Origin: Nitrososphaerota archaeon
Lineage (GTDB): Archaea > Thermoproteota > Nitrososphaeria > Nitrososphaerales > UBA57
Length of the DNA stretch: 64,000 nucleotides
Reading direction: 5' to 3'
Assembly (NCBI GenBank): GCA_024860875.1
Contig: JACPSZ010000001.1
Coordinates: 62,001-126,000 of the forward strand
Shown in pieces: positions 1-64,000 of the stretch. Both the position numbers and the translations under genes were made by a program. The notes below the pieces were generated by a model. That model had not been told where the DNA came from. It saw only the letters and a list, made by a program, of their open reading frames with translations, and made no database searches. The first letter of the stretch is position 1; every line of letters starts with the position of its first letter.

Positions 1-36
1 ACTAGCTCCTCCCTCTTGCATTCGCGCGTTCACCAT
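1..36 (-). CDS. Possible start of a leaderless gene running off the left edge
   Basis: On the minus strand an ATG at 36-34 opens a frame with 12 codons and no stop before the edge. A TATA-like ATTAAATAT lies at about 60-69, roughly 28 bp upstream, the spacing typical of leaderless archaeal genes. The visible residues are too few to suggest a function. The call rests only on promoter spacing and an open frame. Confidence 0.25.
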   Translation of the reverse strand, partial: MVNARMQEGGAS

Positions 37-215
37 GTGGATAGGGGATTCGGACAGGATATTTAATGCTGTGAATCGTATATGCGATCAGATTCGAGGT
101 TTCTAAGATACGTTAAGTCTTAAGATAATCATCAGGCCGCCTCCATAGATTTGCGACGAAATCGGCATCTTTGTATGGCAATATTGTTAGTATACCTGCC
201 TCGAATAATCCAGTC

Positions 216-1454
216 TCAAACTCTTCTGTGAATTCTTCGCCGCCGGTGATTTCTTCTCGATCTATTCTTCCAATCTTCTCTTGGCGGTCCCATCTTACTG
301 GGTTTCATCTTCCTCTCCGATTCAGATTGGGCTGGTCTGTACCCAAATGGATGTACCATTTCTTTGATGGGTATCCTAGTTCTTGACCTTATTTGTTGCA
401 GAGCTTGTTGCTCCCTAGCTGTCACTAGTGTTATCGCAGTTCCTGCTCTGCCAGCTCGCGCCGTCCTTCCTATCCTGTGGAAGTAAAGTAGCGGATATAG
501 TGGTATATCATAGTTGATTATGTGAGTTACTTGGGGGACGTCTATTCCTCTTGCCGCTACATCCGTTGCTACCAGAAGAATTCTCCCGCCTTCCCTGAAA
601 CGTCCCATCGCTAGATCTCTCTGTGATTGCCTTAAATCTCCGTGTAGGGCAAGCGCAGGATAACCGTACCGCTGTAACCTTTCACTTAAATTGCTCACCA
701 TCACCTTGGTGTTGCAAAAGATGATTGCCTGCTCTATCTTGAAATGATCTATGAGCCAGCGCAAGGTATCGATCTTATGCTCCCTTTGGACGTTCATGTA
801 GATTTGGTCTATCTCTTCTAGCCCAAGTTCCTTTTCGCTGAGGAGAATCTTGACGGGGTTCCTCAGATGTCTTTGGGATAGTGCGATGATTTCAGGGGGC
901 ATCGTAGCTGAAAAGAGGCTGGTCTGCCTGTCCTTAGGAGTTCGGCTGAGTATGAATTTCACATCATCCAAGAAACCCATATCGAGCATGGTATCGGCTT
1001 CATCTATTACTACGATTCTAGCGAAGTCGAGATTGAAGATCCTTCTCCTGATATGATCTATCAGCCTGCCTGGCGTTGCAACTACTATGTGAACTGGTCT
1101 TTTGAAAGTGTTAATTTGCACAGTTATGCCTTGACCACCGTAAATTGCCGCCACCCTGACCCCCAAGTATTTACCAAACTTCTTTATCTCTCCAGCCACT
1201 TGGACTGCCAGTTCTCGCGTCGGCGTTAGTACAAGTCCTTGCACCTCTGCCCTGCGAGTATCCGTCTTATCGAGCATAGGTAGCGAGTAGGCAGCAGTCT
1301 TTCCAGTGCCAGTATGGGCTTGCCCTATTACATCCCTCCCATCCAAAAGGGGCTGTATAGCTCTAACCTGTATGGGGAAAAGTTCCCTGAACCCTATCTC
1401 ATCCACAGCTCTAAGAACTTCAGCCTTGAGACGTAAAGCTTTGAACTGGCTCAT
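216..1454 (-). CDS. DEAD-box RNA helicase
   Basis: ATP-dependent RNA helicase of the DEAD-box family, probably cytoplasmic and acting in RNA or ribosome remodelling. The 412 residues contain the ordered motifs: Q-motif region (FRELFPIQVRAIQPLL, ~22-37), motif I AHTGTGKT, Ia PTRELA, Ib TPGRL, II DEAD, III SAT, IV IIFCNT, V ARGID and VI HRIGRTARAG. The C-terminus is a short basic tail rich in Arg and His, likely for RNA binding. It is a stand-alone minus-strand gene with no clear operon partner. The start ATG at 1454 precedes the conserved F-x-x-L segment at the normal distance. The family is certain; the substrate cannot be told. Confidence 0.95.
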   Translation of the reverse strand: MSQFKALRLKAEVLRAVDEIGFRELFPIQVRAIQPLLDGRDVIGQAHTGTGKTAAYSLPMLDKTDTRRAEVQGLVLTPTRELAVQVAGEIKKFGKYLGVRVAAIYGGQGITVQINTFKRPVHIVVATPGRLIDHIRRRIFNLDFARIVVIDEADTMLDMGFLDDVKFILSRTPKDRQTSLFSATMPPEIIALSQRHLRNPVKILLSEKELGLEEIDQIYMNVQREHKIDTLRWLIDHFKIEQAIIFCNTKVMVSNLSERLQRYGYPALALHGDLRQSQRDLAMGRFREGGRILLVATDVAARGIDVPQVTHIINYDIPLYPLLYFHRIGRTARAGRAGTAITLVTAREQQALQQIRSRTRIPIKEMVHPFGYRPAQSESERKMKPSKMGPPREDWKNRSRRNHRRRRIHRRV

Positions 1455-1875
1455 AGCGATCTTACCAATTCCTCAGCGCGTTCTCCTACTATCCTTGTAT
1501 AAGAGAATGAGCCCTGTATAATAATTTCTAACCAATACCTAGAGTTCTGTCTAATGCTCGGGATATTTGTGATAATATAATGCTGGTCTATACCCTGTAA
1601 ACTTGACAGAACCAGAGCACGATATGCAAGTTCGTTAATTAGCTAATATTTAATCCCACCAAATGTAGGACGAACATGAAATTTCGTCACAACAACTGCA
1701 ACTTGGGGCTAACAAGGAGATATTATTCTTGACAAGTTTAGATTTGATCCAAGCCTTATGATCCCCACCACGATTTCGGCATTCGAGCAACAAAAATTCA
1801 CGAATATATGGTATTAAATAGGGTAATTTCAAAGAGATAGTCGGGAGATAGCATACGTCAAAGTACATCTCTCGC
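1455..1875. other. Intergenic stretch with promoter for the solute-binding protein gene
   Basis: No gene is recognised here. A good TATA box (TATTAAAT, 1812-1819) lies about 57 bp before the TTG start of the next gene. An 84-codon minus-strand frame (1650-1904) overlaps that gene's start, has no recognisable features and is treated as spurious. Confidence 0.4.
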
Positions 1876-2904
1876 TTGTCCATCGCTCTAGCTATTATAG
1901 CCATGGCAAGCCTTGTAGTCTATCCTGACATCTTCCTGCCAAAGGATTCTACCCAGCAATTAGCTTCAGCGCCAAAACAAGTTCAAACATCTGCACTGAC
2001 CAAGTTCAATGTTTCAGGTGCTTTTGAGAGGACTCTATCCGCCTTCCTTGTGATTGATGCTGGAAGAGACAAAGGTATCTGGACCAGCAATCAATTGGAT
2101 CCACAATTCGTTACCATTCGACGGGCACTTACGGCTGCTGAAATAAAAGATCAGGTAGCTTCGGGTATCAACATCGGTCTTTCAGCGACAAACGAGCCGC
2201 TAATAGCTCGGTCTGATGGCGTGCCAGTAAAGATAGTTGCAAGCTACGTTGGTAATGTACCTCAGAAGATATTTGTCAAGGCGGAGGGGCCAATAAAGAC
2301 CGCAAGTGATCTGGATGGCAAGAAGATTGGTGTATCTGCTCTTAATTCTGCCATATCACGGACAGCTGCTTATGTATCAAACAGATTCGGAATAAGACCA
2401 GAATTCGTTCCGCTTGGAAATACAGCCAATCTGGTTCTTGCCCTAAAAGACGGAAGAGCTGATGCATTCATAAGCTCTGATCCCGCAGCCCTTAGGCTCG
2501 TCGATTCAGAAGAGCTCAGAATACTCGTATATGTATCTGACATTGTACCCAGACCACATGCGTCTTTCGTCATATGGGCAACCGATGATGTGATCCAGAA
2601 GAACCCTGATCTTGTTAAGAGGTTCGTCAAAGCTACGTTGGAGATTGTCAAGCATCTACAGGAGAACCCCAGCTATGCTATCGATCTATACATTAAGAGA
2701 ACAAACGCTAGTAGAGATCTAGCAGACAAAGCTATAGGTCAATTAGACTGGACACCTAGAATGAGTGGAGTGGAACTATCTACAGCTGTAGCAAATAGTT
2801 GGGAGTATGCTCGGGATTCTGGTTCTATTCCTGCAAGCATCACCCCAGTGAAAGCCGAAGATGCCGTCGATTCTAGGTTCTTACCTGATTTCTACTTAAG
2901 ATAA
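1876..2904 (+). CDS. ABC transporter substrate-binding protein, NitT/TauT-SsuA type
   Basis: Probable extracytoplasmic solute-binding protein of the nitrate/taurine/sulfonate (NMT1/SsuA-like) fold. It starts with a hydrophobic signal or anchor segment (~residues 2-17), then shows family landmarks: LSATNEPLIARSDGVPVKIV, the 'ASDLDGKKIGVS' segment and 'LKDGRADAFISSDPAALRL'. The apparent start is TTG at 1876; an in-frame stop lies nine codons upstream and no ATG is available, so the signal peptide lacks the usual basic N-region. No permease or ATPase gene is adjacent, so it is an orphan binding protein whose substrate cannot be assigned. The fold call is fairly safe. Confidence 0.8.
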   Translation: MSIALAIIAMASLVVYPDIFLPKDSTQQLASAPKQVQTSALTKFNVSGAFERTLSAFLVIDAGRDKGIWTSNQLDPQFVTIRRALTAAEIKDQVASGINIGLSATNEPLIARSDGVPVKIVASYVGNVPQKIFVKAEGPIKTASDLDGKKIGVSALNSAISRTAAYVSNRFGIRPEFVPLGNTANLVLALKDGRADAFISSDPAALRLVDSEELRILVYVSDIVPRPHASFVIWATDDVIQKNPDLVKRFVKATLEIVKHLQENPSYAIDLYIKRTNASRDLADKAIGQLDWTPRMSGVELSTAVANSWEYARDSGSIPASITPVKAEDAVDSRFLPDFYLR

Positions 2905-2946
2905 TCAAGTACAAGGTTTTTCAAGTAATGTTGCGGAGGGGGTGGC

Positions 2947-3534
2947 ATGGGCTCTCTATCCCAAGCCAAAACGCTGGGCGGTGTGGGCTCTATTCTGCTT
3001 ATTTTAGGAGTAGTCCCATTTGCGGGTCCTGTCCTTAAAATAGTGGGTTTCATCCTGATGCTGATAGCAGTCAAGTACATTTCTGACACCGTGAACAACA
3101 AGTCTATCTTTAACAACGCAATTATCTCTGTAGTGGCGGGTATCGCAGGCGTTGTAATCGGTGTAGTTGTAGGGGTTGCAGGCGTACTTTCTTTCTTCGG
3201 GCCGGGAATGTTTCAGGGAAATATGTCGCCCGGGCAGTTCCGACCAAGCGATTTTATGAGCATGAATTTTCTCGGACCAATTATTGCAGGGCTAGTAATA
3301 ATCTGGATAGCGTTCATAATCTCAGCGGTCTTCTTGAGGAAAAGTTTCAACAGCATCGCATCTAGCATTAACGTGAAAATGTTCGGGACGGCAGCCATGC
3401 TGTATCTTATCGGCGCGATTCTGGTAATTGTACTAGTTGGGTTTTTACTCATCTTCGTCGCTACCATATTGCAGGTTGTAGCCTTCTTCTCGATTCCTGA
3501 AAATCCTCCACAGGTAACTCCAACAACTACATAA
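2947..3534 (+). CDS. DUF996-family multi-pass membrane protein
   Basis: A 195-residue hydrophobic protein with about four membrane segments (~12-40, ~55-85, ~110-135, ~145-180). The N-terminal pattern 'SQAKTLGGVGSILLILGVVP', followed by 'MLIAVKYISDTVNNKSIFNNA', is characteristic of the archaeal DUF996 family, whose function is unknown. A Gly/Met/Pro-rich loop lies near residues 90-105. A T-rich run right after the stop (3537-3542) may terminate transcription. It is followed 27 bp later by another membrane protein and then a CdvB-like gene, all on the same strand, so a link with membrane remodelling is possible but unproven. Confidence 0.8.
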   Translation: MGSLSQAKTLGGVGSILLILGVVPFAGPVLKIVGFILMLIAVKYISDTVNNKSIFNNAIISVVAGIAGVVIGVVVGVAGVLSFFGPGMFQGNMSPGQFRPSDFMSMNFLGPIIAGLVIIWIAFIISAVFLRKSFNSIASSINVKMFGTAAMLYLIGAILVIVLVGFLLIFVATILQVVAFFSIPENPPQVTPTTT

Positions 3535-3561
3535 CCTCTTTTTAGCCTCTAGCAAATCGTA

Positions 3562-4113
3562 ATGAAAGTGCAGAAGACAAAATTTCGCATGAACCTCTTT
3601 CTGGGAACCTTTCTCTGCACTATTGCTATATCCTTCAGCACCTTCCTATTGGCAAATCTGCCTTTTGAAAATAGCATCCTTATCTTGATTTTAGGGCTGC
3701 TATGCTGGTTTTTGCTTTGGTTCTTCACTCATGATTTGGCCCATTTTATAATAGGAATGGTTGCAGGGGTAAGGTTCAGCCATTACTACCTTGGAAGATC
3801 AGACATTATCAAGCTGAAGGGCGTAATCCCAGCCTCACTTAAGCAGATGTTGATAGTGCTGGGTTTGAAGATTGACAGAAACAGAAGCAGAGCAAGTAAA
3901 GCCGGTTTTGCAGCCATGTACCTTGCAGGCCCTCTTGCTTCTATGCTGACACCTTTTGGAGTCCCTATGATAATACTCCTCAAAGACAGCACCAACATTG
4001 CAGGTCTGCTTCTGCTATTAATTTCAATAGTAAATCTGGTCTTTACCTTCTGGTTCAGCCCCAGAGTCGGCTGCATCAGCAAAGCTAGGAAGCGCCTTGC
4101 CAAGCACAATTGA
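3562..4113 (+). CDS. Membrane protein with HDxxH motif, function unknown
   Basis: I do not recognise the family. The 183 residues contain about five hydrophobic segments. After the second comes 'FTHDLAHFIIGMVAGVRF', an HDxxH motif at the membrane edge that recalls the HExxH of site-2-type metalloproteases with Asp in place of Glu. A second 'AAMYLAGPLASMLTPFG' segment resembles the central helix of the same group. It could be a divergent or inactive peptidase-like membrane protein; that is inference. It lies between a DUF996 protein and a CdvB-like protein on the same strand. Confidence 0.6.
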   Translation: MKVQKTKFRMNLFLGTFLCTIAISFSTFLLANLPFENSILILILGLLCWFLLWFFTHDLAHFIIGMVAGVRFSHYYLGRSDIIKLKGVIPASLKQMLIVLGLKIDRNRSRASKAGFAAMYLAGPLASMLTPFGVPMIILLKDSTNIAGLLLLLISIVNLVFTFWFSPRVGCISKARKRLAKHN

Positions 4114-4181
4114 CCCTTTAGCTTAGCAAAGTTAATTATGCGGCGTTTATCCAATTTACGCTTCCGCATAGGTGAGCGTAA

Positions 4182-4814
4182 ATGCCAGCCTTCAACAAAT
4201 GGGCCAAGAGCAACAAGGAGCCTTTTGCGAGCAAACTGAAGAGTTCCATCGCACCGCAGCAGCCTTTGCGGGACAAGCTAGGCACCACACAGAAGTCAAT
4301 AAACGGCTTACTTAACAGACTCGATTCCAAGACAATGCAGCTGAAAGAGAAAGACTCTAACCTGTTCAAGCAGGTTGTCGCATCTTTGCAGAAGCACGAT
4401 CAGGAAAGAGCATCCGCGTACTCTAACGAACTTGCAGAGGTCAGGAAGGTCTCGAACAATCTAACACAGGTAAAGCTTGTCATGGAACAAATCCATCTAA
4501 GGCTCGGAACCGTTCAGGAGTTCGGCGACGTAATCTCAACTCTATCGCCTACTGTAGGGGTAGTAAAGAGCATACGCAAGAATATGGAAGGGATAATGCC
4601 AGAAGCAGGGTCAGAGATTTCGGAGATAGGTAGCATGCTGAACGGAATAGTAACGGATGCAGGACAGCTTGGAGGGTTCTTTGCCAACGTAGAGCCCAGC
4701 AACGAAGAGGCAGAAAAGATACTTTCGGAAGCGACAGCACTTGCGGAGCAGAAGATGGCCTCGAAGCTCCCAGACCTGCCTACGGGCATCGGTGAGCTGA
4801 ACTTCCCCCAGTAG
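4182..4814 (+). CDS. cdvB: CdvB-like ESCRT-III (Snf7 family) protein
   Basis: A 210-residue protein with the archaeal ESCRT-III layout: a short basic N-terminus, a long helical hairpin (~35-125, with 'LQKHDQERASAYSNELAEVR' and 'VKLVMEQIHLRLGTVQEFG'), then an acidic regulatory helix ending near 'AEKILSEATALAEQK'. CdvB proteins polymerise at membranes and drive cell division or vesicle scission. No MIT-binding or winged-helix tail is evident and no cdvA or cdvC lies nearby, so this is probably one of the CdvB paralogues outside the main cdv operon. The start ATG follows a purine-rich stretch, and a strong hairpin terminator follows the stop codon. Confidence 0.85.
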   Translation: MPAFNKWAKSNKEPFASKLKSSIAPQQPLRDKLGTTQKSINGLLNRLDSKTMQLKEKDSNLFKQVVASLQKHDQERASAYSNELAEVRKVSNNLTQVKLVMEQIHLRLGTVQEFGDVISTLSPTVGVVKSIRKNMEGIMPEAGSEISEIGSMLNGIVTDAGQLGGFFANVEPSNEEAEKILSEATALAEQKMASKLPDLPTGIGELNFPQ

Positions 4815-4818
4815 AAAT

Positions 4819-4853
4819 GGTGGTAGGAGCACACCCTACTACCGCAATTTTTA
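4819..4853 (+). terminator. Hairpin-T-tract terminator after the CdvB-like gene
   Basis: GGTGGTAGG (4819-4827) pairs with CCTACTACC (4835-4843), nine pairs including one G-T, and is followed by ATTTTTATT. This fits an intrinsic-style termination site directly after the cdvB-like stop codon. Confidence 0.6.
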
Positions 4854-4859
4854 TTCGCA

Positions 4860-5022
4860 TAAGCAGGTTCTGATAACTCTCCGGGTTATCCCATTATTCG
4901 CTTTTTATACCCCCTCTAGGGCCTGGATAACGATAGGGGCCCCTACAGACATGATAATTGGTGGGGTCTTTCGGTCTATTAGAAGTCGACTTTCGGTTCT
5001 CCCGAAGAGTCATAAGAACCCT
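4860..5022. ncRNA. Candidate structured RNA with alternative hairpins
   Basis: There is no reading frame here, but pairing is dense. GATAAC (from ~4871) can pair with GTTATCC, which can instead pair with a later GGATAAC (~4923). TAGGGGCCCCTA is a 12-nt perfect palindrome near 4934-4945. GACTTTCGG (4988-4996) pairs with CCGAAGAGTC (5002-5011), while overlapping GGTTCT (4995-5000) can pair with AGAACC (5015-5020). Mutually exclusive pairings are typical of regulatory RNAs, but I recognise no known family, and the transcribed strand is not certain. Confidence 0.35.
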
Positions 5023-5142
5023 CAGAACAATACTCTAAACATTACATACCGTACGTCTTAGTACGTGATCAATATCAGTACATAAGAAATTTGAGTTCAA
5101 ATACTAAAAACTGACAAACAATGATTTACTTCATCTTTTGAG

Positions 5143-5150
5143 TTTATATA
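5143..5150 (+). promoter_or_regulatory. TATA box upstream of ABCE1
   Basis: TTTATATA would start transcription near 5172-5176 and give a leader of about 200 nt before the ABCE1 start, unusual in a window where many genes look leaderless. A second TATA lies in the perfect palindrome AGCTATATATAGCT around 5256-5270, so two start sites are possible. No small gene is seen between 5172 and 5372. Confidence 0.45.
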
Positions 5151-5372
5151 CAAAACAAGGATTTTCTTGCACACAGAGGTATGGCTTGTTAGTAACTCTA
5201 CTGTCGCTTTATGTGGCTACCCCCCGTCGTTGCGTAGGAGTAGGTACAACAGCCAGCTATATATAGCTCAAAATGGTAATTTATCTGCCTAGAAATGCAC
5301 TTCCAACCAGCGGCACTTCCGTTCTTCACCATACACTAGCGTCTAGGCTAAATTACGTCAGCAGTGATTATA

Positions 5373-7196
5373 ATGGTTCACCGTATCGCCGTTTTAGACA
5401 AGGAAAGCTGTCACTCCAGAAAATGCCAGCAAGAGTGCATAAGGTTCTGCCCCGTCAACCTTGATGGTAGTGAATGTATAGTACTTGGGGCTGATGCCAA
5501 GGCAATAATCAGCGAAGAACTATGCACTGGATGCGGAATCTGCATCAAAAAATGCCCCTTTGATGCCATAACGATACTAAACATAGCAGAGGAAATAGGG
5601 GAAGACAAAATTCATCAGTACGGCATAAACACCTTCAGGCTCTATCGTCTACCCACTCCAAGAAAGGGCTCTGTCGTAGGATTAGTCGGTAAAAACGGCG
5701 TAGGCAAGACAACGACGTTGAACATACTTTCTGGGATGCAGAGGCCCAATCTTGGAAGATATGAAACTCCGCCAGATTGGGACGAAATACTTGACACTTT
5801 TAGCGGTACGGAATTGAAATCGCATTTTGAAAAAATCTCCCAGAATCAGCTAAAGGTTTCTCTGAAGCCGCAGGCAGTGTATCGGATTAGAGAGTTCTGG
5901 AAGGATGACGCGTCATCGCTTTTGAAGCGAATGGACGAAAAAGGAGCATACTCAGACCTTGTCCAGAGCCTGAACCTGAAAGAATGCATCAGTAAAAATG
6001 TTTCAGATCTTAGCGGAGGGGAACTGCAGAGGCTCGGTGTAGCAATAGCAGCCTCAAAAGAGGCCGATCTGTACCTTTTTGATGAGCCATCATCTTATAA
6101 CGATGTATTCCAGAGGCTTGCAGTTGCGAAAGTCATACAGGGCTTGGCAGATGCTGGCAAAGCCATAATTCTCGTAGAGCATGATTTAACATTCCTAGAT
6201 TACCTTAGCGAGAGCATACATATTCTCTATGGAGAAGCAGGAGTCTACGGCATAGTTTCAGGAGTACTGCCAGCAAGAACAGGTATCAACGTTTTACTTG
6301 ATGGCTATCTGCCTGCTGAAAATGTCAGGTTTAGAGATCATAAAGTCAACTTTGATGTCTTTGCTCCAGCGGGAGAAGAAACCGTCCTTGCTGAAATTGT
6401 CAAGTATGAAGAGTTGAAGAAGAAATACCCTGGTTTTACACTGAAGGTTCAGGCTGGCTCGATAAGGCAGGGACAGGTCATAGGCGTAATAGGTGCAAAT
6501 GCACTAGGTAAGACCACTTACCTGAAGATGATAGCAAGGGTCGAAAAACCTGATGACGGAGACATATTTAGCGGGGCCAGAATATCTTACAAGCCTCAGT
6601 ACCTCTCTTCCGATTATGACGGTGATGTGAAGACGTTTCTCTGGAGTGTAGGAGGAGACAAGATCGATGACGCAACCTTCCAGTCTGCTTTGATTCAGCC
6701 ACTATTGATACACAAGCTATACGAAAAGAACGTAAAGAACCTTAGCGGAGGGGAGCTACAGAAGGTCGCCATACTGAGCTGCTTGATAAGGGATGCAGAC
6801 ATTTATGCCTTAGATGAACCTTCAGCGTTTATTGATGTTGAAGATAGGCTTACCTTCGCAAGGGCCATTCAGAAATTTGTAAAATCGCAGGGCAAGACAG
6901 CCCTTATCGTTGACCATGATATTCAGATGATAGACATTATCTCTGATTCGTTGATGATTTTCACAGGCGTCTCTGGGGAGTCTGGTTCCGCGTCTGCCCC
7001 GCAAGCAAAAGAGGACGGTATGAATAGCTTCTTGAAATCTCTTAGTATAACGTATAGAAGGGATGTTGAAACTGGAAGGCCAAGAGTGAACAAGCCCGGC
7101 AGCAAACTCGACAGGGAGCAGAAAGATACTGGAAGATACTACTACCTTGCAAGGATGGCAGAAGAGGAACAGGTCAAGTCCTTTGAGGATGCTTAA
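5373..7196 (+). CDS. abce1: ABCE1/Rli1 ribosome-recycling ATPase
   Basis: Twin-ATPase iron-sulfur protein that splits post-termination ribosomes in archaea and eukaryotes. The N-terminus has the non-canonical cluster (CHSRKCQQECIRFCP) and a ferredoxin-like CTGCGICIKKCP. ABC domain 1 has Walker A GKNGVGKTT and signature LSGGELQRL, with Walker B LYLFDEPSSY. Domain 2 has GANALGKTT, LSGGELQKV and DIYALDEPSA. I chose ATG 5373 (MVHRIAVLD) over an ATA-preceded in-frame codon three residues upstream, because the family begins just before the 'R-I-A-V-x-D' strand. The stop overlaps the downstream trm5 start by 8 nt, so the two are co-transcribed translation genes. Confidence 0.97.
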   Translation: MVHRIAVLDKESCHSRKCQQECIRFCPVNLDGSECIVLGADAKAIISEELCTGCGICIKKCPFDAITILNIAEEIGEDKIHQYGINTFRLYRLPTPRKGSVVGLVGKNGVGKTTTLNILSGMQRPNLGRYETPPDWDEILDTFSGTELKSHFEKISQNQLKVSLKPQAVYRIREFWKDDASSLLKRMDEKGAYSDLVQSLNLKECISKNVSDLSGGELQRLGVAIAASKEADLYLFDEPSSYNDVFQRLAVAKVIQGLADAGKAIILVEHDLTFLDYLSESIHILYGEAGVYGIVSGVLPARTGINVLLDGYLPAENVRFRDHKVNFDVFAPAGEETVLAEIVKYEELKKKYPGFTLKVQAGSIRQGQVIGVIGANALGKTTYLKMIARVEKPDDGDIFSGARISYKPQYLSSDYDGDVKTFLWSVGGDKIDDATFQSALIQPLLIHKLYEKNVKNLSGGELQKVAILSCLIRDADIYALDEPSAFIDVEDRLTFARAIQKFVKSQGKTALIVDHDIQMIDIISDSLMIFTGVSGESGSASAPQAKEDGMNSFLKSLSITYRRDVETGRPRVNKPGSKLDREQKDTGRYYYLARMAEEEQVKSFEDA

Positions 7197-8016
7197 GCAG
7201 GCACTTGCAGGTTTATTATCACAAGGCGAGCTAAACGAACTGTATTCTGGTTTCGACATAGTAGGCGACATAGCGTTAATCAAAATTCCAGATTCTCTGC
7301 AGGCAAAAAGGAAACTAATAGGACAGACAATCCTTCAGAAGATAAAACCAGTTAAGGTCGTTCTTATGCAAAGCGGGCCTGTTTCTGGCGAATACAGGAT
7401 ACGCGAACTTGAACACATAGCAGGCGAAGACAGGACATCAACAATCTACAAAGAACATAGTTGTACATTTTTGGTAGATGTTGCAAAGGCTTACTTTTCT
7501 CCGAGGCTTTCAACTGAAAGGCTCAGAATTTCAAAGCTGGTAAAAGAGGGAGAAAGGGTTCTGAACATGTTTGCTGGAGTCGGAATTTATTCAATTATTA
7601 TTGCAAAAGTGCAACCGAAATGCGGAACTGTCAGCATAGAAATCAACCCTGATGCACACAAGAGTGCAATAGAAAACGCGATGATCAACAAAGTCAGCCA
7701 AAGAGTAACGGCAATATTGGGCGATGCCAAAGAGGTTATCAAAAATGGCGGTATTGGAAAGTTTGACAGGGTACTGATGCCGCTGCCAGAAAGTGCCTTC
7801 GAATACCTTGAAAATGCTATTTCTGCTCTTAAAGCTTCAGGAGGCTGGATTCACTACTATAGCCATACACACGCTCTAAACAACGAAGGTGCAATTATCA
7901 ATTCGGAAAAAGACCTGCTGGAAAGGCTACAAGGCAGGGGCAAAATTAAGTTCACGAAGGTTGTGCGTGAAGTCGGACCAAAATGGTTTCAAGTCGTGAC
8001 TGACATACAGTTCTAA
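7189..8016 (+). CDS. trm5: tRNA (guanine37-N1)-methyltransferase Trm5
   Basis: SAM-dependent enzyme making m1G37 next to the anticodon, which prevents frameshifting. From ATG 7189, which overlaps the ABCE1 stop, it has 275 residues. Visible features are an N-terminal D2-like part with 'SGEYRIRELEHIAGEDRTST', then 'AYFSPRLSTERLRI', SAM motif I 'VLNMFAGVGIYSI', motif II 'VSIEINPDAH' and the catalytic-region motif 'DRVLMPLPES', equivalent to NPP. The longer in-frame start at 7147 would extend the protein into the ABCE1 frame and is unlikely. It is short relative to Trm5b and most like the short archaeal forms. Confidence 0.88.
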   Translation: MLKQALAGLLSQGELNELYSGFDIVGDIALIKIPDSLQAKRKLIGQTILQKIKPVKVVLMQSGPVSGEYRIRELEHIAGEDRTSTIYKEHSCTFLVDVAKAYFSPRLSTERLRISKLVKEGERVLNMFAGVGIYSIIIAKVQPKCGTVSIEINPDAHKSAIENAMINKVSQRVTAILGDAKEVIKNGGIGKFDRVLMPLPESAFEYLENAISALKASGGWIHYYSHTHALNNEGAIINSEKDLLERLQGRGKIKFTKVVREVGPKWFQVVTDIQF

Positions 8017-8019
8017 AAT

Positions 8020-9666
8020 TTATTTTTTCGTCTTCTGCATCTCGTAGATTGCTTGAACTCTTTGGAGAGTGTCTATTTCATCCACATTCTTGTCGAGCCT
8101 TATTCTCTTGATTCTTGGAAATCGGAGAGCATAGCCGCTATCATGCCTGTCGCTTTTTTGGATAGCATCAAAAGCCACCTCCAGAATAATTTCTGGCTTA
8201 ACAAGCATTCTGTAGCCGAAATCCTGAACGAGCAGAGCCTTTACCCTCTCTGTCATATAATGGATTTCTTCATCAGAAAGACCAGAGTAAGCCTTGCCGA
8301 CTACCCTGAATTCTGCATTATCTCTAACTGCAAAAGTATAGTCAGAAATTGTCCCCGCCCTCTTTCCATGACCAAATTCTGCAGCAACGACAACGACATC
8401 TAGTGTGTCAAGCTCTTTCTTTAGTTTGATCCAATACTTCCCTCTTCTACCTGGCCAGTAAGGAGATGTTGGGTCTTTTACTACAAGCCCTTCATAGCCG
8501 AGTTTCTTGCTTGCCTCAAAAACCTTCTGCAGAGTTTCTACGCTGCTTACAGTTGCCGTCCGCGATAGTTGGATTTTGTCAGGAAGTTTTAGATTCCTTA
8601 GAAATCTTCTCCTTTGCAAGAGTGGTTTTTCTATCAAAACCTTGCCGTCAAGATAAAGAATGTCGAAACACTTGTAGACCACAGGCAGTTCTTCCATTAT
8701 TTCTTTGGTTGGAGACTTTTTCCTTATCCTCCTCTGCAACTCTTGGAATGGCAGAGGATTGTTATCCTTGAAGGGCAGAATTTCCCCATCAAGCACTATC
8801 GTGTTCGGAATCTTGAGTATTGCCTGAACAAGGTCGGGGAAACTCCAAGAAATATCTTCAAGCCTGCGTGAATAGACTTTGACTTTGGCATCTGCCTTGT
8901 GAACCTGCGCCCTTATGCCGTCGTACTTGAACTCTGCATAAACCTTCTTTTGATAATACTGTGCTATGTCTGCTGCGGTTTCCATAGTTTCAGCAAGCAT
9001 GAAGGTCGTAGGCCGGAAGATTTGCAACGTTGCTTTGTATAGTTCATTTTTCATTGCTAGAGTTGCCGTTTCGCCTATATCGCCCAAAGTGAGGTTCGCA
9101 GTTCTGACCTCTTCAAGCGATTTCCCGAATACTTTGGCCACGGATTCTTCCACTAACCCCTCTACAAGCCCAATGCGCATCTCTCCCAGCAAGAGTTTTG
9201 TCAGATACTTGGCTTCAGCGGGAGAACAGTCAAGGAAGAGCCCTTTTAGCGTCTGCCTCCTTCCTTCTTGAGAACCCTTACCAGCCATCTTTGACATATT
9301 ATCGAACGTTTGCTGAACATTCGTCACGCTGAGTTGCCTTTTGAAGAGTGGTTGGACGACCTTTTTTTCAAGCACTTCTTCTGCAACATCCCCAAGGTCT
9401 CCATACTTTCTGTACACCTCACCAAGGTCTCTGGGGTTCATTGAGCAGAGTTCGGCAACCATGTTCCAAAGAAGTGAATAGCCTGCAAAGACCTCCTTCT
9501 CCGTCCATCTTGGAAACAAGTAACCAGAAAAGTATCTGCAAACTAGAGGCAACTCCTCTTCATTCAGTTGAGCTAGAAAGCCGCTAAGAATGGAGACCTT
9601 TTCGGTTTTGCTCGAAGTTGCCCGTATGTTGCCAGCGACCCTAGCAAACTCTAGAAAACTTGTCAT
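8020..9666 (-). CDS. lig: ATP-dependent DNA ligase
   Basis: Replicative/repair DNA ligase that seals nicks using ATP. The 548 residues contain the N-terminal helical DNA-binding domain (~1-225), the adenylation motif EFKYDGIRAQVH with the AMP-bound Lys at ~247, motif III 'VLDGEILPF', motif IV 'YEGLVVKDP' and motif V 'GRRGKYWIKLKKE', then an OB-fold with 'RFPRIKRIRLDK'. The length fits archaeal LigB-type enzymes. The start ATG at 9666 lies 6 bp after the upstream rimI stop, so the two genes form a minus-strand pair. Confidence 0.95.
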   Translation of the reverse strand: MTSFLEFARVAGNIRATSSKTEKVSILSGFLAQLNEEELPLVCRYFSGYLFPRWTEKEVFAGYSLLWNMVAELCSMNPRDLGEVYRKYGDLGDVAEEVLEKKVVQPLFKRQLSVTNVQQTFDNMSKMAGKGSQEGRRQTLKGLFLDCSPAEAKYLTKLLLGEMRIGLVEGLVEESVAKVFGKSLEEVRTANLTLGDIGETATLAMKNELYKATLQIFRPTTFMLAETMETAADIAQYYQKKVYAEFKYDGIRAQVHKADAKVKVYSRRLEDISWSFPDLVQAILKIPNTIVLDGEILPFKDNNPLPFQELQRRIRKKSPTKEIMEELPVVYKCFDILYLDGKVLIEKPLLQRRRFLRNLKLPDKIQLSRTATVSSVETLQKVFEASKKLGYEGLVVKDPTSPYWPGRRGKYWIKLKKELDTLDVVVVAAEFGHGKRAGTISDYTFAVRDNAEFRVVGKAYSGLSDEEIHYMTERVKALLVQDFGYRMLVKPEIILEVAFDAIQKSDRHDSGYALRFPRIKRIRLDKNVDEIDTLQRVQAIYEMQKTKK

Positions 9667-9671
9667 TTAGG

Positions 9672-10184
9672 CTAGGATGCATTAGGAATGAGCGATAAAG
9701 CCATTAGATAGGCGCCCTCTCCGTCTCTATAATAGCCTGAGATCTTTGACGCTATCTTGAAGTTGAGCTTTTGGTAAAGCACTATCGCAGAAACATTGCT
9801 GATCCTAACTTCAAGGTACGCTTCTCCGCAACCTCTCTGCATCATGCCGTTGACGGCCTCAAGAACCAGAGATTTGCCCAAGCCTTTTCCTCTGTGCTCA
9901 TCCAAAACAGCAACGGAAACTATGTGCCCCTTTCTTGCAAACCCAAACTTCTTCAGAGTGGAAAAGCCGTATTCGATTCTGCACATTATGTAGCCTACAA
10001 TATTTCCTGCAAGCTCCGCTATGAAGAAGGTTTCTGGAGATTCTGTCAAGAGCTCTTCAAAGAATGAATCAGAGTAGTGCTCTGGCAGGGTCATCAAGTT
10101 GATGGCGACCACTCTGGGTAGGTCTTCTCGTTTGGCTGGCCTAACAATGTATTCGCCCACCCTCTTGTAGTAAGTGTTCTGCAA
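9672..10184 (-). CDS. rimI: RimI-type N-terminal acetyltransferase (GNAT)
   Basis: GNAT-fold acetyltransferase of the archaeal RimI/Ard1 group, which acetylates protein N-termini. It has 170 residues with 'FIAELAGNIVGYIMCRIEYG', the acetyl-CoA-binding segment 'VLDEHRGKGLGKSLV' (R/Q-x-x-G-x-G/A) and 'AYLEVRISNVSAIVLYQKLNF', the classic RimI signature. The gene precedes DNA ligase on the same strand with a 5-bp gap and is divergent from the site-2 protease gene. Confidence 0.9.
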   Translation of the reverse strand: MQNTYYKRVGEYIVRPAKREDLPRVVAINLMTLPEHYSDSFFEELLTESPETFFIAELAGNIVGYIMCRIEYGFSTLKKFGFARKGHIVSVAVLDEHRGKGLGKSLVLEAVNGMMQRGCGEAYLEVRISNVSAIVLYQKLNFKIASKISGYYRDGEGAYLMALSLIPNAS

Positions 10185-10244
10185 GCCAGCATGATATGGA
10201 ATAAGAGAAGTTTTAAAGATTAGCTAATAGGAGTTAATTTACAA

Positions 10245-11354
10245 ATGGAAAAGGCTCCAGAAGACATGTCTCTTACGTTTGAGGATGTAGATAGCCTTGT
10301 ACGTTCTCGGTTCACGGTGAGTTCCGTCATGCTTAGAGACAGCGATATGGTTGAATACACTATTGAAAAGGCTCCAGCCGTTAAGAAAAATTTTGAAACG
10401 TTAATTTTGAGTCTCAAGCAGAAAGGAGGTGCAGCTATACTGCGGCCGTCTGAATATGGTTTGAACCTAATTGTTCGCAAACACATGGTATATCCAGCAT
10501 CGACATCACGAATTCCAATACTTCTTCTATTTGCAACGCTTGGAACGATAACAGTTGACGGTGTACTCAGATTTCTTGCTTTTGAGGGATCCATTACGCC
10601 ATTCATAGTTCTCCTGTACACGGTAGGTCTTTTCGGGATAATCGGGACGCATGAGTTGGGACACAAAGTCGCGTCTGCAATGCATCGCACAAGGTCTTCT
10701 ATGCCTTATTTTATTCCTGGTATCCCTACCATATGGCCAACATTTGGTGCATTGATCAAGGCTACAGAACCTCCAGTCAACAAGGATTCATTGTTCGATC
10801 TTGGCATATCGGGGCCTTTAGCAGGATTAGCGGTAGCAATCCTTGTAGCTATTGGAGGAGCTTTAACGACTGTGAGCCTTACAGCCGAAGAAATTGCTAA
10901 GAAGACTGCTGCAGGTGCACTTAAGGAGATTCCTCATATTGACATCTTTAGCAACTTTATTCTGGGTATTTTTGCAAAGCAGACCGACGGTAGTATACTG
11001 GTTCTCTCGCCTTTGACATTCGCAGCGTCTCTTGGCTTCTTGGTGACCTTCCTCAACCTTATGCCTGCATGGCAGCTGGACGGAGGGCACGTTGCGAGAG
11101 CCGTGCTCAACGAGCGCGAGCACAGGTACTTTACCTATGCTAGCGCCGTAGTCATGTTTGTGCTGGGTTTCTGGCTCATGGCATTGCTAGTCATTTTCAT
11201 GTCTGCGAGGTCGCCAGAAATGAAACCTCTTGACGACGTGTCAGAACTTTCAAAATCAAGAAGAGTGTTCTTTGTTATCGTGCTGATTCTAACTGCCGCA
11301 TTGTATTATTTCACGATTCTTGATAACCCGTACTTTACAATGTCACAACTCTAG
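10245..11354 (+). CDS. Site-2-type intramembrane metalloprotease (M50)
   Basis: Integral membrane zinc protease that cleaves transmembrane substrates. The 369 residues include a soluble N-terminal ~80 residues, then about seven membrane segments. The zinc-binding motif is HELGH at 136-140 (in 'GIIGTHELGHKVASAMH'), and the third ligand lies in 'NLMPAWQLDGGHVAR'. The N-terminal portion resembles that of archaeal S2P homologues with a cytosolic extension. The 3' end overlaps the convergent LarA-like gene by 4 bp. The substrate is unknown. Confidence 0.92.
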   Translation: MEKAPEDMSLTFEDVDSLVRSRFTVSSVMLRDSDMVEYTIEKAPAVKKNFETLILSLKQKGGAAILRPSEYGLNLIVRKHMVYPASTSRIPILLLFATLGTITVDGVLRFLAFEGSITPFIVLLYTVGLFGIIGTHELGHKVASAMHRTRSSMPYFIPGIPTIWPTFGALIKATEPPVNKDSLFDLGISGPLAGLAVAILVAIGGALTTVSLTAEEIAKKTAAGALKEIPHIDIFSNFILGIFAKQTDGSILVLSPLTFAASLGFLVTFLNLMPAWQLDGGHVARAVLNEREHRYFTYASAVVMFVLGFWLMALLVIFMSARSPEMKPLDDVSELSKSRRVFFVIVLILTAALYYFTILDNPYFTMSQL

Positions 11355-12481
11355 ACTTTCAGTAGAGTTTCTGATGCCTGTGGAACTATTAGTGCCTTCG
11401 TCCTAGAACCTTGCGAAGAGAGTAAGTGGTTCAGGGCATCACTCGCCTTCTTCGCGCTTTTCAGACCGAACTTGCTTTCAATGTAGTAATTTGGCAGAGC
11501 TGAAACAACAACAAGCTCGTGAGCCTTTGAAATTTCCTGTAAGAATACCAAATCCTCAAGTCCTTCGATATATTTGCTCAACCGCGAAAGATCTTCAGAA
11601 TCTAGCCTGCCTGCACCATAAAGTTTGAAAGCCTCTGCACCCAAGCCTTCGCCGCATTCAGCAAGCAACACAATAGTACTCTTATCTCGCAACCCCCCCA
11701 AAATATTCCAGATTGATTTGACGCTGGAAGAGAGAGTTTCACCCACTCTATTCCTGCCTGGGCTGATAATTGCCGCTCTTGCCTTCTCTGCAATAGTCTT
11801 TGAAGACGCTTTTAGAAACTTTTCTTCTGCCACCTTCTGGCTGCTCTGCAGGTCTCCTATTGCGATATCGTTAACATCTCCCTGGGAAGGCACAACCGAA
11901 ATTGACAACACATCTCCAAGCTGGGTGGCATTTTCCCAGACCATTTTTGCCGCTTCCGTAGAAGTGCCTGAAGATGGCTCTAGGATTGGATGAACGATGA
12001 ACGAGTTTCCAATAACTTGGCTTTCGATTGCCCTCGTCATAGAAACCAGCCCTCCTGAGAACCCAAACAGTCCGTCAAAACCAACCTGAGAGAGCAATAT
12101 CTTGGTTGTAACATCCCCATAAACTTCTGCAATCGGTTCGCCTTCTGCGACCTGTACCATCGAAACTCTGAATGGTAACTCCTCTAACCTCTTCCTTACA
12201 GAAGCGGCGCCCTTACGCGGCACTATGAATTGAACATTGGGATTATTGTAATTCTTCTCAACCAGTACTTTTCCAATAATTGCAGCGAGCTTCAAACACG
12301 GCTCATAATCATCAGCAACGAAGATTCCAACTTTGCCTGAGAAATTAATCTGGGATAGTTTCTGTTTGATTTCATCATTTGTAAGAGTTTGCAGTGTTTT
12401 TTCTATGCTTTCAAGTATGTTCTCTATCCTTATGTCTATGGCGACCTCTACAGACCCGTAAGGAACCCAGATTTCTGGCAA
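11351..12481 (-). CDS. LarA-like (lactate racemase-domain) protein
   Basis: A 376-residue protein resembling the LarA/DUF2088 family: N-terminal 'WVPYGSVEVAIDIRIENI', then 'GKVGIFVADDYEPCLKLAA' and 'FGFSGGLVSMTRAIESQVI'. True LarA enzymes use a nickel-pincer cofactor for lactate racemisation. I do not see a clear full set of the LarA catalytic His/Lys residues, and no larB, larC or larE homologue is nearby, so racemase activity should not be assumed. The gene stands alone between an M50 protease and pyrE. Confidence 0.65.
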   Translation of the reverse strand: MPEIWVPYGSVEVAIDIRIENILESIEKTLQTLTNDEIKQKLSQINFSGKVGIFVADDYEPCLKLAAIIGKVLVEKNYNNPNVQFIVPRKGAASVRKRLEELPFRVSMVQVAEGEPIAEVYGDVTTKILLSQVGFDGLFGFSGGLVSMTRAIESQVIGNSFIVHPILEPSSGTSTEAAKMVWENATQLGDVLSISVVPSQGDVNDIAIGDLQSSQKVAEEKFLKASSKTIAEKARAAIISPGRNRVGETLSSSVKSIWNILGGLRDKSTIVLLAECGEGLGAEAFKLYGAGRLDSEDLSRLSKYIEGLEDLVFLQEISKAHELVVVSALPNYYIESKFGLKSAKKASDALNHLLSSQGSRTKALIVPQASETLLKV

Positions 12482-12534
12482 CTGCTCCTCACTTGTTCAA
12501 AAGAGCATGAATTTAAGGCTGGGCTTGGCAGACT

Positions 12535-13194
12535 ATGCATTCAGTGATGCTATTGACTAAAACTTGGGCTGTAGAAAGAAAGGATATAGTTAGAAATTTG
12601 GGCAAAGTTCTCGTAAAGAGCGGGGCTCTAAAGTTTGGAGCTTTTACCCTTGCGAGCGGGAAATTGAGCTCATATTACATCGACCTGAGAATAGTTCCTA
12701 GTCTGCCTTCAGTATTTAGTCAGATAGTTCGTGCTTATACATCTCTGATAAAGCGGAATGTTCGTGAAAATAGGTTCGATATCGTTGCAGGGATACCTAC
12801 TGCGGGGCTTACTTATGCAACAGCAGTGGCATACGAACTCTCAAAGCCTCTTATCTACATAAGAAAGGAGAAGAAAGAATATGGTGCTGGTAAGGAGGTT
12901 GAGGGTCTTCTCCCTCCTGGTGCAAAAGTTGTTATCATCGATGATGTCATAACTACTGGAGGTTCTCTGATAGCGGCTATCAATTCGGTCAGAAGAAGCG
13001 GTGGAACTGCGGAGAAAGCAGTTGTACTTATTGATAGGCTCGAAGAAGGGAGGAAAAACCTTGCAGATGTTGAAGTTGACCTGGTTTCTCTAACATCTAT
13101 AGCAGAAATAACAGATTTCCTCTACGACATGAATATCATAGAGGATGCACAGAGGAATGCCATCTATGCTCAGGCTGGCATCAGTAAATCATGA
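12535..13194 (+). CDS. pyrE: Orotate phosphoribosyltransferase
   Basis: Converts orotate and PRPP to OMP in pyrimidine synthesis. The PRPP-binding motif is 'VVIIDDVITTGGSL'; also present are the family segments 'GAFTLASGKLSSYYIDLR', 'DIVAGIPTAGLTYATAVAYE' and 'YIRKEKKEYGAGKEVEG', the flexible catalytic loop. The length of 219 residues (or slightly shorter from ATG 12547) is normal. The 3' end overlaps the convergent TBP gene by 14 bp. No other pyr gene is adjacent. Confidence 0.95.
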   Translation: MHSVMLLTKTWAVERKDIVRNLGKVLVKSGALKFGAFTLASGKLSSYYIDLRIVPSLPSVFSQIVRAYTSLIKRNVRENRFDIVAGIPTAGLTYATAVAYELSKPLIYIRKEKKEYGAGKEVEGLLPPGAKVVIIDDVITTGGSLIAAINSVRRSGGTAEKAVVLIDRLEEGRKNLADVEVDLVSLTSIAEITDFLYDMNIIEDAQRNAIYAQAGISKS

Positions 13195-13738
13195 GCTGCA
13201 TCTGCTCAAGTTTATTGTGGAGGTTGTTCACAGCCTGATATACCTCAACTTCCTTCTTCGCGCCTGTGCAGACAAGCTTTCCGCTGGCGAATAGCAGAAT
13301 TACGGTCTTCGGCTCTGACATCCTGTGAATTAGGCCTGGGAACTGCTCGGGCTCGTACATTGATCTGGGGAGCTGCCTTGCAGCCTCTTCGAGATGTACA
13401 TTGCCGCCAAGGCTCGCAGAAGCTACAATATTCTGAATTACAATCTCAGCCTCGTTTACGATGTCAATGCCTCCCTTTCTAAGTTTCTGGACAACCATTT
13501 TTACTGCTTTACTAGCTAGATCTGACGATTTAGCTCCAGTGCAGACCATCTTCCCAGAACTGAAGATCAGCGTTGCAGTCTTCGGCACCTTTAACCTGAA
13601 AACAAGGCCTGGAAATTGATCTGGATGATATTCGACATCAGTAAACGTCCTAGTGATTTGGTTCAGATCAACTCTCTGGTTTACAGATGCGGAAGCGACA
13701 ACATTTTCAATGCTGATTATTGGTTTTGTCTGTGGCAT
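13181..13738 (-). CDS. tbp: TATA-box binding protein
   Basis: General transcription factor that binds the TATA box and recruits TFB. It consists of two direct ~90-residue repeats, each with 'IENVVASASV'/'IQNIVASASL', 'PDQFPGLVFRL'/'PEQFPGLIHRM' and 'SGKMVCTGAKS'/'SGKLVCTGAKK'. I chose ATG 13738 (MPQTKPII), because six extra codons up to 13756 are outside the family. Upstream on its strand are TATA-like AGTATATATACC and TTTAAATAC near 13770-13790. This start gives 185 residues, the normal archaeal length. Confidence 0.97.
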   Translation of the reverse strand: MPQTKPIISIENVVASASVNQRVDLNQITRTFTDVEYHPDQFPGLVFRLKVPKTATLIFSSGKMVCTGAKSSDLASKAVKMVVQKLRKGGIDIVNEAEIVIQNIVASASLGGNVHLEEAARQLPRSMYEPEQFPGLIHRMSEPKTVILLFASGKLVCTGAKKEVEVYQAVNNLHNKLEQMQLMIY

Positions 13739-13819
13739 ATAATACCGAGTAACCAAACAAGAGTAACCAGTATTTAAAGGGTATATATACTCTGAATAGT
13801 TTTTGGCGATTGGTGAATT

Positions 13820-14347
13820 CTATGCCTGACTTTGCTTTGGCCTTAATTCTACGGCGAGTATTATAGAGACTATTACAATCATAAGAGCATAGTTCAGGGG
13901 AGGGCTGAGCCATATGGCTGCGTATCCAATGTACGGCACGCTGAATATCACTGTCCCAAGGTAGTGTTGAGGTCCTACTATCCAGCTGTCTTGGCTCGGG
14001 TTATTGTCTCCTTTAGTTATGACGCCTATCCCTTCCGCATTCTGCACTGTCTTGAAGACCCTGTGCACTATGATCCTGTCCATGTTGGAAGGATATTTGT
14101 ACACTATGATATCCCCTACCTTCAGGGATTCTATCGAGCCGCCATTCTTTATAGCTATGATATCGCCGACCTTGAGAGTAGGTATCATGCTCCCGCTAGA
14201 GACTACGAAAAATGGAGTTGGCGTCCCCAAAACTGTCGTAAGAGTGAACCATCCACCAAGTATCATCGCAGCTACTATTGCTAAGCTAACTAATTCACTC
14301 TTTGCAGTGTGCTTTCGATTTTCGGGAGCTGCGTCAGTCAATTGCAT
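13820..14347 (-). CDS. Type I signal peptidase, SEC11-like
   Basis: Membrane-bound signal peptidase that removes signal peptides from secreted proteins. The 175 residues contain an N-terminal membrane segment (~20-42), the catalytic Ser in 'SSGSMIPTLKVGD', the archaeal/ER-type His (instead of Lys) in 'RIIVHRVFK' and the acidic box 'ITKGDNNPSQDSW', then two C-terminal hydrophobic segments. It lies just upstream of TBP on the same strand, with about 80 bp that contain the TBP promoter. Confidence 0.92.
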   Translation of the reverse strand: MQLTDAAPENRKHTAKSELVSLAIVAAMILGGWFTLTTVLGTPTPFFVVSSGSMIPTLKVGDIIAIKNGGSIESLKVGDIIVYKYPSNMDRIIVHRVFKTVQNAEGIGVITKGDNNPSQDSWIVGPQHYLGTVIFSVPYIGYAAIWLSPPLNYALMIVIVSIILAVELRPKQSQA

Positions 14348-14504
14348 GCAACTTCAAAAGCCCCTTTTAATAAGCTATCATCTGTTCCCGCCCCTGCACA
14401 AAAAAGGGGGTTACAATAAAAAAGATTCTGGTAAAGCACTATATTCCCTTTTCCGAGGTCAATACACAAATATTCATGTCAAAAGAAGATGCTGACTTAC
14501 AGCA

Positions 14505-15518
14505 ATGCGCATAGTGATAATCGGCTTCGGAGTAGTTGGGCAGGGTTTCTGTAGCCTCCTGCATGAAAGGCGAAAGGAGCTTATTGCAAAATATGGTTTG
14601 AATCCCAAGATCGTTGGCATAACGGATACTGGAGGCGCAGCAATGGACGAAGCTGGACTTGACATTTTGAAGGTCCTTGAAATAAAGAGGAACAAAAAAT
14701 CTGTTGCTGATATTGAAGGCAAGGGGAGGAAAAAGACAGGCCTTGAGGTTATCGAAGAGGTTGAAGCAGAAGTTGTGGTTGAGGCTACCCCGACCAACAT
14801 ACAAAATGGCGAGCCTGGCATATCCCATATTGAGAAGGCCCTAAAATCGAAAAAGAATGTCATAACGGTGAACAAAGGGCCGCTTGCTCTGGCATTTCCA
14901 GCCCTTATGGAGCTTGCAAGGTACAATGGAGTTATGCTAAAGTTCAGCGGCTCTGTCGGAGGGGGAACTCCGATACTCGAATTTGGAAAACGCTGCTTGG
15001 ATGCTGACAAGATACTTGCAGTCAGAGGGATTTTAAATGGAACAACGAACTTCATCCTTACCGAGATGGATACCAATGGTTTATCGTTCAGCGAAGGGCT
15101 GGCAGACGCCCAGAGACTCGGCTACGCAGAGGCAAATCCATCCCTCGATGTCGATGGATTCGATGCGGCAGCTAAGCTCGTTATACTTGCTAACTTCCTT
15201 ATGGGCATCCCTGCAACGATAAAGGACGTTCAAATTAAAGGGATAAGGGATGTCACGCAGAAGGACATTCAGAAGGCCAAGGCTAAGGATTCAACGATCA
15301 AACTCATTGCAAGCATAAATGGAAACTTGAGCGTTAAGCCTCTGGAATTGAAAAGAAGCGACCCCATGTGCGTCAATGGAGCGTTAAATTCGGTAAAGTT
15401 CATTTCCCAATTTGCAGGGGAGCAGGTGATCATAGGAAAGGGTGCTGGAGGGACAGAAACTGCGAGTGCAATACTCAGAGACCTGCTTGAAATCAGGAAC
15501 AGTTTGAGAGTGATATAG
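14505..15518 (+). CDS. hom: Homoserine dehydrogenase
   Basis: Reduces aspartate semialdehyde to homoserine in the threonine/methionine branch. It has an N-terminal Rossmann motif 'IVIIGFGVVGQGF', 'VITVNKGPLAL', 'SGSVGGGTPI' and the family signature 'GILNGTTNFILTEM', followed by 'LGYAEANPSLDVDGFDAAAK' with the catalytic Asp/Lys. At 337 residues it lacks an ACT domain, like other archaeal short forms. It ends 2 bp before the aspartate kinase start, so the two form an operon; threonine synthase lies further along at 48 kb. Confidence 0.95.
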   Translation: MRIVIIGFGVVGQGFCSLLHERRKELIAKYGLNPKIVGITDTGGAAMDEAGLDILKVLEIKRNKKSVADIEGKGRKKTGLEVIEEVEAEVVVEATPTNIQNGEPGISHIEKALKSKKNVITVNKGPLALAFPALMELARYNGVMLKFSGSVGGGTPILEFGKRCLDADKILAVRGILNGTTNFILTEMDTNGLSFSEGLADAQRLGYAEANPSLDVDGFDAAAKLVILANFLMGIPATIKDVQIKGIRDVTQKDIQKAKAKDSTIKLIASINGNLSVKPLELKRSDPMCVNGALNSVKFISQFAGEQVIIGKGAGGTETASAILRDLLEIRNSLRVI

Positions 15519-15520
15519 AA

Positions 15521-16909
15521 ATGAAACTCGTAATGAAGTTTGGAGGAACCTCAGTAGGAGAGGGGAAGAAGATAAGGAATGTAGCGGAGATTGTAAAGCA
15601 GAACTCTAACAATAGCATAGTTATTGTAACTTCAGCAATGAACGGGATCACAGACCAGCTAATCGGCATAGTCGAAAAGGCGCGCAAGGGCGAATCCTCC
15701 AATGCAGTCCTTGACACGCTTCAAAAGAGGCACGAGCAAGCAATTCAAGATGCAATGACAAAGGCAGATGTCCGGAGCAAGGTGAAACAGGAAGTTCTCG
15801 GATTGTTTCAACGGTTAAAGAGCATAGTCGAGAGCGGAACTATACTCAAGGAACTCACTCCAAGATCAAAAGATTACATCATTTCGTTTGGAGAGAGGCT
15901 TGCAGCACCGATTCTAGCAGGTACATTAGAGGACTTGGGGTTGCGGTCCATTTACCTTATGGGAGGGGAGGCAGGAATTATAACTGATGACAGTTTTGGA
16001 GAGGCAACCCCTCTCATGGACATAACGAGGCAGAAGGTCAAAAACACGCTCGAGCCAATACTCGCGAAAGGGGTGGTTCCTGTCTTAACGGGGTTCGTAG
16101 GCGCAACTCAAAACGGGGACATTTCGACAATAGGAAGAGGAGGTTCCGACTATAGTGCCACGATAGTAGGCTCGTGTATAGACGCAGACGAAGTATGGAT
16201 TTGGACTGACGTAGATGGCCTGATGACTGCAGACCCCAATATTGTAAAGAACTGTAGGCTGATACCGCAGATTTCCTACGCCGAAGCTGCCGAGATGGTC
16301 ATACTCGGAGCTAAGGCCATGCACCCGCGGGCTTTAGAGCCTGCAAACGAGCGCAGTATACCCATTCGTATCAAGAACACTTTCAACCCTACAGCAAACG
16401 GCACTCTGATCTCAAAAGATATTACGGTAAAAAAGGGCGAGATAGTAAAGGGCGTTGCTACAATCAAAGATGTTGCACTCATCAACATTTCGGGAATGAG
16501 CATGGTAGGCATGCCGGGCACAGCGGCCAAAGTCTTCAATATCCTCGGTAGCCAAGGAATAAATGTCATAATGATCTCGCAGAGCATCTCCGAGTCTAAC
16601 ATTTCTCTGCTCGTAAGGAGGAACCAGTTAGCAAAGGGCTTGAACGCCTTGGAGTTGGCACTATTGGGAAGGAGTTCCGTCAAAGACATTTCATTCGAAG
16701 ACGATGTAAGCGCGATAGCCGTAATCGGAGCGGGAATGAAGGGCACTCATGGCGTTGCAAGCAGATTATTTGGCGCAGTAGCCAAGAAGAACATCAATGT
16801 TAGAATGATAGCACAGGGCTCATCCGAGCTTAACATTTCGTTTGTAGTAAGCGAAAACGACTGCGACGAAACTATCAGAGCTGTGCACGACGAATTTAAA
16901 TTAGGCTGA
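15521..16909 (+). CDS. lysC: Aspartate kinase
   Basis: First enzyme of the aspartate-family amino-acid pathway. The 462 residues include the N-terminal kinase motif 'VMKFGGTSVGEG', 'YIISFGERLAAPILAG', 'TIGRGGSDYSATIVG' and 'WTDVDGLMTADP', followed by two ACT domains ('VALINISGMSMVGMPGTAAK' and 'IAVIGAGMKGTHGVASRLFG'), which are the usual site of feedback control by lysine or threonine. It follows hom by 2 bp and its stop meets the convergent DRG gene at 16910. Confidence 0.96.
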   Translation: MKLVMKFGGTSVGEGKKIRNVAEIVKQNSNNSIVIVTSAMNGITDQLIGIVEKARKGESSNAVLDTLQKRHEQAIQDAMTKADVRSKVKQEVLGLFQRLKSIVESGTILKELTPRSKDYIISFGERLAAPILAGTLEDLGLRSIYLMGGEAGIITDDSFGEATPLMDITRQKVKNTLEPILAKGVVPVLTGFVGATQNGDISTIGRGGSDYSATIVGSCIDADEVWIWTDVDGLMTADPNIVKNCRLIPQISYAEAAEMVILGAKAMHPRALEPANERSIPIRIKNTFNPTANGTLISKDITVKKGEIVKGVATIKDVALINISGMSMVGMPGTAAKVFNILGSQGINVIMISQSISESNISLLVRRNQLAKGLNALELALLGRSSVKDISFEDDVSAIAVIGAGMKGTHGVASRLFGAVAKKNINVRMIAQGSSELNISFVVSENDCDETIRAVHDEFKLG

Positions 16910-18007
16910 CTACTTGCTTATCAGAGTAAGCACATCTCCATCCATCAGGCGATGACTTATGCCGACTCTCTGGCCAGGGAACTTTACACTGCTGCCCCAG
17001 ACCTGAGCGTAGCGAAACTCATCCTTCAGCTTTCTGTGAACCATGCCGCACACGTCTGAAATCAAAGAGCCGTTTCTCACAATCATCGGCTCTTCATAGT
17101 CAGTCTCCCCTCCTTTGGGACGCATGAAAATCCTAATGAAGTCGAGTTTCTGGAAGATCTGCTCCTTCAGAGCTTCGATATTGATCCCTGAGTCTGCCGA
17201 AATCGGGACGAAATCGAGCCCGATCCTTGAGCGTATTTCGTTGATGAAACCAGCATTGACAAGGTCGATCTTGTTCATAACAGCTAAAGACTTCGGATAG
17301 GTTCTAGTGCCAACCAAGACATCGATTAGCTGCTCATCAGAAACATCCTCTCTCACGATGACCCTCGCATGGTGCACATCATAAACCCTCAAAATATCCT
17401 TGACAAGCTCTTCGCTCATCTTCGTCATTTTTGCTTGTGCGGCAACGGAAACTCCTCCATTGCCAGTTTTCTCGATTGTAACGTTCGGAGGCCTTTCACC
17501 TGCTCTTACTCCTATACTCCTGATTTCATTGACTAGAAGAGGATAAGCTTCAGGTTGGAACACATCAAGCAAGAACAAAACAAGGTCGGCAGACCTTGCA
17601 ACCGACAGCACCCTTTTTCCTAAACCTTTGCCACTCGATGCCCCCTGAATTATCCCAGGCAAATCGAGGATTTGTATCCTCGCGCCTTTGTAATCCAAGA
17701 CACCAGGTACTACTGTCAGTGTTGTAAATTGATAAGCTGCAACCTTTGACTTGGCACTGGTCAAACTGTTCAATAGAGTTGATTTGCCGACGCTCGGGAG
17801 TCCTATGAGAACTACTGTTGCATCGCCGCTCTTCTTCACATCGAATCCTAGTGAACTAGCACCACCGTGGCTCTTCGCCTCTTCAGCCTCGCGCCTGAGC
17901 TTTGCTAACTTGGCCCGTAGAAGCCCAACATGATGCTCTGTCTTCTTGTTGACCTGTGTCCTATGCAGGTCATCTTCGATGCGCTTGATCTTCTCCTGTA
18001 TGCCCAT
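16910..18007 (-). CDS. drg: DRG-family GTP-binding protein
   Basis: Developmentally-regulated GTP-binding protein homologue of the Obg/DRG superfamily, found in archaea and eukaryotes and linked to translating ribosomes. The 365 residues show an N-terminal coiled helix (~1-45), G1 'GLPSVGKSTLLNSLT', G2/G3 'YQFTTLTVVPG' and 'LDLPGIIQGA', G4 'NKID' and a C-terminal TGS domain (~290-365, ending 'ISHRLMDGDVLTLISK'). The start MGIQEKIKRIE is typical for archaeal DRGs. Confidence 0.95.
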   Translation of the reverse strand: MGIQEKIKRIEDDLHRTQVNKKTEHHVGLLRAKLAKLRREAEEAKSHGGASSLGFDVKKSGDATVVLIGLPSVGKSTLLNSLTSAKSKVAAYQFTTLTVVPGVLDYKGARIQILDLPGIIQGASSGKGLGKRVLSVARSADLVLFLLDVFQPEAYPLLVNEIRSIGVRAGERPPNVTIEKTGNGGVSVAAQAKMTKMSEELVKDILRVYDVHHARVIVREDVSDEQLIDVLVGTRTYPKSLAVMNKIDLVNAGFINEIRSRIGLDFVPISADSGINIEALKEQIFQKLDFIRIFMRPKGGETDYEEPMIVRNGSLISDVCGMVHRKLKDEFRYAQVWGSSVKFPGQRVGISHRLMDGDVLTLISK

Positions 18008-18093
18008 TTAGATCATCTGAAATTAAGCGGGTTCCTGCAGTAAATTGATATGCAAAAGCATTATATAAATTACAAAAATATGTTTTAACGAGC

Positions 18094-18561
18094 ATGAAAC
18101 CCATTCCGATTATCATAGTAATTATTGCTGTAGCAGCGATCGCAGGCTCTATTCTATTGTTTACACCTTCTACACCTGTCATCCAACCATCAGATTTCCG
18201 TGTCGAATATGCAAGGACGGGCGGGATAGCGGGCATGAATGAGAAATTCGTCATAGAGGCAGATGGCACGGCATCTTTCACCAGTAATATCCGTAAACCA
18301 TTGAAGGAAAAGTTAGACGCTGCAGTATTTGATGACCTGAAAGGTTTCATATCCAGAAATATTGACAAAGTTCCTGCGACCGCGATAAAAGCTACACCCG
18401 GGGCTGCAGATTATTTTACATATACGATGACTGTTAAAGCCAATGGGAAGACCTACGAATTTTCTTGGGTTGATGAAGGGGCTGCTCAAACCAAGATACC
18501 AGAAACTCTGAACCTTATTCAGAGTAGAGTTGTCATAGTTCAAGAATCTTTGATAAAATAA
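18094..18561 (+). CDS. Membrane-anchored hypothetical protein
   Basis: I do not recognise the family. The 155 residues begin with one strong hydrophobic segment (~3-24), a signal anchor, followed by an extracytoplasmic domain predicted to be mixed alpha/beta ('KFVIEADGTASFTSNI', 'YTYTMTVKANGKTYEFSWVD'). The pattern 'DDLKGFISRNIDKVPA' followed by a beta-rich part resembles small secreted lipoprotein-like domains, but there is no lipobox Cys. The stop lies at the left edge of the G-tract repeat that precedes the uvr operon. Confidence 0.6.
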   Translation: MKPIPIIIVIIAVAAIAGSILLFTPSTPVIQPSDFRVEYARTGGIAGMNEKFVIEADGTASFTSNIRKPLKEKLDAAVFDDLKGFISRNIDKVPATAIKATPGAADYFTYTMTVKANGKTYEFSWVDEGAAQTKIPETLNLIQSRVVIVQESLIK

Positions 18562-18610
18562 TGCGGGGGGGATTTGAACTTCAATTTACCAGTAAGCTCG
18601 CAGCGTTCCG
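18561..18610. repeat. G-tract repeat, left copy, upstream of uvrB
   Basis: ATGCGGGGGGG followed by about 35 bp (ending AGCG) that matches the copy at 25398-25447 at about 24 of 35 positions, with the shared core TTACC(A/G)GTAA. On the minus strand the end of the block resembles a tRNA 3' end (TTCAAATCC...CCCGCA, compare the tRNA-Leu at 27346), but the T-stem cannot pair. It may be a degraded tRNA-like or attachment remnant. Confidence 0.5.
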
Positions 18611-18820
18611 GTCCGGTGTGACCTACCCCTTGGAAGCTGTGGGCCTGAAGGAACCCATGTTAGGCACATGTCGATAATTCAGATACGAACCCTTGACACT
18701 GACACGGATAGGAATCGCCCTAGATTCGGACCCTTGGCTTGAATTGAGCAAAAACTTACAATCATTCTAGCCTTGGAAAGTTAAATACTGGCCAGTGTAG
18801 AAATCCGAATTCACTCTTAG

Positions 18821-20815
18821 GTGTACTTTTTGGGCATCTTCAAGCTAATCTCTGATTACTCACCAAGGGGGGACCAACCCAGAGCTATCTCCCAGCTTAC
18901 AGATGGCATCCTGAAGGGCGAGAGGTATCAGACCTTACTTGGGGCAACAGGATCTGGAAAGACCTTCACCATGGCCCAGGTGATTGCAAATGTTGAACGC
19001 CCTACGCTGGTAATGTCCCCAAACAAGACACTTGCCGCCCAGCTCTGCAGCGAATTCAGATCTTTCTTTCCTGAAAATGCAGTTGAGTATTTTGTGAGTT
19101 ACTACGACTACTACCAGCCCGAGGCATACGTCCCGCAGTCAGACCTCTACATCGAAAAGGACGCAACGATTAACGATGACATCGATAGACTTCGACACAG
19201 GGCGACACAGGCCCTCCTTGCCAGAAGGGATGTAGTGATAGTTGCAAGCGTGAGTTGCATCTATGGGTTGGGTTCGCCTGAGGACTACAGGAGTGCGACC
19301 CTTACCGTCAGGAAAGGGGAGAAGCACGATAGAGATGGGATGATCTCGAAACTGGTTGAAATGAAATACGAGAGGAACAACATAGCGCTCCGAAGGGGAA
19401 AATTTCGGGTGAAAGGAGATGTAGTTGAGATCTGTTCAGTTGAGGAAAATATCACAAGGATAGAGCTCCTGGAAGATACGGTGGAGAGGATCGTCGAACT
19501 CAATGGGATCACGGGATCAGTCATTGAAGAGCGGGGTGATGTAACAATCTTCCCGGCGACCCACTTCGTTACCCTCCCCGAGAAAGTAGATGCTGCGCTA
19601 CACTCAATAGATGAGGAGCTTGAAGATAGGTTAGCCGAGTTGAGAGCAGAAAACAAACTCGTGGAGGCGCAGCGTCTTGAACAAAAGACAAAGTTCGACC
19701 TTGAAATGATAAGGGAGACGGGATACTGCACCGGAATCGAGAACTATTCCAGACACTTCACAGATAGAAAGCCAGGGGAAACGCCCTACACCCTGATTGA
19801 CTTCTTTCCGAAGGACTATCTCCTGGTTGTTGACGAGTCACACGTTACTATACCCCAGGTCCGTGGGATGTACGAAGGGGACAGATCTAGAAAAGACAAC
19901 CTGGTCGATTACGGTTTTAGACTCCCCTCAGCCTACGATAACAGGCCCCTCTTGTTCAAGGAGTTTGAGGCAAAGGTGAACCAGGTAGTCTACCTATCCG
20001 CAACTCCAGGCCCGTATGAGCTATCAAAGAGCGAGCAGATCGCAGAGCAGATTATTAGACCGACGGGCCTCACCGATCCCGAGGTGATTGTAAGGCCTGC
20101 AAAGGGCCAGATTGAGGACCTTGTAGCCGAGATAAGAAGGAGGGCTGAAAGAAGAGAGAGGGTACTTGTGACGACCCTAACAAAGAGGATGGCCGAAGAC
20201 CTAGCAGAATATCTAGATGAGAAAGGCGTTAAAGTGAGATACCTCCACTCAGAAATCGAAACTCTGAAGAGGGTCGAGCTTCTGCGGGATCTTAGAGTAG
20301 GAGAGTTCGATGTACTTGTCGGCATAAACCTCCTCAGAGAGGGCCTTGATCTTCCAGAAGTGAGCCTTGTAGCCATACTTGATGCGGACAAGGAGGGCTA
20401 TCTCAGGTCCGAAACCTCCCTTATTCAAACGATAGGGAGAGCTGCAAGGAACGTATTGGGTCAGGTCATAATGTATGCTGACGCAACTACTGATTCCATG
20501 CGGAGAGCCATGAACGAGACCGACAGGAGAAGGCGCATTCAGATGGATTACAACACAGCGAATAAAATAAAGCCTGAAAGTATCAGAAAGGAGATTAGGG
20601 CCATAATCGAAGCCCTGCCTACTGCCGAAATAAAAGGACCTGACTTTCTCGCATATTCCAAGGAGAGGATTCCGATCATGATCGCGAATCTAGAACAGGA
20701 GATGCTCCTAGCGGCTCAGGAGCTAGAGTTTGAGAGGGCTGCAAAGATCAGAGATAAGATTCGCCAACTGAAACCGATGGCAGAGAAACGGTCGTCTTCA
20801 AGAGGCAGAATGTGA
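18821..20815 (+). CDS. uvrB: Excinuclease ABC subunit B
   Basis: DNA-damage verification helicase of bacterial-type nucleotide excision repair. The 664 residues show '[13 protein letters not shown]', Walker A '[14 protein letters not shown]', the damage-wedging beta-hairpin '[16 protein letters not shown]', '[10 protein letters not shown]', '[10 protein letters not shown]', helicase motifs V/VI '[17 protein letters not shown]' and 'QTIGRAARN', and a C-terminal UVR domain '[17 protein letters not shown]' that binds UvrC. The start is GTG 18821, with a TATA-like GTTAAATAC about 40 bp upstream. It overlaps uvrA by 4 bp. Codon choice looks more G/C-ending than in neighbours, suggesting transfer from bacteria. 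Confidence 0.97.
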
Positions 20816-23679
20816 GGAATAACTTGAGATCTGGAAAGATTGTGATCCGTGGTGCAAGGCAGCACAACCTCAAGAACATCGACTTGGAGATACCTCGTGA
20901 CGAGTTGGTTGTAATTACTGGCCTCAGCGGCTCTGGCAAGTCCTCCCTTGCGTTTGATACGATTTACGCGGAAGGTCAGCGCAGGTACATAGAGTCACTA
21001 TCTGCCTATGCGAGGCAGTTTCTGGGACAGATGGATAAACCCGATGTGGACTATATCGAAGGCCTGTCACCTGCAATATCCATCGAGCAGAGGACAGCAG
21101 CCAAAAACCCAAGATCGACCGTTGCCACTGTGACAGAGATCAACGACTATCTCAGGCTGCTTTTCGCAAGGATAGGAAAGCCTCACTGCTACAACTGTGG
21201 CAAGCCGATATCTAAGCAGACGGTACAGCAGATGGTCGATCAGATTCTCACTCTACCAACTGACTGCAAGATCAAGATCCTGGGACCCGTCGTAAGAGGT
21301 CAGAAGGGCGAGCACAAGGAGCTGATTGAGGGGATCAAAAAGCAGGGATTTGTAAGGTTGAGAGTTGACGGGAACCTCAGGAATATCGATGATGCATTAT
21401 CTCTTGACAAGAACAAGAAACACAACATCGAGGTGGTAGTTGACAGGATAACAATCAAGGAAGGCATCGAAAAGAGGCTAGCAGATTCTCTGGAAGCGGC
21501 TCTTGGCCTTTCACAAGGCCTTGCTTTTGTTGACGTAGCAGGCAACAAAACCATTCTTTTCAGTGAAAACATGTCCTGCCCTGACTGTGGGATCAGCTTG
21601 GAAGAGCTTCAGCCAAGAATGTTCTCGTTCAACAGCCCGTTCGGGGCCTGTAAGGAATGCTCTGGACTTGGAACTAAGATGACCGTTGATCCTGATCTGG
21701 TAGTTCCTGACAAGAGTAAATCGATAAGACAGGGTGCCATCGTTCCGTGGGGGTTCGAAGAGGACGTCTGGGCAGCATCATTCTTCAAATCGCTCGCAAG
21801 GCACTATGACTTTGACCTGGATACCCCGATAAAAGATCTGGACCCAGAAGTCCTTCGTGTGATTTTGTATGGGTCTGGGAATGAACAGATCCGCTTCAAC
21901 TACAGCGGGAGGAACGGGAGATGGAGCTACGAGCAGGTCAGGGAGGCGAAGGGTGTTCTTAACTCGATTGAGCGGAGGTTTAGGGAAACTACCTCGGAAC
22001 GTGCTAGAGTGTGGTATGAGAAGTTCTTCCGCGTCGATACTTGCCAGGCCTGTAAGGGGCAGCGGCTGAAACCCGAGTGCCTTGCTGTCACTGTCGGAGG
22101 GAAGTCAATAGCAGAAGCCTCTTCGATGAGCATCGCCAGCGCCGCTAACTTCTTTCTTCGACTTGAACTCCCCGAGCGGGACGAGATGATCGCCAGGCAG
22201 ATTCTGAAGGAGATCGGGGCGCGCCTTTCGTTTATGCTAAATGTAGGACTCGAATATCTAACTCTTGATAGACCCACTTCCTCGCTTTCTGGCGGAGAGG
22301 CACAGAGGATTCAGCTTGCAACCCAGATAGGCTCAAGCTTAGTAGGAGTCCTGTACATTTTGGACGAGCCCAGCATAGGCCTGCACCAGAGGGATAACAA
22401 AAAGCTCATAGAGACTCTCAAAAGGCTTCGGGATATCGGGAATACCGTGCTTGTGGTCGAGCACGATCAAGAAATGATACTATCAGCTGACTATGTAGTA
22501 GATCTTGGTCCTGGCGCAGGGATACATGGCGGAAGGGTGGTAGCCTCTGGACCCCCGGGGGAGATAATGCGGTACCCCGAATCAATAACGGGGCAGTATC
22601 TATCGGGGAAGAGGAAAATACCAATTCCCTTGCTGAGGAGGAAGGGGAACGGGAAGTATCTTACTATAGAGGGTGCCCGGCAGAATAACCTCAAAAACAT
22701 ACACGCGAGCATTCCGCTCGGCGTTCTTACGTGCATAACTGGAGTCTCGGGCTCAGGGAAGAGCTCCCTGATCGATGACATTCTGCATAAAGCTCTTGCG
22801 CAGAGGCTTTACGACGCGAAAGAAAGGCCTGGAGAACACGACAATATTGTTGGCATCGAATTCATAGACAAAGCGGTGATCATCGACCAGTCTCCCATAG
22901 GGAGGACTCCAAGGTCAAATCCAGCAACTTACACGGGTGTCTTTACGGAGATCAGAGATCTCTTTGCAATGACCCCTGAAGCAAGATCAAGGGGATACAA
23001 GCCAGGAAGGTTCAGTTTCAACGTAAAGGGTGGCAGGTGCGATGCCTGTGAGGGTGATGGCATAATCAAGCTTGAGATGCACTTTCTGCCAGACGTTTAT
23101 GTCCCCTGCGAAGTCTGCAAGGGTTTGAGGTACAACCGCGAAACCTTGGAAGTGCAGTACAAAAAGAAGGGCATCTCTGATGTCCTGAGGATGACAATTG
23201 AGGAAGCCTTGGAATTCTTTGAGAACATACCGAGGGTAAAGAGGAAGCTGCAAACTCTGGAAGACGTAGGTCTGGGCTATGTACAGGTCGGGCAGCCAGC
23301 AACCCAGCTCTCGGGTGGAGAAGCGCAGAGGGTAAAATTGGCGACAGAACTTAGCAAGAGGGCGACAGGCAAGACGCTCTACCTCCTTGATGAACCCACG
23401 ACCGGCCTTCACTTTGATGACGTAAACAAACTACTCCAGGTCCTAAACAAGCTTGTGGATAGCGGAAATTCGGTCGTTGTGATAGAGCACAACTTGGATG
23501 TAATCAAAACTGCTGATCATATCATAGATCTTGGGCCCGAAGGCGGAGACGGGGGAGGCTACATAGTAGCCCAGGGTACACCTGAGCAGGTAGCCGAGGT
23601 AGATAGATCGTATACGGGAAAGTTCCTAAGGCGGATTCTCTTTGCTGAGCAGGAAAGAGCTCAGGCTCGTGCCGAGTAG
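20812..23679 (+). CDS. uvrA: Excinuclease ABC subunit A
   Basis: Damage-sensing dimeric ABC ATPase of the UvrABC system. In 955 residues there are two ABC modules: Walker A '[14 protein letters not shown]' and '[14 protein letters not shown]', signatures '[12 protein letters not shown]' and '[12 protein letters not shown]', and zinc fingers 'CYNCGKPI', 'CPDCGISL...CKEC', 'CQACKG' and 'CDACEGDG...CEVCKG'. It starts with GTG 20812 overlapping the uvrB stop, and its last 38 bp overlap the uvrC start, so the three genes are translationally coupled. This order (B-A-C) makes a complete self-contained repair operon. Confidence 0.98.
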
Positions 23680-25312
23680 ACCCGGGGTCTACATCCTGAA
23701 GGGCTCCCAAACGGAGCCTATGTATGTGGGCAAGGCCACAAACATATCCGACAGAATAATGGCCCACCTGAGACCGAATCCTGACGATCCCAGGGCAGTC
23801 GCCCTTGCAGGGAAGATCTCAAGTGTAGATTATATTGTAACTGAAAATCCCATCGAGGCGCTGATTCTGGAGAATACTCTGATCAAGCGCCACAAGCCCA
23901 GATACAACATCCGCCTGAAGGACGACAAGAGTTACCCATACATCAAGATCACAGTGTCTGAGCTTTACCCGAAGGTCAGTGTGACTCGGAAGGTTTTCGA
24001 TGATGACAATAGGTACTTCGGTCCCTATGGCGATGTAGGTGCAGCCAGGCGCTCCGTGAAGTTTCTGAGGAGAATCTTTCCCATTTGCGACTGCAAAATA
24101 AAGCTTGACGGCAAAGGGAAACTCAAAGCCTGCCTTGACTATCACATCGGCCTTTGCTCAGGACCCTGCATTCGGGCGATAAAGCCTGACGCCTACCGCA
24201 ATCTTGTTGACGAATTCATTCTGTTTCTCGAGGGCAGGTTGCAGCAGCTTGTCACAAAGCTCAGGCAGGATATGATGCACGCGTCGGAGAGGCTCGAATA
24301 TGAGAGGGCTGCCAAGATCAGAGATCAGGTAAGAGCACTTGAAGCTACGGCCTTCAGGCAGGGAGTGAGTTCGATTGAGGTCAGGGACAAGGATGTTGTA
24401 ACCCTATTCAGGAAGAATGATCGTGTTTCAGCCCTAGTCTTCTTCGTAAGAGGAGGGAAGCTCGTGGGTAAGGATAGGTTTGCCTTAGAGTCGGAAGTTT
24501 CAGATGATGATTCGCAAGTGTTGGAGGCCTTCGTGAAACAGTACTACCACAGCGCGACGTCGATCCCCAGGGAAATAGTGACATCAAAGAAACTCAAAGA
24601 TGTCAAGGTACTTCAGGACTGGCTGATGCAAAAAGTGGGCTCTAAGGTGTTGTTTTTTTCAGGCAGCAGGGGTGAAAACAAGGAGCTGCTCAGACTTGCT
24701 CAAGCGAATGCAAAGGTCCTTGAGGAGCAGGCCTTTGCAGAAGAGGTTGCTAAGAGGAGGGTCCTCCTGCAAGGCATGAAGCTTCTGAAGGAGAAGTTAC
24801 GGCTGTACAAACTCCCGAGGAAGATCGAAGCATTCGACATTTCCAACATTCATGGAGAGCAGGCCGTTGGATCTATGGTTGTCTTTAGGGATGGAAAGCC
24901 CTCAAATAATGACTACAGGAGGTACAAGATAGCGACGGTTCAGGGCATTGACGACTACTCCATGATGAGGGAGGTCGTATCTAGAAGGTATAGTAGGGCT
25001 TCAAAGGAAAGAGATCCTCCCGACCTAGTAGTGATTGATGGAGGTCCAGGCCACCTTAGAGCAGCCGTGGAGGCCATGAGAGGAATTGGGGTGTTTGGCC
25101 TTCCTACCGTAGGACTCGCGAAGAAGGAAGAGAAGATTTTCGTTCCGAATAGGTCAGATCCAATCGTTCTTCCAAGAGATTCGAAGGCCCTGCACATCCT
25201 TCAGCACATAAGAGACGAAGCGCACAGGTTCGCAGTAAGCTATCACAGAAGACTAAGGGGGAAGGCATTGCTCAATCAAGTAAAGAATAGCGAAATTGAG
25301 CAAATACTCTAA
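23642..25312 (+). CDS. uvrC: Excinuclease ABC subunit C, lacking the C-terminal HhH domain
   Basis: Dual-incision nuclease of UvrABC. The N-terminal GIY-YIG nuclease makes the 3' cut ('[20 protein letters not shown]'), followed by a Cys-rich linker ('CDCKIK...[13 protein letters not shown]'), a UVR domain ('[16 protein letters not shown]') and the RNase H-like 5' nuclease ('[20 protein letters not shown]', '[11 protein letters not shown]', '[10 protein letters not shown]'). The protein ends at residue 556, right after '[14 protein letters not shown]', where bacterial UvrC (about 600 residues) continues with a tandem helix-hairpin-helix; that DNA-binding tail is absent. The TTG start at 23642 overlaps uvrA; a slightly later start is possible. 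Confidence 0.95.
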
Positions 25313-25326
25313 CATCTAAGGGAAAA

Positions 25327-25373
25327 GCGCGCGCTCGGTTATCCCGTCTGGGCTATCTGACTGTATCGCGCGC
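25327..25373 (+). terminator. GC-rich inverted repeat after uvrC
   Basis: GCGCGCGC (25327-25334) can pair with CGCGCGC (25367-25373) around a ~32-nt loop, 14 bp after the uvrC stop. It lacks a long T-run, so it is a weak terminator candidate, but it is the only strong hairpin at the operon end. Confidence 0.3.
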
Positions 25374-25397
25374 CGCAAATCTTGCAACGAACCTGTA

Positions 25398-25447
25398 ATG
25401 CGGGGGGGGGGGATTCCAGCATTAACTTACCGGTAAACTTCAAGCGG
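25398..25447. repeat. G-tract repeat, right copy, downstream of uvrC
   Basis: ATGC followed by eleven G, then GATTCCAGC and a core TTACCGGTAA. It aligns with the block at 18561-18610 in the same orientation, including the final AGCG, so the uvrBAC operon sits between direct repeats about 6.8 kb apart. On the minus strand it again mimics a tRNA 3' half ending CCCCCGCA. Confidence 0.5.
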
Positions 25448-25604
25448 GATAAGTCTTGTTGTGGTTCCAGGGAGATTTCCATTATGCAACAGATTATGAA
25501 ACGATGTAAGGGGGGCGCGCTAATTGTTTCGATTTCACAAAGGAGACTTGGGATTTCATGAATGAAGGATCAGCGTGTGTAAGACGCCACTTGGACAATT
25601 GATA

Positions 25605-26900
25605 TTACTCCTTCTTGATAACAGCAATGAAGTAGCCGGGAGAATCGTGAGACTTGGGCAAGAATTTCAAAGCCATTTTTTCACAGGCTCCTCCGGTTCT
25701 ACAGAGATATGGCTCCAAGTCTACCCCAGTCAATTTGGGTTTTTCTAGTGTAAATTCTCCCTCTCTTACTTTGAGGAAACGTTCTATCTGTATCTCGTTT
25801 TCCTCACGATTCAAGGTGCAAGTCGAGTAGACGAGTCTGCCACCTTTCTTTACGAACCTTGACATCGTCCCGAGTACGTTTCTCTGTGTGTCTATGGCTC
25901 TGAAGTATTGCCACTTGTCCATAATGGCTGGTTCATAGATCTTCGGTCGGGTCCCAAGTGACGAACACGGAGGGTCAATAAGCACGGAATCCACCTTGCT
26001 GCCGTTGAGAATTCTCCGAACCTTCACTTCCTTTGTTGAATCAAGTGCGACCGCAAACATGAAATCATTGATGTTGATTCCAAAACGCTGCGCCCGTTCC
26101 CGAATTAGAGATTTTCTCCGATAATCAATCTCAAAAGCGTAAAGCTTCCCGCGTTGCTCCATCAACTCTGCTATGTGAATTGATTTCCTACCAGGTCCTG
26201 CGCAGGCATCAATAATGGTTTGGCCAGGTTCTGGTGCTAGGAGTTTGGAGGCAATTATTGATGGATAGGTTTGGATTTCAAAAACTCTCTTCTTAGGAAT
26301 GGCTGGGAACTTGTACCTCGGTCGGGTATTATAGAACAGGGGAGCTCTAGAGGGATCAAACGTATCCTTATTGTATTGTTGAGTCCTATCTCCTAAGGCT
26401 ACAACATGCTTATGGGGTCCGACTTTGAGTTCGGTATTGTACTCAGACTCCCTCCTATAGCATTCATAACATCTCCTGCTTTTTGCAATCTCTGTGTCTA
26501 CTTGAACGAAGATTGGTACAGAGCTTGTCAACCATTCAGGCAAACTGTGTTTGGTAATGTGATGGCGCATTATGTTGTGCCCCATTAATGCAAGCTCGCC
26601 CGCTCTTGGATCAATGGGAATGCCAGAATCACCTGTTTCAAATTTGTCAAGATCCTCTGTTTGTCGTATTTGTCTTACATAGATAGATTCCTCGGTGATA
26701 CCTCGTTCCGCGGAGATGCCCTTATCAGCTAGTATTGCAGCTGCCTTGTCGATGTCGACTGAAGGGTTTACTCTTATGTAGAGTTTCAAAGTCGGCTTTG
26801 CCATTACATCCCTCGAGTCGTATAGTTCTACCTGGTTAGATCTATCGAGTTCAGCAATAGGCCAGATTCGACCCAAGGTTGTAGCACGTTCAGACGTCAC
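25605..26900 (-). CDS. NSUN/RsmB-family RNA m5C methyltransferase with PUA domain
   Basis: SAM-dependent RNA cytosine-5 methyltransferase. In 431 residues, an N-terminal ferredoxin-like part and a PUA-type domain ('IDPRAGELALMGHNIMRHHI', ~96-115, then a CxxC-bearing insert 'SRRCYECYRRESE') precede the Rossmann catalytic domain. Visible motifs are motif I 'IIDACAGPGRKSIHIAELM', motif IV 'VLIDPPCSSLGTRPKIYE' with the PC catalytic-release Cys, and motif VI 'GGRLVYSTCTLNREENE' with the TC nucleophile Cys. The target (tRNA or rRNA) cannot be told. The downstream MazG-like gene start is a few bp from this gene's start on the same strand, so both are probably one transcript. Confidence 0.9.
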   Translation of the reverse strand: MTSERATTLGRIWPIAELDRSNQVELYDSRDVMAKPTLKLYIRVNPSVDIDKAAAILADKGISAERGITEESIYVRQIRQTEDLDKFETGDSGIPIDPRAGELALMGHNIMRHHITKHSLPEWLTSSVPIFVQVDTEIAKSRRCYECYRRESEYNTELKVGPHKHVVALGDRTQQYNKDTFDPSRAPLFYNTRPRYKFPAIPKKRVFEIQTYPSIIASKLLAPEPGQTIIDACAGPGRKSIHIAELMEQRGKLYAFEIDYRRKSLIRERAQRFGININDFMFAVALDSTKEVKVRRILNGSKVDSVLIDPPCSSLGTRPKIYEPAIMDKWQYFRAIDTQRNVLGTMSRFVKKGGRLVYSTCTLNREENEIQIERFLKVREGEFTLEKPKLTGVDLEPYLCRTGGACEKMALKFLPKSHDSPGYFIAVIKKE

Positions 26901-26906
26901 GTACGA

Positions 26907-27233
26907 TCAACCTCTTTTCATTGGACAGCTACAGGGAATTTGTTGACATTTGGAACATCCATTACCGTACTTCTCGTACGAAGCCGACTCCAAATCAATT
27001 TCAACCAAATTGGATACAGACGTTAGCCATGCAAAGACATCAGCTGATTCTGCAGAAATTTCTCTTTTCTTTCCTTTTTCTACAGCCATCCTCAGCTCCA
27101 TTATCTCATCATTAAGTCGCTTAAATGCCCAATCAAGTCCTCTGGTTCGGTCTCTTGCCAAATATGTGTGAGCCATCAGTTTCTGAAAATCGGATATAGA
27201 TCTAGTTGTTTTTCTAGCGGTTTTCACACCCAA
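26907..27233 (-). CDS. MazG-like nucleotide pyrophosphohydrolase
   Basis: Small all-alpha NTP pyrophosphatase-like protein of 108 residues. 'AFKRLNDEIMELRMAVEKGK' followed by 'ESADVFAWLTSVSNLVEID' gives the MazG-type acidic pattern (E-x-x-E...E-x-x-D) that binds metal. The C-terminus carries 'GCSKCQQIPCSC', a four-Cys tail seen in archaeal MazG-like proteins that could hold zinc. It likely cleans non-canonical nucleotides. It lies upstream of the RNA methyltransferase gene with a 6-bp gap on the same strand. Confidence 0.8.
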   Translation of the reverse strand: MGVKTARKTTRSISDFQKLMAHTYLARDRTRGLDWAFKRLNDEIMELRMAVEKGKKREISAESADVFAWLTSVSNLVEIDLESASYEKYGNGCSKCQQIPCSCPMKRG

Positions 27234-27345
27234 GATTAATACACCTGATTCTGTTGCGTCTTACAATGGCGCGCGCTAATAAATGGCTCTATATGGCTCC
27301 TTTCCAGACGGGTGAGCATGTGGAGAATTAGGTAGTTATTGAAAA

Positions 27346-27444
27346 TGCGGGGGGTGGGATTTGAACCCACGAACCGCTAACGGACGGGGTTTCTTACAAG
27401 AAGACCTAAGCCCCGCGCCTTTGACCAGGCTTGGCAACCCCCGC
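27346..27444 (-). tRNA. tRNA-Leu (anticodon UAG) with 14-nt intron
   Basis: The acceptor GCGGGGG pairs with CCCCCGC, discriminator A. D-arm: GCC-AAGCCTGGTCAAA-GGC. Anticodon stem CGGGG/CCCCG encloses a loop C-T-TAG-G-[14 nt]-A; the inserted TCTTCTTGTAAGAA is a self-pairing intron at the canonical 37/38 position. A long variable arm (CCGTTAGCGG) and T-arm GTGGG-TTCAAAT-CCCAC complete a class II leucine tRNA. The mature length is 85 nt. Confidence 0.93.
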
Positions 27445-27484
27445 AGAACTTGATTCGTGTAATAACGAGGAGATTTAAGTCTAA

Positions 27485-27949
27485 TTAGGACATCTTCAGC
27501 AGGTATTCCGAAGTGTATTTTCTTCGAGCAGCTCTAATATTTTCTGGCAAAGAAAAGTAATCTTTTATCATACCCCTGCAGTTGGATGTTTTGCATCTAC
27601 ATTCCATCTTGAAGCCTTCCCAAGCGATGTTAAACGAATAATCCATCGTAATCTCATCCCGGGGCCCAATATTTCTAATAGCAACAATCTGATTCTTCCT
27701 GCTTACATAGCAGTTGGGGCTGCAGGAATGGTTGATGTACCAGCCAGACGAATGGGGTTTAGGAACGATGTAGCGATCAATCCCCACCTGCAGACACCTC
27801 TGCAGTTTCTCCTCTTCAATCTCCCATACCCATCCTTCGTCGCCTTCAAAGACAAAAACATCATCTCCTTCCCCAATGAGTGAGAGGGTAAAGACACCTA
27901 AGCCGGTACTCCCCGTTTGCAATATGACTAGCTTCACTTTGTCCTGCAA
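27485..27949 (-). CDS. SET-domain protein (putative lysine methyltransferase)
   Basis: A 154-residue stand-alone SET-domain protein. It shows the N-terminal SET strand with Gly-rich 'TGSTGLGVFTL' (S-ET-I), then 'WYINHSCSPNCYVSRKN' (residues ~70-86, the NHSCxPN motif III), 'ITMDYSFN' (motif IV with the catalytic Tyr) and a post-SET zinc motif 'CRCKTSNCRG' (117-126). These residues indicate an active protein-lysine methyltransferase, mostly known from eukaryotic chromatin. The target in this archaeon could be a DNA-binding protein, but that is inference. It is divergent from the coiled-coil gene at 28003, separated by 53 bp. Confidence 0.9.
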   Translation of the reverse strand: MQDKVKLVILQTGSTGLGVFTLSLIGEGDDVFVFEGDEGWVWEIEEEKLQRCLQVGIDRYIVPKPHSSGWYINHSCSPNCYVSRKNQIVAIRNIGPRDEITMDYSFNIAWEGFKMECRCKTSNCRGMIKDYFSLPENIRAARRKYTSEYLLKMS

Positions 27950-28002
27950 TCCAACACCAGCCTACCGATAGTCTTTAATTCAGCCATGACTACAAAAGCA
28001 CT

Positions 28003-28665
28003 ATGCCTATTTTGAGAGTTGTCACTCTATTGAGCTTGGGCGTCATCATAGGGCTCGGCGCAGGTCTGGGCGTCGGATACACCATGTTCGGCCCTCAGGT
28101 TGGGACTATGCAGGAAAAGCCTGCTGCTGAGGGAGAGGTAGTTTCTGAAGCCAAATACAATGAAGCAGTTGGCGGCAGAGAGAAGGCAGAGGCTCTGCTC
28201 CAGGAAGCTCTGAAAGAAAATAATGCCAAGATTAAGGCTCTTGAGGCAGATGTCGCATCTAAAAATTCTCAATTATTGAGCTTGCAAAACATCAAGATTG
28301 ATAGCGAAAAGATCGTTGCTGAAAGGGCAGCACTTGAAAAGCAGTTAGAGGAAGCCAGGAACCAACTGAAATCTCTAAAGGGAGCTGATCTGGGCCTGGC
28401 GCAATTTAACATAAAGAGCATAACTAAAGACGGCCCTGATGAGCATATCGTCACAGGCTACCTAATCAACTTCGGGAGCGAAGGTGCAAAGTCTGCTAGT
28501 ATAGAAATTGAATGGCAGGGTCCAGGAGGGTGCCCATGCATGCCCGAGATATTGAAAAAGGAGAGGATAGATTTTGCCAACATAGAAGGGCATTCAATTA
28601 TCGTGATAAATCAAACCTACTCGACCGATGGGACACCAGTTTGGTACTTTAATTGGCAGAAGTAA
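28003..28665 (+). CDS. Membrane-anchored coiled-coil protein
   Basis: Function unknown. The 220 residues comprise one N-terminal hydrophobic anchor (~6-30), a long charged coiled coil (~45-125, 'AKYNEAVGGREKAEALLQEA' followed by heptads) and a C-terminal beta-rich domain ('FNIKSITKDGPDEHIVTGYL', 'SASIEIEWQGPGGCPCMPE') that resembles FxLYD/DUF3426-like extracytoplasmic modules. Two Cys in CPC could form a disulfide or bind metal. It is probably anchored outside the membrane. Confidence 0.65.
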   Translation: MPILRVVTLLSLGVIIGLGAGLGVGYTMFGPQVGTMQEKPAAEGEVVSEAKYNEAVGGREKAEALLQEALKENNAKIKALEADVASKNSQLLSLQNIKIDSEKIVAERAALEKQLEEARNQLKSLKGADLGLAQFNIKSITKDGPDEHIVTGYLINFGSEGAKSASIEIEWQGPGGCPCMPEILKKERIDFANIEGHSIIVINQTYSTDGTPVWYFNWQK

Positions 28666-28772
28666 GATGCAATAACGATCCGATTCTAGTCTTAGTTCAT
28701 GATTACGTCAGATGTCGAAATAACTCTGATAAAGTGAGGATTTATAAATAACATCCCGCATATATACGGTAT

Positions 28773-28973
28773 ATGATAAAGTGCTGCTACTACGAAAAGG
28801 AGACTAAGGAGAAGTCCATAGTTGTGTGCACCACTGGCGAATGTCCAGAAATGCACGGCTGGGCACGAATTGGCGAAGTTAACGGTAGCAACATAGCATT
28901 TCACAGCCCACGTGGAATAGATGTGGAATACTTTAAGGGACAAAGTGTTGACGGAGAATTCTGCCCCATTTAG
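28773..28973 (+). CDS. Small cysteine-containing protein, unknown function
   Basis: A 66-residue protein starting 'MIKCCYYEKETKEKSIVVCT' with five Cys (CC, C, C, C), possibly a small metal-binding or beta-barrel protein. A TATA-like TTTATAAATA sits at about 28740-28750, ~28 bp before the ATG, which supports a leaderless real gene. I recognise no family. Confidence 0.5.
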   Translation: MIKCCYYEKETKEKSIVVCTTGECPEMHGWARIGEVNGSNIAFHSPRGIDVEYFKGQSVDGEFCPI

Positions 28974-29161
28974 TAACTAGTCAGGAAATACTAAGTATAG
29001 CCCCTTACAAGGCAGATATTCGCTAATCGCGCGGTCGTCAGCCTGCCGTAGAGAACCTGTTGTCGTGCTACTCCTATCATTAACCCAAAAATAAATAAAG
29101 GAAGAATTGATAGTACGGAAAAGATCCTTAATACCCGAGAATTTCTAGTTTGAACCTGATC

Positions 29162-29329
29162 ATGAAGCAACTGGTCTGCGAGATCTGCAGGTCTGAGTAT
29201 AGCGCTCGCCTTATAGAGTTCAGGGATGGCAACCACAGGCTCTGTAATAGGTGTTTGAAAGTAGCAATATCAATTCAAAGGTTAGCGGAGTTGCAAAGAT
29301 CAGATGTATGTCTTTCTGTGCCCAACTGA
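29162..29329 (+). CDS. Small zinc-ribbon-like protein
   Basis: A 55-residue frame with 'CEIC' (from residue 6) and 'CNRC' spaced 22 residues apart, the pattern of a small treble-clef or zinc-ribbon protein, followed by a helix with basic residues. The start ATG is in a good position relative to an AT-rich upstream region. The gene was found by direct reading; its last codons and stop lie inside a 10-bp perfect inverted repeat. Possibly nucleic-acid binding. Confidence 0.5.
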   Translation: MKQLVCEICRSEYSARLIEFRDGNHRLCNRCLKVAISIQRLAELQRSDVCLSVPN

Positions 29330-29361
29330 ATTATTTGTCTACCTTGCAAACAATTCAGTTG
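29323..29361 (+). terminator. 10-bp inverted repeat covering a stop codon
   Basis: CAACTGAATT (29323-29332) and AATTCAGTTG (29352-29361) are exact reverse complements separated by 19 nt; the TGA stop of the preceding small gene lies in the left arm. It probably acts as a terminator or mRNA end-stabilising hairpin. The rest of the stretch up to 29601 shows no gene; a looser inverted repeat (CGGGCAT...ATGCCCG) lies around 29487-29553. Confidence 0.45.
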
Positions 29362-29601
29362 ATATTAAATCTGCTGACTCTATCAACCTAGAAGTGGCTA
29401 TTTTTCTAAGCCTGCGATATTCAACCGATCCGCCATTGTGATGCTATTCGGCATAGGCTATGGACTGACAAGTATAGAATAAGCCTGATCGGGCATAATG
29501 ACGATTTCCTTTTGTTTGGGAATAGTGGGATCGACAAAAGCATGATGCCCGACCGGTCAAACATCTTTCTACGGTTTCTCACAACAGCGGAACATTGCCT
29601 G

Positions 29602-30168
29602 CTAACGAGGAATGCCGTGCAGACCTACGTTCCCTCTCCGCTTGGCCAGCAATATTTGGAGTTTGCTATTTGCATCCTCGAGTTTGTGAACGTATACAGC
29701 TCGGATAACATGTAACAGCAGGCGTTCTTCCTCCGGGTCCTCCAAGTTCATGACGTTAGCGAATAGGCCATAAACCTCCGTGAGTTGCTGGTTCAGCTTA
29801 ACCTCATCATCTGTTTCGGTAAAAGGGGTTACTACCACACCTTCGTCAACCAGATATAGAATCATCCTTCCCTCTTCACTTGTTCTGGTGTAAGCTACCC
29901 TCCTATTACAAAAGTCGCAGTAGTACGATTGTGCTATGAAAGAAATTGTGTAGAACTTCTTCTTAGCTTTGGGGAGGTTCTCCAGCTCCTCATCGCTGAG
30001 TAGCGCTGGGCCATACTCCGTCTTAACCTGGCACTTGACGCGAAAGCCTGGAAAGTGATCGACAACTGGTTTCTCACTCACTACGTCAGTCGTTTTGTGT
30101 AAGTGTTCCACTAGGAACGGATAACTTGTCACCATTTCGATGTCAGTCTTTGCCACTTCCGAATTCAC
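29602..30168 (-). CDS. Conserved-looking protein downstream of cetZ, unknown function
   Basis: I do not recognise the family. The 188 residues are mostly alpha/beta and include one 'CDFCNRR' CxxC, 'MILYLVDEGVVVTPFTETDD' and an acidic helical C-half ending in a basic tail ('LQILLAKRRGNVGLHG'). It starts 27 bp after the FtsZ/CetZ-like gene on the same strand, so both likely share a transcript; a role with the tubulin-like protein is inferred from position only. Confidence 0.6.
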   Translation of the reverse strand: MNSEVAKTDIEMVTSYPFLVEHLHKTTDVVSEKPVVDHFPGFRVKCQVKTEYGPALLSDEELENLPKAKKKFYTISFIAQSYYCDFCNRRVAYTRTSEEGRMILYLVDEGVVVTPFTETDDEVKLNQQLTEVYGLFANVMNLEDPEEERLLLHVIRAVYVHKLEDANSKLQILLAKRRGNVGLHGIPR

Positions 30169-30195
30169 ATAGCGTAAACATGTGCCATGGTGTCT

Positions 30196-31323
30196 TTAGA
30201 TGTCTGTATATGCGGGGTTCTTCTTACTCCTAAGCTGTTGGTATTCCCTAGACATCTCTCGTATTCGCTCAATGCTTCTTAGTGCAGGCAGACCAGAGAA
30301 TACTGTCACAACCATCATCTGCCTCGTTCTGGGTATAGGGTAATCACCTGCCCTAACTTCAGCCCCGCTTGTGAACTCTTCAAGCCATCTTCTAGCCGAG
30401 TCCATACCTTCTCTACTCAGATCTTCTGGGTGACCCTCAATCAAGCTAAGGGCATACTGGGCTTTGTGCGGGTCTGTTTCAGCAGATAGTTTCCCGCTTG
30501 CAGCACTCTGCACTAGAGCAAGGCATCGAGTAGAAGGCTCCAGCTGATCGAAACTCGTCTTGTTGACAAAGAAGACCTTCTTTGCGAAGCCCTTTACGGT
30601 ATCCTTGACACTTCTCGCCCATTCAGAGTATCCGTACACGGCAGATCCGTGGAGCGAGTGCATTATATCCGATGAATCTATAACCTTGACTCCCACTCTA
30701 CCAGACGATGTAACCTCTCCAGCTGCGAAGAGTGGGATGAGTGGCTTCACTACGGTGTCATTCATATCCAAGAAGCTATCCTTCAGGCTCTTAGCTTCAC
30801 CTCTCCAAAGCTCATTGTCGAAGTAAAATACCGCATCAACGCTCTTCGAAAGTTCGCCGATACATCTGTCCGCATTGGCTGCGTTCAATTTCCCTTCATC
30901 AGATGATGGAAGTAATGCGAGTGCATATACTGGTTCGCTGTAAACCTCCTTCAAGGCTTTTGCAAAAACCGGTATGCTTCCAGAGCCCGTCCCTCCTCCA
31001 AGCCCGGCAATAAGGAGAAAGGCGTCGACCTTGTGCGTTCCCCTTTCACTAACATATCTTCTAAAGTTCCGAAGCTCTTGTTCCGCTATTCTGCTCCCCA
31101 GCAGAGGATCGCCTCCCACACCGTGGCCTTTTACTGTAGTCTGGCCGATCAATATACGATCCTTCTTAGGTACGAATTTCATGCCCCTTAGATCGGCCTC
31201 AGCAGTGTTCAGGGCGAGAGTGAATGGCAATACATTCTTGTGTCCTAGGACATCATTGTAGTATATGAAAAGGTCAAGAAGTCGTCCTCCAGCCTGACCT
31301 AGGCCTATCAAACCAACCTTCAT
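30196..31323 (-). CDS. cetZ: CetZ/FtsZ-like tubulin-superfamily GTPase
   Basis: Tubulin-superfamily protein of 375 residues. Strand S1 'KVGLIGLGQAGGRLLDLF' carries the T1 loop, 'LALNTAEADLRGMKFVP' is T3, and the T4 tubulin signature is 'LIAGLGGGTGSGSIPVFAKA'; 'LNAANADRCIGELSKSVDAV' follows. Unlike canonical FtsZ it has no obvious C-terminal linker and conserved tail peptide, fitting CetZ or FtsZ-like proteins involved in cell shape rather than division. The genome also has a CdvB-type protein (4.2 kb), so division may be ESCRT-based. It sits directly after tRNA-Gly on the same strand. Confidence 0.88.
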   Translation of the reverse strand: MKVGLIGLGQAGGRLLDLFIYYNDVLGHKNVLPFTLALNTAEADLRGMKFVPKKDRILIGQTTVKGHGVGGDPLLGSRIAEQELRNFRRYVSERGTHKVDAFLLIAGLGGGTGSGSIPVFAKALKEVYSEPVYALALLPSSDEGKLNAANADRCIGELSKSVDAVFYFDNELWRGEAKSLKDSFLDMNDTVVKPLIPLFAAGEVTSSGRVGVKVIDSSDIMHSLHGSAVYGYSEWARSVKDTVKGFAKKVFFVNKTSFDQLEPSTRCLALVQSAASGKLSAETDPHKAQYALSLIEGHPEDLSREGMDSARRWLEEFTSGAEVRAGDYPIPRTRQMMVVTVFSGLPALRSIERIREMSREYQQLRSKKNPAYTDI

Positions 31324-31413
31324 GGTAAGTCAGAATTCGACTGCTGCGTTTGTATTTAAGACTTGTGGAGCTATTATCCATATCACTATTGCTCGTCCGG
31401 AGGTAATTCAAAG

Positions 31414-31529
31414 TGCGGTCGACGGGATTTGAACCCGTGTCATCAGCTTGGAGGGCTGATGTCCTAGACCAGACTTTCCACATGTCATTGACGCAACTTG
31501 ATATTGCACATGCTCTGGACGACGACCGC
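31414..31529 (-). tRNA. tRNA-Gly (anticodon UCC) with 41-nt intron in the D-loop
   Basis: The acceptor GCGGTCG pairs with CGACCGC, discriminator A; anticodon arm ATCAGC-CC-TCC-AA-GCTGAT; T-arm ACGGG-TTCAAAT-CCCGT. The D-arm GTCC...GGAC is split by about 41 nt between CCAG and TCTGGTCTA. CCAGA before and TCTGG after the insert pair, with an internal CATGT/ACATG helix, giving a bulge-helix-bulge-like fold. Removing it leaves a 75-nt tRNA. Confidence 0.9.
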
Positions 31530-31832
31530 ACACCGACCGCAGGATTTCTGTTGTTTCGAGTGATTAGATAAATCTGTCGAGTTTACAACAGCGAGAAGAA
31601 TATCAAAAAAGTATACAACGATTAGTGCTTTAAATCATCTGAAAGATCTGGAATTAACTCTTGACGATCCCCAAGCATGGCATCAATAATGGGCCATCAG
31701 GCTTTCTAGAGCATTCACAGAATATTTCTTAGGTCTTTCGCTCTTCACATAGAGGTCGACCTAGTGAAGAATTTCAAGCAGGGAAGTGCTGACATGGAGA
31801 TAAATGCTTAGAGTCTCAAGAAATCTGCCAAG
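31530..31832. other. Intergenic region, nothing recognised
   Basis: About 300 bp between tRNA-Gly and the next small gene. It is A/T-rich, with no recognisable gene, tRNA or repeat on either strand. It contains the upstream region of tRNA-Gly (minus strand) and the 3' side of the 82-residue gene. Confidence 0.4.
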
Positions 31833-32081
31833 TTATGCTACGAGAGTGACTCGCGATCCTTTGCTGGATGTAGTTGGCGGGAAAACGTGTTCAAGGGACT
31901 CTGTAATCTGCCCCTTCCCAATCGCTATTTCCCTGATAACATCTGCGATATAGTTACCATATCTATAATCCAAGAGACCTTCTTGCATGAGTTTGAGAAT
32001 CTCCAATCCCCTTTCCTGCCCAAAGAGCCTGAAGAGCAGGCGATATTTTGCATGCAAGCTGTTTTGGTCGGTTTTGGTCAT
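31833..32081 (-). CDS. Small helical protein, unknown function
   Basis: An 82-residue protein, mostly helical ('AKYRLLFRLFGQERGLEILK', 'YGNYIADVIREIAIGKGQIT'). A TATA box TTTATTAAATA lies about 30 bp upstream of the ATG on its strand (around + 32105-32115), supporting a real leaderless gene. I recognise no family; it may be a small regulatory or adaptor protein. Confidence 0.55.
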   Translation of the reverse strand: MTKTDQNSLHAKYRLLFRLFGQERGLEILKLMQEGLLDYRYGNYIADVIREIAIGKGQITESLEHVFPPTTSSKGSRVTLVA

Positions 32082-32247
32082 TGCAAAATAGCGTTCTCTG
32101 GATATTTAATAAACAAAATGGAGTGAGCGTCTATGTTGGCAATTGGATTCTGCAGATCTCTTCTTATCTCTACAAACTTCCCATAACACTGCCAATATTG
32201 CGTTGATAACTTAAACCTAATCTAGCCAAGATGGATAAGCTAGGCCT

Positions 32248-32601
32248 GTGCTAAACGACGCTAGGCTGAAGCAGCTTTGTGAAGGCGACGAAGACATATA
32301 CAGAGCCTTTCACGCTTTGGGATTATTCCTAGATCCTGCAAGAATAAAGCAGAAGACTGAAGAATTTATAGAGCAATCTAATTCGGAGGAGAAAGGTTCC
32401 TCAAAACCTGTAGAAACGGCAAGGCCAACTTATCGAATAATAATGAGAATTGCACTTGCCAGAGGTCTTCCCGAGCTGCTAAGAAAATACGCCGAAAGAG
32501 AGGATCATTTCTTCCAGGGTAAACTATACTGGCCTTTCATTGATAAGGCAGGAAAAGCAACAGAGATAGCCAAAAAATTTTATCAGGCTAGCCCTTCTTG
32601 A
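32248..32601 (+). CDS. Hypothetical protein
   Basis: 117 residues, start GTG at 32248. It begins with a helical N-terminus ('LKQLCEGDEDIYRAFHALGL'), a Lys/Glu/Ser-rich middle and 'PTYRIIMRIALARGLPELLR' in the second half. There are no membrane segments, and I recognise no family. It overlaps the convergent FUN14-family gene by 14 bp at its 3' end. Confidence 0.5.
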   Translation: MLNDARLKQLCEGDEDIYRAFHALGLFLDPARIKQKTEEFIEQSNSEEKGSSKPVETARPTYRIIMRIALARGLPELLRKYAEREDHFFQGKLYWPFIDKAGKATEIAKKFYQASPS

Positions 32602-32908
32602 AGCCCAAGAAGAGACCTGCAGCGAAGCTCCCGTAGAATGGTATGCCGGATGTCACAAATGCCGGTATCGCAGGCGTTTGGAACATTTTGCCAGCCCATA
32701 ACTCAAAGGCTTCCTGAAACTTCGCATAGTTAATCGTAAGATATCCCTGATACGCCAAGTATTGCAGCGAAACGAAAAAGATTCCCAGAAATATCACTAG
32801 CAGTTTGACAATCTTCTTTGCAGCATATCCAATTACAAAGCCGACTATTGCTCCAAATCCCAGCTGCGTCGTTGCTGAACCAAATACATCTGTGCTCAAT
32901 TTCTCCAA
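32588..32908 (-). CDS. FUN14-family membrane protein
   Basis: 106 residues with three hydrophobic segments: 'FGAIVGFVIGYAAKKIVKLL' (~18-37), 'LVIFLGIFFVSLQYLAY' (~38-54) and a C-terminal 'PFYGSFAAGLFLGFKKG'. The Gly-x-x-x-Gly first helix, with 'GYAAKK', and the C-terminal 'AGLFLGFKKG' are the FUN14 hallmark. Prokaryotic FUN14 proteins are of unknown function; eukaryotic FUNDC1 is a mitochondrial outer-membrane protein. Confidence 0.85.
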   Translation of the reverse strand: MEKLSTDVFGSATTQLGFGAIVGFVIGYAAKKIVKLLVIFLGIFFVSLQYLAYQGYLTINYAKFQEAFELWAGKMFQTPAIPAFVTSGIPFYGSFAAGLFLGFKKG

Positions 32909-33041
32909 TTGTTAGAACAACACGATGTTAATATTGCTAATGCTTTCTTGCAGAATTGATAGTTTGGCATGTAGGAGCTAGTAAGAATGATTCTACTGTC
33001 ATGCTTAATTGGATGGCCAAGTTTGCTTGGCCCGAAAATAT

Positions 33042-34067
33042 ATGCCCGACTCAGAAGATGCAAGGAAAAGAGCGTCTGGAAAGGAAGGGACTCTCGTAGT
33101 TTATGCCTCCCTCAGGGGAGTGTTGGCTGATGCCGTAAAGGCTTTCCGCTACAAGTACGAAGACCTGAACCTGCACGTGAGCTACTTCTCTTCACACCCC
33201 GTCCCTATATATGAAAAGGTCAAGGCCGAGGTGAAGGCAGGCATCCCAACTGCCGATGTCGTCATGATGCCACAATACATGCTCATGATGATGGCAAAGG
33301 AGGGCCTATTGAAGAGCTATGAATCGCCGGAGCTAAGGATCTTCCCAAAAAACCTTTACGACTCCAAGAACCACATGTGGTCTGCCATGGCAGTTGAACC
33401 CACAGGTGTCGTCTACAACAATACCAAGATCAAGGAGAGCGAACTTCCTACAAGCCTAGACGGACTCACTGGTTCCAGATGGGTAGGCAAAACAGCATTG
33501 CAATCAGTGACAAGTTTCCCCGAAGGCAAGATGGCATTCTACTACCTGCTGGCATTGAAGAGGCACTTGGGTGAAAGGAAGTGGGAAACATTCCTGAAGG
33601 ACTTCCTCAAAACAAAGCCAGTATCCTATGAGTGCCTGCTCTATATGACCCATATGCTGGGAATAGGACAACACGTGTTCGGCTTCCCCGCAACTCTCAG
33701 GAAGCAGGCTATGGGAGACGACTTCGCACACATGCGTGAAGGAGGAGTGCAACCAGTTCCTCTGATGGATGTTCCACCAGCAGCGATATGCAGAACTGCG
33801 GGTATAGTCAAGAAGGCACCTCATCCCGCTACTGCAGAGCTCTTCTTCGATTTTATAATGTCGTCAAGATGGCAGGCAGAGATGGGGAGGAACCTCGATG
33901 GAATGGTTCCAGCGAGACCCGGCATAGTTGCGACTTACTGGGTAAGCCAGCCAATGGCAGAAGGCTTCCTGCACTACCCCAACGAGAAAGAGGTCGACAG
34001 CGAGAAGGAGTATGTGAAGTACTTCAACGACCTCGGCTTTGGAAAGCTACCAAGAGGAAAGGGTTAG
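33042..34067 (+). CDS. Extracellular-type solute-binding protein (family 1, iron-like), no signal peptide visible
   Basis: A 341-residue type II periplasmic-binding fold: 'GTLVVYASLRGVLADAVKAF', 'VKAEVKAGIPTADVVMM', 'EPTGVVYNNTKI', 'LTGSRWVGKTALQSV' and 'HPATAELFFDFIMSSRWQAE' match Fe3+/thiamine-type binding proteins (AfuA/FbpA). From ATG 33042 the protein begins 'MPDSEDARKRASGKEG' with no hydrophobic signal; the longer TTG frame at 33009 adds only 11 residues and no signal either. It therefore may be cytoplasmic or exported by another route. The terminator hairpin after the stop separates it from the ABC exporter genes downstream. Confidence 0.8.
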   Translation: MPDSEDARKRASGKEGTLVVYASLRGVLADAVKAFRYKYEDLNLHVSYFSSHPVPIYEKVKAEVKAGIPTADVVMMPQYMLMMMAKEGLLKSYESPELRIFPKNLYDSKNHMWSAMAVEPTGVVYNNTKIKESELPTSLDGLTGSRWVGKTALQSVTSFPEGKMAFYYLLALKRHLGERKWETFLKDFLKTKPVSYECLLYMTHMLGIGQHVFGFPATLRKQAMGDDFAHMREGGVQPVPLMDVPPAAICRTAGIVKKAPHPATAELFFDFIMSSRWQAEMGRNLDGMVPARPGIVATYWVSQPMAEGFLHYPNEKEVDSEKEYVKYFNDLGFGKLPRGKG

Positions 34068-34073
34068 CAAACA

Positions 34074-34107
34074 ATCGCGGCTCTGCCGCGATAATTCCAT
34101 TTTTCTT
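34074..34107 (+). terminator. Hairpin terminator after solute-binding protein
   Basis: ATCGCGG (34074-34080) and CCGCGAT (34086-34092) form a perfect 7-bp stem with a 5-nt loop, followed by AATTCCATTTTTCTT. It begins 7 bp after the stop codon. Confidence 0.65.
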
Positions 34108-34163
34108 ACTGGTAATTTTCTGGAAAGGCTTTATCTCTGTAGTTTTCTGCAAAGCAACATTCT

Positions 34164-35105
34164 ATGGATATAATTGCTGTAGAGAGCCTTTCAAAGCACT
34201 ACGGTGACAAAAAAGCCGTTGATGACGTGGGCTTCACTGTAAGCAAGGGTGAGGTTTTTGGTTTTTTGGGCCCCAACGGTGCGGGAAAGACTACAACGAT
34301 AAAAGTGCTGACGACCCTAGTGCGTCCAACATCTGGCAATGTTAGGGTACTTGGTCATGACCTTAGAAAAGAAGCCAAGCAAATTCGAAATAAAATTGGC
34401 GTTGTTCAGCAGCAGGAAAGTTATGATCAGAACATATCTGTCGAAGGGGGGTTAGATCTTTACGGTTTCCTTTGGGATGTCCCGAAGCAGAAGAGAGCTG
34501 AAAGAGTTGAGATTCTGTTGAAGCAATTTGGCTTGTACGAGGCAAGAAAGACTCCATCGCTTGACCTTTCGATAGGACAGAGGAGGAGGCTGCAGGTTGC
34601 AAGAGAATTCATGCACGACATGGATCTCTTGTTCCTTGACGAGCCTACAGTAGGGCTCGATTCATTAGCTAGGAGGGCAACTTTGGATTTCCTTAAGGAG
34701 AAGGTCAAGAACGGTCTTACAATATTCTTTACTACACATATACTTGAAGAGGCTGAGTATCTCTGCAACAGAATTGCAGTAATCAATAATGGAAAAATAG
34801 TAACGACAGATACTCCTCAAAATCTGAAGCGTAAATTCGGCCAGTCAAAATCTGTCGATTTCAAGCTGCTCGAAGGAACATCACCTGAACTGGTTAAGTT
34901 AATTGAACGGATAGACGACGTCAATAAGATCGTTCAGGATGTATCTGACGGCGCATATCATGTGACGACTGCTAAGCCTGAAGTTGTTATCCCCATGCTT
35001 TACCAGCTTGCAGCAAGACTGAACTTGCACATAACTTCCATCTACATTGCAGAGCCGACACTTGAGGATGCTTTCATCAGTATCTTGCAGGAGGATAAAT
35101 CATGA
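34164..35105 (+). CDS. ABC-2 type exporter ATP-binding subunit
   Basis: ATPase of a DrrA/multidrug-type ABC exporter. The 313 residues have Walker A 'GPNGAGKTTTIKVLT', Q-loop 'VVQQQESYD', an unusual signature region 'LDLSIGQRRRLQVAREF' (Ser-Ile-Gly in place of Ser-Gly-Gly), Walker B 'LLFLDEPTVGLD', and the C-terminal domain of the NatA/DrrA group. It overlaps the permease start by 4 bp (ATGA), so they form a two-gene transporter. The substrate is unknown. Confidence 0.92.
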   Translation: MDIIAVESLSKHYGDKKAVDDVGFTVSKGEVFGFLGPNGAGKTTTIKVLTTLVRPTSGNVRVLGHDLRKEAKQIRNKIGVVQQQESYDQNISVEGGLDLYGFLWDVPKQKRAERVEILLKQFGLYEARKTPSLDLSIGQRRRLQVAREFMHDMDLLFLDEPTVGLDSLARRATLDFLKEKVKNGLTIFFTTHILEEAEYLCNRIAVINNGKIVTTDTPQNLKRKFGQSKSVDFKLLEGTSPELVKLIERIDDVNKIVQDVSDGAYHVTTAKPEVVIPMLYQLAARLNLHITSIYIAEPTLEDAFISILQEDKS

Positions 35106-35863
35106 ACGTAATGGTAAGACTTGTCTACAGAAACCTGAGGGCAAATCTTGATAAAGGCTCATTATTCTTTGAGTTGATTTTTCCACTCTTCTTTATCTTC
35201 ATCCAGGGAGCCGCAGTCTCCGGGATAGTGCCCCCATTTGATATTGGCAATGGCAGAGTAGTTTCATACTCACTCTTTCTTGCAGCAGGGGCAGTCACCC
35301 TCACAGTGATTAATGGAGGGACAAATGCGGGAACTCAACTATGGTTCGACAGAAGGCACGGCATGTTCGAACAGATTCTCATGGGCCCGTTCACAAGAGC
35401 GCAGTACATCTTCAGCATAATCATAACCACTCTAATAATAGGGATGGCTGCTTCTATACTTGTATTCGTCTTTGCGCTCCCTGTGCTTTCAGGCATTTCA
35501 ATAACTCTCCAAGCTGCACTGTTAACAGGGTTTGCTCTTTTCTTAGGTACAATATTCTTCGGAGCCTTTGCGATTACGCTCTCAGTGGCATTGAAATCAT
35601 CAGAAGCTTTTCAGATAATTTCCACTGTTGCATTCTTTATATTTCTGTTCACATCTTCAGTGTTCTTTCCCGTAGATAGGGCTCCGGGATACATTCAGGC
35701 GGTAAGCCTACTGAACCCGCTGACATACACTACGGATATGTTTAGAGCAGGTCTCTTTGACGCTGCTACTACGATACTGCCACTAGAAATAACAACGCTT
35801 TCTATAGAAGCAGCAATAATGTTCACTGTTGCTGTCGCGGCTTTCCGCCGGATAAAGGTTTGA
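35102..35863 (+). CDS. ABC-2 type exporter permease
   Basis: Membrane subunit partner of the ATPase at 34164. The 253 residues have about six membrane segments; the ABC-2 motif 'LWFDRRHGMFEQILMGPFTR' and 'FPVDRAPGYIQAVSLLNPLT' near the fifth segment are characteristic. It probably exports a hydrophobic or drug-like compound, or a membrane component. Confidence 0.9.
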   Translation: MNVMVRLVYRNLRANLDKGSLFFELIFPLFFIFIQGAAVSGIVPPFDIGNGRVVSYSLFLAAGAVTLTVINGGTNAGTQLWFDRRHGMFEQILMGPFTRAQYIFSIIITTLIIGMAASILVFVFALPVLSGISITLQAALLTGFALFLGTIFFGAFAITLSVALKSSEAFQIISTVAFFIFLFTSSVFFPVDRAPGYIQAVSLLNPLTYTTDMFRAGLFDAATTILPLEITTLSIEAAIMFTVAVAAFRRIKV

Positions 35864-35949
35864 AGTCAGATTCGAATGATCCTGAATAAACCAAAGCAAT
35901 AGCGACGGTTTTATAGAATAGTAGGTTCTGTGGTGCCAACGCATTGCCT

Positions 35950-36606
35950 ATGAATATTATCATCCTAGGCGGAGGAAACGTGGGCGAAAAGCTCGCCAAG
36001 CAGCTTACTCGATCCAAATACCAAGTCACCCTTTTCGAAAAGGATGCTTCTCTGGCACGACGCTTAGCAGCTGAGTTAGATGCCACAGTATTAAATGCAG
36101 ATGGGACAGAGAGACCGAATCTCTTAGATGCTAAGATAGGCGAGGCTGATGTTTTCATAGCTGTCACAGGTGATGATAAGACAAATCTCTTTGCATGCCA
36201 ACTGGCTACCAAGTTGGGCGCCCGAAAAGTGATGTCCAGGGTAAACGATCCGGAAGACCTTGAATTCTTTCTGGACATGGGTATTACGGCAATTAACACA
36301 ACTCTGGTTACGGTAGCCGCTATAGAGGAATCAGTTAGACACGAAGGGAAGATGCCACAGATTGCTTCCATAGCGGATGACAAAGGGAGAATCATAAGGT
36401 TGCTTTTGATAGAAGAGTCTCCTGCACTGGGGCACAAGGTGAGCGAATTGCCAATTGCAAAGAATATCTTTGCTGTTAGCAGGGGAGAAAGGTTAGTGTT
36501 TGGAGACGAGGCTAGTGTTCTACGCGAAGGCGATGTGCTTTACGCCGTTGTCAGAAATGATGCAGAGATTAAGCAGGCTAGAGAATTAATCGGGGCCAAA
36601 GATTGA
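35950..36606 (+). CDS. trkA: Trk potassium uptake regulator TrkA
   Basis: NAD-binding RCK/KTN regulator of a Trk potassium channel. The 218 residues start with Rossmann 'IIILGGGNVGEKLAKQLT', then 'VFIAVTGDDKTNLFACQLA' and 'VSRVNDPEDLEFFLDMGI', and end with a RCK_C (TrkA-C) domain ('SPALGHKVSELPI...EGDVLYAVVRND'). I chose ATG 35950 over TTG 35944. Its stop overlaps the trkH start, so the two are coupled. Confidence 0.95.
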   Translation: MNIIILGGGNVGEKLAKQLTRSKYQVTLFEKDASLARRLAAELDATVLNADGTERPNLLDAKIGEADVFIAVTGDDKTNLFACQLATKLGARKVMSRVNDPEDLEFFLDMGITAINTTLVTVAAIEESVRHEGKMPQIASIADDKGRIIRLLLIEESPALGHKVSELPIAKNIFAVSRGERLVFGDEASVLREGDVLYAVVRNDAEIKQARELIGAKD

Positions 36607-38096
36607 GACACACACATGTTATCGTCTTCAAGAATCTCGGCTTAATATTACAGGTCAACGGGCTTTTTAGCATAATTCCCGTAGCGTTTGCCATTGCGAT
36701 AGGCGAAGAACCTCAAGCTATTGCAATATTTCTGGCATCCTTTGTGTCCTTGGCCTTGGGATTTTTCCTCACCACTACTAAGGGAGCAGAGAAGGCGAAT
36801 TATGCAAACATCTCAATACTTGTAGTAGTCTCATTCATCGTGCTTGGTGTCATAGGTTCCATACCGTATTTGTACTTGCATAATCAGCTATTTCCAACTG
36901 CTTCAATCCTGACCAAAATAACCACAAGCTACTTTGAAAGCATATCCGCAATGACGACAACGGGTCTGACAGTCTTCGACCCTGCAGCCCTACCAAAATC
37001 ATTGATATTCTACAGGGCTGTGACGGAATGGCTTGGCGGCGTTGGAATCATATTCTTTATACTGCTTTTCCTTAATACCTCAGGCACTTACACCAGAGCA
37101 CTAGAGGCATTCGGGGGTTTTGCAAGGCTAGCTTCCACAGCTAGAGGAACATATCTCCGTATCATGCAGATTTACGCTATGTACACCATTCTATTCTCGA
37201 TTTTACTCATAACTTTCGGCTTCATGGACCCCTTTTCTGCAACCATAGTTTCGCTAACAGGCATGTCTACAGGAGGAATGCTGCATACAGGAGACCTCTC
37301 AGCAGAGCTAAACCCTGCGGGCTACTGGCTTGTAATCATTCTGATGATAACAGGTGCTACAAGTTTTCCAATTCATGAAAGGATCTGGAATAGAAAGATT
37401 CGTGGAATCTTTTCAGTCGAATTCAAGACCTTTGTTTCCTACCTTATAGTGATTCTACTGGTAACGCTCGCATTGTCGAACATATGGAATTTAACCAATA
37501 TACAAGGAATCATATTTCATTTGGTTTCTGGTGCCAGTACAACCGGTTTTCAATACATACGTTTAGACATGTTAAGCACTCCAGTCAGACTTGTTCTTAC
37601 TATAGCTATGCTTGTTGGAGGATGCAGTTTCTCCACAGCGGGAGGATTGAAAGTGATCAGAATGATTATAGCGTTTCGCTCTGTGTCTTGGCTTGTGAAG
37701 AACGATGTCCTTCCAAGCTCAGCAGTTTCTCTTGTGAAGGTTGGGAAGAATACCTTCTTTGAAAAAGAAATTGCCACCATATTGGCACTAATATTTGCAG
37801 GTGTAGCGTCGATTATCGCAACGACCGCCATTGTGATGTTAGCAGGCCATTCATTCTTGAATTCCTTTTTTGAATCTGTTTCAGCCTTCTCTACGACGGG
37901 TTTGAGTACTGGTGTCACAAGCATCAATCTGCCTAATTTTGCCAAGACTGCACTGATAATAGAGATGATAGTTGGGAGGTTAGAGGTTATACCTGTTTTA
38001 ATAACTATTAGGGCTGTTATGAGCTACATAACCCAAAGAGGAAGGCTCAATGCTACTCTGGTGCAGCTTAAAGAAATTTCACATAAAGCACGCTAG
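36603..38096 (+). CDS. trkH: Trk potassium transporter TrkH
   Basis: Potassium-translocating subunit of the Trk system, 497 residues with about ten membrane helices and the four pore repeats ('SISAMTTTGLTVFDP', 'SLTGMSTGGMLHTGD', 'LVSGASTTGFQYI', 'SVSAFSTTGLSTGV'), each with the selectivity-filter Thr-Gly. It is co-transcribed with trkA. The start is TTG at 36603, overlapping the trkA stop. The 3' end overlaps the convergent VIT-family gene by 4 bp. Confidence 0.96.
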   Translation: MRHTHVIVFKNLGLILQVNGLFSIIPVAFAIAIGEEPQAIAIFLASFVSLALGFFLTTTKGAEKANYANISILVVVSFIVLGVIGSIPYLYLHNQLFPTASILTKITTSYFESISAMTTTGLTVFDPAALPKSLIFYRAVTEWLGGVGIIFFILLFLNTSGTYTRALEAFGGFARLASTARGTYLRIMQIYAMYTILFSILLITFGFMDPFSATIVSLTGMSTGGMLHTGDLSAELNPAGYWLVIILMITGATSFPIHERIWNRKIRGIFSVEFKTFVSYLIVILLVTLALSNIWNLTNIQGIIFHLVSGASTTGFQYIRLDMLSTPVRLVLTIAMLVGGCSFSTAGGLKVIRMIIAFRSVSWLVKNDVLPSSAVSLVKVGKNTFFEKEIATILALIFAGVASIIATTAIVMLAGHSFLNSFFESVSAFSTTGLSTGVTSINLPNFAKTALIIEMIVGRLEVIPVLITIRAVMSYITQRGRLNATLVQLKEISHKAR

Positions 38097-38680
38097 ACCA
38101 ACGAAACTCTCAGAAGGATAAAGAGCAGTGCTACCAGAAAACCAATAGAGACCATTATAGCTCCATAAAGAAACATGTTTGATCTTGCTGACCTCCCCAG
38201 CAACATACCAAGGACAAAAAGGAATCCAAGGTCGAGTCCTACCGAACTTGCAAAAGCTGAGTTAACATCAACAATATCCCATAGTGTCAGAACGAAGGGA
38301 GAAAGAACAAGAGCCCCAGCTAATATCGGTGCAACGGCATCTACTGCAGCAACCACAAGCACCGTGGCATGCGAGGCTCGTTCAACGATAGAATTGCCAA
38401 GTTTGCTGAGCATGGCCTGTTCAAGTTCCTTAAGGTTTCTAGTTCGTTCCGCTCTTTCTGTCATAAAAGCTCCCGACGCACCAGATATCGCCATTGCTAA
38501 CGTTGCTCCAAGACCTGTACTCAAGATAAGTTCTGGCTCAAGCCTTCCCGAAACATAGAAACCCATTATAATACCTAGAGTTGTCAGAGCTCCGTCAAAA
38601 CCATTCATTGCAAGGTATCGGCGAGTAATTTCCCCTGCTCTGGTGATGCGCAGATACTGGCGGAGCTTAGATAATTTCAA
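38093..38680 (-). CDS. VIT1/CCC1-family transporter
   Basis: 195-residue membrane protein of the vacuolar iron transporter family. It shows the N-terminal 'RRYLAMNGFDGALTTLGIIM' segment (the family signature 'NDGIVSxxGIxxGV'-like), 'LAMAISGASGAFMTERAERT' and three C-terminal hydrophobic segments. Members move Fe2+/Mn2+ or are of unknown function in archaea. The metal-binding cytosolic insert between helices 2 and 3 appears short here, so substrate specificity is uncertain. Confidence 0.8.
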   Translation of the reverse strand: MKLSKLRQYLRITRAGEITRRYLAMNGFDGALTTLGIIMGFYVSGRLEPELILSTGLGATLAMAISGASGAFMTERAERTRNLKELEQAMLSKLGNSIVERASHATVLVVAAVDAVAPILAGALVLSPFVLTLWDIVDVNSAFASSVGLDLGFLFVLGMLLGRSARSNMFLYGAIMVSIGFLVALLFILLRVSLV

Positions 38681-38747
38681 TACATGTACACTATTTCGCC
38701 CGTCTATTATCCGTTAGCTTTAAGCCAAGAGCGATGAAAGACTATTA

Positions 38748-39026
38748 ATGATGAAGACGCAGATCAGAAGAATAGTCGTAGACTCGCTAAAACCGAGAGA
38801 AACTTCCACGATAGAACTTTCAAAGTCTTTGTGCGATGCAGATGGGGTGGGCGAGGTAGATTTGGTTGTAACCGAGGTCGATTCAAGAACGGAAACGGTC
38901 AAAATTACTATCAGAGGTCAGCAGATAAACTATGACGCAGTGATGAAGGTCATGGACGATCATGGAGCGACGATAAGAAGCATAGACGAGATTAATGTAG
39001 GAAGAGCTCCCGCACCATCAAAATAA
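38748..39026 (+). CDS. DUF211-family small protein
   Basis: 92-residue ferredoxin-like protein of the archaeal DUF211 (MTH889-like) family: 'IRRIVVDSLKPRETSTIELS', 'VGEVDLVVTEVDSRTETVKI' and 'IRSIDEINVG' match. The family forms oligomeric rings, with function undetermined. Two adjacent ATGs leave the start ambiguous by one codon. It is divergent from the VIT-family gene. Confidence 0.88.
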   Translation: MMKTQIRRIVVDSLKPRETSTIELSKSLCDADGVGEVDLVVTEVDSRTETVKITIRGQQINYDAVMKVMDDHGATIRSIDEINVGRAPAPSK

Positions 39027-39107
39027 GCTGGACTATTCATTGTATTAGAACTTTGTCAGCTATCAAAAGATTATGTTAAATATCTGGATCATTACTCTTT
39101 TAGGGCA

Positions 39108-39437
39108 TTGTCCAAAAAGACGAGCAGACCTAAGCTGATCGTATTCGCTGCTGTAACTTATGTTCTGGCCATATTGGCATTCATCTTCCTATGGTATTTC
39201 CTGATGGCCAACGTTTCGGCGATATCAAGGGCTATAACTGAAGTTGCATCTGTAGGAAGACCCCCTGGAGGCTTTCAAGAAAACATCAAGATTGCAGACG
39301 AGTTATCAGTTATTGTATTGAGATATGGCTGGATTCCTGTCTTCATAGGAGGCTTGGGCGACCTCACTCCATACTACTTTGGATACGGTATTGTCGTAGC
39401 AGCCGCACTAGCGTGGTGGGTTAAGAAGAGATGGTAA
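39108..39437 (+). CDS. Small membrane protein
   Basis: 109 residues, TTG start at 39108. Hydrophobic segments lie at ~10-33 and ~85-105, with a short extracytoplasmic loop containing 'VGRPPGGFQENIK'. There is no recognisable family. The next gene starts one base after this stop, so they form a membrane-protein pair. Confidence 0.6.
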   Translation: MSKKTSRPKLIVFAAVTYVLAILAFIFLWYFLMANVSAISRAITEVASVGRPPGGFQENIKIADELSVIVLRYGWIPVFIGGLGDLTPYYFGYGIVVAAALAWWVKKRW

Positions 39438-39438
39438 A

Positions 39439-39681
39439 ATGAAGCGTCAGACAATACTGAAGGCTTGGGCCATCTTTGGCGTGTACTGGTTCGTTACTTT
39501 TGCTATTCTGACCTTCGCGACAAGTGCGGCATTACCCGTAATACTGGTAGCGGCGTTGAGCCTTTACGCTGGCGTAATTCTTGCCGTTATTTCCGTTGCT
39601 ACTCTGCTTTACGAAATAATAAGGCCAGCTAAGAAGGCTACCGCAGAGCAAAAGCCTGAAGAGGCTAAACCCATGCAATGA
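39439..39681 (+). CDS. Small membrane protein, second of a pair
   Basis: 80 residues with two hydrophobic segments (~9-30 and ~36-62) and a charged Lys/Glu/Pro-rich tail ('AKKATAEQKPEEAKP'). It begins 2 bp after the previous gene's stop. Function unknown; probably acts together with the 109-residue partner. Confidence 0.6.
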   Translation: MKRQTILKAWAIFGVYWFVTFAILTFATSAALPVILVAALSLYAGVILAVISVATLLYEIIRPAKKATAEQKPEEAKPMQ

Positions 39682-39761
39682 TTCCGACGCATATACTGGT
39701 CTTGCAAAAACATGCGTTATGCTTAAGTAATACGAATAGGATTTGATTCTGAAAGCGATGT

Positions 39762-40172
39762 ATGTTACTTCCTGCTGAAATTGAAGCTAGAACATCAGTG
39801 CCTGCGATAAGGGCTCTGGTAGCAAGGAAGCTTGTCAAGGAGCACCGCATGAACCAGCAGGACATCGCAAAAGCTTTGGGACTGACGCAAGCGGCAGTGA
39901 GCAACTACCTTCGAGGCAGAAGAGGAAACATCTTCAGCGACGACGACCTTGCCAGCATTGATGGCATTGTAAGCCAGATATGCACGATGCTGGTTTCTGG
40001 CGCGGACAATCCAAAGATTATCTCAAAATTTGATGAAGCCTGCCAAGTCATACGGCACAACAGGCTCTTGTGCAGCATCCACAAGCAGCTCGATGCTACC
40101 CTTGATGTGGAGAACTGCCATGTCTGCGACGGCGAATCCGAATGGAAGCCCCTAACCTTGAAGCTCAGCTAA
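39762..40172 (+). CDS. HTH transcriptional regulator (Xre-like)
   Basis: 136-residue DNA-binding protein with an N-terminal helix-turn-helix 'RMNQQDIAKALGLTQAAVSN' (~29-48) and a C-terminal part with three Cys and one CxxC-like 'ENCHVCDGESEW', possibly a metal or redox sensor. This matches the archaeal COG2522-type regulators. It is located before the large subtilase gene; whether it regulates it is unknown. Confidence 0.85.
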   Translation: MLLPAEIEARTSVPAIRALVARKLVKEHRMNQQDIAKALGLTQAAVSNYLRGRRGNIFSDDDLASIDGIVSQICTMLVSGADNPKIISKFDEACQVIRHNRLLCSIHKQLDATLDVENCHVCDGESEWKPLTLKLS

Positions 40173-40220
40173 CTACAGTTCGACATACCCTTTAATAAAA
40201 CCAATAATACGAGGCGTGTT

Positions 40221-43200
40221 ATGCGTATGGCTAGTCAAATACTAGCGATCTTACTTATCGCTATGTTCGTTCTGACGCCGTTAATATCAGCAATTAACAT
40301 TCCAAAGACAAATGAAGAAGATTCTCTGCCCATATTCCCGAAGGATTACGCGGCATATGCCAAGGCCAAAAAGTACACCTCCATTGAGCAGTTCTATAAC
40401 GAGGTTGGCTATTGGAACCAGACCTCAGACACACTACGCGCATTAATTCTTTACAATGCTGGGGAGTTGGTGTATGAGCCAGAAGGCGTAAGCATAAAAC
40501 ACGTTTACAAGATGCTCCCTATGGCTTCTGTAAGCGTAGACAGGAAGAAGTTTACTCAACTTTCGAACCTTGCAGGCATAAAGAAGGTCTACCTTGACCA
40601 GAAATTTGAAACTACCTCGTTGAACCTGCTTGATCTGGCGAGTGGAAGGCTCAAGGCAGATGTAAACTATCCCTACATAGGCAAGTACCCTACACTGCTC
40701 AACGACACTACGAAGCTGATAGGGGCGCAAGATCTCTGGAAGAAGGGCATAATGGGCAACGGCACCGTTATCGCAATGCTCGACACAGGCATAGATTCAA
40801 GCCATCCTAACATGGCCTTCCTTCTAAACTCTCAGCAGAAGAAGGTGATCAAGGAAATTTCAATGGTTGATATCTTTGAGGAGTTTGGAGACGTGAGTGA
40901 CCAGTCAGGCCATGGAAGTCACACTTCTGGAATAGCCTCTTCAAGCGGTGCAGTGGGGAGCACGAAGATAATCGCGACCTCTGTTGGAACGGAGATTCTC
41001 AATGCAACGATCCTGCCAAACACTCAGATGGGAGTTGCGCCAATGTCAAGAATTTACAACGTAAAGGTTCTCAGCAACCAAGGCTTTGGCCTGCTGTCTT
41101 GGATTATTAGCGGGATAGAATGGGCGTCGGAAAATGGCGCTGATGTGATCTCAATGAGCCTCGGTGCATACCCATTCTTTGTAGATGACGATCCTCTTTC
41201 TATGGCAGTTGAGAAGGCTGTAAAGAACAATGTTACAGTAGTTACGTCAACGGGTAATGTAGGTCCGACAACCTTCGCCGTAGGCACGCCCGGGATAAGC
41301 AGGGACGCAATAGCAGTCGCGGCAGCATATGGAACTAAATATCCAATATACTTTAGCAGCAGGGGTCCAGCGTCTTACAATCTCATACAGAAGCCGGACA
41401 TTCTAGCACCGGGAATGGTAGTCTCTAACTGGGCATTCTACCAGCAATTTGAAGAGACTTTCTATCTTGAGTTGTCAGGAACGTCTATGGCGGCACCACA
41501 TGTAGCAGGTGCGGCAGCATTGCTGAAACAGGCATTCCCAGCAGCAAGTCCATATGCGATAAAAGCTGCACTGCTGAAAAGTGCTACCGATCTTGGGCTC
41601 GAACCCAATGTTCAGGGTGCGGGATTTTTGAACGTCTCAAAGGCTTATGACATACTTGTTGCAGCCCAAGGCGATTTCAGGCAGCTAGAGTACCCAGAGG
41701 CTAAGATAGAGCCAGTCCGCCCAATTTCTAATCTTACAGGTGCTTTAGCAGCAACAAGAATCCGCTTCATCGGAATACCTGGACTGTACAGCAATTTCCT
41801 AAACAAGCTTATTGAGGAGGGAGCAACGATCTCTGTGCAGAATATCGGCCCTCTAACAGCAGAATCACTAACTAACATAGATGTTTTAGTGCTTGCTGAG
41901 CCAAGCAATATTAAGGATACGCTCTACAACAAGACGGCGATAGATCTCTTTATCGGCTCTGGCAAGTCGCTGCTCTTCATCGGGGATACTCTGAGGGATG
42001 GATACGACAACATCACAAGACAGTATAGCATAGCATGGAACATTCTGGCAATGGGAGGCTCTGTTACCAGATTCGGTAACCATCCGATTACTCAAGGCCT
42101 GAAGCAGTTATGGTTCGGAGGGTCAATAGCGAGTCTCAAAGTAGATGCAGGGGCACAGATCATAGCTCAGGACTCCCTGTACCCTGTGGCAGCATTATGG
42201 ACTGGTTTTGGAGGTGGCAAGGTCTTCGTTCTTGCGGATGATGACGTCCTAAACGATGCTAATGTTCAGAAGTTTGATAACATGCCCTTCGGATTGAACG
42301 TCATAGCATTTCTTGCGCTCGACAGGATCGCAAGCAGGCCCCATGTGCACGAAGTTGGTATTGGATTACGCTATCCAAAGTTCATCGTCAATGGAAGCAC
42401 GACAACATTCAAGGTAGATGTTACCAACTTTGGAAGTTTCACGGAGAGAGTGAGCATATCCGTAAACATAACGAACGAGCGAGGGGCACTGGTCCAGCGG
42501 CTGAGCGACACAGTTACCGACCTTTTCCCAGGGTCCACAAAGAGTGCGACGTTCACTAGCAACGCAATAAGAACGCAAAACCAGTTTGCAGAATACAGGA
42601 TTATCGCTCGAGCTAGCACAGGCTTTCCAGAGGTAAGCTCGCAGAACAACCAGCAGATTGCAACGTTCGATGTCATTTCCAGAAACCGACTGACTGGCAC
42701 AAACCCCAGAATCGCACTTTTCGCACCGAGCAAGATAACTTCATCGTTGTACCCAACAATGACCTATTTTCCCGGAGATTTCAAGGTTCTAAACGTGACA
42801 CTTCTCTCAAGCTACCAGCTCAACAATGCGAGGGTGCGCATAGTAGGAAATGCATCGCAATTTACGTCGTTTTCAAATGCAAAGCGACTGGCAGAAACTC
42901 TCATCTTCTTTGACTTCCCAGACAGCACCCCTCTCACATTTAATTACGGCAAGAAGTATGATGCAGGGAAGGAAATTACTCTCGGCTCCGTAATAGGCTA
43001 CAAAGGGCTTCCACTCCAGATAATTATCGATGATAATGCAAGACCGGGCAAGTATACTGGTGCAATCGAGCTCGTTGAAGGCAATGCGGTTACCGCAAGG
43101 CTGCCAATCGAGCTTTCAATTTCAAATCCGAAAGGCGTGATACTGTATGACGACGTATTTCATGGAGTTGACTTTCTGGGTACCATAATTCCTATAGAAG

Positions 43201-44792
43201 TTGAGCGGTTGTGGGGAGGATCGTTCAGAGGCACTGCACCGACGGAGTGGTATGCAACACTCGCAAAGAGTGGCTTCCAGCTAATCTCGCTAAAGCAGTA
43301 CATGAACAACAGTGGCATTAAAGATCCTTGGGAGGTATTCACGAGTGGGAAGTTCAAGAATATAGTGCTGCACGACACAGAATTACATGCAGGAAGGACG
43401 GGAATGTTCCCACTCATGCTCAAGAATGGAACTAACATAGAAATTCACTACGACAACGACTTCAGGGGAGCGTCTTTGGGACAAGTAACAATTGACAAAA
43501 CAACATTCCTTGGTCTAGCAAGGAATTTCAACGCTTCAAATCCGATAGGAAGAGGCATAGCAAATGCAACTTTCGTCTTTGGAGTCGAACTAGCAACGCG
43601 GCCAGGGGCTCAAATCATAGCAACTGCAGCGAGTCCTGCAAGCCCGGAGCTTTCTGGCGTAATAGCGGCGTCGTTCAAGGTAGATGGAGGGGGTAAATTG
43701 GTCGCAATCGGCGACTCGAGCCTCTTTGAATTTACCGAAGACTTCTACTGGCTGATATACAAGGCAGCATTCGGGATTAATGCTACAACTAAAGGAGAGT
43801 TCCAGCTCGGAGCCAATGCAGCAGCATACCTGACCAATAAAGCTCCAGCTATAAACATCTTGGCTACGGACAGGCCATCATACGGAGCCGGAAGCCAGGT
43901 GCAGCTGACATTCAACTCGCCAACATCAAAAACTGCAAGGATAATACTAAAGGATCCCGAAGGCAATATACTTTCTACAATCCAGCAAGCAGCAGCCGCA
44001 GAGAACAGAATTACCATTCCTCTTTCTGACAAGCTTGCCCCAGGATCTTATTTGATAGATGTCAGAGCAATTGATGACATGGGAGACTTTTCGGATAAGG
44101 CAATATCTTTTGCAATAAGAAATACAGTAGCACCAACACTGCAAATAATTAGCCCGAAGACCGACGATAAAATAATAGGCACAGCTAGGATCGAAGTTCT
44201 AGGAGAGGCAAAATCCCCAGGTACTATGGAGCTGTTCATAGACAATGACAAGGCTGCCACATGGTCCATAGGCGCAAGAGCTTACGTGTGGGATGCCTCA
44301 AAGGCTACAGAAGGGCAGCACAAGATAAGGCTTACAGCGGTTGATCAAGATGGCAATTCTAACGAAGCGACGATAAACGTCCAAGTAGCAAGGCCTCCGA
44401 AAGCTCCTCCACCAAACCTGCAGATAATAAGTCCCATCTCCAACCAGAAGCTCATAGGAGCTGTGAAGATAGAAATCCTCGGCGAAGCGAAGGCTCCAGC
44501 AACCATGGATCTCTTCATTGACAACGAAAAGGTACAGAGCTGGTCTGATGTCGGATCTAGGAGCTATGTATGGAACTCGTCACTTGCAACTGAAGGCCCT
44601 CATAAGATAAGAGTCGTTGCAAACGATCAAGACGGCAATACCAAAGAAGCTTCAATAGATGTCATAGCAGCAAGGCCTGAAGTGCCTCCGCCGCCTCCGC
44701 TGCTTACAAACACAGAGATCATAGTAATAGTGATGAACATAATCACTATAGCAGCTCTAGCAGTATTGGTAATCAGAAAGGGTAAAAGATAG
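40221..44792 (+). CDS. Large secreted subtilisin-like protease with C-terminal membrane anchor
   Basis: Cell-surface serine protease of the S8 family, 1523 residues. An N-terminal signal segment lies at ~7-24, then a propeptide; the catalytic triad is Asp188 ('AMLDTGID'), His231 ('SGHGSHTSG') and Ser422 ('LSGTSMAAPHVAG'), with oxyanion Asn346. Downstream are regions resembling the glutamine-amidotransferase-like part of site-1-type proteases ('VILYDDVFHGVDF', 'GGKLVAIGDSSLFEF'), CARDB-like beta domains and two ~90-residue Ig-like repeats ('LQIISP...KIIGTARIEVLGE' and 'LQIISP...KLIGAVKIEILGE'). A Pro-rich linker and a membrane helix with 'IRKGKR' close it. A hairpin terminator follows. Confidence 0.93.
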   Translation: MRMASQILAILLIAMFVLTPLISAINIPKTNEEDSLPIFPKDYAAYAKAKKYTSIEQFYNEVGYWNQTSDTLRALILYNAGELVYEPEGVSIKHVYKMLPMASVSVDRKKFTQLSNLAGIKKVYLDQKFETTSLNLLDLASGRLKADVNYPYIGKYPTLLNDTTKLIGAQDLWKKGIMGNGTVIAMLDTGIDSSHPNMAFLLNSQQKKVIKEISMVDIFEEFGDVSDQSGHGSHTSGIASSSGAVGSTKIIATSVGTEILNATILPNTQMGVAPMSRIYNVKVLSNQGFGLLSWIISGIEWASENGADVISMSLGAYPFFVDDDPLSMAVEKAVKNNVTVVTSTGNVGPTTFAVGTPGISRDAIAVAAAYGTKYPIYFSSRGPASYNLIQKPDILAPGMVVSNWAFYQQFEETFYLELSGTSMAAPHVAGAAALLKQAFPAASPYAIKAALLKSATDLGLEPNVQGAGFLNVSKAYDILVAAQGDFRQLEYPEAKIEPVRPISNLTGALAATRIRFIGIPGLYSNFLNKLIEEGATISVQNIGPLTAESLTNIDVLVLAEPSNIKDTLYNKTAIDLFIGSGKSLLFIGDTLRDGYDNITRQYSIAWNILAMGGSVTRFGNHPITQGLKQLWFGGSIASLKVDAGAQIIAQDSLYPVAALWTGFGGGKVFVLADDDVLNDANVQKFDNMPFGLNVIAFLALDRIASRPHVHEVGIGLRYPKFIVNGSTTTFKVDVTNFGSFTERVSISVNITNERGALVQRLSDTVTDLFPGSTKSATFTSNAIRTQNQFAEYRIIARASTGFPEVSSQNNQQIATFDVISRNRLTGTNPRIALFAPSKITSSLYPTMTYFPGDFKVLNVTLLSSYQLNNARVRIVGNASQFTSFSNAKRLAETLIFFDFPDSTPLTFNYGKKYDAGKEITLGSVIGYKGLPLQIIIDDNARPGKYTGAIELVEGNAVTARLPIELSISNPKGVILYDDVFHGVDFLGTIIPIEVERLWGGSFRGTAPTEWYATLAKSGFQLISLKQYMNNSGIKDPWEVFTSGKFKNIVLHDTELHAGRTGMFPLMLKNGTNIEIHYDNDFRGASLGQVTIDKTTFLGLARNFNASNPIGRGIANATFVFGVELATRPGAQIIATAASPASPELSGVIAASFKVDGGGKLVAIGDSSLFEFTEDFYWLIYKAAFGINATTKGEFQLGANAAAYLTNKAPAINILATDRPSYGAGSQVQLTFNSPTSKTARIILKDPEGNILSTIQQAAAAENRITIPLSDKLAPGSYLIDVRAIDDMGDFSDKAISFAIRNTVAPTLQIISPKTDDKIIGTARIEVLGEAKSPGTMELFIDNDKAATWSIGARAYVWDASKATEGQHKIRLTAVDQDGNSNEATINVQVARPPKAPPPNLQIISPISNQKLIGAVKIEILGEAKAPATMDLFIDNEKVQSWSDVGSRSYVWNSSLATEGPHKIRVVANDQDGNTKEASIDVIAARPEVPPPPPLLTNTEIIVIVMNIITIAALAVLVIRKGKR

Positions 44793-44799
44793 TAGAAGA

Positions 44800-44822
44800 G
44801 GGCTGTAAAGGCCCCTTTTTCT
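44800..44822 (+). terminator. Hairpin plus T-run between convergent genes
   Basis: GGGC (44800-44803) pairs with GCCC (44811-44814), followed by CCTTTTTCTT. It lies in the 30 bp between the subtilase stop and the convergent SIMPL-domain gene stop. Confidence 0.4.
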
Positions 44823-45673
44823 TAGCCGCTGATGCCGTAGCTCACGTACACGTTGACAGAGACTTGGAACTGGCCAGGGGCTATATCGGTTGGTGGAGCA
44901 GCTGGGGCAGCAGCAACTTCGCGAACTGCCTTGAAGACTGGCGACGGAGTTGGCACGTAGACGTTTTCAGAGATGTTGCTGACACCGAGTATCTTCACGC
45001 CCAGAGCGCCAGATATCGTCGTCGACTTGTCCTTTGCATCATCTATTGCTGACTTGAGGGCCTGAGTCCTGAGGACCTTTATCGTTTCGTCGCCTACGGT
45101 GAATGTTATTCCGTTGATACCTGTCACTCCAGAGGATATTGCAGCATCAATTACCCTTCCGGCCCTGCTACCAAGCTGCGTAGTGTCCTGCGACTTTACT
45201 GTCACGGTTATGCTATGATCTAGCCTGTACGATGTAATCTGAGGAGGCTGGTCTTTAGGGTAGAAGTACACGGGACTTAAGTTGATGGAATTCGTCTGTA
45301 TGTCGCTTCTTGCTATTCCCTCTGCGGTCATCGCCTGCACTAGTTTGTTGAATATTCCTGCAGCGTTTTCAGTTGCCTGCTGAGCAGTTTTTGATTCTTG
45401 ACTTATGGTTAGTGAGACCAAGACTCTGTCAGGGTTTGCCTTTGCAACTCCTGTTCCACTGACTGAAAGGACGTTGTCGAACTTTGCACTATCAGTCTTC
45501 GGTGCAGCTACCTGCTCAGGTGCAGGTACCTGTCCTCCTGGCGGCCTTATGATTATTCCGTCATTTGGCTGACCTATTTGTGTTGGCGATATACTCGATA
45601 TCACCAATATGACAGCGGCTACGAGGGCAAGCGATGCCAGCCCCGCGCCGAACATGATTTTTTCTTTTGTCAT
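44822..45673 (-). CDS. SIMPL-domain (DUF541) membrane-anchored protein
   Basis: 283-residue protein with an N-terminal hydrophobic anchor (~8-30) and a Pro/Gly linker, followed by the SIMPL/DUF541 domain: 'VLSVSGTGVAKANPDRVLVS', 'MTAEGIARSDIQTNSINLSP', 'YRLDHSITVTVKSQDTTQLG' and 'LRTQALKSAIDDAKDKSTTI'. It is likely extracytoplasmic; the family is found as oligomeric surface proteins of unclear function. It is convergent with the large subtilase. Confidence 0.88.
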   Translation of the reverse strand: MTKEKIMFGAGLASLALVAAVILVISSISPTQIGQPNDGIIIRPPGGQVPAPEQVAAPKTDSAKFDNVLSVSGTGVAKANPDRVLVSLTISQESKTAQQATENAAGIFNKLVQAMTAEGIARSDIQTNSINLSPVYFYPKDQPPQITSYRLDHSITVTVKSQDTTQLGSRAGRVIDAAISSGVTGINGITFTVGDETIKVLRTQALKSAIDDAKDKSTTISGALGVKILGVSNISENVYVPTPSPVFKAVREVAAAPAAPPTDIAPGQFQVSVNVYVSYGISG

Positions 45674-45778
45674 GGACGTTATTAGAAAGGCGGAGGGTAT
45701 AATCCTTACATCTGAAACAGGCTGTTCTACCCTGAAGAACGGCTAAGCTTAATTCCTTCTCATCATTTTGCAGCAGTT

Positions 45779-46495
45779 ATGCGACTGGTCTTCTTAGGTA
45801 CTGGAGATGCGTTTAACAACGATTCAAGGGGCAACACGTCCCTTCTTTTGGATGGCAAACACAAAATTCTGTTTGATTGTGGCCCTCAAGCGGTTTATTC
45901 ACTAAGGAGGAGCGGCTATTCTGTGAACGATGTCAAGCACCTCTTTGTTTCGCATTTGCACGGAGACCATTATGGAGGGATGCCTTTCATTGCATTGAAC
46001 CTCTTCTTTAAAGAAAAGGGTAAAATGAGCGTCGGAGGACCAAAGAACCTTGAAGAAAATACACTTGCAGTATGCTCAAAGTTCTATCCTACTATGAAGC
46101 CTGAAGAGGTTTTTGACTTCAGAGGACTTTCGACAGATTATCCATTCAAACTTGACATCATGGAGGGGAAGCATACCATCCCCGATTATGTCTACAAGGT
46201 TGAAGTTTCAAACAAGAGGATAGTTTACACCGGAGATACAGCAAGGCTCGATCTATCCAAGTTTGCCAAAAACGCAGACTGTCTAATCCATGAGGCTGCA
46301 GAGCTTGAAGAGGAGAGGGCGATCAAGTTCGGCCATACAACTCCATTCGAGGCTGCTGAAACTGCCAAAGAGGCGAAGGTGAAGAATCTGGTGCTTGTTC
46401 ATAGACCGAGCTTCGACAAAAAGACCATTGAAAAGGTTCGGGAGATATTCCCCAGAACCCTATTCCCTCACGATCTAGATGTAATAGAGGTCTAG
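45779..46495 (+). CDS. Ribonuclease Z-like metallo-beta-lactamase
   Basis: Metallo-beta-lactamase-fold protein of 238 residues. The zinc motif is 'FVSHLHGDHYGGMPFI' (HxHxDH), with other ligands in 'RIVYTGDTARLD' (Asp), 'DCLIHEA' (His) and 'LVLVHRPSF' (His). It resembles RNase Z/BN, which matures tRNA 3' ends, but is shorter than typical RNase Z (about 300 residues) and has no clear flexible arm, so it may be a related hydrolase. It starts about 105 bp from the divergent SIMPL gene and precedes fen. Confidence 0.8.
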   Translation: MRLVFLGTGDAFNNDSRGNTSLLLDGKHKILFDCGPQAVYSLRRSGYSVNDVKHLFVSHLHGDHYGGMPFIALNLFFKEKGKMSVGGPKNLEENTLAVCSKFYPTMKPEEVFDFRGLSTDYPFKLDIMEGKHTIPDYVYKVEVSNKRIVYTGDTARLDLSKFAKNADCLIHEAAELEEERAIKFGHTTPFEAAETAKEAKVKNLVLVHRPSFDKKTIEKVREIFPRTLFPHDLDVIEV

Positions 46496-46534
46496 CAGCT
46501 GGCATTTAAGGCGGCATAGCAGGAAAGAAAGCAG

Positions 46535-47560
46535 ATGGGAGTAGACCTTCGAGAGATAGTAAAGCCCAAGAAGACTACACTCGAGCATCTCTCCGGCAGA
46601 ACAGTTGCCGTAGATGCCTATAACGCGCTTTATCAATTTCTTTCAATAATCAGAGGGCAGACTGGAGAACCTTTGATGGACAGTGAGGGCAAGGTTACAT
46701 CGCACCTTAGCGGTCTTTTCTACAGAAACCTGAATCTGTTAACCTTGGGGATAAGAGCTGTTTATGTTCTTGATGGAAAGCCGCCAGAAATGAAGCGTGT
46801 AGAAATAGAGAGGAGGAGAGCTGCGAGACAAGAGGCAATTGTAATGTATGAAAGGGCTTTAGAAAGGGGAGATGTTGAATCGGCAAAAAAATACGCCTCT
46901 GCAACTTCCATAATGAAAGATTACATGATCGATGACACCAAGAAGATTCTGACGCTGCTCGGCATTCCGTACATAGAAGCGCCTTCTGAGGGCGAGGCTA
47001 CAGCAGCAGAATTATGCCAAAAAGGCATCGTAACAGATGTTGCAAGCCAAGACTATGATTCATTATTATTTGGGGCTAAGAGGCTGATCAGGAACCTTAC
47101 AATTTCTGGAAGAAGGAAGTTACCAGGAAAGAATGCTTTCATCAACCTTGAGCCTGAAGAGGTTGAATTACATGCCGTACTTTCCGAGCTGCAGCTCAGC
47201 AGGGAACAGCTGATAGATGTGGCAATATTGCTGGGAACCGATTTCAACCCAGACGGCTTTGAAAAGGTAGGGCCAAAGACTGCGTTGAAGCACATCAGAA
47301 CGTACGGGAAACTTGAGAAGATACCACAGCTCCAAGAACAGCTCAAGCAGATCAACTTCAACGCCATACGAGAAATATTCCTTCACCCTGAAGTGAGCAA
47401 GGTTTCCGAAATAAAGTGGGGCCGTCCTGACATCGAAGGCATAGTAAACTTCCTCTGCGGACAGAAAGACTTCTCGGAAGAGCGTGTTCGAAGTGCTCTC
47501 CAGAGACTGGAGGAGAGGGAGGAAAGCAAGTCAGAGTCCCTTGAGAAGTGGTTTTCTTGA
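46535..47560 (+). CDS. fen: Flap endonuclease FEN-1
   Basis: Structure-specific 5' nuclease that removes flaps at Okazaki fragments. In 341 residues: N-terminal 'MGVDLREIVKPKKTTLEHLSG', 'VAVDAYNALYQFLS' with active-site Asp, 'YVLDGKPPEMKR', 'APSEGEATAAELC', 'DVASQDYDSLLFGAKRLIRN', and the helix-hairpin-helix 'ILLGTDFNPDGFEKVGPKTALK'. The tail 'SESLEKWFS' is a PCNA-interacting peptide. It overlaps the HD-domain gene by 13 bp. Confidence 0.97.
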   Translation: MGVDLREIVKPKKTTLEHLSGRTVAVDAYNALYQFLSIIRGQTGEPLMDSEGKVTSHLSGLFYRNLNLLTLGIRAVYVLDGKPPEMKRVEIERRRAARQEAIVMYERALERGDVESAKKYASATSIMKDYMIDDTKKILTLLGIPYIEAPSEGEATAAELCQKGIVTDVASQDYDSLLFGAKRLIRNLTISGRRKLPGKNAFINLEPEEVELHAVLSELQLSREQLIDVAILLGTDFNPDGFEKVGPKTALKHIRTYGKLEKIPQLQEQLKQINFNAIREIFLHPEVSKVSEIKWGRPDIEGIVNFLCGQKDFSEERVRSALQRLEEREESKSESLEKWFS

Positions 47561-48093
47561 TTAAGAAATTTGCAGACTTTACGCTTGAAGCGCAGAAGCT
47601 AAAGGACGAATATAGAAAGGGCTGGAAGGTAAAGGCAGGAGTAAGGAACCCTGAATCCGTAGCAGACCATACGTACGGCCTCGCAATGCTTTCCATGCTT
47701 TTTGGCGACTACAAGGATTTGGATACTGAAAAGTGCTTGCGGATGGCCATATTGCACGATCTTGCCGAAGTTATAACAGGTGATTTATTGCCCGGAGAAA
47801 ATAACAACAAACGGAACGACGAGGACAGAGCCATGAAAAAACTTCTGAAAATACTTCCAAGCAGCATTTCAAAAAAATATCTGCAAATATGGGAAGAATT
47901 CAAAATCGGCAAGTCCAAAGAGGCCAAACTAGTGCATGAATTGGATAAGCTAGAAATGGTCGCTCAGGCTTTAAGGTACAGCGGGCAAGGAGTCAAGAAA
48001 GAAATTCTGCAGATATTTGTCAAGGGAGCGAAAGGTAAGATTAAAGATGACGATTTAATCAAACTATACAACGAACTTGCAAGGCGTTTGTAG
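47548..48093 (+). CDS. HD-domain hydrolase (5'-deoxynucleotidase-like)
   Basis: 181-residue HD-superfamily phosphohydrolase with metal-binding 'ESVADHTYGLAMLSMLFG', 'MAILHDLAEVITGDLLPG' (HD) and 'KLVHELDKLEMVAQALRY'. This pattern matches the HDDC2/YfbR-like 5'-deoxynucleotidases. It likely dephosphorylates deoxynucleotides, complementing the FEN-1 gene it overlaps, and is co-transcribed with it. Confidence 0.85.
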   Translation: MVFLIKKFADFTLEAQKLKDEYRKGWKVKAGVRNPESVADHTYGLAMLSMLFGDYKDLDTEKCLRMAILHDLAEVITGDLLPGENNNKRNDEDRAMKKLLKILPSSISKKYLQIWEEFKIGKSKEAKLVHELDKLEMVAQALRYSGQGVKKEILQIFVKGAKGKIKDDDLIKLYNELARRL

Positions 48094-48174
48094 CGAAATC
48101 GATATTCCTAAAAGAATAATAAGACCACGAAGATATTTATTGCTCGGAATTTCGAACGATTCCGAAAATACATC

Positions 48175-49398
48175 ATGGGCAAGGCACAGGTTCTTGAATG
48201 CAGGGAGTGCGGCAAGGAATACGACCCCACCTTCCGATATATATGCGAAGAATGTTTTGGCCCTCTCGAGGTTAAATACGATCTAGCATCAATAAAGGTC
48301 AATAAGGAAACCTTTGCATCAAGGCCGAAAAGCCTCTGGCGATATTTTGAGCTCCTTCCGCTGGATGCGAAGAGCAGAATTGTTGATCTTGGTGCAGGTT
48401 ACACTCCTCTGCACAGGGCAGAGAGGCTTGCAAAAAAGCTTGGCCTCAAGAATCTATACATAAAGAACGATACTGTCAATCCTACATTTTCCTTCAAGGA
48501 CAGGCCTGCAAGCGTGGCAGTTTCAAAGGCTCTTGGATTGGGCTTGTCTGCAGTAGGCTCACCCTCAACCGGCAACCTTGCAGCTGCAACAGCAGCTCAC
48601 GCAGCAAGAGCAGGATTACCATGCTACATCTTCATACCTTGGGACATTGAACCTACAAAAATAGTCCAAGCAGCAGCCTATGGAGCCGAGATCGTTGCGA
48701 TAAAAGGAACTTATGATGATGCGAACAAGCTTGCAACGCAGGCTGGAGAGATTTACAACATAGGAGTAGTCAATGTGAATCTCAGGCCGTATTATGTAGA
48801 GGGATCAAAGACGCTTGGTTTTGAAGTCTGTGAGCAGCTCGGATGGGAAGCTCCAGATCATGTCATTGTTCCAACGGGAAGCGGTGCACTGCTCTGCGCA
48901 GTAGGCAGAGGCTTTGACCAGCTCGAAGATGTAGGTTTGATTAGAGAGAACAATGTCAAGATTACGAGTGCACAACCATATGGTTGTTCGCCAATTGTAG
49001 ATGCGATAAAGAAGTCTACAGATGTCATCGACCCAGTAGAGAAGCCTAACACGATTGCGAAGAGTCTTGCCATTGGAGAGCCCGGAGATGGAATATACGC
49101 TGCAAGGACGGTTATGGAAACTAAAGGCTTTGGAGAGAACTGCACCGATGGGGAAATTGTAGATGCGATAAAATTACTCGCTAGCACAGAAGGGATATTC
49201 ACAGAGCCAGCAGGTGCTGTTACCATAGCAGTTCTAAAGAAGCTTGTCGCCGAAGGTAAAATAGATGCTGATGAAACAATAGTCTGCTATGTGACGGGCA
49301 ACGGCCTGAAGACGCCGGAGGTAGTTTCAGCACCAACCTCAAAGCCCGTAGCCATAGACCCGAAGCTCGAAGTGCTTGCACAGATAATCAGAAGATGA
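48175..49398 (+). CDS. thrC: Threonine synthase
   Basis: PLP-dependent enzyme converting O-phosphohomoserine to threonine. In 407 residues: an N-terminal zinc-ribbon-like 'LECRECGKEYDPTFRYICEECF', PLP-Lys motif 'NPTFSFKDRPASVAVSKAL', PLP phosphate loop 'VPTGSGALLCAVG' and 'YVTGNGLKTPEV'. It has a good position after a TATA-rich 80 bp. A ubiquitin-like MoaD protein starts 4 bp after its stop, then a ThiF-like enzyme, a striking order for an amino-acid enzyme. Confidence 0.96.
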   Translation: MGKAQVLECRECGKEYDPTFRYICEECFGPLEVKYDLASIKVNKETFASRPKSLWRYFELLPLDAKSRIVDLGAGYTPLHRAERLAKKLGLKNLYIKNDTVNPTFSFKDRPASVAVSKALGLGLSAVGSPSTGNLAAATAAHAARAGLPCYIFIPWDIEPTKIVQAAAYGAEIVAIKGTYDDANKLATQAGEIYNIGVVNVNLRPYYVEGSKTLGFEVCEQLGWEAPDHVIVPTGSGALLCAVGRGFDQLEDVGLIRENNVKITSAQPYGCSPIVDAIKKSTDVIDPVEKPNTIAKSLAIGEPGDGIYAARTVMETKGFGENCTDGEIVDAIKLLASTEGIFTEPAGAVTIAVLKKLVAEGKIDADETIVCYVTGNGLKTPEVVSAPTSKPVAIDPKLEVLAQIIRR

Positions 49399-49402
49399 GA
49401 AC

Positions 49403-49684
49403 ATGGCAGCCGTCAAAGTAGTAGTTCCAGCAGTACTGGCGAGCAGCACAAAAGGCGAGAGGGAAGTTAGCATTGCAGGGCAAACAGTTTCAGAGATAAT
49501 ATCGCAGCTTGCAAAGAAGTACGGGGAGACGTTCGAAAGAAGAGTTTTGGATTTGGATGGCAAGCCGAGAAGCGTGCTGAACTTTTACGTCAATGGGAAG
49601 AATATCAGGTTCCTCAAGGGGCTTGAAACTCAACTCAAAGACGGAGATGAAGTCATGTTGTTACCAGCGGTGAGCGGAGGGTAG
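49403..49684 (+). CDS. MoaD/ThiS-like ubiquitin-fold sulfur carrier
   Basis: 93-residue ubiquitin-fold protein: 'KVVVPAVLASSTKGEREVSI', 'VNGKNIRFLKGLETQLKDGD' and the terminal 'VMLLPAVSGG'. The exposed C-terminal Gly-Gly is adenylated and thiocarboxylated in MoaD, ThiS and CysO, or conjugated to proteins in archaeal SAMPs. It lies between thrC and a ThiF/MoeB-like activating enzyme gene. It probably supplies sulfur for cysteine, thiamine, molybdopterin or tRNA thiolation. Confidence 0.9.
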   Translation: MAAVKVVVPAVLASSTKGEREVSIAGQTVSEIISQLAKKYGETFERRVLDLDGKPRSVLNFYVNGKNIRFLKGLETQLKDGDEVMLLPAVSGG

Positions 49685-49687
49685 ATT

Positions 49688-50756
49688 ATGTCGTTTACAG
49701 ATAGGGTTTGAAGGGCAAGAGAAGATCAGGAATGCTACGGTCACTGTAGTAGGTACTGGAGGGCTAGGAAGCCCCATCGCACTGCAACTTACTGCAATGG
49801 GCATAGGGAAGCTCAGGCTCGTCGACAGAGACGTAATAGAGCTCTCAAACCTCCACAGGCAGATACTCTTCAGCCCAGAAGATGTTGGTCTTCCAAAGGC
49901 TGAAATCGCAGTTAAGAAACTTCAGAAGTTGAACCCAGACGTAAAGTTTGAAACTCTAACATCATCATTAAACGATGACAGTGCAGAATACATCGTACGA
50001 GGTTCAGACATAGTAATAGATGGTTTGGACTCTATCTATGCAAGGTATGCTCTGAATAGGGCATGTCTGAAGCTTAACATTCCATACATATTCGGCTCTG
50101 CAATAGAGACTACTGGTTCAGCATCTACATTCATTCCGAAGAAGACTCCATGCCTTGAATGCCTGTATCCGAACTTGAGGGATGAAGACTTGCCAAAGTG
50201 CGGTACCGAAGGGGTCCATCCATCTGTACTTACAGTAGTTTCCAGCGTCCAGGTCTCTGAAGCCATAAAATTGATAGTTGGAAAAGAGCCGAGCCTTGCA
50301 GGATATCTATTCTACGCTGACATAAGGGATCTAAATTTTGATAAGATCAAGATTGCAAGGCAAGATGACTGCAAAGCCTGCGGTAATAATGCCAGCCTTT
50401 CAGAGCAAGTGCTTCCTCGCAAACTGGTCGAGGAAATATGCGGGAGGGAGCGGGGCAAGTCCGTTCATGTAGTAACTCCGAAAGAGGATTTGCAATTAGA
50501 CCTCATCGCAGTAGAGCATGAGCTCAGCAGGAGGGACCTCAAGATAAAGGCAAGAGGGAACTACGGTGTCACATTCTCTTATGGCCCAGAGATAAGTGTC
50601 AGCTTGGTAAAGAGCGGAGTCGCTACAGTAGTAGGTGCGAACACAGAACAGAAGGCGTTAGAAGTCTTTGACGAATTGGTGGTCTCTGGTTTGAGAACCC
50701 CGTTGAGAAAAGTCGATCCTAAATTCAAGGTAATGCTTGCTTCGCCAGCACATTAG
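49688..50756 (+). CDS. ThiF/MoeB-like adenylyltransferase, 5' end needs a frame change
   Basis: E1-like enzyme that adenylates the Gly-Gly tail of a ubiquitin-fold partner. From 49746 the frame encodes the ATP-binding loop 'VVGTGGLGSPIALQL', then 'LRLVDRDVIELSNLHRQ', 'DGLDSIYARYALNRACL', a zinc site 'CLEC...CKAC', and a C-terminal domain unlike MoeB rhodanese. An ATG at 49688 (MSFTDR) runs into a TGA after seven codons, while the conserved frame is +1 relative to it. No ATG, GTG or TTG exists in the conserved frame before 49746; the first ATG at 49797 lies inside the nucleotide-binding helix. The 5' end may be a deletion, an error or a +1 recoding site. Confidence 0.85.
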
Positions 50757-50784
50757 AAATAAGATTGTCCGCGGTTAACCCCAA

Positions 50785-50802
50785 CTATTCTGTATCGATA
50801 AA
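50785..50802. repeat. Left attachment-site repeat of the integrated element
   Basis: The block is CTATTCTGTATCGATAAA; 15 of 18 bases match 56826-56843. Read on the minus strand it encodes Phe-Ile-Asp-Thr-Glu and a TAG stop, the same ending as aEF-2, with only synonymous changes (TTT for TTC, TAG for TGA). It marks the far boundary of the element. Confidence 0.75.
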
Positions 50803-50948
50803 TTTGTGGAAAAGCCCTAATAAATTAGCACTTAATACATTTTTGTATAATCCCCGAAGTCTAAAACGGCTAGATTTGGGCTTATTTAGACAAAAGAAGC
50901 AATATTCTAGGGGGTATATATAGGGTTATCACTTTGCCAAGATTTTCT

Positions 50949-51251
50949 CTACAATTTCGGTCTAAACCACTTCTTATCCGAAGGACACCATAGATCAGCT
51001 TCATTTGAAAATTTCAGAAGCATACTCCCGCATTTCGGACAAAGAGAACCGCTAGCCTCGCCAGCCATAGAAGGGGGAGACTTACTGACAATCCAGTTGA
51101 ACCCCTTGTAAGTAACTTTCGCAGTACCCCGAATCAGCTTGAAGACTACCACAAGAAATATCGTGATCAAAAGTAAGGGTATTCCAAGAAGAGGGATAAC
51201 AATCGCCAAAGCAACAAGGAATATCAACAATAGAAGCGGAAGAACTCCCAA
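50949..51251 (-). CDS. Membrane protein with C-terminal zinc ribbon
   Basis: 100 residues: two hydrophobic stretches ('LPLLLLIFLVALAIVIPLL' and a second to ~42), then 'CPKCGSMLLKFSNEADLWCPSDKKW' with three Cys, a partial zinc ribbon. It is probably a membrane-tethered small zinc protein of the element. Function unknown. Confidence 0.55.
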   Translation of the reverse strand: MGVLPLLLLIFLVALAIVIPLLGIPLLLITIFLVVVFKLIRGTAKVTYKGFNWIVSKSPPSMAGEASGSLCPKCGSMLLKFSNEADLWCPSDKKWFRPKL

Positions 51252-51301
51252 TGTATCGCCTTGCGATTATCATTAAGGTAGATTGCTAAATAACTTACCC
51301 T

Positions 51302-51337
51302 TTGACAAGCTTGACAAGGTTGACACCTCTGACATAA
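51302..51337. repeat. Four tandem 9-bp iterons
   Basis: TTGACAAGC, TTGACAAGG, TTGACACCT and CTGACATAA lie end to end with exact 9-bp spacing. This is an iteron-like array typical of replication-initiator binding sites in plasmids, located in a gene-free part of the element. Confidence 0.6.
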
Positions 51338-51374
51338 GCCGTTCTACATCCCAAAATCTGAAAATAAGTAAGAG

Positions 51375-51403
51375 TATATCCGCAGAGCAGAAATGCGGAT
51401 ATA
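51375..51403. repeat. 10-bp perfect inverted repeat
   Basis: TATATCCGCA (51375-51384) and TGCGGATATA (51394-51403) are exact reverse complements with a 9-nt spacer, 28 bp before the next small gene's TTG start. It could be a regulator-binding operator, or a terminator for an upstream transcript, close to the iterons. Confidence 0.5.
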
Positions 51404-51430
51404 TTCAATAAATTTAGGGTATTCTCTGAC

Positions 51431-51646
51431 TTGAAGGTAGATTATCACTATCGGAAGGGAAGAGGGCGAGGTTTCTATCGAACAACTAGGTTCTATGATG
51501 GAACTTTCCTAAGTGTTAAGAAAATAGGTGATTATGAACCCATAATTCAAGACCTTAAACCTCTAGGTCTGAGAGCGAAGATTGCAACATTGCTCTTTTT
51601 TATTAGCATCCTTCTTAACATCCTCTTCTTTTTGGGGATTCTCTGA
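51431..51646 (+). CDS. Small membrane-anchored protein
   Basis: 71 residues, TTG start. The basic N-half ('YHYRKGRGRGFYRTTRFYDG') is followed by a C-terminal hydrophobic helix ('LLFFISILLNILFFLGIL'), so it is probably a tail-anchored small protein of the element. I recognise no family; the preceding inverted repeat may control it. Confidence 0.45.
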   Translation: MKVDYHYRKGRGRGFYRTTRFYDGTFLSVKKIGDYEPIIQDLKPLGLRAKIATLLFFISILLNILFFLGIL

Positions 51647-51690
51647 TTTTGATGGGCTCTATGATGGGCTCTTGATGGCTAGAAAACCGC

Positions 51691-51740
51691 TTTTGTTGCA
51701 TTTTATCGCATTTTGTACGCTTTTAGAGGGTTTTGATCGC
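51691..51740. other. Five TTTT tracts phased every 10 bp (curved DNA)
   Basis: TTTT starts at 51691, 51701, 51711, 51721 and 51731, exactly 10 bp apart. T-tracts in phase with the helix bend DNA strongly, as found at plasmid origins and some promoters. It lies in the 175-bp gap between two element genes; no gene is visible there. Confidence 0.65.
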
Positions 51741-51820
51741 AGAATTGTACGGATATCGTAGTATAAGCTCAATTTAGGGTTCTGTTAACTCTTTCTAACA
51801 TAGCTGTTGGTGTTAACTAG

Positions 51821-52522
51821 CTAGAATTCTATCCTGTTCTCTAACTCCTGATTAGCATCTTCGATTTCAGTTTTCCATTTTGCCAGAGTTTCGGGCCTTG
51901 CTGTAATGTAGAGCTTCTTTTGCTGTATGTCTTTATAACGCATCAACGGGCCTTCCGAGCTGGTGATCTTAGCGATGTACCGGCCTGATGTTGTTGGGCT
52001 GATGCCAAATAACTCTGCACCTGAATTGATAGCTTCGGAGTAGGGTATTCTTTTCTTGGATTTCACGTGTGCCGTAAGCCAGCTCCTTAGATCATCTTCA
52101 GCGAAATCGTTAGCTTGCATTTCAGGTGAACCCTTGCTGTAATCCACGTTTTTGTGCATGAGTGTGGTTGCGTCTAAATTCTCTCTCTCACCTATGGCGG
52201 ACGGGGCTGTCTGTTTTAGCAAGGCCGTCTGCTTCCTGTCTTCTTTGGCATTGCAGGAATGGCAAGACAGTCTTAAGTTTGAAGCTACATGCTCTCGTCT
52301 TTTGCCGTTAATGTGATCGACGTCATAGGCATAAGGATTTGGGAGTACTGCCTTGCAGGAAAAACAAAAATTACCATCTCTTATTAGCAGATAATCTATT
52401 GCTCTCTTTCGAGGGTTTCCCCTGAGCCGATCTGCGTAGCTAAAGACGTGTTCAGGGGTTATGGTGATGTTTTGAACAATTTTCTCTCTCTCCGAGGTGG
52501 GTGAGGGTGGCGGAGCTGACAT
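51821..52522 (-). CDS. HNH endonuclease
   Basis: 233-residue protein with a central HNH nuclease: zinc-binding 'NFCFSCKAVL', 'YDVDHINGKRREHVASNLRL' with the HNH Asp-His and second His, then 'SCHSCNAKEDRKQ'. The C-half resembles a winged-helix ('LRSWLTAHVKSKKRIPYSEA', 'LFGISPTTSGRYIAKI') that may read DNA. It is likely a homing- or restriction-type nuclease carried by the element. It is last in a three-gene minus-strand operon after the 67-residue and zinc-ribbon proteins. Confidence 0.88.
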   Translation of the reverse strand: MSAPPPSPTSEREKIVQNITITPEHVFSYADRLRGNPRKRAIDYLLIRDGNFCFSCKAVLPNPYAYDVDHINGKRREHVASNLRLSCHSCNAKEDRKQTALLKQTAPSAIGERENLDATTLMHKNVDYSKGSPEMQANDFAEDDLRSWLTAHVKSKKRIPYSEAINSGAELFGISPTTSGRYIAKITSSEGPLMRYKDIQQKKLYITARPETLAKWKTEIEDANQELENRIEF

Positions 52523-52537
52523 AGGGTTAGCAGCTCG

Positions 52538-52741
52538 CTAAGTCATTTTTTTGAAGAGTGCATCCCTAGCTTCTTTTTCTGACATCAATCTTAAGCAGAT
52601 TTTGACTAGGTTAGCATATCCATGAGAGTCTAGCTGATCATCGGAGGCCAGGATAACCTGTCTTACTGGATCATCGATCGGCCGTTTCCTAGCTAATTCT
52701 TTAAGTTCCGAAATAGAAACTAATCCTTCAAAGACATTCAT
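52538..52741 (-). CDS. Small helical protein upstream of the HNH nuclease
   Basis: 67-residue acidic/helical protein ('SISELKELARKRPIDDPVRQ', 'ANLVKICLRLMSEKEARDAL'). It overlaps the preceding zinc-ribbon gene by 4 bp and precedes the HNH gene by 15 bp. It could be an immunity or regulatory partner of the nuclease, but this is position-based inference. Confidence 0.55.
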   Translation of the reverse strand: MNVFEGLVSISELKELARKRPIDDPVRQVILASDDQLDSHGYANLVKICLRLMSEKEARDALFKKMT

Positions 52742-52893
52742 CTAGAAGGTTTCTCCTTTGGTTTCTGGTCTAACCGTTTATGGCACCGTGGACACATAAC
52801 GGGGTTTGCAACCCGCAAGGGCCATTGATACGAACACTTTGGGCATTCTCCAAATTCTATAAGCTTCTGCATTGTTTGCGTATAAATCATCAT
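52738..52893 (-). CDS. Small zinc-ribbon protein
   Basis: 51 residues with 'CPKCSYQWPLRVANPVMCPRC', a two-CxxC zinc ribbon. The ATG at 52893 (or 52890) has a TATA-like CTATAATAG about 27 bp upstream, in the shared divergent promoter. Its TGA overlaps the next start (ATGA), making the operon zinc ribbon, 67-residue protein, HNH nuclease. It was found by direct reading. Confidence 0.65.
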   Translation of the reverse strand: MMIYTQTMQKLIEFGECPKCSYQWPLRVANPVMCPRCHKRLDQKPKEKPSR

Positions 52894-52929
52894 AAGGTTT
52901 ATATCTATTATAGGCAATGAAGGCTTAAT
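52894..52929. promoter_or_regulatory. Divergent promoter region of the element
   Basis: TTTATAT at 52898-52904 lies about 28 bp before the ATG at 52930 (plus strand), and a TATA-like TATAATAG on the minus strand serves the zinc-ribbon operon. The two start codons are only 36 bp apart, so both genes are leaderless and could be co-regulated. Confidence 0.6.
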
Positions 52930-53490
52930 ATGTCGTCAGAAAAAGGCAATAAGAGGCTCCCACCTATACGGATAAAGAAAATCTTGCCGAACAAGCTAAA
53001 GGACTTCGAAAAGAGATTACCAAGCAGTGGGGGGTTATTCACTAAGAGAAAGAGGTTAAGGTTGCTTGGAAAGCTTAGGGGTAGAAGGCCCGAAGGAGAG
53101 CCCAGCATTCAAAGCACGGATTTCTGGTTCGATGTAAGACAATCCGTCAAGGCGGGCCTGTATGATCTTGAGATGTTGATCGAAACGGCCCCAGAAAAGG
53201 AACTAACTAAAGTAATAACAGCTGAAGCTCTAAAGCCATCCGTTCAATCCCTTCTCTGGAATACTGCACTTGGTTTACCTCCTGATCCTAATAGAGCTAG
53301 GATAGCTCAAATGCTCATTGAGCAAGGTTTCGGATATCTTGGATTGGCGGTGCGAAATAAAATAACTCTATCTCATGGAAGGACAATACAAGAAGCTATT
53401 GATTTGGCCAACTTCTTGGCTGAATCAGCCAAACCCGAATCAGAGAGAAGGTATAGCCAGCCCAACTTAAAGGCGTTAATGCAGCGTTGA
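52930..53490 (+). CDS. Basic hypothetical protein of the element
   Basis: 186 residues; the first ~55 are strongly basic ('RIKKILPNKLKDFEKRL', 'FTKRKRLRLLGKLRGRR'), the rest acidic to neutral and helical. It is probably a nucleic-acid-binding protein, but no family is recognised. It shares the divergent promoter and lies just upstream of the ATPase gene. Confidence 0.55.
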   Translation: MSSEKGNKRLPPIRIKKILPNKLKDFEKRLPSSGGLFTKRKRLRLLGKLRGRRPEGEPSIQSTDFWFDVRQSVKAGLYDLEMLIETAPEKELTKVITAEALKPSVQSLLWNTALGLPPDPNRARIAQMLIEQGFGYLGLAVRNKITLSHGRTIQEAIDLANFLAESAKPESERRYSQPNLKALMQR

Positions 53491-53527
53491 AAAGCTTTAA
53501 ACCTCTGTTCAGCATAGCATTATCTTA

Positions 53528-54136
53528 ATGCCAACCTCTCAGGTTCATTGGTCTGTCAATGCTGACACTAATCGAAAAGTATCGGCATTGGTAAAAGAGA
53601 TGGGTTTCAGGAATAGGGAGCAAGCCCTTTTAGCATTAGTAGAAACTCAAAAAGACAAGATCGTCCCCTATGTTTCCTATGAGAATATATTCAATTCTCC
53701 TGCTCCGTGTATTATAACAGGAGAGCCATATACAGGGAAAACAACTTCGATCAAGAACCTAATTCCTGAGATCAAAGGCTCTATTCTCTGCATCGATCCT
53801 CATAACGAATATGACATGCTCAAGAAACACTCAGGAAGTTCTATTCAGTTTAACAGATTGCAAAGGATTAGAATTATTCCTTCTCAAAACCCCTTTGTTT
53901 CTGAAGCTCAGATAACTAGCCTCTTCATGAATTTGAATGAAAGTAGGGAAAGAATGAAGGGTTGGACATTAATCATTGATGAAGCTCATAGGTTCGCTAA
54001 GGTTGATCTTGTTAGAAGCTTCATAGCAGAGGCTAGGAAGTTCAACATTAAGGTCATAATCATAACCTCAGACTTTCCGAAATTCTTAGGGCTTGGTTAT
54101 GTTCTAAAGCCTAAGCCTTTGGTAGTTTTACAATAA
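53528..54136 (+). CDS. P-loop ATPase with HerA-like motifs and an N-terminal ribbon-helix-helix
   Basis: 202-residue protein in two parts. Residues ~6-40 ('VHWSVNADTNRKVSALVKEM' then 'RNREQALLALVE') look like a ribbon-helix-helix DNA-binding domain. Residues ~58-200 hold Walker A 'ITGEPYTGKTTS' (65-73), 'LCIDPHNEYDM', which echoes the DPHxEY motif of HerA/FtsK-type ATPases, and Walker B 'TLIIDEAHRF' (147-156). Small viral packaging ATPases (such as STIV B204) have similar size and motifs. A TATA-like TTTAAAC lies about 35 bp upstream. It may act in replication, packaging or partition; fusion with a DNA-binding domain favours partition or replication. Confidence 0.75.
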   Translation: MPTSQVHWSVNADTNRKVSALVKEMGFRNREQALLALVETQKDKIVPYVSYENIFNSPAPCIITGEPYTGKTTSIKNLIPEIKGSILCIDPHNEYDMLKKHSGSSIQFNRLQRIRIIPSQNPFVSEAQITSLFMNLNESRERMKGWTLIIDEAHRFAKVDLVRSFIAEARKFNIKVIIITSDFPKFLGLGYVLKPKPLVVLQ

Positions 54137-54160
54137 CCGAAAGATCCGAACAAATGCCAA

Positions 54161-54739
54161 TTAAGGTATCTTAGATTCGGCCTTACGAGCAAGCTCTTTC
54201 AACAATTCGAAGTCAGTTATCGTACCGCTTATGCTGAAGGTTTCGTGAATGTTCTTTTTCTGGAAAACTACCCAGTAGGTTCTCCCAGATGAACTATCTC
54301 TTTTGAATGCAAAACTCCTATCTCCTATGTTAGAAATAGTTAGTTGTTCGTCAGCTGAGAAACCTTCCATGCTCAATTGGAGTACTTGATTCATACTCTC
54401 TGCGGGATAAAATGAAATATGCTGCTCTATTCTTGTTGTGTTCAATAGGCCTCCGATCCTAGCAAAACTTACTTGATATCCCTTGATCCACCCCAATTCC
54501 CGTGCGTCAGCAGATACGTCAATCCTTCTCCGTTCAGATCGATCCACTAAACCAAAACCGGGGGGAAGGTCTGATTGACTGATAGCTAATTCATGTGGTT
54601 CCACTGGTTTGGCTAGAAGAAGTCGCCCTGCAATAGGCATAGATGTGCTACCTATCTGAAACCCATAGAAAAACGCAACACCTGTGGAAAGAACGGCGAA
54701 AATTGTGATAATGAGTAAAGTCCTCGATACCGCTCTCAA
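54161..54739 (-). CDS. Membrane-anchored hypothetical protein
   Basis: 192 residues with an N-terminal hydrophobic anchor (~6-26) and an extracytoplasmic domain ('ISQSDLPPGFGLVDRSERRR', 'FAFKRDSSSGRTYWVVFQKK'). No family is recognised. It is a minus-strand gene within the element, on the opposite strand to the ATPase. Confidence 0.5.
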   Translation of the reverse strand: MRAVSRTLLIITIFAVLSTGVAFFYGFQIGSTSMPIAGRLLLAKPVEPHELAISQSDLPPGFGLVDRSERRRIDVSADARELGWIKGYQVSFARIGGLLNTTRIEQHISFYPAESMNQVLQLSMEGFSADEQLTISNIGDRSFAFKRDSSSGRTYWVVFQKKNIHETFSISGTITDFELLKELARKAESKIP

Positions 54740-54820
54740 TGCTTTTGAAGTATTTCGCAGTCTCTTTTATAGCTTGTTAGTTTCCCAATTTGACTTAGAT
54801 CGGCAGTTTCACAATAAAAT

Positions 54821-55117
54821 CTAGCTTTCCCCTATTAACTTCCGTATCTCAGTTATCCGATTAGGATTAAGAGCAATTTGTGTACCATATCCTGTTGGCT
54901 TAGGAATGATAAAACCGTCTTTGATTAATTCTTTAACGGCCTTCATTGCTTCTCCTTTCAGATGTTTGGGCATACCTCTTACCACGCTTTCAATATGTGC
55001 ATGCCTAGCACCTATTATCCCATGTCCATAGAGACGTCGGAGTATTGTAAGCTCCAACTCTTCCAATCTGATAACCCGAGCAAATCCTTGAATTACGGTA
55101 TTTGAATATTTCTTCAA
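54821..55117 (-). CDS. Winged-helix-like regulator
   Basis: 98-residue helical protein ('LEELELTILRRLYGHGIIGA', 'GEAMKAVKELIKDGFIIPKP', 'YGTQIALNPNRITEIRKLI') with the order helix-helix-recognition-wing typical of a small winged-helix protein. It is divergent from the wHTH gene at 55176. It probably controls element genes. Confidence 0.6.
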   Translation of the reverse strand: MKKYSNTVIQGFARVIRLEELELTILRRLYGHGIIGARHAHIESVVRGMPKHLKGEAMKAVKELIKDGFIIPKPTGYGTQIALNPNRITEIRKLIGES

Positions 55118-55175
55118 GGAAACGATATCATAGTCGAATAGAAGATTTATTTACGTATAGATAGAAGGTAAAATC

Positions 55176-55541
55176 ATGCAGAAGGTTTCCGCTAACCATG
55201 AAGAGGACTTGGTAAATCCAGCTGCGCTTAGAAAGATCTTGGGGGATTCTGCCATGGTAAGGCTCTTAGACTTTCTCACCACTAACAGGAGGCTAGATTA
55301 TTCAAAGACTGAAATAGCGAAATACTCTGGCATTGGATGGAAAACGATCTTTAAGCTCTGGCCCATGCTTGAGAAATACAATTTGGTAAAGTTGACAAGG
55401 AAGGTTGGGAGGGCCAAACTGTACAGGCTAAATATCGAATCCCCGATCGCAAAGACTCTGGATAGGTTGGCATTGCAGATAGCAGACTTTGACAATGAAC
55501 CTTTAATCAAGAAGCAAATCATGCAGGCAGCTTCACAATAG
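55176..55541 (+). CDS. ArsR-like winged-helix regulator
   Basis: 121 residues with helix-turn-helix 'YSKTEIAKYSGIGWKTIFKL' (~42-61) and a wing 'LVKLTRKVGRAKLYRLN'. A TATA-like ATTTATTT lies about 28 bp before the ATG. It is divergent from the winged-helix gene at 54821 and convergent with the integrase, overlapping its 3' end by 23 bp. It may be a repressor of the element. Confidence 0.72.
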   Translation: MQKVSANHEEDLVNPAALRKILGDSAMVRLLDFLTTNRRLDYSKTEIAKYSGIGWKTIFKLWPMLEKYNLVKLTRKVGRAKLYRLNIESPIAKTLDRLALQIADFDNEPLIKKQIMQAASQ

Positions 55542-56769
55542 CCGAACTGTCAGGGAGGCTAGCAACATATTCCCAACCCTGCACTATGTAGTTTTTGACT
55601 TCCTTCATGGGAATGACCTTCTGTCTCGATCCGTTAGTTGTCATTTTGTTCTTAAGTTTCTGATCTAACCCCTTTTGAATTAGTTCCATGAACTCTTCAT
55701 TTGACAGGCCGGTTATGTCAACTGTGGGCGGAGGTTCAGGTGAATAGGCAATCATCAACATGGTCATTTTCGTATTCATGTTATCAGTCTGCTCAACTCT
55801 GTCCATCGGCCTCACGGCTAGCTTGGGAAGTGCAACCCTGTAAGAGTCCCTTAACTGCTCCTCCGTTGGCCTTGAATATGCTCCTCCTTGTGAACCTCTG
55901 GGTATGTGTCCTAGCAGATAGTCAACCCAATTCAAAGGAATACCTGAGCTTTCAAGAATAGTCTGAGCTCTCTTCCGTAAAATATGGCCGTGAAATTCCT
56001 TCAACCCCTTCTTATTGGCATTTAACCCAACCTTGAAACCCAATTTAGCGATCCTTGTTATTGTAGTAGTCTTTGCGAGGGGTTTCCTATTCTTAGAAAC
56101 AAAGAGATATGAGTCATTGGTAATTTGCTCTCCCTGTTTCTGTCTTATCTTGATAAATTCCCTTAACGAATTAACGGTATCTCTCCCAATGAAAGCAACG
56201 TAGGGAATATTCCCTTTCGTTATCTTTGAAGGAAACCTGACAATACAGGGAATTTTGTCAGATCCATAATCCTCTTTGATATGTCCATACTTCAACTGTA
56301 AAACTGAGCCGATCCTAGCACCTGACTCTATCAACATATACAGAAGAGGCCTTAATGCACCTTGAGCGATAGTGCATAGTTTGAAGAGCTCTTCATTTGA
56401 AGGGATCTTCTCAATTTCACGCTTTGGAGCTGGTCTTTGAATTGAAATCTCTAGGGGTAAATGGTTCGCATTATAGAAACTCTTGACATAAGACGCTAGG
56501 GTATCCCCTCCTTTTGTATTGTTAGCAAACGCCTTTAGGGTATCTTCGGTTCTGAACCTGACTTTTACATTCTTTGAAAGGGACTCTTTTGTCCTTTCGT
56601 CAATGAGCTGGTCAGGGTTCTTGTCTAGTGCCTTCTCATAACGGTATATCGAATATAGGGCATTTCGAATTGTGTTCTGTGAATTGTTTCCTAGCTCATT
56701 GAGCCATGTTTGTATTGATGAATAGTTTCGAAGTCTTTCAAATTCAACCTTCAGGGAAACGGTTTCCAT
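55519..56769 (-). CDS. int: Tyrosine recombinase (integrase)
   Basis: 416-residue tyrosine recombinase that catalyses site-specific integration and excision. The catalytic residues are visible: Arg152 ('SGARIGSVLQLK'), Lys ~182-185 ('SKITKG'), the HxxR box 'FHGHILRKRA' (His262, Arg265), His288 ('LLGHIPRGSQGG') and nucleophile Tyr298 ('AYSRP'). The extra C-terminal ~110 residues are acidic and helical. It lies 57 bp from the aEF-2 stop, beside the right attachment repeat, as expected for an element inserted there. Confidence 0.93.
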   Translation of the reverse strand: METVSLKVEFERLRNYSSIQTWLNELGNNSQNTIRNALYSIYRYEKALDKNPDQLIDERTKESLSKNVKVRFRTEDTLKAFANNTKGGDTLASYVKSFYNANHLPLEISIQRPAPKREIEKIPSNEELFKLCTIAQGALRPLLYMLIESGARIGSVLQLKYGHIKEDYGSDKIPCIVRFPSKITKGNIPYVAFIGRDTVNSLREFIKIRQKQGEQITNDSYLFVSKNRKPLAKTTTITRIAKLGFKVGLNANKKGLKEFHGHILRKRAQTILESSGIPLNWVDYLLGHIPRGSQGGAYSRPTEEQLRDSYRVALPKLAVRPMDRVEQTDNMNTKMTMLMIAYSPEPPPTVDITGLSNEEFMELIQKGLDQKLKNKMTTNGSRQKVIPMKEVKNYIVQGWEYVASLPDSSAIVKLPA

Positions 56770-56825
56770 ATAGAGCCTTTAGGTTGGCACTATATATAGT
56801 TAGATAATTCATTGGCATAAAGTAG

Positions 56826-56843
56826 TCATTCTGTATCGATGAA
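56826..56843. repeat. Right attachment-site repeat (aEF-2 3' end)
   Basis: TCATTCTGTATCGATGAA; its minus-strand reading is the aEF-2 ending Phe-Ile-Asp-Thr-Glu-TGA. It matches 50785-50802 at 15 of 18 positions. It forms the crossover point of the integrated element, leaving the aEF-2 coding sequence intact. Confidence 0.75.
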
Positions 56844-59047
56844 CTCGCTTGCCTGAGGAGGTTCTGGCGAGAGGCCCTTCCTCTTCCTGATGTCAGTTAT
56901 CAGCGTGGGTAATATTGATGCTGGAACCTGAGACCAAGCCTTGAAGTGAGTGTTCCACAGGGCCTTGCCTGCAGTCGCACCTCTCATGATTTCAGAAAGG
57001 TCGAAGGTTTCTGATGCTGGAACTTCTCCTTCTACAATCGTCACGATTTCCTTTTGCTCAACGTTCAGCATCTTTCCTCTTTTGGACGATATTACGCTTG
57101 CAATTGCACCTATCTGCTCGGCTGGACATTTGACTTCTATGCCAAGCATCGGCTCGAGGAGTGTTGGTTGTGCAGAAAGCATAGCACCAAGAATGCCCCT
57201 CCTTGAGGCTGGCATCAGCTGCGCGTATGTTCTGTGAGCGGGGTCTTCGTGAGGAACATAATGATGCAGAATTACTTTGACCCCCCTGCAGTATTCGCGG
57301 GACAGCGGCCCTTCTTCCATAACGTCCTCAAAGCCAGATCTTATGGAATCCATTGACTCCTGGAGGTACTGTACACCTTTTGTGGCGTCTAGCAGGATGT
57401 TTCCTTTGTTGTCGATTGTAACGACGCTCTTGGCTTCGTCAGAATCCCATCCCAAATCTCTTAGCGTCTTTGCAAGCTGCTTCTTATCCGTGTTTTCGTT
57501 GATCTGACCCGTTCTGATCAATTCGACTATGTTGTCTGGCAATGCTTCTACGCGCATGAATATCTTGTTGTGCCTGTTCGGAGACTTTGACATTATTGGA
57601 CCAGCCCTTCCCCTTATGGTCTCCCTGTAGTTGATTAATGGCCGTGAAGTGACAATCTCTAGTCCTGCTTGCTGTATGAGCGTCGTAGCTATTTCTAAAT
57701 GCAAAACTCCCATGCCTGAAAGGAGCATTTCTCCAGATTCTTCATCGATTTTTACTACAAGATTAGGGTCTTCGATGCTAAGCTTTCGTAATTCTTCAAC
57801 GAGCTTTGGAAGCTCCTTTGGATGCTTCGACTCTATAGCGATTGTGACTACTGGCTCTGAAACGTACTTTATTGCTTCGAAGGAAGCTACGTCTTTGATC
57901 GTGGAGATGGTCTCTCCTGATCTTGCATATTCTAAGCCGAGAAGTGCGGGGATGTTCCCTGCTGACATCGTGCCAATAATTTCCCTAAACGGCCCCATGT
58001 ACATGTTTACAGACTGAATTCTTCCCTCCCTCTTTGCGCCGAGCAAGTAAACTGTATCGCCATCACGTACAGTTCCAGAGTATAATCGTCCTGTGGCGAC
58101 AACGCCTGCCTGAGGGTCAACAACTACATTTGTAACCATCATGACTATGGGCCCTTTTTCGTCGCATGCAAGAAGAGCCTTACCAACATCACTATTCAAA
58201 TCGCCTTTCCAGATTTTTGGAATTCTGTAAGGCTGTGCAACATGGGGAGGAGGATGGTGTTTGACGACCATGCCGAGAACCGCTTCGTGTAGCGGAGATT
58301 TTTCCGACAGTTCCTTTACTCCGTCTTCGGTGTAAGCCTTGTATATGTCAGAAAATTTAACGCCTGTCTTCCGTGCCATGTCAAAGTTGAAGCCCCAGCG
58401 GTCTTTTGCAGAACCAAATGAAACTGTACTACTTTGAATGCTTACCTTCCACTTTTCCTTGTACTCTGGCTCTGCATAAGCATCGATAAGGTTGTTAAAA
58501 TCGCTGACAATATCTGCCAGCCATGCTTGCATTTTGTCCGCGGTAAGCCTCAGCTCCTTCACGAGACGGTCGATCTTGTTGATGTAGAGAACTGGTCTAA
58601 CTCTCTCTTCAAGTGCTTGCCTGGTTACAGTCTCTGTTTGCGTCATTATACCTTCTACAGCATCCGAAACTACTACAGCACCATCAATGGCCCTGAGACT
58701 TCTGGTAACTCTACCTGTAAAATCTATGTGCCCGGGGGTATCGATCATGTTGATGACGTACGGTTTTCCCTCCTGTTCGTAGTATAGAGTAACATTAGCA
58801 GCTTTGATGGTCATCTGGCGCTGCTGTTCAAGTGGCATAAAGTCTAGAGCAAGGGCTTGACCAGCGATTGAGGGGCTTAGCATGCCGCAGGCAGCCAAAA
58901 GGCTGTCGCTCATCGTAGTCTATTCGGCTGAGAGAGGTTTCTCACTCAGTTTCCGTGATCTACGTGAGCTATGACCCCAAAGTTCCTGATCTGGTTCTTA
59001 TTCCCTACGACCTTCATTACTTCTGTCGTTGACTTGTACTTTGGCAA
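56826..59047 (-). CDS. fusA: Archaeal elongation factor 2, interrupted by a 29-nt intron
   Basis: GTPase that drives ribosomal translocation. After removal of 58922-58950 the frame encodes 730 residues from TTG 59047: 'MPKYKSTTEVMKVVGNKNQI', P-loop 'AHVDHGKT' (27-34), G2/G3 'RQMTIKAANVTL' and 'MIDTPGHIDF', G4 'NKID', domain IV with diphthamide-type 'HEDPAHRT', and the conserved end with FIDTE. Without splicing the frame stops at GGA-AAC-TGA right after His-Gly, or the protein starts only at ATG 58913 and lacks the P-loop. A TATA-like TATATAT lies near 59089-59095. The stop overlaps the attachment repeat of the mobile element. Confidence 0.93.
58922..58950 (-). other. Predicted bulge-helix-bulge intron (29 nt) in the aEF-2 gene
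   Basis: Minus-strand order is exon GGAA, intron ACTGAG...CGAAT, exon AGACTACG. Helix CGG/CCG plus an A-A mismatch forms the central part, with a 3-nt bulge AAA on the 5' side and ATA on the 3' side; CTGA/TCAG and GAGA/TCTC form the inner stem and CGTAG/CTACG the outer one. The cuts give Lys33 codon AAG from A plus AG. It is 29 nt long, not a multiple of three, and contains an in-frame stop. Confidence 0.8.
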
Positions 59048-59158
59048 CCTTTACACCCGTTGTTATGCCTCTGCAATTCTAGAACTTGCTATATATCTTT
59101 ACTTCGCTCAATAGCAGAAAGGTATTAACACGCATAGCTCAAGACCCAGAAGACCTTG

Positions 59159-59734
59159 ATGGGTGACAGCAAGAAAGTCGTCGTCGTGGGAATTCCTGGC
59201 GTTGGCAAGACTACGGTAGTGACAAAACTTGAGGAAATGCTGAAAGCTGCAAAGATAAGGACAGAGCAGGTCGTGTTTGGCACTGTAATGTTTGAGGAAG
59301 CGCAGAAGATGGGCGTAAAGAGCAGAGATGATATGAGGAAACTTGATGTTAAAACTCAGAAAAAATTGCAAATCAATGCTGCTTCTGCAATAGCAAAGAA
59401 GAGCGCCCCAATTGTATTAATCGACACACATCTATTCATCAGCACAAAAGAGGGGTATATGCCTGGCCTCCCAAACGATATTCTGAAGGCACTCTCTCCT
59501 ACAAACCTTGTGCTTATCGAAGCAAGCCCTCATGATATTATCTCGCGGCGACAAAACGACCCTACTAGAGCAAGAGATGTTGCAAGGCAAGAAGTTATCG
59601 AGAGAGAATTATTGATTGCGAAGGCCATGCTCTCAGCTTCAGCAGTGGTTGCTGGTGCTGCGATAAAGATGGTTACGAATGCCGATGGCAAGGCTGACGA
59701 GTGTGCAAGGGAATTATTTGAAGCGTTAAAGTAG
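59159..59734 (+). CDS. adkA: Archaeal adenylate kinase AdkA
   Basis: Balances ATP, ADP and AMP. 191 residues from ATG 59159 with P-loop 'VVVVGIPGVGKTTVVTKLEE', 'VIERELLIAKAMLSASAVVA' and 'GKSADECARELFEALK'-like ending, the archaeal AdkA type rather than the bacterial Adk. The TTG one codon earlier is less likely. It is divergent from aEF-2 and the first gene of an adkA-cmk-cbf5 operon typical of archaeal ribosomal loci. Confidence 0.95.
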   Translation: MGDSKKVVVVGIPGVGKTTVVTKLEEMLKAAKIRTEQVVFGTVMFEEAQKMGVKSRDDMRKLDVKTQKKLQINAASAIAKKSAPIVLIDTHLFISTKEGYMPGLPNDILKALSPTNLVLIEASPHDIISRRQNDPTRARDVARQEVIERELLIAKAMLSASAVVAGAAIKMVTNADGKADECARELFEALK

Positions 59735-59746
59735 GCAGATGGAAGT

Positions 59747-60313
59747 TTGAAGAAGAAACTCAGTATCATCATATCGGGAATGCCAGCGGTAGGCAAGACG
59801 ACTCTAGCCAGAGCCGTATGCGACGTGTTCGGATTGGAATATTATTCTGGAGGGGACGCATTGAAAGACCTTGCAGAGGAGGAGGGCTACAAAGTGGGAG
59901 ATGATGAATGGTGGGATACTGACGATGGGCTGAAGTTTCTTGCGTTAAGGAAGAAGAACCCAAAGTTTGACAGGAAGGTTGATGCCAAATTAATCAAAAA
60001 AATCAAAGAAGGAGGCGTGGTTGTGACAAGCTATCCACTTGCATGGCTATGCGACGATGTATTGAAGATATGGCTGAAGGCCTCTGCAGAGAATAGAGCT
60101 AGAAGGATGTCCAAGAGAGACAAGATTGGATATGAAGAATCTTTGAAAGTTGTTAAAATGAGAGATAAGGAGAATTCCTCTCTTTACAATAGGCTGTATG
60201 GAATAAAATTTGGAGAAGACCTTTCAGTATTTGATTTCGTAATTTCTACTGATAGATTACCAAGCGGGAAGGTGAGGGAGATTGTGTTCACGATAGTGAG
60301 GCAGCTTGTCTAG
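59747..60313 (+). CDS. cmk: Archaeal cytidylate kinase
   Basis: Phosphorylates CMP/dCMP. 188 residues with P-loop 'IIISGMPAVGKTTLARAVCD', 'LEYYSGGDALKDLAEEEGYK' and 'NRARRMSKRDKIGYEESLKV', the archaeal Cmk type. The start is TTG 59747, 12 bp after the adkA stop; its last bases overlap the cbf5 start. Confidence 0.93.
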   Translation: MKKKLSIIISGMPAVGKTTLARAVCDVFGLEYYSGGDALKDLAEEEGYKVGDDEWWDTDDGLKFLALRKKNPKFDRKVDAKLIKKIKEGGVVVTSYPLAWLCDDVLKIWLKASAENRARRMSKRDKIGYEESLKVVKMRDKENSSLYNRLYGIKFGEDLSVFDFVISTDRLPSGKVREIVFTIVRQLV

Positions 60314-61304
60314 CACTCAACTCATAGAGATCGCGCAGGAGGAAACTGATCCAAAATATGGCTGCGCGCCCGAAAGTCGAAACATAAAACGGATTTTGGA
60401 TTATGGGTTGATACCTCTCGACAAGACTGAAGGGCCAACGAGCCACGAAGTTGTTGCGTGGGTAAGGAGAGTCCTGAAGGTAAAGAAGGCCGGGCACAGC
60501 GGTACTCTAGATCCTCCCGCAACAGGTTTACTTCCAATAGGTTTAGGGGAAGCCACTAAAGCTCTTTCCGTATTATTGCTAGGGCCAAAGGAGTATGTCG
60601 CCGTTGCTAGATTACATGATCCTGTTGACGATGCTAGCCTGAAGAGGGTTATCAAAGAATTCACGGGTGAGATATTTCAAAGGCCTCCTCAAAGATCCTC
60701 TGTAAAGAGGGTTACAAGGACAAGGACTATCTATGAACTTGAGGTTCTGGAGCAGCAGGGAAGGCTACTCATCTTAAGGGTCAACTGCGAGTCTGGGACA
60801 TATGTTAGGAAACTTGTCTACGACATTGGTGAGGTCTTTGGTTGCGGGGCAACTATGGTAGAGCTAAGGAGGACGAAGGTCAGCAACCTCAGCGAGAAAG
60901 AAGGTTTTGTTAGACTGCACGAACTTGCGGATGCCTGTTATGACTATGAAAAGGGAGATGATAGCAAGCTGAAGAAGATGATACTGCCTATAGAATACGG
61001 CATGAAGACCATTCCAAGCATCGTAATTAGGGATTCGGCAGTTGAGGCAATATGCAATGGGGCGAAGCTTGCAATACCGGGGATTTTGAAGATTTCAGGC
61101 AATATTGCGAAAGGAGATGTAATTGGGATTTACACCCTGAAGGGTGAGATTGTTGCTCTTGCCCAAGCCTCTATGAATTCTGCAGAAATAAAATCGCAGA
61201 AGAAGGGAATAGCCGCAGAACCTAATAGAGTGATAATGAAGCAGGGTACGTACCCAAAGATGTGGAAGAGCAAGCCCAAGGAAGAAGTCTCTGAATTAAA
61301 GTAG
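60306..61304 (+). CDS. cbf5: Pseudouridine synthase Cbf5 (TruB/dyskerin family)
   Basis: Catalytic subunit of archaeal H/ACA RNPs, making pseudouridine in rRNA and acting on tRNA position 55. In 332 residues: 'GLIPLDKTEGPTSHEVVAWV', catalytic motif 'AGHSGTLDPPATGLLPIGLG', 'PQRSSVKRVTRTRTIYELEV', 'ESGTYVRKLVYDIGEVFGCG', and a C-terminal PUA domain (~240-315, 'VEAICNGAKLAIPGILKI'). I saw no BHB intron although this gene hosts introns in other archaea. The start TTG overlaps the cmk stop. Confidence 0.95.
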   Translation: MSSTQLIEIAQEETDPKYGCAPESRNIKRILDYGLIPLDKTEGPTSHEVVAWVRRVLKVKKAGHSGTLDPPATGLLPIGLGEATKALSVLLLGPKEYVAVARLHDPVDDASLKRVIKEFTGEIFQRPPQRSSVKRVTRTRTIYELEVLEQQGRLLILRVNCESGTYVRKLVYDIGEVFGCGATMVELRRTKVSNLSEKEGFVRLHELADACYDYEKGDDSKLKKMILPIEYGMKTIPSIVIRDSAVEAICNGAKLAIPGILKISGNIAKGDVIGIYTLKGEIVALAQASMNSAEIKSQKKGIAAEPNRVIMKQGTYPKMWKSKPKEEVSELK

Positions 61305-61983
61305 CATTAAACACAAGTTTTGGTTTAGAGTTATCTATTGAGCGTAACGAATTCCCTTGAGTCCTTACCGCTACCCTGATCTTGAGTTGAACTTCGACTT
61401 TCCAAATTTCAGCACTAACCAAAATTTTTAGATGCTCGAATAGACCATCTTACCCTCCGATTTTTTGTCTCTGTATGTAAGCCCTCTAGCACCCATCTTA
61501 TCCAATAACCTGCTTCCCTCCGTTTCTTTTACTTCATATTGAAACGTCGTTTTGGAAGACCTTTATGGACTGAAGAGTCTTCATTTTTGTTGATGGACAT
61601 CCCCATGATAAGCTCTAGAATGAGCTCTGTCCAACTTGCGTTTGCGTTGCTTCTTAGTACTATTCATGTTTAACCACTACCTCAGTTGATCTTGATCGTA
61701 TTAGGTTTTTCTAAGACCATACAATGAAGCTGAGATTTAAACTGACCAGCGTATCTGTCAAGACTCTTAGAAGGTAGGGTATGCATATTTGTCTGGATAT
61801 GAAGGCGTACAATATCCGGAATGATACTATTTGGGGGAGGGGCACCATAACCCGCCTCTAGCTGGCGTACTCAAACCAATTAATGGACCAAACCCTAGTT
61901 CGATCGAGTAGCTCAGACCCTTAAATTAAAAAGACATGACGATGTAAGCATTTTATAATCTAGTGTTCTTAGAACGTCTGAAT
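61305..61983. other. Long intergenic stretch with a possible gene remnant
   Basis: About 680 bp between cbf5 and the antitoxin-like gene, with no intact gene seen. On the minus strand 61428-61562 an open frame of about 44 codons has protein-like composition ('FQYEVKETEGSRLLDKMGAR') but no start codon upstream, and an adjacent frame continues it, so a decayed gene is possible. A TATA-like CTTAAATTAAAA near 61920-61931 serves the downstream gene. No RNA gene is recognised. Confidence 0.4.
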
Positions 61984-62226
61984 ATGGCCAAGGCTGAGCA
62001 GATAACCACGGACAGGAAGACGATGAGAGAGATACTCAGATTTATGGAGGAGGCCGTTAAAGAAGGCCTCAATAGAAAAGAGATAATGAGCCAGATAGAC
62101 CTAATGCTCGATATAGGAGCACAGAGAAACATTAAGCGGAGCGAGAAGGAGATAAGGCAAGGCAAAGCTAAGAATTTCAAGAGCGCTGAAGAAGCAATAG
62201 AGTGGCTGCATTCAGAAGAAGAATAG
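61984..62226 (+). CDS. Antitoxin-like protein
   Basis: 80 residues from ATG 61984: 'EILRFMEEAVKEGLNRKEIM', 'RSEKEIRQGKAKNFKSAEEA' and the terminal 'IEWLHSEEE'. The Lys/Glu-rich C-terminal tail ('EIRQGKAKNFKS') resembles RelB/VapB-type antitoxins paired with RelE toxins, and the next reading frames are a RelE-type toxin. Mostly helical, with no certain DNA-binding motif. Confidence 0.6.
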   Translation: MAKAEQITTDRKTMREILRFMEEAVKEGLNRKEIMSQIDLMLDIGAQRNIKRSEKEIRQGKAKNFKSAEEAIEWLHSEEE

Positions 62227-62265
62227 TACTCTTAAGCCCCAAGGTCGAAGGGGAAGCCGATAGGA

Positions 62266-62519
62266 TTGCCTTGGATTCTCATGCTGACGCCGACATATAG
62301 AAGGGGGTACAAGAACCTTAGCAGCGATCTTCAGAGAAAGGTGGAGCGAGTTCTCAGGGAGTTCGCAGTCCGAGATCCCCGCTCACTAGGAGTAGGGCAG
62401 GCAAATGGAAAGGAGTTTTCACTTACGAAATAGGTACGGGATACAGACTCTTCCACAAGGTAATTTTCGAACAGAGAACAATACAGGTGTTACATGTCGG
62501 AGGTCATGAGCTATACTGA
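62266..62519 (+). pseudogene. Frameshifted RelE/ParE-type toxin
   Basis: From TTG 62266 (or ATG 62281) the first frame reads 'LMLTPTYRRGYKNLSSDLQR' then 'VERVLREFAVRDPRSLGV'; the second half is in another frame, 'GKWKGVFTYEIGTGYRLFHK' to 'IQVLHVGGHELY'. Together these make a RelE/YoeB-like ribonuclease toxin, but a frame change near 62392-62408 breaks it. It pairs with the antitoxin-like gene 40 bp upstream. This is probably an inactivated toxin, or a base error if the sequence is imperfect. Confidence 0.6.
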
Positions 62520-62629
62520 AAGATTGGCTAAAAAAGGGGGAAAGGCAGGTTGGACAAGTCAACCCTACCCTTTTGAATTAATTATTCCTGAGCCAATACT
62601 TATCAGAAAATGAGAATCTCGCTGTTGCT

Positions 62630-62704
62630 GGGCCAGTAGTTTAGCTTGGTTAGGACATCGCTCTCACACAGCGAAGGTCGGTGGTTTAAGTCCGCCCTGA
62701 CCCC
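62630..62704 (+). tRNA. tRNA-Val (anticodon CAC), unusual features
   Basis: The cloverleaf has acceptor GGGCCAG/CTGACCC with one C-A mismatch (pair 4-69), D-arm GTTT-AGCTTGGTTA-GGAC, anticodon arm TCGCT-CTCACAC-AGCGA (CAC, valine) and T-arm GGTGG-TTTAAGT-CCGCC. The T-loop has T where the invariant C56 normally is, and the discriminator is C rather than A. It could be functional but diverged, or a decaying copy. Confidence 0.75.
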
Positions 62705-62782
62705 TTTCAGTAACTATTCCGCTTAGTGCGCGACCTCGTATATCTCGAATCCTTAAAAGATGGATTACGTGGTCTGATTTGT

Positions 62783-62929
62783 GCCGGGGCAGTAAAAACC
62801 ACTGCCGGAAAGGGATAGTAAGCCCTTGACAACGGTCGCCTAGCCTGGTAGGGCGCAGGCCTGGAAACTTCCACGCTTGTAAGCCTGTGGCCCGCAAGGG
62901 CCTCGTGGGTTCAAATCCCACCCCCGGCG
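62783..62929 (+). tRNA. tRNA-Thr (anticodon UGU) with three apparent intervening sequences
   Basis: Acceptor GCCGGGG (62783-62789) pairs with CCCCGGC (62922-62928). A first insertion of ~46 nt follows position 7 (62790-62835). The anticodon arm CAGGC...GCCTG contains a 15-nt insertion before C-T-TGT-AA (about 62861-62875). The variable region TGG...CTC contains a third ~12-nt hairpin (GGCCCGCAAGGGCC). T-arm GTGGG-TTCAAAT-CCCAC is normal. Removing the three leaves a 74-nt tRNA. The exact splice sites are uncertain. Confidence 0.75.
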
Positions 62930-62989
62930 TTCAATTTCGGAAACGACAATATTTCATATAAACCATTGATCCTAACCTCTGGCAGTCAA

Positions 62990-64000
62990 ATGACGCTACT
63001 CCACTTGGGATTCATAGATAAAAAGAAGTTTGAAGTCGACGCCGATCAAATTGTCACGGGTAGGACTTGCGTAATTGGATCTTCTGGGAGTGGGAAATCT
63101 TACGCTGTCGGAGTAATCTGCGAAGAACTCTGCAAGAACCACATCCCGTTTGCCATGATCGACACTGAGGGAGAATACTCTGGATTAAAGGAGAAGTATG
63201 AAGCGATATGGATAGGTGAAGAGGAGCAATGCGACCTAAAATGGAGCACTCTCGACCTTGATGAGCTTGCAAGGCAATCATTGTATAGTCCTCCTCTAAT
63301 TCTCGATCTATCAGACGTTAGCAATCCGAAGGAGAAGGTAGGAAAATTATTGACGGGAATCTATGCGGAGATTTCGAAGCAGAGAGTTCCATATCTTATT
63401 GTCCTTGAGGAGGCAGACAGGTTCATCCCTCAGTCTGGCGATAAACTCCAGATTTTTAATGAAATTGCGAGGAGGGGGCGCAAGAGAGGCCTGGGTTTGA
63501 TGCTCTGCACGCAAAGGCCCTCATTAGTAGACAAAAACGTGCTCAGCCAGTGCGGTAATCAGGTAATCGGGAAACTTGTCATAAGGAACGATTTGCAGTC
63601 GGTCGCGCATTTCTTTCAGGGCAGAACCCTTCCTAAACAATTGACCACGCTTTCGGCAGGGAAGTTCTACACCATGGGTGCACTATCACCAGTTCCATCT
63701 CTCATAAAGATAAGGAAGAAGATAACAAAGCACGGAGGGATAACGCCGAAACTAGCAAAAAGAATAGTCAAGCCTTCCGCAGAGATTATTGCTAGGCTTC
63801 GCGGCATCAAAGCTCCAGTTCCTGAAACTCTTGGATTGGCTCCGACAATTGCACCGAACGATGTCCCCCTCTTGATCAAAAGGCAGAAGAGCTTCGTTCT
63901 TTTCGGGAAAGAGGAGATAGTTACCAAGGTAAATCTGCTCTATCGACCTCTGATCGAGGTTGCGGTCAGGATAAGGAAAGGAACGCTGAGAAAGAAGTAT
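62990..64000 (+). CDS. HerA-like ATPase, cut by the right edge
   Basis: Open frame of 337 codons from ATG 62990 to the end of the window with no stop; the 3' part is outside. It has Walker A 'VIGSSGSGKSYAVGVICEEL' (~29-48), 'AMIDTEGEYSGLKEKYEAIW' and Walker B 'PYLIVLEEADRFIP', then 'RGRKRGLGLMLCTQRPSLVD' (sensor-like), typical of HerA/FtsK-type hexameric DNA-translocating ATPases. HerA works with NurA nuclease and Mre11-Rad50 in end resection. The start is placed at the first ATG after tRNA-Thr, with ATTTCATATAAA (62951-62962) as TATA about 35 bp upstream. Confidence 0.9.
   Translation, partial: MTLLHLGFIDKKKFEVDADQIVTGRTCVIGSSGSGKSYAVGVICEELCKNHIPFAMIDTEGEYSGLKEKYEAIWIGEEEQCDLKWSTLDLDELARQSLYSPPLILDLSDVSNPKEKVGKLLTGIYAEISKQRVPYLIVLEEADRFIPQSGDKLQIFNEIARRGRKRGLGLMLCTQRPSLVDKNVLSQCGNQVIGKLVIRNDLQSVAHFFQGRTLPKQLTTLSAGKFYTMGALSPVPSLIKIRKKITKHGGITPKLAKRIVKPSAEIIARLRGIKAPVPETLGLAPTIAPNDVPLLIKRQKSFVLFGKEEIVTKVNLLYRPLIEVAVRIRKGTLRKKY

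Follow-up and report, generated by a model that had tools for sequence, protein, structure and literature searches.

A mobile element of 6,041 bp, lodged at the 3' end of aEF-2 in the window (the whole stretch of 64,000 nucleotides analysed here), was very probably integrated in a Campbell-type reaction by its own tyrosine recombinase. Direct support comes from the att repeats, from one occupied and one empty site in relatives, and from the recombinase and target protein, the former intact and the latter unchanged; that strand exchange fell within the core, that the element excises and is still active, and how it passes between cells are inferred. The element provides a clean, testable example of an integrase that targets an essential protein gene rather than a tRNA. 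The target gene, the two repeats, and the host gene beyond the element are as follows.

56826..58913, minus strand: target gene aEF-2, 695 aa counted from the ATG used here, every EF-G/EF-2 domain present
56826..56843, minus strand: aEF-2-side att copy TTCATCGATACAGAATGA, the final five codons and stop of aEF-2
50785..50802, minus strand: distal att copy TTTATCGATACAGAATAG (given on the aEF-2 strand), with the 13-bp core at 50787-50799
49797..50756, plus strand: thiF/moeB-like host gene, convergent with aEF-2 and next to it where the site is empty

Both 18-nt direct repeats encode F-I-D-T-E and a stop, as the preliminary description of this DNA had reported: on the aEF-2 strand the gene copy reads TTC ATC GAT ACA GAA TGA and the distal copy TTT ATC GAT ACA GAA TAG, with 15 of the 18 positions identical, including 13 contiguous bases. 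That 13-mer, ATTCTGTATCGAT, has exactly two copies in the 1.67-Mb genome (50787-50799 and 56828-56840), and the element is measured between them. Two matches to the 13-mer, with one mismatch allowed, occurred in none of 100 dinucleotide shuffles of the window (shuffle mean 0.13). A chance repeat in an ordinary stretch of genome, named in the preliminary description as a possible refutation and favoured only by the shortness of the repeat (13 bp), is ruled out by the two-copy count, the shuffles, and the empty sites described below; the copies also lie exactly at the aEF-2 end and at the insert/host boundary that the empty sites predict, and both the adjacent integrase and the base composition speak against it. 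GC content is lower in the element (0.39-0.43) than in its flanks (0.45-0.48).

The proposal that integration was precise and left the protein intact also held up: the aEF-2 reading frame is intact (695 aa) despite the insert, and the flanks rejoin to an ordinary aEF-2 end, FIDTE-TAG, with the same stop as the empty site of a relative in the same family (G003). Joined in this way, the window flanks read TTCATCGATACAGAATAG-TTGGGGTT and align with the joined flanks of the sister species G001, GAATAG-TTTGGGGTT (in a longer alignment, ...GCGAGTTCATCGATACAGAATAGTTGGGGTTAACC... in the window vs ...GAATAGTTTGGGGTT... in G001). The thiF-like gene, which ends at 50756, adjoins the far side of the element. 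Empty aEF-2 sites in relatives, on which the preliminary description had made its case depend, are present in three genomes from other genera of the family: the stop codons of aEF-2 and thiF are 35 bp apart in G003, and ~96 and ~151 bp separate the matched coding regions of the two genes in G006 and G004, respectively. The direct att repeats at both ends of the element match the empty chromosomal site. One acetyltransferase-like gene (identified by eye) separates aEF-2 from thiF in genus g2, which has small genomes. In a set of 34 aEF-2 loci from the order, the FIDTE ending to which the att core corresponds was seen only in the window's genome (G000), G001, G003, G004, and G006, and the remaining loci mostly end in IDKE, IDRE, IDNE, or IDKD.

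In the mechanism that we propose, a short attP would have recombined with the terminal codons of aEF-2, which served as attB. If the host site read TTC...TAG and the element's attP read TTT...TGA before integration, strand exchange inside ATCGATACAGAAT would yield both of the present hybrids; this is the simplest reading and needs zero mutations. On the 5' side of the crossover aEF-2 would then be host DNA and on the 3' side, the TGA stop included, element DNA, with the old host TAG and the DNA downstream of it displaced to the element's far end and the C-terminus of the protein (...EFIDTE) unchanged. The TAG of the G003 empty site indicates that the TGA in the aEF-2-side copy is element-derived. 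In the distal copy, TAG and everything below 50787 would be host sequence, and TTT and everything above 50799 element sequence. Thus the distal repeat, previously described as the element's duplicate of the gene end, does carry the same five codons, but its TAG and the DNA downstream appear to be the host's original. The integrase, adjoining aEF-2 and with what may be its own TATA-like promoter, would excise a ~6-kb (6,041 bp) circle with the predicted junction CACAAATTTATCGATACAGAATGACTACTTTATG, leaving the predicted restored site GCGAGTTCATCGATACAGAATAGTTGGGG. A search of viral contigs for attP gave no match and no free form of the element, nor was a circular junction seen; these negatives count against the mechanism.

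The end of the element beside aEF-2 holds the recombinase and two sequences with counterparts in G001.

55519..56769, minus strand: tyrosine recombinase/integrase, 416 aa (Phage_integrase PF00589, E 4e-15)
56790..56799, minus strand: TATA-like sequence upstream of the integrase ATG (G001 counterpart TTTATATA)
56802..56821, minus strand: element-end sequence TTTATGCCAATGAATTATCT adjoining the core, kept in the G001 element as TTTATGCTAATGAAATATCT

The tyrosine recombinase that had been noticed beside the right repeat is confirmed as an intact gene beginning 56 bp beyond the aEF-2 stop. Its catalytic residues R152, K185, H262, R265, H288, and Y298 are all present and invariant among three relatives, making the R-K-H-R-H-Y set of tyrosine-recombinase elements complete, and its nearest solved relative is the archaeal XerA (5hxy). 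A suicidal integrase of the SSV type was rejected, as the 416-aa gene is unsplit and att lies outside it. Relatives of the integrase were found only in its own host family (69% and 52% identity), and the next matches are at ~35%. The 52%-identical protein, the sole match in a scan of named genomes, is in JACZWF01, on a contig that ends inside the integrase gene; the same-family match at G004:C133, a 4,061-bp contig, agrees with it in identity. Phages, plasmids, and viral contigs searched with the integrase and the element's ATPase yielded no close relative, with plasmid and phage matches below 32% identity. Only G000 and G001, among the 34 loci across the order, have a tyrosine recombinase of this kind within 1.5 kb of aEF-2. 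An integrase 18 kb past aEF-2 in G057 was rejected as a further case, with no shared repeat found. The element-end sequence TTTATGCCAATGAATTATCT is a candidate integrase-binding or promoter sequence. Further, TTTATGCYAATGAAWTATCT lies beside the core in both the window and G001 elements, followed by the TATA-like box, and nowhere else in the family does it recur exactly; from this conservation we infer that the integrase may have its own promoter and binding site here.

The second occupied site is a 5.5-kb insert in the same aEF-2/thiF interval of G001. Its integrase is 69% identical to that of the window and has the same position and direction, and its cargo includes a zinc-finger gene and one of PQQ-dehydrogenase type; apart from the integrase, no gene of the window element was found in this insert. 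The G001 repeats share only GAATAGTT (11/12, one mismatch), and thus a full five-codon match is not required for integration; the bases 3' of the crossover would suffice to restore aEF-2. The earlier suggestion that the element supplies the terminal codons needs correction to this extent: all five seem unnecessary, and it is the apparently element-derived TGA stop that aEF-2 now uses.

The two inserts could descend from a single insertion that predates the split of G000 and G001 and that later exchanged its cargo and distal end while retaining the integrase end, a history that we consider possible but rather doubtful. The first ~60 bp beside aEF-2 and the integrase can be aligned between the two genomes, and synonymous divergence of the integrase (dS 1.32) is similar to that of thiF (dS 1.12), but these values are near saturation, so little is decided by them (amino-acid identities are 69% for the integrase, 96% for aEF-2, and 89% for thiF). 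The att blocks differ, however (ATCGATACAGAAT vs GAATAGTT), and the integrase is the sole gene in common; unrelated cargo, distal ends that cannot be aligned, and different aEF-2 stops (TGA/TAG) would favour separate insertions. The choice between one insertion and two is a matter of history, and either would agree with Campbell-type integration.

The remaining genes of the window element are listed in order of position.

50949..51251, minus strand: membrane/zinc-ribbon-like protein, 100 aa
51821..52522, minus strand: HNH endonuclease-like protein, 233 aa
52538..52741, minus strand: 67-aa protein, no family
52738..52917, minus strand: zinc-ribbon-like protein, 59 aa
52930..53490, plus strand: 186-aa protein, no family, weak homologues in further genomes of the order
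53528..54136, plus strand: P-loop ATPase, 202 aa, weak AAA_22/HerA/terminase-type matches
54161..54739, minus strand: 192-aa protein, no family, hydrophobic segment at the N-terminus
54821..55117, minus strand: 98-aa protein, possibly winged-helix (judged by eye; no family match)
55176..55541, plus strand: winged-helix-like regulator, 121 aa, of a protein family spread across the order

Pfam and PHROGs scans of the element returned only the integrase, HNH, a weak ATPase, and Zn and wHTH-like matches, and no capsid, conjugation, or replication genes were recognised in them. The match of the 202-aa ATPase to the terminase/HerA region is weak (phrog_2666, E 2e-9), with no capsid family matched, and the predicted fold of the 186-aa protein (pLDDT 44) is uninformative. 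Judged by its gene content, this appears to be a complex iMGE that bears an integrase but lacks hallmark genes of viruses or conjugation, which fits a "cryptic integrated element" (CIE). That no replication protein was recognised in it was counted against Campbell-type integration of a mobile element.

A homologue of the window ATPase (57% identical) is carried by another element of G001, of ~9 kb (C7:2258-11338), which has tRNA-Ala(GGC) as its target and an att of 12 bp, and which encodes Prim-Pol and a D5-type helicase. The two elements are alike in this ATPase, in the type of C-terminal tail on their tyrosine recombinases, and in their short att; they differ in that the G001 element has a tRNA target, a distant integrase (~25%), and the Prim-Pol and D5-type helicase. 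By eye, the zinc-finger proteins of the tRNA-Ala and EF-2 elements of G001 are closely similar. Such sharing of ATPase and zinc-finger genes follows a pattern already described among integrated elements of Thaumarchaeota. A PQQ dehydrogenase was rejected as cargo of the tRNA-Ala element, the 12-bp att at 2258 leaving that gene outside.

The last EF-2 codons are also duplicated by casposons in other families of the order (e.g. TTTATCGATAAAGAATAA). These were traced in families f8 and f10 by the coordinates of Cas1 relative to aEF-2, and four have complete ends.

G101, casposon at aEF-2: 8.8 kb, duplicated codons TTTATCGACAGAGAGTAAAAA, strong TIRs
G104, casposon at aEF-2: 4.1 kb, duplicated codons TTTATTGATAAAGCATAA, strong TIRs
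G113, casposon at aEF-2: 14.0 kb, duplicated codons TTTATCGATAAAGAATAAA, strong TIRs
G088, casposon at aEF-2: 5.6 kb, duplicated codons ATAGACAAGGAGTAAAA, strong TIRs

That casposons of the same order, all with strong TIRs, duplicate exactly these codons lends some appeal to the idea that the window repeats are a target-site duplication made at ef-2 by a Cas1 casposase, the interior having later been replaced by an integrase-bearing element. We regard this origin as highly improbable. Cas1 (PF01867) is absent from the window's genome and family (G000-G009), PolB was not found in a Pfam scan of the element's ORFs, and the TIR score of the element is 9, vs a shuffled mean of 8.9 and 27-78 for casposon controls. 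Further, the copies differ on both outer sides, as attL and attR do; a duplication would have to have gained three substitutions since, two of which fall in the stop codon; and the G001 repeats share a different block, GAATAGTT. With Cas1, TIRs, and PolB all not found, the window element was likewise rejected as a casposon in its own right.

With Campbell-type integration as the preferred explanation, two unrelated enzymes, the Cas1 casposase and the tyrosine recombinase, appear to converge on the same ~18 nt of ef-2. The case is evenly poised for a broader proposal, in which the five terminal codons of aEF-2 and its stop would be a common docking site in the order, used independently by both chemistries, with these recombinases adapted to the IDTE ending peculiar to their host family and rivals competing for one essential-gene end. 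The ef-2 end, already known as a casposon target, is also used by an unrelated recombinase down to the same ~18 nt, which suggests that mobile DNA in archaea may generally find a safe harbour in conserved codons at the 3' ends of essential genes. A small integrase with a short att could also seed a tool for site-specific integration in archaea.

Integration at a translation-factor gene is less unusual in this phylum than the preliminary description had supposed. Of 68 mapped thaumarchaeal elements, 14 occupy the 3' ends of protein-coding genes, the others being in tRNA genes (39) or intergenic (15) (Krupovic et al. 2019; PMC6563490). EF-2 is listed there four times as a target, and the text describes ef-2 as a casposon target, the commonest one of thaumarchaeal casposons (PMC6563490; ef-2 casposons also in PMC4046053 and PMC6614799). 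In the open-access article texts searched, neither the use of ef-2 by a tyrosine recombinase nor the convergence of casposon and recombinase on its end was found described, which falls short of proving priority. Family 1 casposons at ef-2 (PMC4046053, PMC6563490; NitAR1-C1 casposase, PMC6614799) share with the window element the target, namely the last codons and stop, and leave the protein unchanged, but they have a Cas1 casposase, TIRs, a true target-site duplication, and PolB, none of which were found in the window element. NitEve-E2, with its 13-bp att and a host TAG replaced by an element-derived TAA (PMC6563490), resembles the window element in the short att (13 bp), the insertion into 3'-distal coding sequence, and the replacement of the host stop by one from the element. 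Unlike NitEve-E2, which targets a Zn-finger gene, the window element targets aEF-2, and its host belongs to a family with many PQQ-dehydrogenase genes, the only one in which the integrase family was seen. Thaumarchaeal CIEs (PMC6563490) likewise carry a small cargo that includes wHTH proteins and further small ones, and a replication gene is often not recognisable. The mechanism is thus ordinary and the kind of element is known; it is the pairing of enzyme and target that appears new.

Two features stand out in the sister species (G001):

L110 2258-11338 (G001 C7), ~9-kb integrated element in tRNA-Ala(GGC), 12-bp att CCTCCCGGTCCA
L075 7592-9945 (G001 C2), PQQ-dehydrogenase-type gene, cargo of the EF-2 element of G001

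The tRNA-Ala(GGC) element carries a Prim-Pol and a D5-type helicase, together with an ATPase that is a relative of the window element's ATPase and a zinc-finger protein resembling that of the EF-2 element of G001. The PQQ-dehydrogenase-type gene may be frameshifted, because its signal-peptide part and its body lie in overlapping but different frames. The family that includes both genomes is very rich in PQQ-dehydrogenase-like genes, with 31 matches in the window's genome and 27 in G001.

The last ~50 residues of the window integrase (NGSxQKVI...GWxYV..LP...IVKLP) match, at 49-57% identity, short open frames of about 40-60 aa in G001 and further genomes:

G001:C1:706900-707016, match to the integrase C-terminal segment
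G010:C1:904789-904878, match to the same segment
G025:C19:15210-15362, match to the same segment
G050:C4:25-174, match to the same segment

These frames could be what is left of former integrases, or they could represent a small domain in its own right.

Compared with G001, the thiF-like gene adjoining the window element is missing 44 nt close to where it starts (window 49688-49797). The gap breaks its frame; either the gene itself is damaged or the assembly is wrong here.

In two other families of the order (f8 and f10), the aEF-2 3' end is occupied by Cas1-bearing elements (stretches L178, L179, L180 and L181; also L176, L177 and L183). In L183 (genome G122), the aEF-2 end itself seems altered, as residues after EF depart from FID.E. 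The L180 element spans only 4.1 kb between repeats, and its terminal inverted repeat is perfect over 78 nt.

Follow-up and report, generated by a model that had tools for sequence, protein, structure and literature searches.

A putative bulge–helix–bulge intron in the P-loop Lys codon of an archaeal aEF-2 gene, with counterparts at two sites in related genomes

The closest described counterpart of the insert studied here is the bulge–helix–bulge (BHB) pre-mRNA intron of cbf5, reportedly found in Crenarchaeota by Watanabe in 2002. RNA-seq has also served as the basis for proposing introns in one or two further protein genes of archaea. Pre-mRNA introns of archaea are confined to the Cbf5 homologs of some crenarchaeons according to the available portion of a 2016 review (PMC4810243); the cbf5 mRNA is the only further BHB intron reported to date in the available part of a 2020 paper (PMC7714728); and Yokobori 2009 (PMC2738675, section 9, the part at hand) has introns in other archaeal protein genes as predicted and unconfirmed. 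A preliminary description of our locus, made from the letters alone, had called protein-gene introns rare in archaea, with cbf5 as the best-documented case. Introns of this kind are very rare. Our literature search (titles and the starts of abstracts, with most subscription papers outside its scope) returned no prior intron in aEF-2 or aIF2-gamma, and a word search of the accessible text of the Nitrosocaldus genome paper (PMC5797428) did not return 'intron'.

The insert lies in the aEF-2 gene of a Nitrososphaerota archaeon (G000; 1.67 Mb in 25 contigs, 91.56% complete), within a contiguous stretch of 64,000 nt that we call the window. Like the cbf5 intron (as described in the part of PMC2738675 at hand), it is short, sits in a protein gene and has a BHB at its borders, with each bulge predicted to be cut after its second residue; unlike the cbf5 intron, its host is a translation GTPase of other archaea, the gene has two alternative sites, and there is a same-codon case in a paralogue. 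The cbf5 gene inside the window is uninterrupted (332 aa). With archaeal tRNA introns cut by EndA the insert shares size range, BHB geometry and presumably the enzymes, but it is in an mRNA, whose exons must keep a protein code as well as a pairing code. The 5'-UTR BHB of HVO_1309 in Haloferax volcanii (PMC7714728, available part) is also an mRNA substrate of the splicing endonuclease; it lies in an untranslated region, whereas the aEF-2 insert interrupts coding sequence. The features of the locus are as follows (window coordinates):

58951..59047, minus strand: aEF-2 exon 1 (97 nt), from translation; TTG start at 59045-59047, ending with base 1 of the P-loop Lys codon
58922..58950, minus strand: putative 29-nt intron ACTGAGTGAGAAACCTCTCTCAGCCGAAT; the frame is broken by TGA at 58946-58948, and GKTT is back on removal
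56826..58921, minus strand: aEF-2 exon 2, which begins with bases 2 and 3 of the Lys codon and runs to the stop
58911..58966, minus strand: predicted BHB structure (outer exon–exon helix, central CGG/CCG, inner intron hairpin), from the minimum free energy (MFE) fold and pair counts
58950..58952, minus strand: 5' bulge AAA, with the cut predicted from geometry between 58951 and 58950
58921..58923, minus strand: 3' bulge ATA, with the cut predicted from geometry between 58922 and 58921

The minus-strand frame from the TTG at 59047 translates as LPKYKSTTEVMKVVGNKNQIRNFGVIAHVDHGN, passes through AHVDHG and then meets Asn and a stop; downstream of the insert the open frame picks up again with TTMSDSLLAACG. 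Excision of 58922-58950 joins GGA-A to AG-ACT and yields AHVDHGKTTMSDSLL, with the P-loop HVDHGKTT and a Lys codon split A/AG; the gene then has 32 codons, the Lys, 697 codons and the stop, 731 in all. Both the frame that stops after AHVDHG and its repair to a 731-codon gene had been claimed in the preliminary description and are borne out by translation of the frame and junction and by the codon count. The exon 2 frame from its first Met (695 aa) is aEF-2 (TIGR00490, 827 bits against a cut-off of 738, E 8.7e-249), and the start pattern [ML]P[KR][YF]K...IRNFGVIAHVDHG is present in the aEF-2 of many relatives. No second intact aEF-2 gene, whose discovery had been named beforehand as refuting the intron, turned up in the 91.56%-complete assembly; there is one full match and one match of 21 bits (L002), the latter not counted as an aEF-2. 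Scans for sigma-70-type promoters and terminators gave no result.

Directly downstream of aEF-2 (55519-56769, minus strand) is a tyrosine recombinase gene (PF00589). Thaumarchaeal mobile elements have been reported to integrate in EF-2 genes, according to the accessible part of PMC6563490.

We read the insert as a pre-mRNA intron of the archaeal BHB type, in an essential gene that would be a new host for such introns; there is no RNA evidence, and we nevertheless consider this reading very probable. Two other identities were rejected. A group I or group II intron is ruled out by size, as the insert has only 29 nt against a core of hundreds of nucleotides, and by the lack of an Rfam match (at gathering scores, Rfam gave only 3 tRNA matches in the window). 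An intein in the window's aEF-2 is ruled out by the stop that the insert puts in frame. Inteins do interrupt the same P-loop in other aEF-2 genes, at the border between GK and T, but they are large and spliced at the protein level, unlike the 29-nt insert: intein-like inserts (GK/TT) are found in G014, G063, G075, G081, G076 and G091, and that of G014, the only one scanned, has Intein_splicing and LAGLIDADG domains.

Unconstrained folding of the RNA of 58905-58966 (z = -3.48; 0 of 200 shuffles equally stable) gives the outer exon–exon helix, the central CGG/CCG, the bulges AAA and (A)AUA and the intron hairpin. The helices and bulges of the preliminary description are thus recovered without constraints; the qualification is that the central helix is CGG/CCG plus an A.A mismatch (3/4 pairs), i.e. 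a relaxed BHB, and that the motif is unspecific on its own. A loose scan of the 64-kb window finds 735 and 800 BHB-like sites on the two strands, and 48 and 92 that also bridge an interrupted frame, the aEF-2 one included; among 20,000 shuffles of the letters of the G000 intron, 1.0% have at least 3 central pairs and an inner helix of at least 2. Because loose BHB motifs are so frequent by chance in the window, the motif alone is weak evidence, and we rejected it as the sole ground for calling an intron. The full 4-bp central helix ACGG/CCGT is present in two relatives (G015 and G029). It is the comparison with relatives, not the motif, that lifts the G000 insert far above chance.

This comparison covered 61 genomes (G000 and 60 relatives), 60 of them with a match and 59 with a readable aEF-2 N-terminus (G031 has no match and G051 a weak match only). 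The P-loop Lys codon, hereafter site A, is interrupted in seven of the 59 (G000, G001, G003, G004, G006, G015 and G029, of families f1 and f7). In another 19 the interruption is in the Asn codon of IR-N-FGVIAHVDHG, which lies 11 codons upstream of site A and is called site B below (families f2, f3, f4, f5, f12, f13 and f17; in f4 and f5 the predicted cut is one base further on). The N-terminus is uninterrupted in 32, genus g2 of family f1 among them, and one (G014, L163) has an intein rather than an intron, between the Lys and Thr of the P-loop. None of the aEF-2 genes read has introns at both sites. G001, of the same genus as G000, has an intron of 28 nt against 29 nt, a difference of one base, and G010, a single contig 99% complete, has a single aEF-2 match with a site-B intron. 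The shortest intron tabulated is one of 16 nt at site B in G052 (L035). An alignment with relatives had been proposed as a check on the intron, and inserts in the same codon of six other genomes, with precise absence in 32 of the 59 readable ones, give strong support to it; two aEF-2 sites, many lineages and two cases in aIF2-gamma (below) go beyond what had been claimed.

Outside these families, site-B introns are found in family f18, which is outside the order (G061, G067, G070 and G073), and in G367; a covariance model (R1), applied across the phylum to 349 genomes, pointed to ten that have site-B introns and stand outside the class, and three further site-B introns lie beside matches of a second model (R2; 256 genomes of the class of G432). 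In family f11, G229 and G316 have site-A introns, and an intron of 23 nt in G353 lies one base further downstream than site A. The carriers in the wider class are those among the matches listed, and of 400 genomes mainly the interrupted-looking genes were read, so that no class-wide frequency follows. R2 tallies are not intron counts, because this model also scores intronless aEF-2 genes (38-nt matches); it also missed G353.

In the light of these genes, it is hardly credible that the insert arose by faulty sequencing or assembly, or that it marks a pseudogene. The assembly is admittedly a draft in 25 contigs, and the G003 gene has an extra lesion. But inserts occur at the same base in f1 and f7 genomes with different sequences and similar pairing, the remaining frame is intact and conserved, and no other aEF-2 copy was found. 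In G003 itself (L004/L083, JACPBJ010000148.1) the site-A intron is present and about 35 codons are missing just downstream, either by misassembly or by real damage.

The same genomes bear on a regulatory role, in which the endonuclease would destroy the mRNA at this site and EF-2 would come from an unseen second gene. A 5'-UTR BHB is processed in Haloferax (PMC7714728, available part), and the 91.56% completeness of the G000 assembly leaves room for such a gene. However, second aEF-2 matches in the 61 genomes are weak or parts of one gene, so that a hidden second gene must have been overlooked in each of the carriers; exon 2 is conserved as protein; and G010 looks like a closed carrier genome with a single aEF-2 gene. 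The chance of this reading verges on negligible.

44 aEF-2 introns were tabulated as predicted BHB introns (31, ten and another three: G229, G316 and G709); G003 was not tabulated as its exon 2 is damaged, nor were the site-B introns of G710 and G708, which the search pattern missed. Lengths range from 16 to 63 nt (n=44). Removal restores the conserved Lys or Asn in 44/44, which is partly by construction because the borders were chosen by frame and conserved letters. The informative test is the coincidence of the BHB cut points with these frame-restoring borders: by pairing potential, a full central helix (4/4 pairs, G-U allowed) with 3-nt bulges is found there in 40/44, the exceptions being G000 and G001 (3/4 pairs) and G004 and G006 (2/4). 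When 13 representative introns were shuffled (20,000 times each), 0.09-0.5% of the shuffles had the complete helix together with an inner stem of at least 2.

The central helices are of the types TTCG/CGAA, TTCG/CGAG, CAGG/CCTG, TCCG/CGGA, TCCG/CGGG, ACGG/CCGT, ATGG/CCAT and CGGG/CCCG. Exons with (A/G)TT-CGA go with TTCG/CGAA or, once, TTCG/CGAG, exons with (A/G)TC-AGG with CAGG/CCTG, and exons with ATC-CG with TCCG/CGGA or CGGG; synonymous exon changes are tracked by the intron side of the central helix. Unconstrained MFE folds retain at least 3 central pairs in 29/44 introns, G000 included, and have zero central pairs in 15/44 (G004, G006, G010, G026, G034, G037, G045, G059, G061, G067, G073, G367, G443, G518 and G709). 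In these 15, another fold predicted at 37 C would be in competition with the BHB.

These data also weigh on programmed bypassing or frameshifting, in which ribosomes would cross the hairpin with the RNA uncut. There is a stable hairpin in the gap, and hairpins are part of known bypassing elements. According to PMC2738675 (section 9, as far as available), cbf5 introns were at one time mistaken for frame-shifting. However, lengths modulo 3 in 31 introns are 0 in 11, 1 in 13 and 2 in seven, and a single frameshift cannot explain the introns because all three classes occur; moreover, the exon–intron pairs of the central helix stand exactly at the cuts predicted. In the unspliced RNA, the triplet standing in place of the Lys codon is TAG in G000, G001, G004 and G006 and TAA in G015 and G029: with a split Lys codon and a stop triplet in its place, hopping could not give back the Lys. 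At site B, the triplet for Asn is AAT in only 10/24 genes and otherwise GAT, TAT or TGT. Only joining of the RNA yields the conserved residue in all these genes, and we regard bypassing or frameshifting as very unlikely.

Covariation was measured in two alignments: A1, with six of the seven site-A genes, and A3, with 14 of the 19 site-B genes of its type; the pair statistics are not corrected for relatedness. At site A (6 sequences), 91.0% of cells are paired, compared with 25.7-43.8% when the 3' partner is slid; six pairs have changed on both sides, and the covariation score is 0.219 (0.119 shuffled, at most 0.100 slid). A contrary measure at this site is the number of further pair types, 7 observed against 8.7 in shuffles. 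At site B (14 sequences), 89.5% of cells are paired (34.2-49.1% slid), five pairs have changed on both sides, and the score is 0.152 (0.084 shuffled, at most 0.046 slid). Neither alignment has a compensatory change in the central helix, which is invariant at site B and departs at site A by unpaired cells only; within the alignments the covariation sits in other helices, and central-helix covariation is seen only between groups.

The exon flanks of carriers are more complementary than those of non-carriers: the mean is -16.0 kcal/mol (n=24) versus -7.9 (n=57) at site B, and -16.4 (n=7) versus -8.1 (n=70) at site A. The complementarity of the weakest carrier is reached by 8/57 non-carriers at site B and 17/70 at site A; among such non-carriers are G057, G019, G033 and the f1 genomes G007-G009, and G040 at site A. 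By inference, G007-G009 may hold relics of a lost site-B intron.

The R2 search also found BHB-like introns in a paralogue, at the homologous P-loop Lys codon of aIF2-gamma: one of 29 nt in G432 (L234) and one of 28 nt in G739 (L257). The host genes match TIGR03680 with 609 and 597 bits (cut-off 514.5). Their central helix has 4/4 pairs in one and 3/4 in the other, and the MFE folds of both have at least 3 central pairs (the fold of the G432 intron has z = -4.2). The exon letters flanking the G432 intron (CACGTGGATCACGGAA / AGACCACG) are identical to those in the aEF-2 of G004.

The enzymes that the intron reading calls for are partly at hand. The genome has two splicing endonuclease genes (PF01974); the first aligns to 3p1z_B (E 1.3e-39), a chain from a solved tRNA-splicing endonuclease of an archaeon, which we take to be Aeropyrum pernix. 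Tyr, His and Lys are the catalytic residues of the splicing endonuclease. The second gene encodes a divergent partner, with Ser at the position of His in the solved domain of 5x89, and we infer that the two EndA-type subunits assemble into a hetero-oligomeric endonuclease. RtcB ligase has 0 matches in the 91.56%-complete assembly of G000; it was found in 58 of the 61 genomes, the same-genus G001 included, and in G000 it probably lies in an assembly gap. 8 out of 19 tRNA loci of the genome (Rfam loci, ARAGORN) have introns of 12-34 nt, one of them a tRNA-Leu inside the window (27346-27444), so that introns of this same small size are in use in its tRNAs.

One partial Rfam tRNA match in the window (31422-31475, minus strand; L080) was not called by ARAGORN even with introns allowed; it is possibly a tRNA with unusual introns.

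Removal by the tRNA-splicing enzymes, as the preliminary description had inferred, is by far the best reading and is supported by the comparison of relatives, with the reservations that the BHB is relaxed and that RtcB was not found in the organism's own assembly. In the aEF-2 transcript, exon 1 would have two pairing partners, exon 2 and the 3' end of the intron, and the two 3-nt bulges would be exposed; an endonuclease of two EndA-type subunits would cut after the second base of each; RtcB would join the exons and remake the Lys codon as A/AG; and the intron would be set free, probably as a circle. Splicing would have to outpace translation: the unspliced mRNA stops after 33 codons, so that EF-2 could not be made without it. 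The conserved position, the frame-restoring borders at BHB cut points, the covarying helices, the EndA-type genes and the tRNA introns are seen in the sequences, and cutting, ligation, intron release and splicing ahead of translation are inferred. The predicted products include the spliced site-B junction ATTCGA-AATTTTGG and a circular intron of 37 nt (f2, G010) and the junction-spanning peptides IRNFGVIAHVDHGK and HGKTTMSDSLL.

The history of the introns is less clear. On an aEF-2 gene tree of 77 rows (G004 absent, G353 not counted as site A) at least 4 changes are needed at site B and 3 at site A; a single clade is rejected for site B (p-AU 0.004) and not rejected for site A (p-AU 0.077). 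A tree of 93 rows, with G353 counted as site A, requires 7 and 6 changes, respectively, but it gives no reading of ancestry, since carriers make up 13 of the 14 rows that it has from outside the class. Whether gains were few and losses many, or gains themselves were many, is left undecided by the gene tree, and transfer is also possible. A further idea, which we offer tentatively and think rather unlikely as a whole, is that the P-loop region of translation GTPase genes is a recurrent landing zone: BHB introns may have moved between sites, and even between the homologous Lys codons of two paralogues (aEF-2 and aIF2-gamma), through reverse splicing into RNA of almost the same sequence. The synthesis of core translation factors would thereby be gated by tRNA-splicing enzymes, and elongation capacity coupled to tRNA maturation.

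Taken as introns, the inserts place BHB introns in a highly conserved, essential translation gene in many lineages and at two sites, as well as in the same codon of a paralogue, and the birth, loss and possible movement of such introns would become directly testable. Truncated EF-2 gene models in these archaea could be explained, and marker-gene pipelines based on EF-2 could be affected. Since small introns stand at two places of aEF-2 in relatives, mRNA splicing is most likely needed for an essential protein: some archaea would have to splice an mRNA to translate at all.
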